In this document: in pieces, positions 1-39,693 of the stretch | How the letters are laid out: each line of letters starts with the position of its first letter | How positions within the stretch are numbered: position 1 is the stretch's first letter | DNA from: Clostridium thermobutyricum | Lineage (GTDB): Bacteria > Bacillota > Clostridia > Ch29 | Length of the DNA stretch: 39,693 nucleotides | Direction of reading: 5' to 3' | NCBI GenBank assembly: GCA_016842005.1 | Contig: JAENYD010000021.1 | Coordinates: 1 to 39,693 of the forward strand | The notes under the pieces: generated by a model | Seen by the model: only the letters and a program-made list of their open reading frames with translations | Database searches by the model: none | Told to the model about the DNA's origin: nothing | Position numbers and translations under genes: made by a program

Positions 1-123
1 TCCCATGTCTCTGTAAAGGTAAAGGAGATTGCTGGAGGGAGGAGTGGTGCTTATGAGGGTGTGGAATTGTATCCGCAGAGTGAGGTAAATATCACTGGCA
101 ATATAATTGTGAGATATAAATAA
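1..123 (+). CDS. C-terminal fragment of an unidentified protein
   Basis: Frame 1 is open from the window edge to a TAA at 121-123, giving the last 40 residues of a protein whose start lies outside the window. The fragment alternates hydrophobic and polar residues (for example VNITGNIIVRYK at the end), as expected for a beta-strand domain, and has no recognisable motif. It is followed after 26 bp by a secreted protease on the same strand, so it may be another exported protein in the same cluster. The family cannot be named from this fragment. Confidence 0.5.
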   Translation, partial: SHVSVKVKEIAGGRSGAYEGVELYPQSEVNITGNIIVRYK

Positions 124-149
124 TAAAAATAGTTTATGGAGGGAAAAGA

Positions 150-791
150 ATGTTAAAAAAAAGAAAGTTAGCAGTATTTATAATATGTGTATTCTCAATA
201 CTGGCTTTAACCGGATTAACATGTTATGCTGATTATAGTACCGATCATATTTTTAGATATAAATTTTATCAAGACGGAACAACCCTGGAGTATTTTAAAG
301 ATTATTCGGTAAGTCAATATGGGTACACAGATGTTGTTGACGAAGCTGTATCTGAATGGTCAGCTGAGTCAAGTAATATTGATATAGACGAAACCGATTC
401 TGATGTAAATAAAAAAGGTATTATAGCCTATTATGTCGGAGAAGATATATTAATAAATCCAAACCATCTCGGACAGGCTGACTATTGGAGATATACGGTA
501 CTCTCAGGCTGGTACAATGTTTACCCAAATTCATCAGTTTTTGACCGTGTACGCATCCAAATTGATCATAAACATTTGGTTGATCATGGAATAAATAATT
601 ACTATTGCCGAAAAGGAGTATCTCTACATGAAACAGGTCACGCTTTATCACTAAATCATTTTGATGAAGGCTCTAACCCTCATGATCCTGATACAGAGCC
701 TGCTATCATGTATTCTGACATTACAATTTCTTCCATTTATACTATTGAAGCATTAGATATAGACCACCTTCAATATAAATGGGGCGAATAA
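150..791 (+). CDS. Secreted matrixin-like zinc metalloprotease
   Basis: Predicted extracellular zinc peptidase of the matrixin (M10-like) type. Residues 1-27 form a signal peptide (KKRK, hydrophobic core, then TCYA-D). The motif HETGHALSLNH at residues 160-170 matches HExxHxxGxxH with serine in place of the usual glycine; H160, H164 and H170 would bind zinc and E161 would be the catalytic base. IMY at 186-188 is a plausible Met-turn. At 213 aa it is a bare catalytic domain without an obvious propeptide cysteine switch. The start is preceded by GGAGGG at good spacing. Codon use is AT-rich compared with the rest of the window, suggesting acquired or accessory DNA. It is followed by a membrane-anchored hypothetical protein. 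The substrate is unknown. Confidence 0.8.
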   Translation: MLKKRKLAVFIICVFSILALTGLTCYADYSTDHIFRYKFYQDGTTLEYFKDYSVSQYGYTDVVDEAVSEWSAESSNIDIDETDSDVNKKGIIAYYVGEDILINPNHLGQADYWRYTVLSGWYNVYPNSSVFDRVRIQIDHKHLVDHGINNYYCRKGVSLHETGHALSLNHFDEGSNPHDPDTEPAIMYSDITISSIYTIEALDIDHLQYKWGE

Positions 792-827
792 ATACGATTA
801 GAAAAATAATCGAGGAGGTAAATTAAT

Positions 828-1436
828 ATGTTAAATAAAAAAAATATAATAATATCTTTCAGCATTATAATTATTGCTATAATATGTATTTGTATAGTAT
901 CTGACACTAGAATTAACAGAATAGAACAAGATGCTTTTTTAGCTAAACATTTTGACAGTATTGATGAATTAGAATCTGTCTGTGACCTAGTAATAATAGG
1001 GAAAGCTACTGGCGGTCGTGAAAATATTACATTTGGAGAAGGTTTCGCTCAGAATGGATATACACTTACTCAAATAAAAATATTGGACATTCTAAAAGAA
1101 GATCCTGAGCGCACTATAAAGAAAAATGATATTATTACAATTGCCGAGCCGTATTATATTATGGAAGGTCCTTTGTTCAAAGGAAAGAACTTAATAATAC
1201 CTCATGGTTGTACAGAAATTGTTGATGATTGCAAATATATACTTGCTTTGTCATGGAATGATAATATTGAAAATTATGCAGGATATTGCCCAGTTCAATC
1301 AAAATTCAATATTGACAGCAAAGATAACCGTGAGTTACAAAATATGAAGAAAAATAAAAGGTTGGAAAGCTTAAAAGAACAAACACTTAATAAGTATAGG
1401 GCGAATATTAATAAGATATTAATAGAAAATGAGTAA
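828..1436 (+). CDS. Membrane-anchored hypothetical protein
   Basis: This 202-aa protein has an N-terminal hydrophobic segment (residues 6-24, rich in I and C), so it is either membrane-anchored or secreted. The remainder looks like a beta-rich extracellular domain: CDLVIIGKATG near residue 55, a KILDILKED segment, and KYILALSW before a C-terminal charged helix. It resembles unnamed Firmicutes exported proteins that carry an 'LVIIGxV...KYLLFL' pattern, but I cannot assign a function. A GAGGAGG Shine-Dalgarno precedes the ATG. It lies 36 bp after the protease gene on the same strand with the same AT-rich composition, so the two are probably co-transcribed. Confidence 0.7.
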   Translation: MLNKKNIIISFSIIIIAIICICIVSDTRINRIEQDAFLAKHFDSIDELESVCDLVIIGKATGGRENITFGEGFAQNGYTLTQIKILDILKEDPERTIKKNDIITIAEPYYIMEGPLFKGKNLIIPHGCTEIVDDCKYILALSWNDNIENYAGYCPVQSKFNIDSKDNRELQNMKKNKRLESLKEQTLNKYRANINKILIENE

Positions 1437-1534
1437 AATACAGCACAGGATAGGATGAGGGCAGTTAACTGTGACAATAATCATTTTAACAATTTGTTAC
1501 AGTATTAGAAATAACGTATAATTTATCTGCAAAT

Positions 1535-1571
1535 AAGGTCTATTAAAAGCCATGCATGGCTTTTAGACCTT
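1535..1571. terminator. Imperfect inverted repeat, probable terminator
   Basis: The arms AAGGTCT (1535-1541) and AGACCTT (1565-1571) flank a perfect 20-bp palindrome, AAAAGCCATGCATGGCTTTT (1545-1564), with a 3-nt bulge on the left side. It lies about 100 bp downstream of the hypothetical gene and is followed by TGTTGTTCTT, so it can act as a terminator. It could also be a relic of a palindromic mobile repeat. Confidence 0.5.
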
Positions 1572-1611
1572 GTTGTTCTTGAGCCTGAATGACTGCCGCC
1601 ACATGCCAAGG

Positions 1612-1669
1612 GCATGCCAAGGGGACGCTTCGATTGCCATGCATGCCAAGGGGACGCTTCGATTGCCAT
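1612..1669. repeat. Two tandem copies of a 29-bp repeat
   Basis: The 29-bp unit beginning GCATGCCAAGGGGACGCTTC occurs at 1612-1640 and again, identically, at 1641-1669. A partial copy (ACATGCCAAGG) precedes it at 1601-1611. The GGGGACG core resembles the structured GGGGAC repeats at about 22905 and 28756. The stretch 1437-1796 contains no credible gene, only this repeat and the two hairpins listed separately. Confidence 0.8.
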
Positions 1670-1749
1670 GCAATATTGAACACAGTAAATGGTGACAAAT
1701 GAAGTGTCCCTTTGCCATGTCTAAAAACAGAAACAAATTATGTTTTTAA

Positions 1750-1795
1750 CCTTCTGCAATGACTCCATAAGAGGCTTATGCTGACTAACAGAAGG
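1750..1795. repeat. Hairpin immediately upstream of the ribbon-helix-helix gene
   Basis: The outer arms CCTTCTG (1750-1756) and CAGAAGG (1789-1795) enclose inner arms CATAAG (1766-1771) and CTTATG (1775-1780) with a 3-nt loop. The right outer arm contains the only Shine-Dalgarno-like sequence (AGAAGGG) before the following reading frame. The structure could control translation of that gene or be a leftover of a rearrangement. Confidence 0.5.
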
Positions 1796-1796
1796 G

Positions 1797-2093
1797 ATCA
1801 TATCCGTTCGTCTAGAAAATGATGATCACGAACCTGAGAAAATACTGGTCGGAATGACAGGGAGGGAAAAGGGAGACTTCATACGGGAAGCCTTGGATTT
1901 TTACATCAGGTACGGAGACAAGATTAACAGGATAGACGATATTTATTCGGGGATGCAGGAGATATTAAGCAGACTTGATGGTATGTCGGCCGGTCAGTCG
2001 GTCTGTGCTGAAAGGGATAAAAAAGATGTAGATAAGAGAGGCGAGAGTGAAAGGATACTGCGTGAAAGTGTTATGGAACTGATTAATATGTAG
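1797..2093 (+). CDS. Ribbon-helix-helix protein, ParR-like, lacking a normal start codon
   Basis: The stretch from SVRLEN through MTGREKGDFIREALDFYIRYG is a typical ribbon-helix-helix DNA-binding domain: a beta strand, then two helices with the conserved 'FIREAL' core. The C-terminal part is a polar helix, as in small partition (ParR-type) or antitoxin proteins. The first ATG, at 1854, would cut off the beta strand that contacts DNA. The open frame runs back to 1785 without ATG, GTG or TTG, so either ATC at 1797 (or ATA at 1800) is used or the gene is a 5'-damaged remnant. No parM-like gene is adjacent. An annotator insisting on ATG would report 1854-2093 (79 aa). Confidence 0.5.
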   Translation: MISVRLENDDHEPEKILVGMTGREKGDFIREALDFYIRYGDKINRIDDIYSGMQEILSRLDGMSAGQSVCAERDKKDVDKRGESERILRESVMELINM

Positions 2094-2130
2094 GGCGTTT
2101 AAACATGAATATATAGCATGGATGGAACCG

Positions 2131-2159
2131 GAGCCAGGTAAAAGGGCTCTTTTTATTTT
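2131..2159 (+). terminator. Intrinsic terminator
   Basis: The stem GAGCC (2131-2135) / GGCTC (2145-2149) is followed by TTTTTATTTT. It lies 38 bp after the ribbon-helix-helix gene and probably ends its transcript. Confidence 0.7.
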
Positions 2160-2362
2160 GTTCCGGGTGTCCAATTAAGTGACTAATACTCCTGTCTAAT
2201 GCATTGGGCAGGAGGGCGGGGATATTCTTAAAAAACAGCATGGGTTCAACCCCGGTACCTATGCGGATTTAAGATGTTGATGTCTCTGCTTTGGAGGTAC
2301 ACTTCACCTCACCCTAAACGCTCCTGACCACCCCCTCCCATAATACAGAGAGAGGTGTACAC

Positions 2363-3055
2363 ATGCAAAAATTAATGTCAATTTCAGGGATAATAGTGCT
2401 TACTGCAGCAGTTGCCATTGCAGTATTTTCTATGTCCATTGGCCCGATAGAAGGGCTTGACCTTCATGTCAATATTTCACCTCAAGATGCCCTTTGCAAT
2501 ATCCTTGAGAGGTCCCTCCGTTCAGATAATGGCTTGCCCATTAGTTTAACATTAAGTGATAAGGAAGTTACCGAATTGCTAAAATACTATATATCCGAAT
2601 GCATAAAACAGGATGACATTAAAATCGCCGGAATAAAAGTAATCTTTGAAAAAGACCGGGCCATTTTTATGTCAAATCTCATACTAAAAAACAGGAAAAT
2701 CGGTGTTCAATTAATTATGGCCGCCTCTTCCCCCCAAAACTTAGAATTTGAGATTTCCAGTTTGAAACTTGGATTTATACATGCACCTCCGGAATTTCTT
2801 TTCGGGAAATTGTTGAAAGGGTTAATTACTGACAAATTCTTCACAGTTCAGAATAATCGGATAAAAATCAGTAACATTGAAAATTACCAATTCAAACTTG
2901 ATAATATACTTTTTAGCGAAGGATACATGACAGCAGTAATATCTGCCAAAAATGAAGATTTTAATTCAAAGATGCTGAAAATATTTATTGAAATGATGGA
3001 AAAACTGTCTCCGGAAGAAAGACAGAATATTATTAGGAAACTTTTTTTTCTTTAG
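2363..3055 (+). CDS. Membrane-anchored protein of unknown function
   Basis: This 230-aa protein has one N-terminal hydrophobic helix (about residues 4-26) and an extracytoplasmic remainder. The pattern of short beta strands (IKIAGIKVIFEKDRAIFMSNLIL, then IGVQLIMAAS) followed by a 'FFTVQNNRIKISNIENYQFKLDNI' segment resembles YpmS/DUF2140-like lipid-binding-fold proteins, but the match is weak and I do not assign a family. It is preceded by AGAGAGGTG at good spacing. It stands alone: the 226 bp before the next gene carry a separate promoter. Confidence 0.65.
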   Translation: MQKLMSISGIIVLTAAVAIAVFSMSIGPIEGLDLHVNISPQDALCNILERSLRSDNGLPISLTLSDKEVTELLKYYISECIKQDDIKIAGIKVIFEKDRAIFMSNLILKNRKIGVQLIMAASSPQNLEFEISSLKLGFIHAPPEFLFGKLLKGLITDKFFTVQNNRIKISNIENYQFKLDNILFSEGYMTAVISAKNEDFNSKMLKIFIEMMEKLSPEERQNIIRKLFFL

Positions 3056-3210
3056 CCAGCTGCATAGGCAATGCCGGAAACCCGGATCAATTTACAATAT
3101 ATTATGGTAATGGGCAAGGAGCAGGTCAACCATTAGGCCATAGCTTTTAACGCCGTCCCTTTGGGCATTAGCCTTCAAATATGCATTATTAATTCTATCG
3201 GTTTTGTATG

Positions 3211-3224
3211 CGAACATATGTTTG
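3211..3224. promoter_or_regulatory. Candidate LexA (SOS) box
   Basis: CGAACATATGTTTG differs at one position from the perfect dyad CGAAC-ATAT-GTTCG and fits the Firmicutes LexA consensus CGAACRNRYGTTYC except at its last base. It overlaps the -35 hexamer of the promoter at 3222-3250, a good position for repression. The downstream genes encode a radical SAM DNA modification/repair family protein and its partner, so the site fits their presumed role. Confidence 0.7.
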
Positions 3225-3250
3225 TCAAAACGTAATGGTTGTGATAAAAT
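3222..3250 (+). promoter_or_regulatory. Sigma-A promoter of the radical SAM/DUF4130 operon
   Basis: TTGTCA (3222-3227), a 17-bp spacer and TAAAAT (3245-3250), ending 31 bp before the start codon at 3282. Confidence 0.6.
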
Positions 3251-3281
3251 GGTTCCATACCAAATCTATGGGGTGGTTACC

Positions 3282-4586
3282 ATGGAACTTTTAGACAAAC
3301 TTAGAATTTTGGCTGATGCGGCAAAATACGACGTATCCTGCTCGTCAAGCGGCAGTCAAAAAAGAAATAAAAACAGAGGACTTGGTAATAGCTGTTACAG
3401 TGGTATCTGTCACAGTTGGGCGGATGACGGGAGATGTATTTCCCTTTTAAAAATCCTGTTTACCAATCACTGCATATATGACTGCGCTTACTGCATAAAC
3501 AGGGTTTCCAATGCCGTGCCCAGGGCAGCATTCACCCCCGATGAGCTTGTTGATATAACAATCAATTTTTATAAAAGAAACTATATTGAAGGGCTTTTCC
3601 TAAGCTCTGCAGTTCTGCGAAACCCCAACTACACGATGGAACTGATGCTTGATACGGTCAGAAAACTCAGGGAACGGGAGAATTTTAACGGATATATACA
3701 TCTTAAGGCCATTCCCGGTGCCGACAACCGTCTTATTGAGCAGGCCGGTAAATATGCGGACAGGATGAGTGTAAATATTGAGCTGCCTTCCGAGCGAGGT
3801 CTCAAACTACTGGCTCCTCAAAAGAAAAAGGAAGCAATAATCGGACCCATGAAATTTATCAGTTCTAGGATTATTGAAGGAATAGAGGATAAACGTAAAT
3901 TTAAAAAAGCTTTTGATTTCGTGCCGGCAGGGCAGACCACCCAGCTGATTGTCGGGGCCACCCCGGATAACGATTTAAACATTCTGAGACTTTCCGAAGC
4001 TTTATATAATCGTTTCAGGCTTAAAAGGGTTTATTATTCGGCTTATGTCCCCGTATCAAGCCATCCCAACCTTCCCAGTATTTCTGTTCCACCCCTTGTG
4101 AGAGAACACAGGCTCTACCAGGCCGACTGGCTTTTGAGATTTTACAGGTTCAATGCCTATGAACTGCTGGACGAAACCCACCAGAACTTTGATACAGACC
4201 TGGACCCCAAATGTGACTGGGCATTGAGAAACCTTCACCTGTTTCCCGTAGAGGTAAACTACGCTGATTATGAACTGCTGCTTCGTGTTCCGGGAATAGG
4301 GATACAATCAGCAAGACGGATAATTGCATCCCGGCGGTTTGGCTCTCTGGACTACACAGACCTGAGTAAGATGGGAATAGTTCTAAAGAGGACAAAGTAT
4401 TTTATAACCTGCAAAGGGAAATATTACGGAGGGATAAATATTAATGCCCATACCTTAAAAGAACGGCTGCTTGCAAAGGCTAAAAATTCCGGTGGTTTGA
4501 ATGCCGGCGAGCAGGTATCCCTGTTTTCCCTTTATCCGGATCTTCTGTCATCGGGCAAACAGGATTCTTGGCTGGGGGAGTTGTAA
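3282..4586 (+). CDS. Putative DNA modification/repair radical SAM protein (TIGR03916-type)
   Basis: This 434-aa radical SAM enzyme belongs to the family usually named 'putative DNA modification/repair radical SAM protein', which is encoded next to DUF4130 proteins (and, in other bacteria, linked to uracil-DNA glycosylase-like domains). CIYDCAYC at residues 64-71 is the CxxxCxxC motif that holds the [4Fe-4S] cluster cleaving S-adenosylmethionine. Residues about 330-352 (LLRVPGIGIQSARRII) form a helix-hairpin-helix DNA-binding motif. The start at 3282 was chosen because family members begin 'MxLLDKLxILADAAKYDVSC' and GGGGTGG precedes it; an in-frame ATG at 3204 lies upstream of the promoter. 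Its stop codon overlaps the next start by one base. The exact reaction is unknown. A LexA-box match covers the promoter. Confidence 0.9.
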   Translation: MELLDKLRILADAAKYDVSCSSSGSQKRNKNRGLGNSCYSGICHSWADDGRCISLLKILFTNHCIYDCAYCINRVSNAVPRAAFTPDELVDITINFYKRNYIEGLFLSSAVLRNPNYTMELMLDTVRKLRERENFNGYIHLKAIPGADNRLIEQAGKYADRMSVNIELPSERGLKLLAPQKKKEAIIGPMKFISSRIIEGIEDKRKFKKAFDFVPAGQTTQLIVGATPDNDLNILRLSEALYNRFRLKRVYYSAYVPVSSHPNLPSISVPPLVREHRLYQADWLLRFYRFNAYELLDETHQNFDTDLDPKCDWALRNLHLFPVEVNYADYELLLRVPGIGIQSARRIIASRRFGSLDYTDLSKMGIVLKRTKYFITCKGKYYGGININAHTLKERLLAKAKNSGGLNAGEQVSLFSLYPDLLSSGKQDSWLGEL

Positions 4587-5323
4587 TGCTGTATTATTTT
4601 TATGACGGTAGTTTTGACGGGCTGTTGACAGCCATATATCAAGCCTACCACAGAAGAGAAATCCCTCATGGAATTCTTATTGAAGAGGATTTTCAGGAGA
4701 GTCTGCTGACAGAAAAAGTATACATAAAAACTGAAACAGAAAAATCTCAAAGGGTATATCAATCCATTAAGACCAAAATATCCAACCGTGCTTTGAGAGA
4801 TATATTTTATGTTTACCTTTCCGAACTGGCAGATGCGGGCACGTGGATATATGAGTATCTCAGGCTTGGATGGAAAATAGGAAAGAGATTTGACGGGATG
4901 TTTTCGGATGACAGGGTGTTAAGAGTACATAAAACCAGCCAGAAAGTCGCCCGGGAAAAGCACCGCATGCTGGGCTTAATACGTTTCAGATGCCTGGAAG
5001 ATGATATCTACTATGCTCCCATCTCACCCAAATATAATATAGTGGGATTGCTCATACCCCATTTTCTAAACCGATTTCCCCGGCAAAGCTGGATAATACA
5101 TGATGTAAACAGGAAAATTGGAGTTTTTTATAACGGGGAAACATGGTCATTAAGGGATATGGATTTGGAAAACCCGGTTGAATTCAGCGACAACGAAAAG
5201 CTATACCAAAGCCTCTGGAAAGAGTATTTCAAAAGTATTGCAATAAAAGACAGGATCAATCCCAAACTGCAAAAGAGAAATCTGCCTATGAAATACTGGA
5301 GATTTCTGATTGAATTGGAGTAA
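4586..5323 (+). CDS. DUF4130 protein, partner of the radical SAM protein (TIGR03915-type)
   Basis: This 245-aa protein begins MLYYFYDGSFDGLLTAIYQAY, the characteristic start of the 'probable DNA metabolism protein' family (TIGR03915, DUF4130 in the C-terminal half). Typical family features are the RVYQSIKTKIS segment, the basic VAREKHRMLGLIRF stretch and the RFPRQSWIIHDVNRKIGVFY region. The family is found almost only beside the radical SAM gene and in some phyla is fused to a uracil-DNA glycosylase-like domain, which suggests a role in DNA repair or base modification; the biochemistry is not established. The start overlaps the upstream stop (TAATG), so the two are translationally coupled. 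An in-frame start at 4568 lies inside the upstream gene and lacks support. Confidence 0.88.
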   Translation: MLYYFYDGSFDGLLTAIYQAYHRREIPHGILIEEDFQESLLTEKVYIKTETEKSQRVYQSIKTKISNRALRDIFYVYLSELADAGTWIYEYLRLGWKIGKRFDGMFSDDRVLRVHKTSQKVAREKHRMLGLIRFRCLEDDIYYAPISPKYNIVGLLIPHFLNRFPRQSWIIHDVNRKIGVFYNGETWSLRDMDLENPVEFSDNEKLYQSLWKEYFKSIAIKDRINPKLQKRNLPMKYWRFLIELE

Positions 5324-5393
5324 ACAAACAAAAATAACCGTCTCTTTTGTTTTCCCTGTGTTTTTTCATTAAATTCCTTAAAATATAATTATA

Positions 5394-5422
5394 TGTATCA
5401 GAAATATAAATTATGCATAAAA
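5394..5422 (+). promoter_or_regulatory. Possible forespore (sigma-G) promoter of the spore protein gene
   Basis: TGTATC (5394-5399), 16 bp, then CATAAAA (5416-5422). This resembles the sigma-G pattern TGAATA / CATACTA but is not a close match. It is proposed mainly because the following gene encodes a spore protein of a class expressed in the forespore. Confidence 0.3.
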
Positions 5423-5509
5423 ACATAAACTCCTAACATATTTTTTTTTGGTGAGGTTAAATTAATATTGCGAAATTAAACTAAACAGATAACAAAAGGA
5501 GGAATATAC

Positions 5510-5731
5510 ATGGCAGCTGGTCAACAGACACCTGGAAAGAAACTGGTGCAAAAAGCCCATCCGGCCCTTGACAATATGAAGTACGAAATAGCCAGCGAAT
5601 TCAATCTCCCTGTTTACCAGGGTTCGGAAGACTACTGGGGCAATCTGACATCCAGGGACTGCGGCAGGGTTGGCGGAGAAATGGTAAAACGTATGATTGC
5701 CATGGCAGAAAACCAGATGGCCGGTCAGTAA
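5510..5731 (+). CDS. Alpha/beta-type small acid-soluble spore protein
   Basis: This 73-aa protein has the conserved family core: ALDNMKYEIASEFNLPVY and then YWGNLTSRDCGRVGGEMVKRMI. Such proteins coat spore DNA, force it toward an A-like conformation, protect it from UV and chemical damage, and are degraded at germination by the Gpr protease, which cuts within the EIASEF region. A strong AAGGAGG precedes the ATG. A terminator follows at once, so it is monocistronic. Its presence shows that the organism forms endospores. Confidence 0.95.
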   Translation: MAAGQQTPGKKLVQKAHPALDNMKYEIASEFNLPVYQGSEDYWGNLTSRDCGRVGGEMVKRMIAMAENQMAGQ

Positions 5732-5750
5732 ATTATGAATAATTAATAAA

Positions 5751-5785
5751 AGAGAAGCGGCTCTCGGTGCTGCTTCTCTTTTTTG
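5751..5785 (+). terminator. Terminator of the spore protein gene
   Basis: The stem AGAGAAGC (5751-5758) / GCTTCTCT (5772-5779) is followed by TTTTTTG. It lies 20 bp after the stop codon. Confidence 0.85.
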
Positions 5786-5843
5786 TTTAAATAATTACAT
5801 TAGAGGGAAACTTTTATAGTATAATATCTACAGGGGTGATAAT

Positions 5844-6380
5844 ATGCTCTACAGAGATACCGAAGAACTGGCAGAAAACAAGCTCCTCCTGTTATATATA
5901 GTAAAGGAAGCGGAGACTCCCCTTACAGGGAACGAGATTACCCGTATTGTCCTGGAGAACGGTTTCATGAACTATTTTATCCTGCAGCAGTTACTCGGTC
6001 AGCTGGTAAAGGATGACTTCATCACTTACTATGAGGACAAGGGAAAGCATTACTATAAAATAGAAGAAAAGGGCTTAAGTACACTAAACCTGTTTATTTC
6101 AAGGATACCGCAGAAGCTCAGACAGCAGGTACAGGATTATCTCTGCGAAAACATGCAGCGCATAAAAAAAGAAAAACAGATAACCGGCAGATATACCATG
6201 GAAGCCGAAGACCGGTACCTGGTCAACCTGAAAATGATTGAAAACCAGAAGGTGTCCCTGGACCTGAACTTGAGGATTTTCTCCCATAAACATGCCAGAA
6301 GAATTTGTGACAACTGGAACAGCAACGCACCGGAGCTGTACGGGAAAATACTGAATCTGCTGATAGAAGGACAGGATTAA
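5844..6380 (+). CDS. DUF4364 family winged-helix protein
   Basis: This 178-aa protein matches the Clostridia-specific DUF4364 family in length and in its start (ENKLLLLYIV, then PLTGNEITRIVLENGFMNYFILQQLL). The N-terminal 85 residues look like a winged helix of the PadR type (helix, turn, helix, then the strand pair ITYYEDKGKHYYKIEEKGL). The C-terminal half is an uncharacterised alpha/beta region. It may be a transcription regulator, but no target is known. GGGGTGAT precedes the start. Its stop codon overlaps the stop of the convergent beta-propeller gene in the tetranucleotide TTAA at 6377-6380. Confidence 0.85.
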   Translation: MLYRDTEELAENKLLLLYIVKEAETPLTGNEITRIVLENGFMNYFILQQLLGQLVKDDFITYYEDKGKHYYKIEEKGLSTLNLFISRIPQKLRQQVQDYLCENMQRIKKEKQITGRYTMEAEDRYLVNLKMIENQKVSLDLNLRIFSHKHARRICDNWNSNAPELYGKILNLLIEGQD

Positions 6381-7333
6381 TCAATGCAGATAACTGATAC
6401 AGGCTCTGTTCCTGTGGAAATTGTTTCAACAATCCGGCCCTGGGAAATATCTATTTTATACAGGCAGTTGTCCAGGGCACATACCACATAAAGATTTGCC
6501 ATGGGGGTATCGGCACACTGTCCCAGAGGCATCCTGCCCAGCCTGACAACTTTTTCCGGCTTGAGGTCTGTTGTATTCAGTATCCTGAGATTGTTTTCCA
6601 CGGCATCAATTATATATAGTTTCCCTGCCTTTTCGTCAAGCAGCATCCCCGAGGGCATATAGCCCAGACCGGCTTTCCTTGCTATTCTCCCGGATATGAG
6701 GTCGTATTCTACCAGACAATATCTTTGTTCCCTTTCAATATGCCTCACAGCGGCAAACAACCTCTGACCCCCGCTGTCACCTGCAAGAACCACGGGATAC
6801 CCGTAGACTTTGAGGCAGGGCAGTTTATCCAGTGAAGCACCATCAATGACGGATACATAGTCACTGCCCGCATTCGCTATATACAGGCAATAGGTTTGAG
6901 TATTCAAAAATATACACTGGGGCATGATGCCGCAGGGGATCTGGCCGACAGTTTCACGGGCAGACAGGTCAATAACTGTAACACTGTCAGAATCGTAGTT
7001 TGTGACAAAAGCCCTGTCAATGCTGCCAATAGCCGCAACCTGGCTGGGGTGCCTTCCAACAATCAGTGTGCTTTCAAATTCTTCGGTAGCCATGTTGTAT
7101 AAGGACAGGCTGTCATCATAGACATTAACCACAAAAAGCAGATTGCTTTTTGTGTAATAATAAAGGTATCCGGGCCCCATTACCGGCCTGCTTGTATAAT
7201 AGTTGACACCGGATACCTTGTTTCCCGCAGGCTTCACCGCAATACTGCCAATCTTGCGCAGCCTTTCCATATCAAAAACCGACACGCTGTCCCCCCTCAT
7301 GTTAGCCACCAGGACCATACCTTTATTATCCAT
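6377..7333 (-). CDS. YVTN-type beta-propeller repeat protein
   Basis: This is a 318-aa protein made of repeated propeller blades. Repeat cores are visible as VLVANMRGDSVSVFD, FVVNVYDDSLSLYN, AFVTNYDSDSVTVID, LYIANAGSDYVSVID, LYIIDAVENNLRIL and LYVVCALDNCLYKID, spaced about 40-50 residues apart. Related proteins are often surface or periplasmic, but here no signal peptide is visible, so it may be cytoplasmic or a structural repeat protein. I chose the ATG at 7333 because GGGGGTG lies 5 nt upstream; a GTG at 7372 would add 13 residues but has a poorer ribosome-binding site. It follows the his terminator on the same strand, so it is probably transcribed separately. Function unknown. Confidence 0.8.
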   Translation of the reverse strand: MDNKGMVLVANMRGDSVSVFDMERLRKIGSIAVKPAGNKVSGVNYYTSRPVMGPGYLYYYTKSNLLFVVNVYDDSLSLYNMATEEFESTLIVGRHPSQVAAIGSIDRAFVTNYDSDSVTVIDLSARETVGQIPCGIMPQCIFLNTQTYCLYIANAGSDYVSVIDGASLDKLPCLKVYGYPVVLAGDSGGQRLFAAVRHIEREQRYCLVEYDLISGRIARKAGLGYMPSGMLLDEKAGKLYIIDAVENNLRILNTTDLKPEKVVRLGRMPLGQCADTPMANLYVVCALDNCLYKIDISQGRIVETISTGTEPVSVICID

Positions 7334-7407
7334 ACCAACACCCCCAGGATATCTAATAACTATACTATGCACCTGCCCCGTTGCAGGTGTTACAGTTTTG
7401 GAACATT

Positions 7408-7437
7408 AAAGGCCCCCCGGGTTGCCGGGAGGCCTTT
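7408..7437 (-). terminator. Terminator at the end of the histidine operon
   Basis: A 13-bp stem with one mismatch (left arm 7408-7420, right arm 7425-7437, AAAGGCC...GGCCTTT) with a 4-nt loop. It lies between hisIE and the beta-propeller gene. A perfect palindrome CCGGCATATATGCCGG at 7457-7472 lies upstream of it in the 3' untranslated region. Confidence 0.7.
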
Positions 7438-7521
7438 CTATATAATCAGCCGCTCACCGGCATATATGCCGGCGATTGGGCTGCACTGATTCAGCTGTAG
7501 TTCTATTATACCCATAAACTG

Positions 7522-8157
7522 TCAGTCTAAACATGTGCCCGGGTGTCTTTTTCTCAACTCGGTAAATATATCGTCATATCTTATACCTTTAACATACATT
7601 AAAACGGTCAGGTGGTATATCAGGTCGGCTATTTCGTATACCGTTTCTTCCCTGGGAGAATTCTTCGCCCCTATGATGACTTCTGCAGACTCTTCTCCTA
7701 TCTTCTTCAGTATCTTATCCAGCCCTTTATCCAGCAGGTAATTGGTATAGGAATCTTTTTTTGGATTTTTGTTGCGGTCCTCCACAATACTGTATATCTT
7801 CTCAAGTATATGCTCCGGTTCCGGATTGTATTCAAAATTCTTCCCGTGGAAATCTGTATGAAAACAGGACATTTTGCCTGTATGGCACGCTACCCCCCCC
7901 TGTTCCACCAGTATCAGCAGTGTATCCTTATCGCAGTCCACGGCTATATGCTTCACTGCCTGGTAATTGCCGGAAGTCTCTCCCTTATTCCACAGCTTGC
8001 CCCTGCTCCTGCTGTAAAACCAGGTCTTTCCGGTGTCCAGGGTTTTCTGGAGGGATTCACGGTTCATATATGCCAGCATCAGCACCTGTCCGGTACGGCT
8101 GTCCTGCACAACTGCAGGTATTAATCCCCTGTCATCGAATCTCAGCTGCTCCATCAT
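7522..8157 (-). CDS. hisIE: Bifunctional phosphoribosyl-AMP cyclohydrolase / phosphoribosyl-ATP pyrophosphatase
   Basis: Fused enzyme for steps 2 and 3 of histidine synthesis: the HisE domain removes pyrophosphate from phosphoribosyl-ATP and the HisI domain opens the purine ring of phosphoribosyl-AMP. The HisI domain comes first (residues about 1-110), with the zinc and magnesium motif region [13 protein letters not shown] and [10 protein letters not shown]. The HisE domain follows (about 115-205), with [12 protein letters not shown] and the [13 protein letters not shown] helix typical of the MazG-like fold. Its ATG overlaps the hisF stop (ATGA). It is the last gene of the operon and has the usual fused length (211 aa). 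Confidence 0.96.
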
Positions 8158-8912
8158 AGCCTCACCGGTACCCCCTTCTCTGCAAGATAATCCTTAAGGC
8201 TCTCTACCGTCAGTTCTTTATAATGGAAAAGGGAAGCTGCAAGGGCTGCGTCCGCCTTGCCATCGGTCAGGACTGTGTAAAAGTCCTCCTTATTTCCTGC
8301 CCCTCCCGAAGCAATAACCGGGATATTTACACTCCCGGCCACAGCCCTGGTGAGTTCCAGGTCATAACCGTCCTTTGTACCGTCCCTGTCCATGCTGGTA
8401 AGGAGAATCTCCCCCGCCCCCAGGTCTTCCACCTCTTTAACCCATTCCAGTACATCCCTGCCAGTGTTTATGCGCCCTCCGTTGATAAATACATCCCAGC
8501 CCCCGTCCTTCCGGGATTTTGCATCCACCGCCACAACAATGCACTGGCTCCCGAACTTCCTGGCCGCCTCTTTCACCAGGAGAGGATTCCTGACTGCCGC
8601 GGAATTCAATGAAACCTTGTCTGCCCCACTCATGAGTACATTCCTGATATCTTCCAGAGACCTGATCCCTCCGCCCACTGTCAGGGGAATAAATACCTGG
8701 GCAGCAGTTTTCCTGACCACTTCGGCCATTATGTTCCGTTTCTCCGAAGAAGCAGTTATATCAAGAAAAACCAGTTCATCGGCGCCGCATTTATCATAAT
8801 AGGCGGCAATCTCCACAGGGTCGCCGGCATCCCTTAGATTCACGAAATTTACTCCTTTTACAACCCTGCCGTCATGAACGTCCAGACAGGGTATTATCCT
8901 CTTTGTAAGCAT
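8154..8912 (-). CDS. hisF: Imidazole glycerol phosphate synthase, cyclase subunit
   Basis: With HisH, converts PRFAR and ammonia into imidazole glycerol phosphate and AICAR. This 252-aa TIM barrel begins [23 protein letters not shown], carrying the catalytic aspartate equivalent to D11, and has [15 protein letters not shown] with the second catalytic aspartate near residue 130. Phosphate-binding glycines (VGGGIR, IASGGAG) are present. GAGGAG precedes the ATG; hisA lies 2 bp upstream and hisIE overlaps downstream. Confidence 0.97.
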
Positions 8913-8914
8913 AT

Positions 8915-9634
8915 CTACTCCTCCTTAAACATACCTACGGCATCCCTCAGGTCAATGCTGCCGGCATACAGGGCTTTGCCTATCACCGCCCCGCCGGCTC
9001 CCACATCCTTCAGGGCCTTCAGGTCTCCGATACGGCTTATGCCCCCTGAAGCAATCACTTCAAGGCCGGTACCTTGAACCATCTTCTCAATACTGTACAG
9101 GTTAGGCCCTTCCATGGTTCCATCCCTGGATATGTCAGTGAATATTATGGTGCTGACCCCCATTTCCTCTATTTCCCGGGCAAAATCCAGGGCCTTAACC
9201 CTGCTGACCTTGCTCCAGCCTTCCACCGCCACGTATCCGTCCCTGGCATCTATACCCACTACAACCCCTGAAGGATAGCTGCCAACCGCCCAGGCCAGGA
9301 ATTCCCTGTCCCTCAGAGCCGCTGTCCCGAGGATAACCCTGCTGATACCCGCATCCAGCAGTTCTTCCATGGTAGTCATATCCCTCACGCCTCCCCCCAG
9401 CTGCACGGGCACATCCACCTTCTTCAGTATCTCCCTCACAGCTTTGCGGTTTGAAGGCTGTCCTCTGAAAGCGCCATTCAGGTCCACCACATGGAGATAC
9501 TCCGCCCCCATACCCTGCCACTTCAATGCCGCTTCCACAGGGTCGTCGTAATAAACGGTGGATTTGTCCATATCCCCCTGTACCAGCCTTACACACTTAC
9601 CGTCCTTGATGTCTATCGCCGGATATATTATCAT
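8915..9634 (-). CDS. hisA: ProFAR isomerase (HisA)
   Basis: Isomerises ProFAR to PRFAR, histidine synthesis step 4. This 239-aa half-barrel duplication protein begins [20 protein letters not shown] with the catalytic aspartate at residue 8, and has [14 protein letters not shown] with the second aspartate near residue 128. Gly-rich phosphate-binding loops LGGGVRD and IASGGIS are present. The start codon overlaps the hisH stop (ATGATA). Confidence 0.97.
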
Positions 9635-10236
9635 GCCTTCATCTCTCCAAAATTCTTATATATGACAAGTCCCCTGTTGCCGCTTTTTTCCGGGTGGAAC
9701 TGGACCCCGAATATGTTCCCGTCGGCTATCACCGCCGGTATATCCACCCCGTAACTGCTTGTAGCGCAGACCACCTCATCCTCCACATCAACGGCATAAT
9801 AGGAATGGACAAAGTACATGTAACTGCCGTTATCTATCCCTTCCAGTATGCTGCAGTTCCTTTTTATATCCAGTGAATTCCACCCCATATGGGGCACCTT
9901 GATACCGGCGGGAAGCCTGTCCACCTTCCCCCTGAATATCCCCAGCCCCTTGCACTCTCTTGTTTCAAGACCCAGTTCCAGCATCAGCTGCATACCCAGG
10001 CATATCCCCATAAGGGCTATGCCTTTCCCAACCACTTCACCGACAGCTTCAACCATCCCCGTATCCTTCAGGTCATCCATGGCATCGGGAAAAGCCCCTA
10101 CCCCCGGAAGTATTACCTTTTCCGCCTTCAGCACAACCTCCGGGTCCCTGGTTATAACCCCTTCGAAACCCTGTGATTTCAAGGCTCTTTCCACGCTCAT
10201 CAGGTTTCCCATACCGTAATCTATGATTGCAATCAT
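9631..10236 (-). CDS. hisH: Imidazole glycerol phosphate synthase, glutaminase subunit
   Basis: Class I glutamine amidotransferase that supplies ammonia to HisF. The catalytic triad is visible: C79 in GICLGMQ, and H181 and E183 in GVQFHPEKS. The oxyanion strand region LPGVGAFPDAM is typical. The 201-aa length is normal. AGGGGTGAT precedes the ATG. An 84-bp interval separates it from hisB, the only real gap in the operon, and it contains a 27-codon reading frame (see findings). Confidence 0.97.
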   Translation of the reverse strand: MIAIIDYGMGNLMSVERALKSQGFEGVITRDPEVVLKAEKVILPGVGAFPDAMDDLKDTGMVEAVGEVVGKGIALMGICLGMQLMLELGLETRECKGLGIFRGKVDRLPAGIKVPHMGWNSLDIKRNCSILEGIDNGSYMYFVHSYYAVDVEDEVVCATSSYGVDIPAVIADGNIFGVQFHPEKSGNRGLVIYKNFGEMKA

Positions 10237-10320
10237 CTTATCACCCCTATTCTATGCAATGGCCAGTCTCTCCAATACGCCTCCACCCTGCTGACATACA
10301 AATCTCCCTGCTCCATGGCA

Positions 10321-10908
10321 CTACAGTATTCCCTTTGTGGACAGCACCCTGTCCTGACTGGCATCAACAGCCGAAGCACCCTTCAATGCCCTGCCGAAGC
10401 CCTTGAAAATACTCTCTGCTATGTGATGATTGTTCCGGCCCCGGATCAGGTCTATATGCAGGGTAAGACCGGCATTAAAGGCCACTGCTCTGAAAAATTC
10501 TTCCACCAGTTCCAGGTCAAAGTCTCCCACCTTCTGTGCGGTGAACTCCGCATTAAAAACCGTATAGGGCCTACCGCTTATATCAAGGGCTACCCTGGAA
10601 AGGCTCTCATCCATGGGGGTATAGGCAGTGGCATAACGCACTATACCCTTTTTTTCGCCCAGGGCCCGGAAAATGGCCTGACCGAGGGCTATTCCCGTAT
10701 CTTCCACCGTATGGTGATAATCCACATGGATATCCCCTTCCGCCGCCACTTCCAGGTCAAACAAACCGTGACACGCAAACAGTTCCAGCATATGATCGAA
10801 AAAACCTGTTCCTGTATGGATTTTACTCCTGCCCTCCCCGTCCAGGCAGAAGTTTACCCTTATATCGGTTTCACCGGTCTTCCTCACAATTTCGCCTTTC
10901 CTTGCCAT
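10321..10908 (-). CDS. hisB: Imidazoleglycerol-phosphate dehydratase
   Basis: Dehydrates imidazole glycerol phosphate to imidazole acetol phosphate. This is a 195-aa monofunctional enzyme (no phosphatase domain, consistent with the separate PHP-type phosphatase at 15396). The manganese-binding signatures are present: [33 protein letters not shown], and [17 protein letters not shown] near the C terminus. It begins 1 bp after the hisC stop. Confidence 0.97.
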
Positions 10909-10909
10909 A

Positions 10910-11974
10910 TTATCCCTCCTTGAGGCATTTCGCCAGTTCCCTGAGAAACACCCTGTTCTCCCCGGGCTTACCTATAGTTACCCTCAGACAGTCTTTCATC
11001 TTCCTGTCTCCGAACTTCCTTACAAGTATCCCCTTATTCAGGAGCTTCCTCCAGGTTCCTTCCCCGTCAGGAACGCTGATAAGCACAAAATTGGCATGAC
11101 TGGGAAATACCTTTACTCCGTCGATGGAAGCCAGCTCCGACGCAAAATCTTCCCTCACCTGCCGGAATTCCTCCAGCCATTCCCTTAAAGCCTTTTCTTC
11201 ATCCATAACCATACCGGCCATGTATTGGGAAAAAGAACTGACATTATAGGGTATCTTAACCCTCTTGAGGTATTCCATTATCTCATCCCCCGCTGCCAGA
11301 TAGCCTATCCTCAACCCGGCAAGGGCCAGAGCCTTGGAGAAAGTCCTCAACACTATCAGATTGGAATGTTCATAGACCCAATTTATGACGGTCTCCCCGT
11401 AGAAGTCGTAATACGCTTCATCAACCACCACCACAGACCGGACCCCGCTGATTATCCTCTCAAGCTCTGTTTCTGACAGGACAGTACCGGTGGGATTATT
11501 CGGGTTGCTGACAAATACTATCTTGGCTTCCTGTTCCAGGGCGGCTTTAACTATGCTGTCACTGTCAACCCTGAAATCACCATCACTTTCAACCGCCACT
11601 GTTTGTCCTCCCGACAGTCTGGTGAAAAAATCATACATGGAAAAAGTGGGAGTATGTATCACAATCCTGTCCCCTTTGCTCACAAATGTATTAACCACGT
11701 ACATTATGAGTTCGTCCGAGCCGTTGCCAACCATCAGGTTCCCCGCATCCATCCCCGTATACCTGCCCAGCCTTTCCCTGAGAGTACTGCTGTCGGAGTC
11801 CGGATACCTGTGAAAGGGAAAATCTCCTACTCCCGTTTTGACCCTGTCACGTAAAGCTTCAGGTAAACCCCAGTTATTCTCATTGGCATCCATCTTGATG
11901 TCCACGGGCAGTTCCGGGACGCTGTAGCTTTCCAGTTCCTGCACTTCCCGCCTTACAAGACCGTTAATTGTCAT
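10910..11974 (-). CDS. hisC: Histidinol-phosphate aminotransferase
   Basis: PLP-dependent fold-type I aminotransferase that makes histidinol phosphate from imidazole acetol phosphate and glutamate. The PLP lysine is in [18 protein letters not shown]; other class I/II signatures are [10 protein letters not shown] and [10 protein letters not shown] chose the ATG at 11974 (354 aa), which overlaps the hisD end by 11 bp; an in-frame TTG at 11983 would add three residues. Confidence 0.96.
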
Positions 11975-13259
11975 TGTCTTCAAACCTCGCTTTCACTGAC
12001 CGGCCGTGCCCATCCAGGCCTTCTGCCTCCGTCAGGACAATAATATCTTCCTTCACATTCCTCAGGGCCCCGGAAGAATAGTATACAAGGCTGCTTTTCT
12101 TCATAAACTGCTCCACCGAGAGGGGGGAAGAAAACCGTGCCGTGCCCCCTGTGGGAAGAACGTGATTGGGTCCTGCGATATAGTCCCCAAGGGGCTCGGG
12201 GGAATATTCTCCCATGAAAATAGCCCCGGCATGTTTTATATATCCAAGATACTCCATGGGCTGCCCTACCATGAGTTCCAGGTGCTCCGGGGCTATACGG
12301 TTGGCTACCCGGCAGGCCTCCTCCAGATTGTCCACCAGCACCAGCGCCCCGTAATCTTCCAGGGATTTCCGCGCAATATCACTTCTGCTCATCCCGGCCA
12401 GCTGCCTTCCCAGCTGCTCCTCCACTTTCCGGATGAGTTCCCTGCTGTCGCTGATCAGTATGGAAGAGGCCATGACATCATGTTCTGCCTGAGAAAGCAT
12501 GTCTGCCGCCACATAAGCGGGATTTGCCCCTTCATCGGCAATTATCAGTATCTCACTGGGCCCTGCTATCATGTCTATTCCCACATCGCCGAAAACCAGT
12601 TTCTTGGCCAGGGCTACATAAATATTGCCCGGCCCCACGATTTTATCCACCCCGGGTATGCTGTCTGTACCATATGCCAGAGCTGCTATCCCCTGGGCTC
12701 CACCCACCGTATAGACTTCGTTCACACCGGCTTCGGCAGCGGTCACCAGCACCTCAGGCCTGACACCTTCTCTACCGGGGGGTGTTGTCATGACAATCCT
12801 CTTCACACCGGCCACCCTGGCAGGCACCGCGTTCATAAGCACCGAAGAAGGGTATGCGGCTGTACCTCCGGGGACATACAGTCCTGCACTGTCCAGGGGT
12901 CTTACCACCTGCCCCAGGAATATCCCTTCCTGCTGCAGGAACCACGATTTTTCCAGCTGCCTGCTGTGAAAGTCAGCAATTTTGTCCCTGGCCTTTTTAA
13001 TCGCCCTCAGGAAATCCGGTGATACCCTGGTGTATGCCTCGTCTATCTTCTCCCGGCTTACGCGAAACTGTCCCTCTTCAAGGTCAATACCGTCCAGTTC
13101 CCTGGTAAAACGAACCAGGGCCTTATCCCCCTCCCGCCTTACCTCATCTATTATCTGCTGCACCTTTTCCAGGTAATCACCGGTCTGAAACCGGGTACGC
13201 CCGGCCAGCAGTGTTTCCAGCCTTTCGGCTCCATTGTCGCAAATATCTATAAACCTCAT
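11964..13259 (-). CDS. hisD: Histidinol dehydrogenase
   Basis: Catalyses the last two steps, oxidising histidinol to histidine with two NAD+. Signatures are VPGGTAAYPSSVLMNAVPA, VGPGNIYVALAKK, the DMIAGPSEILIIADEGA region and the zinc/substrate-binding SQAEHD and EYSPEPLGDYIAGPNHVLPTGGTAR. The ATG at 13259 (431 aa) is preceded by GGGTGA at 6 nt; a TTG at 13265 directly after the hisG stop is the alternative. Length is normal for the family. Confidence 0.97.
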   Translation of the reverse strand: MRFIDICDNGAERLETLLAGRTRFQTGDYLEKVQQIIDEVRREGDKALVRFTRELDGIDLEEGQFRVSREKIDEAYTRVSPDFLRAIKKARDKIADFHSRQLEKSWFLQQEGIFLGQVVRPLDSAGLYVPGGTAAYPSSVLMNAVPARVAGVKRIVMTTPPGREGVRPEVLVTAAEAGVNEVYTVGGAQGIAALAYGTDSIPGVDKIVGPGNIYVALAKKLVFGDVGIDMIAGPSEILIIADEGANPAYVAADMLSQAEHDVMASSILISDSRELIRKVEEQLGRQLAGMSRSDIARKSLEDYGALVLVDNLEEACRVANRIAPEHLELMVGQPMEYLGYIKHAGAIFMGEYSPEPLGDYIAGPNHVLPTGGTARFSSPLSVEQFMKKSSLVYYSSGALRNVKEDIIVLTEAEGLDGHGRSVKARFEDNDN

Positions 13260-13265
13260 CTTCAA

Positions 13266-13907
13266 TCACCCTGCCTTTCTCAGAATATCCCTCAGGGCTT
13301 TCAGCATATGAGTGATCTTCTCATTCTCCATCTTCAGACTCACCTTGTTCACCACAAGCCGTGCGCTTACGGGAAATATCTCCTCAAATACAACCAGACC
13401 GTTTTCCCGTAGGGTTCTACCGGTTTCCACAAGGTCAACTATCACATCGGCAAGCCCTGCAATGGGTGCCAGTTCAACAGAACCATCCAGTTTCACCACC
13501 CGCACGCTTTCTCCCTTTTCCCGGAAATACCGCCGGGCTATGGCAGGGTATTTGGTCGCCACCACCCTGGCATTATCCCTGTAGTTATCCTTTGCCTCCG
13601 GTTTTCCGGCCACCACCATCCTGCACTTCCCTATGCCCAGGTCCAGCACCTCGTAGAGGTCAGGCTGCTGTTCCATAAGGGTATCCTTTCCCACAATCCC
13701 CATGTCTACCGCCCCCTGCTCAACATATTTGGTCACATCGCTGGGCTTGACCAGTATGAACTCCATCCTGTTCTCCGGGTCCCTTACTACCAGTTTCCTG
13801 CTGTCCGATTTAATAAAACCGCAGTCCACTCCTATTTTCTCGAACAGTTCTGCCGCCTGTACTGCAAGCCGGCCTTTGGCCAGTGCTATTTTCAAATACC
13901 TGTCCAT
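13266..13907 (-). CDS. hisG: ATP phosphoribosyltransferase, short-form catalytic subunit
   Basis: First step of histidine synthesis: ATP plus PRPP to phosphoribosyl-ATP. At 213 aa it is the short form, which lacks the C-terminal regulatory domain and needs HisZ; hisZ is the next gene upstream. Signatures are [17 protein letters not shown], the substrate-binding [13 protein letters not shown], and the PRPP-binding [26 protein letters not shown] precedes the ATG. Confidence 0.97.
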
Positions 13908-13918
13908 TTCTTCTCCTC

Positions 13919-15217
13919 CTAGTGCCAGCCGATGATGCTCTTGCCGTCATCCTGCCAGAATCTCGCTATGAGCCCCGGCAAACTGGTTGCCGTACTGATG
14001 CCGCTCTGCACATCCAGAACATCCAGCCTGCTTCCGTCCCCAACTGAAACAATTGTCCTGATGCCTTTCTGTACAGCGTACTCCTTCAAGACATCCAGAC
14101 CCTGTTTTAATATATCCAGTTCCACATAGAACCCTGCATCCCGCAGTTTTCTTGCGGTATCAATAGCCTTCTTCCTGTCCTTGCTGTCATAGGTAAGAAC
14201 AAAATACCTCTCTCTGTAGTTTTCCTGGCGGTTCTGGTTCTTCAGCGCCTGAGCAACCCTGTTCACATCTATGGCAAACCCGGTGGCAGGGCAGTCATGG
14301 TCAAACCGGGCCAGCAGGTTATCGTACCTGCCCCCGCTGCAGATAATATACCCCAGGTCCCTGGTGAACCCTTTAAAAATAATCCCTGTATAGTATGAAA
14401 ACTGGTTAAGCATACCCAGGTCAACCGAGACGTATTTCTGATAACCGTAGTCAGTGACCATTTTGTATGCTTCCTCAATATCTTCCAGTGCCTTTGCAGC
14501 CCTTTCATTCAGGCAGAATTCGTGGGCTTTCCTCAGTACATCCTCCGTATCGCCGTATAACACGGGAATGGACAGGAGTATATTCTTGAATTTTCCGTTG
14601 ATACCCCGGGCATCCAGAAATTCCTCTATGGCCACCAGGTTTTTGTGCTGTATATAGTATCTTATCTTTTTCTTGTCTTCATCCGGTATGTCTATCTCGT
14701 CTATGATACTCTCAAAAAACTCCACCTGGCCTATATCAATCCTGAAATCGTCCAGCCCCGCTGCCAGCAACGCATTCACCGCCACAGCAATAATCTCGCC
14801 GTCCGCCTCTATATCCGGACTTCCTATGACCTCAACCCCCGCCTGGGTAAATTCCCTCTCGGTGGCGGTCTGGGTACGGTTTATCCTGAAGACATCCGAC
14901 AGGTGAAATAGTTTCAGGGGCCGGGCAAATCCCTTCATCTTGGTCACCACCATCCTGGCTATGGGAATGGTTACATCCGGCCTCAGCACCACAATCCTGC
15001 CCCGGGTATCCACAAACTTGTACATCTCTTCCTGCTCCAGAGCTATTCCCTCTCTATTGAACACATCCAGATATTCAAAGGTTGGTGTGGAAACCTCGTG
15101 GTATCCGTGCCCTGAAAATACATCCCTCATCCTGCCTTCTATCCTTCTTTTTGTAGCGCATTCCTCCACAAGGATATCCTCTACCCCTTCAGGTACCTGA
15201 AAGCGATAATCGGACAT
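13919..15217 (-). CDS. hisZ: ATP phosphoribosyltransferase regulatory subunit
   Basis: Catalytically inactive paralogue of histidyl-tRNA synthetase that binds HisG and senses histidine. The N-terminal half has class II synthetase-like motifs: motif 2-like [25 protein letters not shown] and a motif 3-like [12 protein letters not shown]. The histidine-A-like segment is [21 protein letters not shown]-terminal extension (residues about 330-432) follows. At 432 aa it is slightly longer than the usual 380-400. It is the first gene of the operon; a strong promoter and a short leader precede it, and I see no T-box in that leader. Confidence 0.93.
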
Positions 15218-15246
15218 TATATGTGCCCCCTTTTAATAATTTACTT

Positions 15247-15270
15247 CACTAAAGCAGTAGTGCGGTAGTG
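15247..15270. promoter_or_regulatory. Candidate operator in the his leader
   Basis: CACTA (15247-15251), six bases, TAGTG (15258-15262), then a second TAGTG (15266-15270). The elements lie between the his -10 box and the hisZ start. The spacing suggests a binding site for a repressor, but I do not know the regulator. Confidence 0.35.
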
Positions 15271-15283
15271 TAATAATGTGTTA

Positions 15284-15312
15284 ATTTTATACCATATATT
15301 CCTGTATGTCAA
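15284..15312 (-). promoter_or_regulatory. Sigma-A promoter of the histidine operon
   Basis: Reading on the minus strand: TTGACA (15312-15307), 17-bp spacer, TAAAAT (15289-15284). It is consensus at -35 and one base off consensus at -10. Confidence 0.8.
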
Positions 15313-15333
15313 GTGGTAAGAGGACCCTTTCCC

Positions 15334-15362
15334 TTGACATTCCCGTTAAATATAAGTAAAAT
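15334..15362 (+). promoter_or_regulatory. Sigma-A promoter of histidinol-phosphatase
   Basis: TTGACA (15334-15339), 17-bp spacer, TAAAAT (15357-15362). It is divergent from the his operon promoter, with identical boxes and spacing; the two -35 boxes are 21 bp apart. Confidence 0.8.
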
Positions 15363-15395
15363 CACAATATCACCAAAACAAGGGAGGTCTTACGC

Positions 15396-16202
15396 ATGTA
15401 CTACGACTACCATGTCCATACCCTGTTCTCTGAAGACAGCGAAATGAAACTGGAAGAAGCATGTGAAGCAGCTATTGAAAAAAACATAATAGAAATGGCG
15501 GTCACCGACCACCTTGATATAGACTACCCCGACAGAAGCATAACATTCGATCTGGATTACCCGGCCTACTCTGAAGCCATAGATAAGGCTAAGAAAAAAT
15601 ACCGGGAGCAATTAAATATAATAAAGGGACTGGAGATAGGCCTCCAGCCCCACATAATGGAAGAATGCCGGCAGTTCCTGTCGGGCAAAGATTTCCAGTT
15701 TATTATTGCCTCGATCCATGCAGCCCGGAAGCTGGACCTTCACAGCGGGGAGTTTTCCAGCGGCAAGAGCAGGAAAACCACCTACAGGGAATATCTTGAG
15801 GAAGTGTACCTGTGCATAAAGGAATTTGAACAGTTCCACGTACTGGGTCATATAGATTTGATAAGGAGATACGGGGGTTATGAGGATACAAGTATGAAGT
15901 ACCCGGATTTCCCCGATGAGCTGGACGAAATATTCAGGCACCTGATATACAACGGCAAGGGAATGGAAATAAACACATCGGGATACCGGTACAACCTGGG
16001 AAGTACTCTTCCTGACCTGGACCTGCTGAAAAGATACAGGGAACTGGGCGGAGAAATACTTACAATAGGGTCGGATGCCCACACACCCTACCAGCTGGCG
16101 GAGCACTTTACCCTGGCATACACCATGGCGGACAAAGCCGGGTTCAGATATCTGACCCGCTTTCCCCGGGGCAAACCGGAATTTGTAAAGCTCATAAGGT
16201 AG
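15396..16202 (+). CDS. hisJ: Histidinol-phosphatase, PHP family
   Basis: Removes phosphate from histidinol phosphate, completing the pathway encoded by the divergent his operon. This 268-aa PHP-domain protein carries all the metal-binding motifs: DYHVHTLFSED at the N terminus, VTDHLD, KGLEIGLQ, IASIHA, LGHIDLIRRYG and GSDAHTP. The PHP-type enzyme (HisJ/HisK) is the usual Firmicutes form. AGGGAGG precedes the ATG. The family also includes other PHP hydrolases, but the pairing with his genes makes this assignment strong. Confidence 0.92.
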   Translation: MYYDYHVHTLFSEDSEMKLEEACEAAIEKNIIEMAVTDHLDIDYPDRSITFDLDYPAYSEAIDKAKKKYREQLNIIKGLEIGLQPHIMEECRQFLSGKDFQFIIASIHAARKLDLHSGEFSSGKSRKTTYREYLEEVYLCIKEFEQFHVLGHIDLIRRYGGYEDTSMKYPDFPDELDEIFRHLIYNGKGMEINTSGYRYNLGSTLPDLDLLKRYRELGGEILTIGSDAHTPYQLAEHFTLAYTMADKAGFRYLTRFPRGKPEFVKLIR

Positions 16203-16298
16203 AAAAGGCATGTTTCCGGGAGTATACAGGAGCGAATTAACAGATTTGTTCAGTGTATATTCTATTCCTTCTGAATTTGTTTGTACATAATCAAACAA

Positions 16299-16330
16299 AA
16301 AAGGCCTTTCCCCGTTGGAAAACGCCTTTT
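16299..16330. terminator. Hairpin terminator after histidinol-phosphatase
   Basis: The outer arms AAAAGGC (16299-16305) / GCCTTTT (16324-16330) and inner arms TTTCC / GGAAA form a stem with a small internal loop. It lies between convergent genes and can serve both strands. Confidence 0.6.
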
Positions 16331-16436
16331 CGGTTATCCACTCATCTACCGACAACATTTCCGGCATGCAGACCACCATTACTTTGTACCATGCAAAAGC
16401 TGCTTTCTTGTGTAATGGAAGTCCTTTGTGATTTTG

Positions 16437-16733
16437 TTATCTCTGTGACTGGTAACATTCCTTGCAGTACACGGGCCTGTCCCCACTGGGCTGGAAAGGT
16501 ACGGATGTCTCCTTCCCGCATGCGGCACAAATGGCAGGGTACATTTTCCGCTGTGAACGCCCGTATCCTCCGCCCCTGTTGCCCTTAAATCTCGCCTTTC
16601 TGGCAGCACGACATTCCGGGCACCGGCCGGGTTCGTTCTCGAAGCCTTTTTCTGCATAAAATTCCTGTTCGGAAGCACTGAAGGTAAATTCTCTACCACA
16701 CTCCTTACAGGTTAAAACCTTGTCAGCAAACAT
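16437..16733 (-). CDS. Zinc-ribbon protein with two CxxC pairs
   Basis: This 98-aa protein has two zinc-ribbon modules. The first (residues 1-45) has CKECGREFTFSASEQEFY and then CPECRAARK, matching the 'probable zinc-ribbon' (zf-trcl) domain. After a basic Gly/Arg linker (RFKGNRGGGYGRSQRK), the second has CAACGKETSVPFQPSGDRPVYCKECY, a CxxC...PVYCxxC ribbon common in small nucleic-acid-binding proteins. The linker suggests RNA or DNA binding, but no function is established. GGAGG precedes the ATG. A probable promoter (TTGTAT, 16 bp, TATACT on the minus strand around 16853-16880) precedes it. Confidence 0.85.
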   Translation of the reverse strand: MFADKVLTCKECGREFTFSASEQEFYAEKGFENEPGRCPECRAARKARFKGNRGGGYGRSQRKMYPAICAACGKETSVPFQPSGDRPVYCKECYQSQR

Positions 16734-17147
16734 TGGAAAACCTCCATTAGTTTATTGCCCGTGCAACAGGAAATCGCAAATCTTCCCGCTGCTTGAGGCA
16801 ATCGAGAAGGTTTTTGTATATCCCTAAGCATTATCGAGCTCAGCATAGTATAGTATACCATAAAATAGAAAAAATACAAGAGGAAATACTTGTAGCACAA
16901 GCAGCTTGAATTACTGCAGTTGCTGCGTCCGGTACCCCGCGGGACCTTCTATGGAAGCCAGCAGTAAATGATATATCCTCTTTTGAAACATATTTATTGC
17001 TTTACCGTCTAAATAACAGGCAAAAATTTATTCCAAAGACTGTTATGTGAATGCAAAAAGTATTATATTATTATCAATAAAGATAAAATTGGGCTCAGAA
17101 AGAAAATCAGAGTGTACCCATGAAATTACTACCGGGGAGGTGATCAT
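16734..17147. other. Intergenic region without a gene
   Basis: About 410 bp between divergent genes. It is AT-rich and carries the putative promoter of the zinc-ribbon gene and, at its right end, the strong Shine-Dalgarno GGGGAGGTGA at 17134-17143 for the hemolysin III-type gene. I see no ORF of coding character and no RNA gene. Confidence 0.6.
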
Positions 17148-17780
17148 ATCAAAAGAGATGAACGAGTATCCTTTTATTCACATTTCATAGGTTTTATCGC
17201 TACAGTAATCGGAACCTTCTACATAATATACGTATCCAGAAATTCAGTGCCCAGAATAATAGTTTCCAGTGTGTACTGTGGTTCTGCGATGTTTTTGTAC
17301 CTGGCCAGTTCCTTATATCATGCCTTCAAAAAAGAAGAGAATGAGACATCCATCTGGCGAAAATTGGACCATATCGCAATATTCTTCATGATTGCGGGAA
17401 CATACACTCCGATAACATACGTCTATCTTACGGGGTACTGGCGGTGGTCCATAATTATTATTCAATGGGTTTTGGTGCTCGGAGGCCTGTTTTTCAAATT
17501 CTTTTACCTGAATGCCCCGCGGTATCTATACACTGCAATCTATTTATTAATGGGATGGATAGCGATAATACCTATAAAACAGTTCCTGGCAGCCATGCCG
17601 GCCAATGCTGCAGTATTTCTTTTCCTGGGAGGCATATCCTATACCATAGGAGCAATCTTCTATATGGTAAAGAAACCGGTAGTGAAGCCCGGTTTTGGCT
17701 TCCATGAAATCTTTCATTTGTTCATCCTGCTGGGAACTTCTTTTCATTACCTGCTTGTGTATACCGCTGTTACACAATGA
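17148..17780 (+). CDS. Hemolysin III / PAQR-type integral membrane protein, apparent ATC start
   Basis: Seven-helix membrane protein of the HlyIII/YqfA (PAQR-like) family. Conserved features are SSLYHAF after helix 2, [19 protein letters not shown], and [20 protein letters not shown] at the C terminus, whose histidines form the metal site in this superfamily. The first ATG/GTG/TTG in frame is GTG at 17247, which would remove the first transmembrane helix and has no ribosome-binding site. The frame continues upstream with a typical HlyIII N terminus ([20 protein letters not shown]). A strong GGGGAGG ends 7 nt before ATC at 17148, giving 210 aa, normal for the family. I therefore propose an ATC start (or a mutated ATG). 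The molecular function is uncertain in bacteria. Confidence 0.8.
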
Positions 17781-17854
17781 ATACCCGGTACAACAGCGTG
17801 AAGTCGGCAGTTGTACAATCAGGCCGGACAGCCAGCGAAGGGAGGAATACCCCA

Positions 17855-18133
17855 TTGCCGGAACAGAGAATCATGGAATGTAGAATCGGGTGCGGGGCAT
17901 GCTGCATAGCCATGTCCATTTCATCACCAATACCGGGCATGCCTGACGGCAAACCGGCAGGTACACGGTGTGTTCAACTTACCTCCGACAACAGGTGTAA
18001 GCTGTTCGGCAAACCGGAAAGACCCCTTGTATGTGTGCAGCTGAAACCCTCAAGAGAAATGTGCGGAACATCCTTCGATGAGGCGCATTCCTATCTGACT
18101 TTTCTTGAGGAAGCTACCAAACCCGATGTGTGA
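17855..18133 (+). CDS. YkgJ-family cysteine cluster protein
   Basis: This small protein has the YkgJ-type putative zinc/iron-chelating cluster: CRIGCGACC, then [32 protein letters not shown] and REMCG. These sequences are very characteristic of the family, which may be a metal-binding or oxidoreductase accessory protein; the function is unknown. I chose TTG at 17855 (92 aa) because GGGAGG lies 9 nt upstream. An ATG at 17777 overlaps the upstream stop (ATGA) and would add 26 residues with no family resemblance, and an ATG at 17873 (MECRIGCG) is a third option. It is probably co-transcribed with the HlyIII-type gene. Confidence 0.8.
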
Positions 18134-18405
18134 AGCCCGACCGGAGTAATTTCCCCGGTGAAGGGCACGCATAGCCTGTGCCAAAGGATATTACGGGCAT
18201 ACATGAAAAGGCTATTGAATTTTTTATGTTGATAGTGTATTATTACATTATTAGTATAAATTTTCACAGCCGTATCCGATATGTTATGAGCAGGATTACG
18301 GATAACAGGAGAAACATTGATGCTCCACCCTGCAACGTATACGCCGGTACAGGGAAAATACCGGTGTACCGGTAATATACCAAAAAAATAATGTGAGGTA
18401 TTATT

Positions 18406-20169
18406 ATGATTAAAAAAACTGCTTTACCTGTCGGCACTCTGTTCATAAAACTTCTGCGGAGCCTGAAGCGCTTCCCGGAAGCTGTACTGTTTGCTGCAGC
18501 CACCGTATCAATACTCATATACATCAATCACTACGGTGTATATCCCGGGACAGAAATAACAGAACGTCTTGGTCGTATTGCCATGACGCTGGCACTGGGT
18601 ATTCCCCTATCCCTGTCTGTCAAGGTTTTCTTTGAAAGGGTCTCCGACCTGAAGAAAGGTATAAAGCTGCTGATTTATGCTGCCGGTGTGGGGGTCTTGA
18701 TACTGTATTACTTCTATCTCCTGACGGATTTCAATATGGTGCCGGTATCAAGATACATAGCCATCAGTTTCTCGTTATACGCTGCATTTGCCTTCATACC
18801 GTATTTTTTCCGAAAGGAAAAATTCGAGCTCTACGTGATTAAACTCTTTATAAGTTTTTTCATTACATGCCTGTATTCGTTAATACTTTTCGCAGGTCTT
18901 GCAGCTATACTGTTTACAATCCACACCCTTTTTTCGCTGGATATTTCCGACAAATTATATTACGACATATGGCTTATCGTGGCAGGCATCTTTGCCCCGG
19001 CATTCTTCCTGGCGGATATACCCAGGTACGGGGAAGAACTGCATGTTGAGAATTACCCGAAGGTTCTCAAAGTCCTCCTGCTCTATATTGTCATGCCTTT
19101 GCTGTCCGTCTATTCTGCCATACTCTATGTCTATTTCATAAAAATAGTTGCAACCTGGCACTGGCCCGAGGGCATGGTTTCAAACCTTGTTCTCTGGTAT
19201 TCCATCATCAGTACCCTTGTTATCTTTTTTATCCACCCCCTGCGCAGCACAAACAGGTGGGCAGATATTTTCTCTTCCCTTTTCCCGAAACTCATCCTGC
19301 CCCTTCTGGCAATGATGTTTGTGGCTATGGGCATACGCATCAACGCCTATGGTATAACTGAAAGCAGGTACTTTGTCATGCTGGCGGGACTGTGGGTAAC
19401 CGGCTGCATGATATATTTCATATTTTCAAGACGTGCCAGGAACATTATTCTCCCCGTTACCCTGGCTATTATCGCAGTGCTGTCGGTTTCCGGCCCGTGG
19501 AGCTGCTATTCGGTATCAAAACTGAGCCAGAACAACAGGCTGGAAAAAATACTGACAGCGCATGATATGATTAAAGATAAAACCATAATTAAACCGTCCG
19601 GTGACTTGCCCGAAACCGACAGAAAAGAAATCAGCGCAATAATAAGGTACTTCGACCGGTATCACAGTCTGGATGACGTAAGGTTCCTGCCGAAAGATTT
19701 CCGAATTGCCGATATGGAAAATGTATTCGGCTTCCCCATGTATTATGACTACAGAAGTCCCGATAACGACCGGGAATACTTCAGGCACAGCATCACAGAA
19801 CATGGCGGTTTTCTGGATATAACCGGCTACGATTATTTCAGTGATTTCCCGGCCTACCGGGATGCCAATTTGGATTTTTCCGGGGAACAAATCAGTATAT
19901 CCTATACACCCCAAAACAGGGAGATTAAAATAACAAAAGAAGGCCGAACAGTATATTCGAGAAATGTATCCGACCTGGCGATAGAGCTACATAAGGATTA
20001 CAGCGGAGAGGATATGCTGAAAATGAGCCAAATGTCTTACTCTGACCAAAATGACCAGGTAAAAATCCTTTATGTGTTTACGCATTTCAGCGGTTGGGAA
20101 GACAGGTCAACAGGAGATATAACCTTAGATGCCATAGAATTCTACCTCTTCGTAAAGCTGAAGGAATAA
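18406..20169 (+). CDS. DUF4153 multi-pass membrane protein
   Basis: This 587-aa protein has about ten transmembrane helices in its first 370 residues and a C-terminal extracytoplasmic domain (about 385-587). The segment MGIRINAYGITESRYFVMLAGLWV is the hallmark of the DUF4153 family. The soluble tail contains EISAIIRYFDRYHSLDDVRFLP and repeated short beta strands. The function is unknown; family members are common in Firmicutes and Bacteroidetes. GTGAGG precedes the ATG. The 270 bp upstream hold no gene, only a weak promoter-like stretch near 18228-18260. Confidence 0.85.
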   Translation: MIKKTALPVGTLFIKLLRSLKRFPEAVLFAAATVSILIYINHYGVYPGTEITERLGRIAMTLALGIPLSLSVKVFFERVSDLKKGIKLLIYAAGVGVLILYYFYLLTDFNMVPVSRYIAISFSLYAAFAFIPYFFRKEKFELYVIKLFISFFITCLYSLILFAGLAAILFTIHTLFSLDISDKLYYDIWLIVAGIFAPAFFLADIPRYGEELHVENYPKVLKVLLLYIVMPLLSVYSAILYVYFIKIVATWHWPEGMVSNLVLWYSIISTLVIFFIHPLRSTNRWADIFSSLFPKLILPLLAMMFVAMGIRINAYGITESRYFVMLAGLWVTGCMIYFIFSRRARNIILPVTLAIIAVLSVSGPWSCYSVSKLSQNNRLEKILTAHDMIKDKTIIKPSGDLPETDRKEISAIIRYFDRYHSLDDVRFLPKDFRIADMENVFGFPMYYDYRSPDNDREYFRHSITEHGGFLDITGYDYFSDFPAYRDANLDFSGEQISISYTPQNREIKITKEGRTVYSRNVSDLAIELHKDYSGEDMLKMSQMSYSDQNDQVKILYVFTHFSGWEDRSTGDITLDAIEFYLFVKLKE

Positions 20170-20183
20170 CAGCTTAAAAACAA

Positions 20184-20228
20184 AAGGGGTATTTAATTAT
20201 GTTACACGCACAAGATTAAATACCCCTT
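20184..20228. terminator. Bidirectional terminator between convergent genes
   Basis: A 14-bp perfect stem, AAGGGGTATTTAAT (20184-20197) / ATTAAATACCCCTT (20215-20228). On the minus strand it is followed by TTGTTTTT, so it best serves the lectin gene; it also lies 15 bp after the DUF4153 stop. Confidence 0.8.
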
Positions 20229-20246
20229 CCCGTTAATATCTGAAAA

Positions 20247-20555
20247 TTACTGCTGCAGTACCGCAATCCAGTTCACATAATAGTTATTTGCAGCATTATT
20301 GCTTACTACCGTAAATCCGTTACGGGATACGGAATTTATGGTTTCCACATAACCAACCTGGCTGCCCTGACCTCTCCAGAAAGGAGATACGACTACTACG
20401 GGGGGGCTGGGAAAGTTTCTGGAAAACCGGATTCTCAATTCACCGGGCCTGTTCTTTAAAGCGGTACCGGCATCCACGATAATCCTCGGTATCTGCGGCT
20501 GTGGGAAAAAAGGAGGAAACTGGGATATATATGGATTGTACGGGCGATTATACAT
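20247..20555 (-). CDS. H-type lectin domain protein
   Basis: This 102-aa protein has a C-terminal H-type lectin domain (residues about 39-100): LRIRFSRNFPSPPVVVVSP, GYVETINSVSRNGFTVV and YYVNWIAVLQQ follow the H-lectin pattern (strand, FxxxFxxPPxVxxS, IxxVxxxGFxV, WIA). H-type lectins in snails and slime moulds bind GalNAc/GlcNAc as trimers or hexamers. Residues 1-25 are rich in Pro, Tyr and Phe, with no signal peptide, so it may be cytoplasmic, possibly a spore-coat or released protein. The ATG at 20555 is preceded by GGAGTG; the longer frame to 20699 has no ribosome-binding site. The sugar specificity is unknown. Confidence 0.75.
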   Translation of the reverse strand: MYNRPYNPYISQFPPFFPQPQIPRIIVDAGTALKNRPGELRIRFSRNFPSPPVVVVSPFWRGQGSQVGYVETINSVSRNGFTVVSNNAANNYYVNWIAVLQQ

Positions 20556-20771
20556 AGAAACACTCCTTCCATGAAAATATCTTACTACATAATACTGACA
20601 AAGAGAGTAAACTGCCACTGGCGAATCCAACAAAGCTAAAAAATCGTACAACAAGATTGAATCAAGAAGAAACATATCTGCCCGGCTGTGCAATCCCAAT
20701 CCCTATGCGCCCCATAACGCTACAGAAGCTTTGGATTTCAATTGGATGACCGGACAGCAAGACCAGCCTTT

Positions 20772-21500
20772 TCATGCCAGTCTCGAAAGCATTAATGAAC
20801 TTATGAGGCCGAGGGCTGCAATAAAGCCTACCCCTGGACCCCCCTCCTCATAAGCTTCAGGCATCATGGTGGAGGAAACCATCGAAACAACCGCCCCTGC
20901 TGCAAAAGAGCTAATCACTGCAGTCATGTTTTCCGGTTTACCCCTCAGAAGGGCATATCCACCCATTGAGCTCAACAGGGACAGCCCCAGTACCGTTAAC
21001 CATAATAATAGGATTTTTGCCTTTGAATATCCGTCCTTTACAAGTCCTACACTGCTTGACAGCCCTTCGGGAAAATTACTGACAAACACTGCCACTATAA
21101 GCAACCAGCTAACCCTGTGGTCATTCAGTAAGCTGATACCGATAATTATGGATTCCGGTACTGCATCAAATATGGTGCCTATGAAAATCGCCAAACCCGA
21201 CCCCTCTTCAGTCCTTTCCCTGGAACGCTTTCTTTCCATCCCCCCCTTACGCGCAATGACCAAATCAAAAAGGGTGAAAAGCAAGGCGCCCAGGATAAAA
21301 CTTGAAACTGTCAGTTCCATTCCTCCCTCCCTCAGGGAAAGGTCAAGCAGTTCAAAGGTGGCGGCACCTATTAGCACACCTGTCCCATAGGCCATAATAT
21401 ATCCTATAATCCTTTTCCTTATCTTAAAATAGAGCCCGGCCAGTGATCCCAAAAAAACCGCTGACCCGGCAATACCTCCCCAAAACGCAGCTTCCCACAT
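20772..21500 (-). CDS. ZIP family metal transporter (variant motif subgroup)
   Basis: This 242-aa protein has seven to eight transmembrane segments and a cytoplasmic loop rich in charged residues (KGGMERKRSRERTEEGS). The ZIP core motifs are recognisable but altered: transmembrane segment 4 carries FDAVPESIIIG instead of HNxPEG, and segment 5 carries SNFPEGLSSS with Ser replacing the usual His. This matches a known bacterial subgroup with 'DxxPES...SNxPEG' motifs, whose metal preference is not clear. GGAGAAGG precedes the ATG. A strong 22-bp inverted repeat lies 77 bp upstream. Confidence 0.87.
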   Translation of the reverse strand: MWEAAFWGGIAGSAVFLGSLAGLYFKIRKRIIGYIMAYGTGVLIGAATFELLDLSLREGGMELTVSSFILGALLFTLFDLVIARKGGMERKRSRERTEEGSGLAIFIGTIFDAVPESIIIGISLLNDHRVSWLLIVAVFVSNFPEGLSSSVGLVKDGYSKAKILLLWLTVLGLSLLSSMGGYALLRGKPENMTAVISSFAAGAVVSMVSSTMMPEAYEEGGPGVGFIAALGLISSLMLSRLA

Positions 21501-21577
21501 ATTTCTATACCTTCTCCATATTAATATTGCACTTTCATATTATCCCTCTGCGGGCCTCTTGCCATTCTTCGCTATCA

Positions 21578-21627
21578 GGATTCTAAGGTTCAGGCGGGGT
21601 TAAGGCCCCGCCTGAACCTTAGAATCC
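21578..21627. repeat. Perfect 22-bp inverted repeat
   Basis: The arms 21578-21599 and 21606-21627 are exact reverse complements (GGATTCTAAGG...GGCGGGG) with a 6-nt loop. No T-run follows on either strand. On the minus strand it contains the stop codon of the small frame ending at 21619 and lies upstream of the ZIP gene. Confidence 0.9.
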
Positions 21628-21828
21628 GTTGTCCGGGTAGATGTTTTCATTTGCCTGAAGAGAATAATTTTCCAGAATATCTTCCACTTCTTCGAAGCCT
21701 GTGGGAAATGCGTAGTTGTAGCGGGCAGGAAGCGCAAAAACATAGATTTTGTTATCCCGTGCATTACCCCGCCACACTGGTTTCATTAGAAAAAACAGTC
21801 CAATAATAACCCATACCTTGACATACAA
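21619..21828 (-). CDS. Small membrane-anchored ORF, uncertain
   Basis: A 69-codon frame starting with TTG: an N-terminal hydrophobic segment (VWVIIGLFFLM), then a polar part (ARYNYAFPTGFEEVEDILENYSLQANENIY). The composition looks protein-like but the ribosome-binding site is weak, no promoter is seen, and the hslO promoter on the other strand overlaps its start. An ATG at codon 15 is an alternative start. It may be a remnant. Confidence 0.3.
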   Translation of the reverse strand: MYVKVWVIIGLFFLMKPVWRGNARDNKIYVFALPARYNYAFPTGFEEVEDILENYSLQANENIYPDNGF

Positions 21829-21847
21829 TATCCAGATGTACTACAAT
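21818..21847 (+). promoter_or_regulatory. Sigma-A promoter of hslO
   Basis: TTGACA (21818-21823), 18-bp spacer, TACAAT (21842-21847), leaving a 5' leader of about 115 nt before the hslO start. Confidence 0.65.
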
Positions 21848-21967
21848 CATAAATCAGTAGAAATAATAATGAGCGGACCTGCCGATTTTTATATATAAGT
21901 GTTTCTCCGATGGAAACTGTGAATGCGTCTGCACTCGAATAATTCATACCACAAGGAGTGAGATATT

Positions 21968-22840
21968 ATGGACTACATGATAAGGGGTACCCTGGAAAAA
22001 TATCCTGTACGTTTTTCTATAGGAAGAACCACGGATACCGTGGAAAAAATGAACAGGATACACAATACAACGCCCACGGCTGCTGCTGCCGCCGGCCGCG
22101 CACTTACCGCCGTTGCTTTGATGAGCTTCATGCTAAAGAATGACAACGATAAAATTAGTGCAGTAATAAGCGGTGATGGAGAAATCGGAAGGATTATTGC
22201 CACTTCAGGAATAGATGCGAAAGTGAAGTGTGACATTCTAAATCCCGGCATCCAGCTTATGATAAACGATAAGGGTAAACTGGACGTTGCCAGGGCAGTG
22301 GGCAAAGGAAGCCTGACCGTGATACGGGATATGGGATTAAAGGAGCCCCATGTAGGGCATATTGAACTGGTCAGCTCAGAGATAGGAGAAGACTTTACTT
22401 ACTACTTTGCCGTGAGTGAGCAGATACCTTCAATAGTATCCCTGGGAGTACTTGTTAGTGCGGACTATAAAGTAGAACAGGCCGGGGGGTTCATAGTACA
22501 GGTTATGCCTGACTGTGAAGAAGAGATAATTGCATATCTGGAAGAAAAGGCCGGTTCTATCAAACCGGTTACTTCTCTATTAAGCGCGGGGCTTGATTGT
22601 GAAGGCATCGCAAAAGAGATGTTCGGGGAGTATAAATTTAAGGTGACAGAAATAAAAAAAGTGGAATACTATTGTGACTGTTCCAAAGAAAGAATCGAAA
22701 AAGCCCTTATTGCTATGGGCAAATCGGAACTGGAAGCCTTGATTGAAGACCAGGGTAATGCCGAAATCAAATGTCATTTTTGCAATAAGTTATATGAATT
22801 CAGCAGAGATGAACTGGAGAGATTGCGGGAAAGTATGTGA
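21968..22840 (+). CDS. hslO: Hsp33 redox-regulated chaperone
   Basis: Cytoplasmic holdase chaperone switched on by oxidation. The C-terminal zinc site holds four cysteines: C236 and C238 (YYCDCSKE) and C269 and C272 (CHFC). On oxidative stress they form disulfides and release zinc. The N-terminal substrate-binding domain shows TTPTAAAAAGRALTAVALMS and GHIELVSSEIGEDFTYYFAVSEQIPS, typical of the family. The 290-aa length is normal. AAGGAGTGAG precedes the ATG. It stands alone behind its own promoter. Confidence 0.96.
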   Translation: MDYMIRGTLEKYPVRFSIGRTTDTVEKMNRIHNTTPTAAAAAGRALTAVALMSFMLKNDNDKISAVISGDGEIGRIIATSGIDAKVKCDILNPGIQLMINDKGKLDVARAVGKGSLTVIRDMGLKEPHVGHIELVSSEIGEDFTYYFAVSEQIPSIVSLGVLVSADYKVEQAGGFIVQVMPDCEEEIIAYLEEKAGSIKPVTSLLSAGLDCEGIAKEMFGEYKFKVTEIKKVEYYCDCSKERIEKALIAMGKSELEALIEDQGNAEIKCHFCNKLYEFSRDELERLRESM

Positions 22841-22869
22841 GCATTTCTTTTGCTTATATCCTTCCCCTT

Positions 22870-22898
22870 GTTATCCAGGGGCGTAGCTCCGTTTATCT
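22870..22898 (+). repeat. 29-bp dispersed repeat, copy 1
   Basis: GTTATCC-A-GGGGCGTAGC-T-CCG-T-TTATCT. A second copy at 26209-26237 differs at only the three marked positions. Both copies sit just downstream of genes. Confidence 0.7.
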
Positions 22899-22904
22899 TT
22901 AGTT

Positions 22905-22972
22905 GGGGACATTCCGATGGGGACGTTCCTGTCCACTGACAGGAATACCGGGGCTTCAGCAGGTGTGTCCCC
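22905..22972. repeat. Structured GGGGAC...GTCCCC intergenic repeat
   Basis: The outer arms GGGGAC (22905-22910) / GTCCCC (22967-22972) enclose a perfect hairpin TTCCTGTC-CACT-GACAGGAA (22926-22945). It has the same architecture as the element between rnfA and rnfB at 28756-28807. Confidence 0.6.
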
Positions 22973-23057
22973 TGACCGCCGACAGGGCGGGAGTATTAGC
23001 CGCGGTAACCACCTGATAAAATAAGGAAAGGGGGAAAAATCGTCCCCCTGTCTCCCC

Positions 23058-23420
23058 TCAGTAGGTTTTTTTTGCCGGTATGACATGAAAAACAATAAAC
23101 AGTGCTCCGATAACAAACGGGGGAACTGAAACAGCCAAAAAGCTGTAGAGATGCCCGTATGTGTCGAAAAATAATGTGAACGCTATACTGATCAATATGA
23201 AAGCAATACCGCTGAATACCGGATATTTCCATGAAGTTGCCAGAATAGCCAGTAAAACAAAGGATGGAAGCAGATGTATAATAAAGCCTATTAATTTTTC
23301 TAAAAATGAAGCATTGCCCGAGAATGCGTCCAGTGCAAAAAGTGATAAAAATAGAATAAAAATGATCGTAAGCACCCTCGGAATCCAGTAAAGCTTTCGC
23401 CCCTTGGCAGCAGAATTCAT
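23058..23420 (-). CDS. Small four-helix membrane protein (DUF7670-like)
   Basis: This 120-aa protein has four hydrophobic segments, beginning KLYWIPRVLTIIFILFLSLFALDAFSG and ending FVIGALFIVFHVIPAKKTY. The pattern matches small unnamed Firmicutes/Bacteroidetes membrane proteins now grouped as DUF7670. The ATG at 23420 has GAAGGTG 6 nt upstream; a GTG at 23429 is the alternative. It lies about 50 bp downstream of the Xre regulator on the same strand, so the two are likely co-transcribed. The function is unknown. Confidence 0.7.
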   Translation of the reverse strand: MNSAAKGRKLYWIPRVLTIIFILFLSLFALDAFSGNASFLEKLIGFIIHLLPSFVLLAILATSWKYPVFSGIAFILISIAFTLFFDTYGHLYSFLAVSVPPFVIGALFIVFHVIPAKKTY

Positions 23421-23473
23421 TGTTTTCACCTTCTTTCGTTAATGAATTATTGCATGCATTATTTGCCGCTAAG

Positions 23474-23923
23474 TCATCGGCTTAACTCACTAAGTCTCTT
23501 GTTCATATAATCTAACTCAAAAGACGAACATATCCTTCTGTCTTTATCATCCAGAATTCTATAGTGTTTTGATATAATATTTTGCTGGATTTTGTAGTCC
23601 CCTTTGGTTTTAATGTCTGTCCACCACAGTTTTCCCCCCATGGTTTTTTCATATTTTTCTTCATAATTATCAAAAGCCAAAGATAAAATAATATCCTGTA
23701 TATCCCCACCAAAACTCAACTGCAATATTTCGCTGTCCTTAAAAATTGTGCATACCGCTACCGCTGTAGTCCATCCCAGGCTTTTTCTGCCTTTTTCCAC
23801 CTGGACCAGCGTTTTTTTGGAAATGCCGATGACTTCAGCCATCTTGTCCTGGGTATAATCCTTTTCATTTCTGATAAGTTTGACCTTTTGGTCAACCTTC
23901 TTTATGAAATCATCCCTTGTCAT
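23474..23923 (-). CDS. Xre-family helix-turn-helix regulator
   Basis: This 149-aa protein has an N-terminal Cro/C1-type helix-turn-helix (residues about 12-66: VKLIRNEKDYTQDKMAEVIGISKKTLVQVEKGRKSLGW). The remaining 80 residues (WWTDIKTKGDYKIQQNIISKHYRILDDKDRRIC) are a family-specific effector or dimerisation domain I do not recognise. The ATG at 23923 was chosen over a TTG at 23947 because AGGATG precedes it at 9 nt. A perfect 13-bp dyad at 23987-24014 lies just upstream and may be its own operator. A membrane protein gene follows. Confidence 0.85.
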   Translation of the reverse strand: MTRDDFIKKVDQKVKLIRNEKDYTQDKMAEVIGISKKTLVQVEKGRKSLGWTTAVAVCTIFKDSEILQLSFGGDIQDIILSLAFDNYEEKYEKTMGGKLWWTDIKTKGDYKIQQNIISKHYRILDDKDRRICSSFELDYMNKRLSELSR

Positions 23924-23986
23924 ATTGTTCATCATCCTATCAATCAATGTTTAAAGCCCTGTTTTTGGCATTAATAAACAAAAGTA

Positions 23987-24014
23987 TCTTATAGTGTAAT
24001 TTTACACTATAAGA
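23987..24014. promoter_or_regulatory. Perfect 13-bp dyad: candidate operator or terminator
   Basis: The arms TCTTATAGTGTAA (23987-23999) and TTACACTATAAGA (24002-24014) are separated by 2 bp. It lies between the TraB-like gene, whose stop codon it contains, and the Xre regulator. The near-contiguous symmetric AT-rich dyad suits a dimeric regulator; the T-rich stretch following on the minus strand means a weak terminator is also possible. Confidence 0.6.
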
Positions 24015-24918
24015 CGTTAAAAATCAAGCCCCTTTGATATTCAGAATTATTTGTGCCCTCCTGTATGTGCATTGCCCCTAAACCTTGCTTTCTACATCCC
24101 GAGAGCATGGTAACCCGGGAGAATATTTGATTTATATTATCTCGCTCATCTATCACATGCTGACTTCCCATTATAACAAAAACCCTGTCGTATTCTTTCA
24201 AGCTCTCCTCTATAGTAGATTTTAAATGTTCATTCCTGATTTTATATACTTCCTGGTATATATCATTAATTTCAGACCCTTGATTATATACAATAGAATA
24301 CGCATCGACTTCAGTCCAATTATTTTCATTTAATTCTACTTTTAAATAGGGTTTTAGCAGACTACGGATATATTCAAACGTAGTTTCACTTTCTTTTAAA
24401 GGAAATCCTTTTTCTCTCATACCAGATACAAACTGCTGCAATAATTGCTGTATCTGCCTTTTATTTTCCTCTTGTTGGAATTGATATTGGTATAGCTGCC
24501 TCAATACATACATGGATAAGACTTTTTCTTTATCATACCTATCTAATAAATTCTTATATTGTTCTTCCATGGAGGGTTCTACAGTATCTAATGGAATGTT
24601 TTCCTTTTGAGCTAAATAAGAAACAAATGCACTTTCACCGTGTAATATCGCTTCCTCAGGGTCTGCATATAGGCTTTTATTATAATAACCTTCTACTAAG
24701 ACTACCTGAGGGCTGCAGTTATAAAAGTATCTTTCAATATCATTGAACATAGGATCTGACTTGTCATTGCAGTGTCTTGAACCGTAAAAAAATAAGTGCT
24801 TATTGTTATTCTTAAGGTCAATTATTTCCACCCCTTGAATACTACTGTTAACACTATTGGAACAAGCAGCAGTAACAAATATTAACAATACCACAATCAT
24901 TATTACTTTAATCTTCAT
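24007..24918 (-). CDS. TraB/GumN-like lipoprotein
   Basis: This 303-aa lipoprotein has a signal peptide (KIKVIMIVVLLIFVTA) and lipobox VTAAC, with C19 as the lipidated residue. The mature part resembles the TraB/PrgY/GumN/Tiki superfamily: FFYGSRHCND (46-49 GSRH), VVLVEGYY (E76) and, near the end, FVIMGSQHV (H254), whose His/Glu residues form a putative metal site in related hydrolases. The middle is helical (QFQQEENKRQIQQLLQQF). The start ATG at 24918 overlaps the ybaK stop (ATGA); a TTG at 24930 is less likely. The base composition is more AT-rich than its upstream neighbour. The substrate is unknown. Confidence 0.65.
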   Translation of the reverse strand: MKIKVIMIVVLLIFVTAACSNSVNSSIQGVEIIDLKNNNKHLFFYGSRHCNDKSDPMFNDIERYFYNCSPQVVLVEGYYNKSLYADPEEAILHGESAFVSYLAQKENIPLDTVEPSMEEQYKNLLDRYDKEKVLSMYVLRQLYQYQFQQEENKRQIQQLLQQFVSGMREKGFPLKESETTFEYIRSLLKPYLKVELNENNWTEVDAYSIVYNQGSEINDIYQEVYKIRNEHLKSTIEESLKEYDRVFVIMGSQHVIDERDNINQIFSRVTMLSGCRKQGLGAMHIQEGTNNSEYQRGLIFNVL

Positions 24919-25394
24919 TCTTTTTCCCAACCTTTGCAGACGTCAACCCATTTTTTGCTCATAGAATACTCTTCAAGCTCCGCACATGTAAGCCTGATAG
25001 CGGAATTACTGCTCCCGCAGGCAGGAAAAACGGTTTCGAATCTTTTAAGGGATACATCCAGAAACACAGGTATATTATTTTTCAGCCCGAAGGGACACAC
25101 CCCACCAACGGCATGCCCTGTGTAATCAAGCACTTGGTCCGGGGACAGCATCTTTGCTTTGAAACCGAATTCCGTCTTGAACTTTTTGCTATCTATCTTG
25201 GCATCTCCGGCTGCAACTATTAACATAGCACCTTCCCTATCTTTAAATGAAATAGTTTTTGCAATTCTTGCAGGTTCAACATCCAATGCCTGCGCCGCCA
25301 GTTCAACTGTAGCACTGGAGGCTTCAAACTCCAGAATATCATTGTCCCTGTCCCATTTTTTTAAATACTCACGAACTTTATCAATGGCCATCAT
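24915..25394 (-). CDS. YbaK/EbsC family aminoacyl-tRNA deacylase
   Basis: This 159-aa protein of the YbaK/ProX editing superfamily probably hydrolyses mischarged tRNA (such as Cys-tRNA-Pro or Ala-tRNA-Pro) in trans. Features are ELAAQALDVEPARIAKTISFK, the conserved K in DAKIDSKKFKTEFG, and the loop TGHAVGGVCPFGLKNNIPVFLD. The ending DVSLKRFETVFPACGSSNSAIRLT is typical of the subgroup. AAAGGA precedes the ATG. The downstream lipoprotein overlaps by 4 bp. Confidence 0.9.
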   Translation of the reverse strand: MMAIDKVREYLKKWDRDNDILEFEASSATVELAAQALDVEPARIAKTISFKDREGAMLIVAAGDAKIDSKKFKTEFGFKAKMLSPDQVLDYTGHAVGGVCPFGLKNNIPVFLDVSLKRFETVFPACGSSNSAIRLTCAELEEYSMSKKWVDVCKGWEKE

Positions 25395-25428
25395 GAATAA
25401 TCCTTTCTTTTGTGAATTTCTTCATGTT

Positions 25429-25911
25429 TTATTCAAAGTAAGACGGTATCTCCGATGCCACCTTTTTCATATGCAGATTATAATTCCGAAAGAGTTTGGG
25501 TATTATCTTTCCGGGCAAAACTTTTGCTCCCAAACCGGCTGCAGTATCGCTCATCAGAGTGATAGCCTGCGAGCCGCCCATAAATGGAAAAGGGAAACCC
25601 ATAGTCACAAAGGGCAGCAATTTTTTGCCTGATATACCCTTCAGCTCCTTCATACAGCCTATTATAACAGGTGAAGCGGAAAAAGCCCATACCGGTCCCC
25701 CTACAAGTATTGCGTTATACTTTGTACAATCAGGGATGTTCACAATGGAAAATTTTTTTGGTTGTCTCACCGAACCTAAATTAACAGGTATATCTGTCCT
25801 GAGCTCAGTCAAATCAACAATATGGTTCTGCTCTTTTAAGTTTTCAGCAATCAGTCTGCCAAATCTTAGTGTGGTTCCTGATTTTGAATGAATAATTATC
25901 CCGATATTCAT
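25429..25911 (-). CDS. Flavodoxin-family protein
   Basis: This 160-aa flavodoxin-like protein has the N-terminal FMN phosphate loop IIIHSKSGTTLRFG and a second loop AILVGGPVWAFSASP. It is short and single-domain, so it is an electron carrier or a quinone/NAD(P)H-dependent reductase. The ATG at 25911 has GGGGAG 8 nt upstream; a GTG at 25920 would add three residues. It precedes ybaK on the same strand with a 34-bp gap. Confidence 0.85.
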   Translation of the reverse strand: MNIGIIIHSKSGTTLRFGRLIAENLKEQNHIVDLTELRTDIPVNLGSVRQPKKFSIVNIPDCTKYNAILVGGPVWAFSASPVIIGCMKELKGISGKKLLPFVTMGFPFPFMGGSQAITLMSDTAAGLGAKVLPGKIIPKLFRNYNLHMKKVASEIPSYFE

Positions 25912-25920
25912 TGATAACAC

Positions 25921-26273
25921 TCCCCTTGTTTTTATTTGATAAAGCGATCGGTTGCCAATATAATTTGCGTGCTCAAAAGAATTATCATACTATATAAAAC
26001 TCATCAATATTATTCTACTATTGTATTGGAGAAAACAATGACAAAAGATGTTGATTTTTGTAAATATAGCCTGATTGCGCACAATTATTAAATCTTCCGG
26101 TCAACACCAGCCAGTTACTCAAGTTTGGAGCCTGCCTGCTTCATAAACAGGTAAACAGGATTCTTGGCTTCAGGTGGGCTTTTAACCCCATCTGGAGCTT
26201 TAGAGCCCGTTATCCGGGGGCGTAGCGCCGCTTATCTCCCGCCCCGCAAATAACACAGGACTGCATGGCTCAC
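25921..26273. other. Intergenic region without a gene
   Basis: About 350 bp. The left half is AT-rich and would hold the flavodoxin promoter. The right half has a hairpin-forming stretch near 26178-26208 (GGGCT...AGCCC) and the second copy of the 29-bp repeat, both downstream of the DUF1015 gene. No ORF of coding character is visible. Confidence 0.5.
26209..26237 (+). repeat. 29-bp dispersed repeat, copy 2
   Basis: GTTATCC-G-GGGGCGTAGC-G-CCG-C-TTATCT, 26 of 29 bases identical to the copy at 22870-22898. Confidence 0.7.
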
Positions 26274-27515
26274 TTATTCAAGGTCATGTATAAACAGTCC
26301 GCTCCTGAGCTTGGGCTCAAACCAGGTGGATTTGGGTGGCATTACCTCTCCCGCGTCTGCAACAGCCATCAGTTCTTCAATGGATGTGGGGTAAAGGGAA
26401 AAAGCTGCAGCCATGCCGTCTCTTACCCGCCTTTCAAGCTCTTCCAGGCCTCTTATCCCGCCGACAAAATCAATCCTCCGGTCATTCCTGGGGTCATTGA
26501 TACCCAGCACCGGGCCCAGCAGATTGTTCTGCAATATGGCCACATCCAGGCATTCCACAGCATTATCCGGGTCCCAGCTGCCGGGAGCAGCTTCAAGTCT
26601 GTACCACCTGCTCCCCACAAACATCCCAAAGGTATGTTTCCGGCCGGGCCTGAAAGGCCCTTCTCCTTGCCATTCCTCCAGTGTGAATTTTTCCTTCACT
26701 TTGTCAAGGAACCGGTTAAGGCTCAAACCGTTCAGGTCCTGCACCACCCGGTTATAGTCCATTATATGAAGATGGCTGTGGGGGAAAGCCACCCCCAGGA
26801 AATAGTTGAATTCTTCCCCACCGGTATAACCCTTTTCCCTTTTCATAAGGCCGACCTTTGCAGCGGCTTCACACCTGTGATGCCCGTCGGCTATGTACAG
26901 GCAGTCTACTTCTTTAAACCTGTCAACCATCACCTGTACCACATCGGGGTCATCAATAGTCCAGCCCCTGTGCATCACATCGTCCTCTGCAATGAAATCA
27001 AAAAGGGGGGACCGGTTTTCTATCCAGCAGGATATTATATCATTAATGTCTTCCCTCTCCCTGTAAAATAAAAGTACGGGTCCCGTATTGGCATTGCAGT
27101 AAAGAACGTGGTTGACCCTGTCCTGTTCCTTATCCCGCCTGGTATGCTCATGTTTTTTTATTACTCCGTTCAAATAATCGTCTACAGAGGCGCATATAAC
27201 CAGTCCGGTCTGGGTTCTGCCGCCGGCTTCCAGTTGATAGACATACAGGCATTCCTGTGCAGCTTTGATGAGTATGCCTTTCTTCAGCAGATGCTCAAGG
27301 TTTTCTGCAGCCCTGAGATACACGTCGGGATGATAGGGAGAAACGGAAGCGGGTAGTTCCACCTCAGCCCTCTGCACCCTTAAGAAGGAACAGGGGTTGC
27401 TGGCAACCATAGCTTCCGCCTCTTCCCTGCTCATCACATCATAGGGCGGTGCTGCCACTCTTTTCGCCATCTCTGCGGCGGGTCCGATATTCTTAAAAGG
27501 TTTGATAATTGCCAT
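26274..27515 (-). CDS. DUF1015 family protein
   Basis: This 413-aa protein matches DUF1015: start MAIIKPFKNIGP...VAAPPYDVMSREEAE, then IKKHEHTRRDKEQDRVNH, and YIADGHHRCEAA, whose GHHR motif is reminiscent of ParB/sulfiredoxin-fold active sites. Family members in Clostridia are often near serine-biosynthesis genes, and a serine-kinase-like role has been suggested for related folds, but no such neighbours are seen here. GGGAGG precedes the ATG. It lies downstream of rnf on the same strand with a terminator between, so it is a separate unit. Confidence 0.85.
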   Translation of the reverse strand: MAIIKPFKNIGPAAEMAKRVAAPPYDVMSREEAEAMVASNPCSFLRVQRAEVELPASVSPYHPDVYLRAAENLEHLLKKGILIKAAQECLYVYQLEAGGRTQTGLVICASVDDYLNGVIKKHEHTRRDKEQDRVNHVLYCNANTGPVLLFYREREDINDIISCWIENRSPLFDFIAEDDVMHRGWTIDDPDVVQVMVDRFKEVDCLYIADGHHRCEAAAKVGLMKREKGYTGGEEFNYFLGVAFPHSHLHIMDYNRVVQDLNGLSLNRFLDKVKEKFTLEEWQGEGPFRPGRKHTFGMFVGSRWYRLEAAPGSWDPDNAVECLDVAILQNNLLGPVLGINDPRNDRRIDFVGGIRGLEELERRVRDGMAAAFSLYPTSIEELMAVADAGEVMPPKSTWFEPKLRSGLFIHDLE

Positions 27516-27668
27516 GATTAACCTCCCGAGATATTTATTTGTTCCTTTTCTGTCACAGGTAAAGGAAACTGATTATTTTACTATAGTATAGAAACAATTG
27601 AGGATTATATCAAGGGTCCCTCACCCGTTATACAAAAAACAGCAGCTATTGAAGATGGTATAATTAGC

Positions 27669-27706
27669 AGCCCCCCGGCTTTTCATTGACCGGGGGGCTT
27701 ATTTTT
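27669..27706. terminator. Terminator at the end of the rnf operon
   Basis: The 10-bp GC-rich stem AGCCCCCCGG (27669-27678) / CCGGGGGGCT (27690-27699) is flanked on the plus strand by TTATTTTT. It lies immediately after rnfB. Confidence 0.75.
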
Positions 27707-28730
27707 AACCTATTTTTTTCTCAGCATCATTGAGGCTGGTACGCTCCATCATCTGAATGGCATCTTTAGGACACTTCTCCGCACATACGCCGCAGCCCAC
27801 GCACTTGTCATCAATAACCCTGTGGGGCTGTTTCACTTCACCTTCTATGGCATCAAAGGCACAGTTTTTCCTGCATATTGTGCACTGTACACATTTCTCA
27901 TCGTTTATCCTTGCCACTTTCCTGTTATCCAGGATACCGGATATGGCATTTGTGGGACAGGCCTTGACGCATTCCATACATCCGGTACACTTTTCATAAT
28001 CTATTTTCGCCAGGTTGTTCTCCACATGAATGGCATCAAATTTACATGCCTTTTCACATTTCTTGCAGGCTATACAACCCACTTTACATGCCTGCATCAC
28101 AGCCTTACCCTTCTCGGTGCTATTACACAGCACATGCACCTGATGTCCATAGGGCACCATGGAAATAACGTTCTTGGGACACGAGGCAACACATTTTTCG
28201 CACCCTATGCATTTTTCTTCGTCTATTACGGCAATACCTTCCTCCGAAATGGTTATTGCATCAACAGGACAAACCCTTACACAGGTTCCCAGACCGAGAC
28301 ATCCGGATTCACATATCCTGGGTCCTCCTGCCATCCGGCTTGCAGCAACACAATCCTCAACGCCTATATATCTGAATTTATCCTTGGCGTTTATTTTCCC
28401 GCCATTACATATTACCCGGGCAACTTTTTTCTGGCCTGCCCCGCCTTCAGCCTCCACACCCAGGATCTCCGCAATCTGTCCGCCCACGGTGTCTCCACCC
28501 ACAGGACAGCCGTATACGGGGACTTCTCCCTTAACTACCGCCTCCGCAAAACTGGCGCATCCGGCCAGACCGCATCCGCCGCAGTTAGCCCCGGGCAGTA
28601 TGTTTTTTACAGCTTCAACCCTGGGGTCCTCTTCCACGGCAAACTTCTTGGATGCAAAGGCCAGAAACGCCGCAAAGAATACCCCTATTGCACCCATACT
28701 TATAACAGCTATAAGAACCGTATTGTTCAT
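27705..28730 (-). CDS. rnfB: Rnf complex subunit B, polyferredoxin
   Basis: Electron-entry subunit of the ferredoxin:NAD+ oxidoreductase. Residues 1-25 form a membrane anchor. Then comes the [4Fe-4S] domain [15 protein letters not shown]...GCPVGG. Six further ferredoxin-like cysteine motifs follow: [67 protein letters not shown] and [12 protein letters not shown]. At 341 aa it has more clusters than the proteobacterial form, as is usual in Clostridia and acetogens. GGAGGTG precedes the ATG. A structured repeat sits in the 87-bp gap between rnfA and this gene. Confidence 0.95.
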
Positions 28731-28755
28731 TCTTTCACCTCCAGAATAAGGTCAG

Positions 28756-28807
28756 GGGGGACACACCGCTGCTACGCGGGTATTGCCCGCTGCGAAGGAC
28801 ATCCCCC
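28756..28807. repeat. Structured repeat inside the rnf operon
   Basis: The outer arms GGGGGA (28756-28761) / TCCCCC (28802-28807) enclose an inner hairpin GCGGG (28776-28780) / CCCGC (28786-28790). It lies between rnfA and rnfB and resembles the element at 22905-22972. Confidence 0.6.
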
Positions 28808-28817
28808 AGTCTATATA

Positions 28818-29399
28818 CTACATGGCAATAAGACCGGAAAATCCGAGAAAAGCCATGGACATTATTGCAGCAGTAATCAATGTAATAGGCACACCCCTGA
28901 ATGGCGCCGGCACATCTCCGAACTCGAACTGTTCCCTGATGCCTGCCATTGCCGAGATGGCCAGGGTGAAGCCCACTCCTGCGCCAAATCCGAATACCGT
29001 GCTTTCTACCAGACTGTATTCATTAAGAGCAGCCAGAAGTGCAAGGCCGAGGATTGCACAGTTTGTGGTGATTAACGGGAGAAAAATTCCAAGACTCTGA
29101 TATAGTGCCGGGCTTGTTTTCTTCAAGAACATCTCTACAAACTGGACCAGAGAAGCTATGACCAGTATGAATGCAACATACTGAAGGAATCTCTCCATAC
29201 CGAAAGGTATTAAAATATAGTGCTGTATCAGCCAGGTTGCAATAGCTGAAAGGGTCATAACGAAGGTAGCGGCCAGCCCCATGCTGAATGCCACCTCTAC
29301 TTTTTTGGACACTCCCAGGAAAGGGCATATACCCAGAAACCTGGCAAGTACAAAATTGTTTATCAGCACCGTACTTATAAAAAGCAGTAAAAGCTTCAT
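28818..29399 (-). CDS. rnfA: Rnf complex subunit A
   Basis: This 193-aa membrane subunit with six helices is homologous to NqrE. Hallmarks are [34 protein letters not shown] and [16 protein letters not shown], each containing a cysteine (CP and NC) used in the family to bind an iron-sulfur cluster between RnfA and RnfE. AAGGAGG precedes the ATG. Confidence 0.96.
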
Positions 29400-29442
29400 T
29401 ACGTTTCATACCTCCTTCTATCAGTAATCCGAATAATACCTT

Positions 29443-30036
29443 CTATGCTTTCCTGGAAGACAGTGAATTGAATAAACCGAGCAACAATCCAAGGGTCAGG
29501 AAAGCACCAGGAGGTAGTATAAATATTATCCAGGATACGAAGCCTTCACCGAACAGATTAATGCCGAAGATTGACCCCATACCCATTATCTCCCTGATTG
29601 CTCCCAGGAGGGTCAGTGCCCATGTAAAGCCCAGACCCATGCCCAATGCATCCAGAATGGATTTTCCTACGCTGTTTTTTGAAGCAAATGCTTCTGCTCT
29701 TCCCAATATGACACAGTTAACAACAATCAGAGGTATAAAAAGGCCCAGTACCTTATATATATCAGGGAAATATGCTGCCAGTCCCAGGTCGGCAATGGTA
29801 ACGAAAGTCGCAATTATTATTATATATGAAGGTATCCTGACTTTATCGGGTATCAGGTTTTTAAGGGCCGCTACCATTATTCCCGAGCCCAGCAATACGA
29901 AAGTGGTGGCAAGGCCCATGGATAATCCGTTCAAGGCGGCATTGGTTACTGCGAGAGTGGGACACATGCCCAATACCAGTCTGAATACAGGATTTTCCTT
30001 CCACAGACCTTTTATGAACTCATAGGTTGCACCCAT
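29443..30036 (-). CDS. rnfE: Rnf complex subunit E
   Basis: This 197-aa membrane subunit is the inverted-topology partner of RnfA and homologous to NqrD. Conserved segments are NPVFRLVLGMCPTLAVTNAALNGLSMGLATTFV and LFIPLIVVNCVILGRAEAFASKN, each with the cluster-binding cysteine. The start overlaps the rnfG stop by one base (TAATG). Confidence 0.96.
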   Translation of the reverse strand: MGATYEFIKGLWKENPVFRLVLGMCPTLAVTNAALNGLSMGLATTFVLLGSGIMVAALKNLIPDKVRIPSYIIIIATFVTIADLGLAAYFPDIYKVLGLFIPLIVVNCVILGRAEAFASKNSVGKSILDALGMGLGFTWALTLLGAIREIMGMGSIFGINLFGEGFVSWIIFILPPGAFLTLGLLLGLFNSLSSRKA

Positions 30037-30584
30037 TAGTTAGCACCTCCAAGCGCCTTATACTGCTCAACCACCGGGGGAATACTATCTCTGATGATAG
30101 CTGATACGGCTCTGGAAGAAATGGTAGCCCCTGTTATGGCATCCACATCTTCTTTTGCTACAAATCCGTCGTTAATGGACTTGCCTGCAAACTGCCCCTG
30201 GAACCAGTCTTCGGTAATCCTGGCTCCCAGCCCCGGTGTTTCAGTATGGCTTAATATCTTAATTCCCGTCAGGACTTCATTCTCGACATCCAGCCCAACC
30301 ATAATCCTGATTATTCCCTGGAAGCCGCCGCCTTCTATTACATATGCCACGCCGGCATATCCGCCCGAAGCATCCAGACCTTTGTACATCGGTATATCCG
30401 CACCCTCGATTACTTCAAAAGTCTCAGCTCCCGGAAGCACTTCCAGTATGGCTTCCTCCTGCTCTGCCGCCGCAATGGCGTTTATGGAAGGTATAGTGAA
30501 ATTGTAAGTCAGGGCAAGGACCAGTCCTGAAGCAACCGAGATTATCGCCAGAACAATTATAAGCCTTATAACCGAATCTTTCAC
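30036..30584 (-). CDS. rnfG: Rnf complex subunit G, flavoprotein
   Basis: This 182-aa subunit has one N-terminal transmembrane helix and an extracytoplasmic FMN-binding domain. FMN is attached covalently to a threonine in DAITGATISSRAV. Typical sequences are HTETPGLGARITEDWFQGQF and GYAGVAYVIEGGGFQGIIRIMVGLD. It starts with GTG overlapping the rnfD stop (GTGA). Confidence 0.95.
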   Translation of the reverse strand: MKDSVIRLIIVLAIISVASGLVLALTYNFTIPSINAIAAAEQEEAILEVLPGAETFEVIEGADIPMYKGLDASGGYAGVAYVIEGGGFQGIIRIMVGLDVENEVLTGIKILSHTETPGLGARITEDWFQGQFAGKSINDGFVAKEDVDAITGATISSRAVSAIIRDSIPPVVEQYKALGGAN

Positions 30585-31504
30585 TTTGCCTTCACCTCCC
30601 CGTAGATTCTGGGACGGGTGTATCTGTCAATTATAGGTGTAAATATATTCATCAACAGGATAGAGAAAAGTACTCCTTCCGGATAGCCTCCGAAAATCCT
30701 AATCAGTACTACCAGTATCCCCGCACCAACTCCGAATATTATTCTCCCCAGTTTTGTTGTGGGGGTGGATACATAGTCGGTGGCCATGAAAAATGCTCCC
30801 AGCATCAGACCGCCGGCCAGCATATGGAAGATAGGGTCTCTTCCGAGGATGGCGGTGAAAACAGCTACTGTGCCGATATAGGATATTGGTATATACCATT
30901 TGATGATACCTTTGTACAGCAGGTACAAACCTCCGATAATCAACAGAAGCGCCGAAGTTTCTCCTATGCAGCCTCCCACATTACCGATGAGGAGTTCCAT
31001 ATATCCTGTTTTTATTCCCTGCATCTTGAGAAGATTCAGGGGAGTAGCCGAAGAAACGCCGTCAACAGGATTAATCCAGGTAGTCATGTGAACGGGAAAA
31101 GTCACCACCAGGAAAGCCCTTCCCACCAGAGCGGGATTGAAAGGGTTATATCCCAGTCCGCCGTATACCTGTTTCCCTATCCCTATGGCCACTACGGCCC
31201 CCACAGCCGCCATCCAGAGGGGCATTGCAGGGGAAAGGGTCAGGGCCAGCAGCAAGCCGGTTATAACAGCACTGCCGTCATTTATTGTCACAGGTTTTTT
31301 TCTTATCTTTAATATTACCGCCTCGGTAGCCACAGCTGCAGCAACACTGACAATTATCAGGGCTAAAGCCTTAAGACCGAAAAAATATACGGCTGCGGCA
31401 GTAGCAGGCAAAAGGGCGATAATAACGCTGTACATTATACTGCTAACGGTATCCTTAGATCTGATGTGAGGTGATGAACTCACTACCAGGTTTCCGTATT
31501 CCAT
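30581..31504 (-). CDS. rnfD: Rnf complex subunit D
   Basis: This 307-aa integral membrane subunit is homologous to NqrB. The covalent flavin site is in DGVSSATPLNLLK. Other signatures are GKQVYGGLGYNPFNPALVGRAFL and FFMATDYVSTPTTKLGRIIFGVGAGILVVLIR. Electrons pass from FMN in this subunit and RnfG while Na+ or H+ is exported. GGAGGAAGGAG precedes the ATG. Confidence 0.96.
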   Translation of the reverse strand: MEYGNLVVSSSPHIRSKDTVSSIMYSVIIALLPATAAAVYFFGLKALALIIVSVAAAVATEAVILKIRKKPVTINDGSAVITGLLLALTLSPAMPLWMAAVGAVVAIGIGKQVYGGLGYNPFNPALVGRAFLVVTFPVHMTTWINPVDGVSSATPLNLLKMQGIKTGYMELLIGNVGGCIGETSALLLIIGGLYLLYKGIIKWYIPISYIGTVAVFTAILGRDPIFHMLAGGLMLGAFFMATDYVSTPTTKLGRIIFGVGAGILVVLIRIFGGYPEGVLFSILLMNIFTPIIDRYTRPRIYGEVKAK

Positions 31505-31522
31505 TGTCTATCTCCTTCCTCC

Positions 31523-32920
31523 TTAAGCTTCAGCTTTGATCTGAGCTTCAGACTTCGCTTTAGCTTCGGCCTTTGCTTTAGCCTCAGCCTGAGCTTTGCG
31601 TTTTTCCGCCATCACCTGGGCCTTTGACAGTCTAATCCGCTCCACAAGGGGTCTCTTAGCCGGACAGACAAACGAACAGCTTCCGCATTCTATACAATCG
31701 ACCACCTTGTACTCTTCCGCCTCCTGCAGCATACCCTTCTCTGAAAAGGCTTCGAGTTTTGTGGGTATCAGGCCGATAGGACATGCGTCCACACATCTCG
31801 AACATTTAATGCAGGGCATGGGAGGTGAAAGCTGGAGCTCTTCTTCCCGGAGCACCAGAATACCGGAGGTTCCTTTAATGACAGGGACTTCAGTGGTATA
31901 CTGCGCAATCCCCATCATGGGCCCTCCCTGGATAACTTTGCCGATATCCCCGGTAAACCCTCCGCATTGAGCGATAACATCCTCAAATCTGGTACCAATC
32001 CTTACAATCAGGTTTTGCGGTTCTTTCACCCCGCTGCCTGTAATGGTCACTATCCTTTCCACCAGCGGCATACCGGTTTTAATGGCATTGGCCAGGGCGG
32101 CAGCCGTACCGACGTTATTCACTATAACCCCGCAGTCCATGGGAAGCCCTCCCGAAGGTACTTCCCGGCCTGTACAGGCGTTTATAAGCTGTTTCTCAGC
32201 ACCTTGCGGATATTTTGTCTTCAATGCCACCACTTCAATGTTATTTTCGCCCTTTGCCGCCTCAACCATTGTTTTCAGGGCATCGGGCTTGTTGTTCTCA
32301 ATAGCGATGTAGCCCTTCTCAACACCCACAGCCTTCATCATTGCCTTCAGACCGAAAACCACATCTTCAGGTTTTTCCAGCATCAGCCTGTGGTCGGCAG
32401 TCAGGTAAGGTTCACATTCGGCGCCATTGAGGATTACTGTATCTATAGGTTTATCCGGCGGCGGAGAAAATTTGACATGGGCAGGGAAAGTGGCTCCGCC
32501 CATACCGACAAGTCCCGCTTCTTGCATAATATTTTTGATATCGCCGGCGCTTAATTGGTCAAGTTCTCCCCGGGACTTCACACTTTCATCCAGGGTATCC
32601 TTACCGTCCGTTTCAATAACAACAGACAGAATTTTCCCGCCCCCCGGATGAGGTCTGGCTTCAATGGCAACAACTTTTCCCGATACGCTTGAATGCACCG
32701 GCGCACTCACAAATCCCTTCGGTTCACCAATCTTCTGACCCAGCTTCACCTGGTCCCCCACTCCAACTACCGGCTCACACGGGGCGCCTATATGCTGCTG
32801 CAGCGGGATAACAACTGTTTCAGGCACTTCTGCCTTTTTTAGTGGCAATTTTTCTGTTGCATCTTTATTATGAGGAGGGTGTACACCTCCTTTGAAGGTC
32901 AACAGTTTCAATTGCATCAT
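31523..32920 (-). CDS. rnfC: Rnf complex subunit C, NADH-binding
   Basis: This 465-aa peripheral subunit binds NADH and FMN and carries two [4Fe-4S] clusters. The nucleotide-binding region has GLVGMGGATFPAHVK and LNGAECEPYLTADHRLM. The clusters are at CIKCSRCVDACP (from residue 370) and CIECGSCSFVCP (from residue 409). The last 25 residues are a low-complexity Lys/Ala/Glu helix (KAKAEAKAKSEAQIK). GGGGTGA precedes the ATG. It is the first gene of rnfCDGEAB; the complex couples ferredoxin oxidation to ion export and NAD+ reduction. Confidence 0.96.
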   Translation of the reverse strand: MMQLKLLTFKGGVHPPHNKDATEKLPLKKAEVPETVVIPLQQHIGAPCEPVVGVGDQVKLGQKIGEPKGFVSAPVHSSVSGKVVAIEARPHPGGGKILSVVIETDGKDTLDESVKSRGELDQLSAGDIKNIMQEAGLVGMGGATFPAHVKFSPPPDKPIDTVILNGAECEPYLTADHRLMLEKPEDVVFGLKAMMKAVGVEKGYIAIENNKPDALKTMVEAAKGENNIEVVALKTKYPQGAEKQLINACTGREVPSGGLPMDCGVIVNNVGTAAALANAIKTGMPLVERIVTITGSGVKEPQNLIVRIGTRFEDVIAQCGGFTGDIGKVIQGGPMMGIAQYTTEVPVIKGTSGILVLREEELQLSPPMPCIKCSRCVDACPIGLIPTKLEAFSEKGMLQEAEEYKVVDCIECGSCSFVCPAKRPLVERIRLSKAQVMAEKRKAQAEAKAKAEAKAKSEAQIKAEA

Positions 32921-33070
32921 CGTTCACCCCTTTAAATTTTTTTTGCAATGATTACAAAACCTTTTTAGTATTCTACAAAGGATGATGAATTCCTCCATTG
33001 TCAAGTATATAACTTCACGAGGCTCTCATCCCTCAGACAATATATTATCAGAAAATTGCATAAATTATAT

Positions 33071-33104
33071 ATTATATTACACAATACATTATATTATACA
33101 ATAT
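33071..33104. repeat. Tandem 17-bp AT-rich repeat upstream of rnf
   Basis: Copies 33071-33087 and 33088-33104 (ATTATATTAYACAATAY) differ at two positions. The region 32921-33293 has no supported gene; it is AT-rich and should contain the rnf promoter, which I could not place with confidence (a TTGACA exists on the minus strand at 33004-32999 without a good -10 at normal spacing). Confidence 0.5.
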
Positions 33105-33293
33105 TTTTTACTCAAAATAAACTTCCATGTTTTATTCCTTGTATTTACTTATTTGCCTTATTGTTCTATGTACTTCCTGTATACTCGCATATGCATATTC
33201 CTGAAACCCGTTTACCTCAAAATAGCATTCATGAAAATCATAAAAGTGATAAAACTTATAACAGTAAAACAAACTGTCAATAGGTCATCAAAA

Positions 33294-33322
33294 TTGACAT
33301 TGAAAATTTTCTTTGTTATAAT
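33294..33322 (+). promoter_or_regulatory. Consensus sigma-A promoter of the selenoprotein operon
   Basis: TTGACA (33294-33299), 17-bp spacer, TATAAT (33317-33322). Both hexamers are perfect matches to consensus, predicting strong constitutive expression. Confidence 0.88.
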
Positions 33323-33373
33323 TTGTTTATGCCCCTTATAGGGGGGGTAGGTATATTACAGGGAGGGATGAAA

Positions 33374-33670
33374 ATGCAGATTAATCTAACCGACAGGGCA
33401 AAAGAAGAACTGGAAAAGATGCTTGAAAAAAGAGATAGCCAGGGAAAACCCTTGCGCCTGTATATAGCCGGCGTTGGCTGAGGAGGTCCTACATTCGGGC
33501 TGACTCTGGATGAGCCGGCAAAAGACGATACTGTAAAAGAGGTAAAAGGATTGACCTTTATAGTTGATCCAGGAATGGAGCAGAGGTACCCGGAAGTGAA
33601 TATCGAATACAAAGACGGGGTAATCTTCAAGGGCATCAGGATATCAGGCCCCGGAGTATCATCCTGTTAA
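33374..33670 (+). CDS. HesB-like selenoprotein (IscA-related) with in-frame UGA
   Basis: This 98-residue protein of the HesB/IscA-like family has codon 36 as TGA (33479-33481). The context is YIAGVG-U-GGPTFGLTLDEP; cysteine-containing homologues have AGVGCGGP there, so UGA most likely encodes selenocysteine. HesB-like proteins are a known selenoprotein family. The frame stays open to TAA at 33668-33670 and ends GPGVSSC, as homologues do. A possible SECIS stem GGCU (33498-33501) / AGCC (33513-33516) with an 11-nt loop beginning GA lies 16 nt after the UGA. The ATG at 33374 has GGGAGGG 6 nt upstream; an in-frame ATG at 33368 touches the Shine-Dalgarno. It probably acts in iron-sulfur or redox chemistry. 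Standard gene finders will split it. Confidence 0.9.
33497..33517 (+). promoter_or_regulatory. Candidate bacterial SECIS element
   Basis: A stem-loop within the coding sequence: GGCU / AGCC plus a flanking C-G pair with one bulge, and loop GACUCUGGAUG, starting 16 nt after the UGA. The distance and the guanine at the start of the apical loop suit the bacterial SECIS model, although the stem is short. Confidence 0.5.
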
Positions 33671-33693
33671 TAAACTGATAAGGAGGGATAACG

Positions 33694-33918
33694 GTGAAGG
33701 ATGTAGTGGTCTACACAAGTGATACATGCGGTTACTGCCATGCGGTAAAGGACTATTTGAACAACAAAAATATTCCCTATACCGAAAAAAATATCTCCAA
33801 GGATATGGCAGCGAGAAGAGAACTGGTCAGCCAGGGATATATGGGAGTTCCGGTTATTATTGTAGGTGACCAGACAGTTGTAGGATTTGACAAGGAAAAG
33901 CTGGAACAGCTTCTATAA
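33694..33918 (+). CDS. Glutaredoxin family protein
   Basis: This 74-aa thioredoxin-fold protein has the redox motif TCGYC (residues 11-15), the cis-proline GVPVIIVGD and the C-terminal GFDKEKLEQLL helix. It is the small NrdH/glutaredoxin type. It starts with GTG preceded by AAGGAGGG. It follows the HesB-like selenoprotein by 23 bp and shares its promoter and terminator, suggesting that the pair works together in thiol/selenol redox or iron-sulfur handling. Confidence 0.9.
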   Translation: MKDVVVYTSDTCGYCHAVKDYLNNKNIPYTEKNISKDMAARRELVSQGYMGVPVIIVGDQTVVGFDKEKLEQLL

Positions 33919-33922
33919 CTGG

Positions 33923-33957
33923 AAAGAACCGCTGATTTTTCAGCGGTTCTTTGTTTT
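33923..33957 (+). terminator. Terminator of the selenoprotein-glutaredoxin operon
   Basis: A 13-bp perfect stem, AAAGAACCGCTGA (33923-33935) / TCAGCGGTTCTTT (33940-33952), with a TTTT loop, followed by GTTTT. Confidence 0.9.
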
Positions 33958-34004
33958 CCCGGAAATATATCCAAACCCCGTGAGAATCTGATTTTTAGCT
34001 GAGG

Positions 34005-34033
34005 TTTCATTCAAAGGGTCAAAATGCTATAAT
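34005..34033 (+). promoter_or_regulatory. Probable promoter of a small membrane protein
   Basis: TTTCAT (34005-34010), 17-bp spacer, TATAAT (34028-34033). Confidence 0.5.
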
Positions 34034-34066
34034 ATTATAAGACAAGCTATTAAGGAGGTTCTGCAT

Positions 34067-34300
34067 ATGACCAAACTCAGCAGATTAACCGTCAAAAAGG
34101 CAATGAGCTTTCTTTTTATTGCAATAATGCTTACTATTTTACTTAAATACAGCAATCAGATTGAAGAGCAGATGCCAAAAGACCTGCCGTCAAACCACCC
34201 CAAAGTGGAGCAGTACAGGAGTATACAAAACGGCATCAAAATTTCCGGTCTGCTTATAACCCTGGGCGGAATTATTTATGTCGTAAGGATGAAAAAATAG
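34067..34300 (+). CDS. Small two-helix membrane protein
   Basis: This 77-aa hypothetical protein has two predicted transmembrane helices (residues about 13-27 and 58-73) joined by a polar loop (NQIEEQMPKDLPSNHPKVEQY). AAGGAGG precedes the ATG at good spacing and a promoter lies upstream, so it is probably real. I do not recognise the family. It ends in a bidirectional terminator shared with the convergent MOSC gene. Confidence 0.65.
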   Translation: MTKLSRLTVKKAMSFLFIAIMLTILLKYSNQIEEQMPKDLPSNHPKVEQYRSIQNGIKISGLLITLGGIIYVVRMKK

Positions 34301-34318
34301 GACCTGCAAGGGTCCTAT
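34297..34318. terminator. Bidirectional terminator
   Basis: The 8-bp stem ATAGGACC (34297-34304) / GGTCCTAT (34311-34318), with a T6 run on the minus strand, ends the molybdenum-cofactor operon and contains the stop codons of both convergent genes. Confidence 0.8.
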
Positions 34319-34755
34319 TCTATCTTCTCGATGGTGTCTCCCGGTCTTACCTTCCCGCCTTCCAGCACCCGGGCAAACACACCTTCCCTGGGCATTATGC
34401 AGTCTCCCACTGTCTTGTATATGGCACATTTCTGGTGGCACTCCTTGCCTATCTGGCTTATCTCAAGGAGGGCTTCTCCTACTTTCAGTCTGGTACCGAC
34501 TTCCAGCCCGTAAAGCGTTATACCCTCGGTGGTTATATTCTCGGCAAACTTCCCCGAGCACAAACCCTTTATTCCCAGATCCTTCATTTTATCTATGCTT
34601 TCCTGACCCATAAGGCTTACCTGCCTGTGCCATTTACCCCCGTGGGCATCTCCCTCCAGGCCAAAATCCTTAACCATGGTTCCCTCTGGTATGGATTTCT
34701 TGGATACACCTTTCTTTTCGCTTATGTTAACTGCCAGTACTTTTCCTCTTATCAT
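34315..34755 (-). CDS. MOSC domain protein
   Basis: This 146-aa stand-alone MOSC domain is related to the C-terminal domain of Moco sulfurases. The signature cysteines are in [29 protein letters not shown]; other features are [22 protein letters not shown] and [10 protein letters not shown]. It probably handles sulfur for cofactor maturation. Its ATG overlaps the moaC stop (ATGA), making it the last gene of the operon. In relatives it is often fused to or beside moaB/mogA, which is not present here. Confidence 0.9.
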
Positions 34756-35237
34756 TTCAATCCCCCCCTTATAAAATCGCCGGATTTGCCCCCGGTTTTT
34801 TTCATAAGCTTTATATCTCCTATAATCATTTCCCTGTCAACGGCCTTGCACATATCGTATATGGTAAGGGCCGCAACCGAAACGGCAGTCAGGGCTTCCA
34901 TTTCAATACCTGTTTTACCGTCTACCGTTGCTTCTGCCTCAATCTCCACTGCGTTTAATTCCCTGTTTATATTGAACCGTATATCAACACCGCTTATATT
35001 TAAAGGGTGACACATGGGTATCAGGGCTGATGTCTGCTTTGCCCCCATAATCCCTGCCACCTGGGCTACAGCCAGTACATCCCCTTTCTCTATTTTTCCC
35101 CTTTCGATGGTTTCCAGGGTGGAAGATTTCATGTAAACCCGTCCCCGGGCTACGGCTTCCCTCCTGGTAACCGGCTTTTCACCCACGTTCACCATTTTTG
35201 CCCTGCCTTCTTTGTTAAAATGAGTTAACCCGGACAT
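34752..35237 (-). CDS. moaC: Cyclic pyranopterin monophosphate synthase
   Basis: Converts the MoaA product (3',8-cyclo-GTP) into cyclic pyranopterin monophosphate. This 161-aa protein has the family core [29 protein letters not shown], the active-site region [14 protein letters not shown] and [29 protein letters not shown], including the catalytic lysine in KAVDR. It lies 3 bp after moaA. Confidence 0.97.
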
Positions 35238-35240
35238 AAA

Positions 35241-36203
35241 TCATCCCCCAATCTGGTACATATCCCTCAAGCTGCCACCCTTTCCGTCAGTCATATGATG
35301 GGTTGCGGGCTTGAGACTGACAGCCCTTCTCAGCAGCTTTTCAACATCGTCCCTGCCTTCTCTCAAGGCCGGCTTCAGGTCCACTTCCATGTCACTGTTC
35401 AGGCAGGGCTTGATTTTTCCATCAGCCGTTAATCTGATTCTGTTGCAGTTGCTGCAGAAATTATGACTGAGGGCCGAAATGAAACCTACGGTTCCCGGGG
35501 CCCCCGGGAGACTGAAGTTTTCAGACGGTCCGTTGCCTTTAACAGTACTCACCGGTTCAAGACCCTTTAACCTGTCTTTTATCTGGTCCACCGATATATA
35601 ATGCTCATCAAACCAGTGACTTGCATTGCCAATGGGCATTAATTCTATAAACCGGACATTCACCGGCAGGACCCTTGTCAAATGGACAAAATCCTCAACC
35701 TCGTCATCGTTCTTGCCCTTAATAAGGACAACATTAATTTTTACAGGCCTGAGGCCTTCCTGGAGACAGACACTTATGCCCTTCAGAACTGCATCCAGGT
35801 TTCCTCCCCCCGTAATATCACTGTATCTGTCGGGTTTCAGAGAGTCCAGGCTGATGTTGACCCTGTCCAGGCCTGCTGCCTTGAGTTCCTTGACCATATC
35901 CGCCAGCAGGATACCGTTGGTGGTAATGGATATATCCTCTATCCCTTCAATCTTTCGGATATCCCGTATGAGTTCACTGATACCGGGCCTTATCAGAGGC
36001 TCACCCCCGGTTATTCTCACTTTGGATATACCCAGCTTTACTCCACACCGGACTATCTCTACAATCTCTTCATATCTCAGGATTTCCGAATGGGTCTTTT
36101 TACATATCCCGTCCCGGGGCATGCAATAAAAGCAACGCAAATTGCACCGGTCGGTCACAGAAATCCTTAAATAATCCACTGTTCTGTTATACTTATCTTT
36201 CAT
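35241..36203 (-). CDS. moaA: GTP 3',8-cyclase
   Basis: Radical SAM enzyme that starts molybdopterin synthesis from GTP. C20, C24 and C27 (CNLRCFYC) bind the SAM cluster; C250, C253 and C267 (FCSNC...KPC) bind the second [4Fe-4S] cluster. The essential C-terminal double glycine is present (QIGG). Other motifs are ITGGEPLIRPG and ISLDSLKPDRY. The 320-aa length is normal. GGAGGG precedes the ATG. Confidence 0.98.
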   Translation of the reverse strand: MKDKYNRTVDYLRISVTDRCNLRCFYCMPRDGICKKTHSEILRYEEIVEIVRCGVKLGISKVRITGGEPLIRPGISELIRDIRKIEGIEDISITTNGILLADMVKELKAAGLDRVNISLDSLKPDRYSDITGGGNLDAVLKGISVCLQEGLRPVKINVVLIKGKNDDEVEDFVHLTRVLPVNVRFIELMPIGNASHWFDEHYISVDQIKDRLKGLEPVSTVKGNGPSENFSLPGAPGTVGFISALSHNFCSNCNRIRLTADGKIKPCLNSDMEVDLKPALREGRDDVEKLLRRAVSLKPATHHMTDGKGGSLRDMYQIGG

Positions 36204-36259
36204 GAATATCCCTCCAGACTGCCAGTCCCCGCTTCCGGGATACCGGATAAAGTAAAAAT

Positions 36260-38176
36260 TTATACTTCAACTATCTGGCCTGTCTTATCGGTAGAATAGC
36301 CCTTTATTTTATTTACCTTATCCCTGAATTCCCGACTCCTTATTATGTCCAGCAGAACTTTTATATTCGGCTGTTCCAGATATTCCACGGGAACGGCGAG
36401 GTCGTATTCTTCCCGGTATAAAGGAATAAAGTCCAGGTCAAGGGCCGCTGCTGCGGAATATACCCCCAGTCCCGCGTCAATATCCGAAAAGGCTACGGCT
36501 GCCGCCACCGCCATGTGGGTAAACTCTTCACGGTCATACCCGGCAATATCCCGGGATGCTATATTACTCTTCCTGAGGTTAAAATCAAGCAGCATTCTGG
36601 TACCCGATCCCTTCTGCCTGTTAACAAAGGCCACATCCTGCCTGGTAAGGTCCGCAAAGGTTCTGACATTTTTGGGGTTTCCTTTCTTAACAATAAAACC
36701 CTGTATCCTGTCCACCAGTTTGACCAGGGCAATTTTTCCTTCCCCAAAATACCTTTTAATATAGCTTGCATTATATGTGCCTGTTTCCTCGTCCAACAGG
36801 TGAATACCCGCCATATGGGCTTCGCCTTTCTGCAGGGCCATTATCCCTCCCATGCTCCCCACATGGGCGGAGGCCATATACAGTTCCGGACTGGCGCTGT
36901 GAATTTCATTGGCCAGCAGGTCCAGGATCGGGTCATGACTGCCTGTACAGACAATGGTATTGTTGATATCCTCAATATTCTTCAACAGTTTAACGCCAAT
37001 CTTCTCCCCGGCATCTATCCCTTCGCTGTTCTGTGGAATAACCAACATGCCGTCCGCTCTCACCAGGGACATAACCACACCGGCCCCCCGGGTAAGAGGA
37101 GTGGCGATGAGTTTTTCTCCCACCCTGCCCAGCTTGACCCTTACAAACTCTTTATTTTTCAGGGAGGAAACAATACGCCTGGAACATACGGCCTCGGTTA
37201 TGACTGGCATTGATACCGTACGGTGCAGATATTTATATATCAAAGGTTTCACTATATTTTCCATGACTACAAATGCGGAAACGGGGTACCCGGGTATCCC
37301 TATAACCGGTTTCCCGTCAATCTTACCCAGTACTGCAGGCTTCCCCGGTCTGACGGCAATACCGTGGGTCAGAACCTCCCCCATCTCTGCAATGATATCC
37401 CTGGTGAAATCCTCCCGGCCGGCAGAAGAACCGGCATTTATTATCACCATGTCGTGTTCTTTAACCGCCTTTTGCAAAGCCTCCAGTATCAGTCCGTAGT
37501 CATCGGCAACCGGGGGTATCCTGTCCGGGTTACCGCCCCATTCCTCAATAAGCCCTGCAAAGATATGGGAATTATACTCAATCAGGTTTCCTTCTTCCAG
37601 GGGCTGCCCCGGCATCACCAGTTCGGTGCCTGTGGGTATTACAGCCACCCGGGGCTTGTCTATCACTTTTACCGAATTGACCCCTCCTGCCAGAAGGGCC
37701 CCCAGGTCCACAGGCCTTATACGATGGAATGCCGGAATTATCATTTCACCCTGCACAATGTCCTCTCCAATCACCCTTATATGCTGCCACGGGGTGGCGC
37801 CTTTAATTATGTCCACCTGGCCTTCTCCGGCATCGATAAGGTCTTCCCGCATAATAACGGCATTACAGCCGGCAGGTATGGGGTCTCCGGTATCCACCTC
37901 CACATAATCTCTGCCCTCAATAAGGCGTATCCGGTTTCTTTCGCTGGCGCCAAAGGTTTTGGAAGCGTCCAGGGCAATACCGTCCATGGCTGAAGCATTA
38001 AAATGGGGAGAAGATATACAGGCTGTCACCGGTTCGGATGTTACCTGCCCCAGGGCCGTGCCGGTGTCTATCTCCTTCTCCCTGTATCTCTCAAAAAAAC
38101 CTTCCAGGTATTGAAAGTACTCCTCCAGGGCGGTCTCAATACTTTTACTTGAAAGGTATATGTTTTTGGATGGCAA
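36260..38176 (-). CDS. MoeA fused to a PBP-like molybdate/substrate-binding domain
   Basis: This 638-aa protein has residues 1-405 resembling MoeA (FNASAMDGIALDA, DTGDPIPAGCNAVIMRED, the PTGTEL motif, NAGSSAGREDF and PGKPAVLGKIDGKPVIGIPGYPVSA), the enzyme that inserts molybdate into adenylylated molybdopterin. Residues about 410-638 form a periplasmic-binding-protein-like domain (TGSHDPILDLLANEI, NRQKGSGTRMLLDF, GLGVYSAAAALDLDFIPL), probably sensing or binding a ligand in the cytoplasm. The start is TTG with GGAGGG 6 nt upstream. It follows a second, ordinary moeA by 12 bp; paired MoeA proteins are common in organisms that use molybdenum and/or tungsten. Confidence 0.93.
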   Translation of the reverse strand: MPSKNIYLSSKSIETALEEYFQYLEGFFERYREKEIDTGTALGQVTSEPVTACISSPHFNASAMDGIALDASKTFGASERNRIRLIEGRDYVEVDTGDPIPAGCNAVIMREDLIDAGEGQVDIIKGATPWQHIRVIGEDIVQGEMIIPAFHRIRPVDLGALLAGGVNSVKVIDKPRVAVIPTGTELVMPGQPLEEGNLIEYNSHIFAGLIEEWGGNPDRIPPVADDYGLILEALQKAVKEHDMVIINAGSSAGREDFTRDIIAEMGEVLTHGIAVRPGKPAVLGKIDGKPVIGIPGYPVSAFVVMENIVKPLIYKYLHRTVSMPVITEAVCSRRIVSSLKNKEFVRVKLGRVGEKLIATPLTRGAGVVMSLVRADGMLVIPQNSEGIDAGEKIGVKLLKNIEDINNTIVCTGSHDPILDLLANEIHSASPELYMASAHVGSMGGIMALQKGEAHMAGIHLLDEETGTYNASYIKRYFGEGKIALVKLVDRIQGFIVKKGNPKNVRTFADLTRQDVAFVNRQKGSGTRMLLDFNLRKSNIASRDIAGYDREEFTHMAVAAAVAFSDIDAGLGVYSAAAALDLDFIPLYREEYDLAVPVEYLEQPNIKVLLDIIRSREFRDKVNKIKGYSTDKTGQIVEV

Positions 38177-38188
38177 GACAGTCCCTCC

Positions 38189-39415
38189 TTACAGCAGTAT
38201 TACCGCAACCTCTTCTTCCCTGTAAAGGCCTTCCTTATTCCTGTGTATCTTCACCATGCCTGCGGCAGAAGATATGGTGGTTATCATTCCTGATTTGCCG
38301 TGAACAGGAAAAGCATATAACCTGCCTTCCCTTTCCTCAAGGTTCACCATAAGATACTCCTCTCTCCCGGCGGCCGAAGCATAATTCTCGCTGCAAAATG
38401 CCTTGACCATAGCGGGATGTGCCGGTGGATAGCCGGCCAGTCTCCTGATAAGGGGTGAAACAATCACCTTATATACCACCAGGGAGGAAACCGGCTGTCC
38501 GGGCATACCTATTACGGGTTTGCCGTCAACCTTTCCTATTATGGTAGGTTTCCCCGGCTTGATGGATATGCCGTGGACCAAAACCCCCGGACTATCCAGC
38601 TCATCTATTATGGATGCGGTATAATCCCTGAACCCTGCTGAACTTCCCCCGGAAATCAGTACCACATCGCTTTCGGTTACGGCTGCGGAAATTTTTTCCC
38701 TCAATAAATCCTTCCTGTCTTTTACGATACCTTCGGGTACGGGACAGCCGCCGTCTTCGGCAACCGAAGACGCAAGGGCATAAGTGTTTATATCCCATAT
38801 CTGTCCGGGCTGCAGTTCCCCGCCAGGCTCCACAATCTCGTCTCCGGTGGATATGACAGACACCCTTGGTTTGGGGAATACTGTCACATCTTTCAAGCCT
38901 ATACTGCTCAATACTCCGATATGCTGCGGTCTTATCAACGTATTCTTCCTGACTACACAATCACCGGCTCTTACGTCTTCTCCCTTTCCCATGGTATTCT
39001 CCAGGGGACTTACCGGTTTATAAACGGCTATTTCGTTTTCATTCAGTCTTTCGGTATCCTCAATCATCACAGCGGCATCACCGCCCGGCGGAAGCATCCC
39101 TCCCGTAGGCACGTACATACATTCTCCGTCTCTGATGCCCCCCGGCGGTCTGCGCCCTATTTCTACCTCTCCGGAATATTTCAGTATGGCGGGCATTGCC
39201 TCATTTGCCCCAAAAGTATTCCGGGACCTGACGGCGTAGCCGTCGACAACCGAACGGTTAAAGGGAGGTATATCACAACCGGCGGCTACATCTTCAGCCA
39301 GCACCCGGCCTAAAGACTCCAGCAGGCTAATTCTTTCGGTTTTTTTACCGCCGGGGATAAAATTATTTTCTATTATGTCTAATACCTCATCAACATCTTT
39401 AACCTTTAAGAGCAT
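38189..39415 (-). CDS. moeA: Molybdopterin molybdenumtransferase
   Basis: This 408-aa protein inserts molybdate (or tungstate) into molybdopterin-AMP. Motifs are PFNRSVVDGYAVRS, PTGGMLPPGGDAAVMIEDTE, STGDEIVEPG, SGGSSAGFRDYTASIID and PGKPTIIGKVDGKPVIGMPGQPVSSLVV. I chose the ATG at 39415 because AGGAGG lies upstream and MLLKVKDVDEVL matches the family start. An in-frame ATG at 39460 would place the first 15 codons in the riboswitch terminator hairpin. It is the first gene of the cofactor operon. Confidence 0.95.
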   Translation of the reverse strand: MLLKVKDVDEVLDIIENNFIPGGKKTERISLLESLGRVLAEDVAAGCDIPPFNRSVVDGYAVRSRNTFGANEAMPAILKYSGEVEIGRRPPGGIRDGECMYVPTGGMLPPGGDAAVMIEDTERLNENEIAVYKPVSPLENTMGKGEDVRAGDCVVRKNTLIRPQHIGVLSSIGLKDVTVFPKPRVSVISTGDEIVEPGGELQPGQIWDINTYALASSVAEDGGCPVPEGIVKDRKDLLREKISAAVTESDVVLISGGSSAGFRDYTASIIDELDSPGVLVHGISIKPGKPTIIGKVDGKPVIGMPGQPVSSLVVYKVIVSPLIRRLAGYPPAHPAMVKAFCSENYASAAGREEYLMVNLEEREGRLYAFPVHGKSGMITTISSAAGMVKIHRNKEGLYREEEVAVILL

Positions 39416-39444
39416 TAACGGTCCTCCTGTCAAACAAATAAAAC

Positions 39445-39473
39445 AGCGGTATCCCTCCATGATGGATACCGCT
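39445..39473 (-). terminator. Intrinsic terminator of the Moco riboswitch
   Basis: A 10-bp perfect stem, AGCGGTATCC (39473-39464) / GGATACCGCT (39454-39445), followed on the minus strand by GTTTTATTTG, lies between the aptamer and the moeA Shine-Dalgarno. The sequence just 5' of it (TTATAGC) can pair instead with GCTATAA at the 3' end of the aptamer, a possible antiterminator. Confidence 0.8.
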
Positions 39474-39480
39474 ATAAAAT

Positions 39481-39587
39481 GCTAATTATAGCCCCTTTCC
39501 AGCATGGGAGGCATACCAGTTTCCTGATATACCCTGTCGGCCAGCCGTCATAGCTTCCCGTAGACGGTTTGGCTCGGAGCGCCTCTC
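39481..39587 (-). promoter_or_regulatory. Molybdenum cofactor (Moco) riboswitch
   Basis: The transcribed leader of the moeA operon has the Moco RNA layout: a closing P1 helix pairing GAGGC with GCCTC; the conserved-looking CUCCGAGCC segment; a P3-like hairpin CCGTC...GACGG; a 7-bp stem capped by a GNRA loop (CAG-GAAA-CUG); and GGAAAGGGGC at the 3' edge. The presence of a P3-like stem favours the Moco over the tungsten-cofactor variant. A terminator follows. Known Moco RNAs typically control molybdenum-cofactor synthesis, transport and molybdoenzyme genes, which fits. The assignment was made by eye without a covariance-model score. Confidence 0.8.
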
Positions 39588-39592
39588 TGATA

Positions 39593-39621
39593 ATTATACT
39601 AAAAATCGGTTCCAATGTCCA
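39593..39621 (-). promoter_or_regulatory. Sigma-A promoter of the molybdenum-cofactor operon
   Basis: Reading on the minus strand: TGGACA (39621-39616), 17-bp spacer, TATAAT (39598-39593), about 6-8 bp before the start of the riboswitch. Confidence 0.8.
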
Positions 39622-39643
39622 CCTATATCACTACTTCCATGTG

Positions 39644-39659
39644 ATTATCGTGTGATAAT
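39644..39659. promoter_or_regulatory. Palindrome upstream of the Moco operon promoter
   Basis: ATTATC-GTGT-GATAAT, 22 bp upstream of the -35 box. It could be an operator or activator site, but no regulator is known for it. Confidence 0.4.
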
Positions 39660-39693
39660 GTCACCTTGTTAATTATCTTGATAAAATGTCAGT

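Follow-up and report, generated by a model that had tools for sequence, protein, structure and literature searches.

Does the TGA that interrupts the HesB-like reading frame at 33374-33670 (+) mark a dead gene, or is it a codon for selenocysteine (Sec)? The window, the whole stretch of 39,693 nucleotides from Clostridium thermobutyricum that we analysed, holds at this position a frame of 98 amino acids whose codon 36 is its only in-frame TGA and which ends in an ordinary TAA stop. We conclude that it is almost certainly a real selenoprotein gene whose TGA is read as selenocysteine. A first reading made from the sequence alone had placed this TGA on the conserved Cys of the family and described family-like sequence up to a normal stop, and translation and alignment agree with it on both points. 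The UGA codon (33479-33481, +) falls in the stretch AGVG-U-GGP, which contains the motif UxGP, and aligns where HesB/IscA proteins have a conserved Cys, encoded by TGC or TGT in homologues that carry Cys at this position (Cys-forms). Together with the C-terminal C98, U36 is the sole Sec/Cys residue in the protein, and both columns are invariant in our alignments.

Family and structure searches, in which Sec was entered as Cys, assign the product to the A-type fold. The protein matches Pfam PF01521 (Fe-S_biosyn) above the cut-off, and its best NCBIfam model is TIGR01911 (HesB_rel_seleno). The window copy scores 58.4 bits with this model against a cut-off of 66.35, in contrast to the sibling proteins at loci L040 (69.9) and L041 (68.9), which pass it; the window protein shares with this family Sec at the conserved HesB Cys within UxGP and a length of about 98 residues. 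Its predicted structure (pLDDT 91) has IscA and SufA as top PDB matches in Foldseek, with a TM score of 0.78 to IscA 1s98. The C-terminal tail of the model has a pLDDT below 50, and the distance between Sec36 and Cys98 is therefore unreadable from it. A C-terminal CxC is a further feature of IscA-type carriers. The window protein shares with IscA, SufA and ErpA the fold, the aligned position of the first Cys and a PF01521 score above the cut-off, but it has Sec for that first Cys and a single C-terminal Cys for the CxC; the three-Cys ligand set of A-type carriers is absent from it, and it lies far below the IscA, SufA and ErpA equivalog cut-offs. Besides the window copy, no other HesB-domain gene was found in the genome.

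Catalogues from 2005-2006 already include HesB-like selenoproteins (PMC1242214, PMC1794560), and Sec-to-Cys events have been reported in the family (PMC1794560). The 2026 catalogue of prokaryotic selenoproteins lists a 'HesB-like protein' with the UxGP motif as experimentally verified (PMC13188914), and the HesB-like protein of Methanococcus maripaludis has been labelled with 75Se, a mutant in it still fixing nitrogen (PMC11097638). Since such proteins were thus already catalogued and verified by 75Se in M. maripaludis, the window gene is a further member of the established HesB-related selenoprotein family TIGR01911. The sequence-only reading was right to call it a selenoprotein, while leaving the established status of these proteins unsaid.

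The comparison with relatives carries much of the argument. Homologues were present in 12 genomes of the 99 relatives searched, and every intact one has exactly one in-frame TGA, except L021, a Cys-form without any. Scanning genome contigs with the single protein found no relatives, and a profile built from a 4-row alignment yielded 39 further loci; a plasmid search returned distant matches only, at 28-40% identity and mostly of the HesB/ErpA type. Among 54 distinct homologues, the aligned codon is TGA in 27 and TGC or TGT in 27, and TGA is kept there even in relatives with as little as 23-48% identity. Close relatives differ mainly at third codon positions of the + frame, on both sides of the TGA. 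Downstream of it, dN is 0.21 against a dS of 1.9 for L040 and L041, and 0.08 against 0.88 for L042 and L043; dS is saturated in the downstream comparisons of the window gene itself, so that dN well below dS applies only where dS can be estimated. Judged by these substitution patterns, the reading frame is under purifying selection in the relatives, before as well as after the TGA.

The earlier reading had also pointed to a stem-loop at SECIS distance. Such an element is present at 33499-33519 (+), with a stem of 4 bp, an A33503·C33515 mismatch and 3 bp, and a UGGAU loop (33507-33511) that starts 25 nt after the UGA; the range of SECIS distances is 16-37 nt. Taken by itself, the window's stem-loop, with its mismatch, is the weak spot of the argument and is not statistically special: the isolated fold of the region is unremarkable (z from -0.5 to +0.3), and an alternative hairpin is favoured in the intact strand, leaving the SECIS stem a probability of about 0.08. 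Because the isolated fold is not significant, we relied on comparative pair counts and on folding after ribosome clearance. With the 9-14 nt that follow the UGA removed, to mimic a ribosome standing on that codon, the SECIS stem becomes the minimum free energy fold, at -8.7 kcal/mol, and of 5000 synonymous recodings only 145 reach an equally good fold. In the 17 Sec-forms of the same type as the window gene, 93% of the pair cells are standard pairs and 12 show a compensatory change, giving a covariation score that none of 500 shuffles reached, whereas the same columns are only 49% paired in 22 Cys-forms. The case for a SECIS is carried by this comparison, in which the stem-loop of Sec-forms is conserved with compensatory changes, and by the ribosome-cleared fold. 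The stem-loop also agrees with the published description of bacterial SECIS elements, a stem downstream of the UGA with a G in a small apical loop (PMC1088965). Fusibacter-type Sec-forms have a different stem of 8 bp in a shifted register, 95% paired, with the loop GGUC or GGUU. At L049, around position 4100, a Cys-form still carries a stretch, CTCTGGATGAG, that resembles the SECIS of Sec-forms and is likely a fossil of a Sec-to-Cys change.

A search of the host genome for the sel genes, as the sequence-only reading had proposed, found selA (E 2e-161), selB immediately after it on the same contig, selD (E 2e-117) and, at 67.3 bits, a tRNA-Sec whose anticodon is UCA. With selA, selB, selD and tRNA-Sec all present, the objection that the host might lack Sec machinery fails; within the family, selA was found in 6 of 6 genomes searched. 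Two further host genes contain one in-frame TGA each, selD (at SGU) and the formate dehydrogenase alpha gene fdhA (in UHSP), and in both a hairpin follows the TGA. UHxP is a known formate dehydrogenase motif (PMC13188914).

The surroundings of the gene are those of an intact unit. Upstream, at 33294-33322 (+), lies a sigma-70 type promoter (TTGACA-17 nt-TATAAT, with the TG of an extended -10) that matches the consensus at 12 of 12 positions, as had been noticed from the sequence. The glutaredoxin proposed as a partner is likewise there, as an ORF of 74 amino acids with a GTG start (33694-33918, +) that begins 23 nt past the hesB stop. It is of the YruB/GlrX type with a CGYC active site, and it matches TIGR02196 at 90.3 bits (cut-off 88.55) and PF00462 with an E-value of 7e-18. 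It also scores with the models of Uxx-star/glutaredoxin-like selenoproteins (NF041212 and related), but it has Cys rather than Sec in its active site and is above the cut-off only for TIGR02196. A feature that the first reading did not mention closes the unit: a terminator-like hairpin at 33923-33952 (+), made of a perfect 13-bp inverted repeat with a 4-nt loop and followed by GTTTT, which a consensus terminator scan missed because the T run sits within the arm. From these sequence signals, promoter, hesB-like (Sec) gene, glutaredoxin gene and terminator form a predicted two-gene transcription unit.

The pairing recurs elsewhere. The two genes stand in the same order in L040 and L041, and the L040 pair is flanked, like that of the window, by rnf and moaC/moaA genes. 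A glutaredoxin also lies directly downstream of the Sec-form in L022, which belongs to a different family, and about 1 kb upstream of it in the Tissierellales loci L042, L043, L045 and L046; the sequence available on either side of the other loci (only about 1.5 kb for loci from the 99 relatives) showed no glutaredoxin. In the same-family genome G002, a hesB-like/glutaredoxin stretch (L020, contig C11, about 129269-129525) is broken and frame-disrupted, and the sequence that follows looks likewise disrupted, next to an intact moaC; the selA of this genome is intact, and the disruption reflects either decay or a low-quality assembly. Two other features of the window were recorded downstream. 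An ORF of 77 amino acids (34067-34300, +), which may contain a membrane helix and has no match in Pfam, lies between the glutaredoxin and a MOSC gene, and a molybdenum/tungsten cofactor riboswitch (RF01055, 68.7 bits; 39476-39591, -) sits upstream of a moeA-like gene (38189-39460, -).

TGA is one nucleotide away from TGC and TGT, and the locus could in principle be a pseudogene, in which a recent nonsense mutation of the Cys codon has knocked out a HesB gene. Gene loss does occur in the family, since the G002 copy of the hesB-glutaredoxin pair is broken. A recent inactivation is hard to reconcile, however, with 27 distinct homologues from many genera that have the same TGA codon, or with the SECIS and the selection acting beyond that codon, nor does it fit an intact promoter and terminator in a genome with Sec machinery. 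The sequence-only argument against a pseudogene is upheld on these grounds, and we regard such an origin as highly improbable. An error of sequencing or assembly for TGC or TGT, conceivable in a source assembly that is a draft of 55 contigs, is untenable because relatives share the TGA at the same codon in independent assemblies.

The remaining alternatives concern how the sequence is read, and we give either of them practically no chance. On the opposite strand, 33316-33636 is an uninterrupted ORF of 106 amino acids with an ATG start, which could be taken for the real gene. It matched no NCBIfam family, the promoter and the family match belong to the + frame, and it is mainly at third positions of that frame, on both sides of the TGA, that relatives differ; the earlier judgement that annotating this ORF would be a mistake was sound. 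Ordinary ORF calling would either cut the hesB-like gene at the TGA or put the spurious opposite-strand ORF in its place. Finally, the UGA might be read otherwise than as Sec, as Trp or Cys under an altered genetic code, or simply by readthrough. We found no evidence for this; the ordinary long genes of the window read under table 11, the TGA-bearing genes belong to the classic selenoprotein families SelD, FdhA and HesB-like, and a tRNA-Sec (UCA) is present.

Sec-forms and Cys-forms differ not only at the codon itself but also in their C-terminal tails. A single C-terminal Cys is found in 25 of 27 Sec-forms and a three-Cys tail in all 27 Cys-forms (Fisher p 4e-13, from counts that are not independent). 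The homologue tree, itself weak with its 95 columns and long branches, needs only 4 changes of the codon and 3 of the tail, and the independent pairs in it number 4 at most. Because so few changes are needed, and the counts are accordingly not independent, we treat the correlation as a lead only; in the papers searched, none connects this C-terminal pattern of Cys with HesB-like selenoproteins. Two Sec-forms, L014 and L016, have the three-Cys tail typical of Cys-forms and are possibly intermediates between the two types. HesB-like genes also occur in tandem (L056, L057, L059, L062, L063, L065, L068, L069, L070 and L072), each such locus pairing a Cys-form that has a three-Cys tail with a Sec-form that has a single C-terminal Cys. 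The occurrence of both forms in tandem in Fusibacter-type genomes suggests that they have different jobs.

Regarding the locus as a whole, we hold with high confidence, from comparative sequence evidence, that it is a two-gene unit in which UGA 36 would be decoded as Sec by SelB and tRNA-Sec, probably helped by the stem-loop just downstream within the coding sequence. The product would be an A-type (IscA/HesB) fold protein with Sec at the invariant ligand Cys position and an extra thiol at C98. For its function, we favour a role in which these two residues act together: Sec36 and Cys98 may form a selenenylsulfide redox pair that is reduced by the adjacent glutaredoxin, or, alternatively, they may bridge a dimer as ligands of a cluster or metal. 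The first of these options has a broader version, which we put forward tentatively and consider rather unlikely. The HesB-like Sec protein and the YruB-type glutaredoxin would be a dedicated redox couple, and Sec-forms would be enzymes of thiol-selenol redox chemistry and not carriers of Fe-S clusters, whereas Cys-forms would keep their three-Cys tail for metal or cluster binding. The tail difference fits such a functional split between Sec-forms and Cys-forms inside one family, and, together with the glutaredoxin neighbour, the contrast of single- and three-Cys tails gives the redox role proposed for Sec-forms a concrete shape that can be tested.
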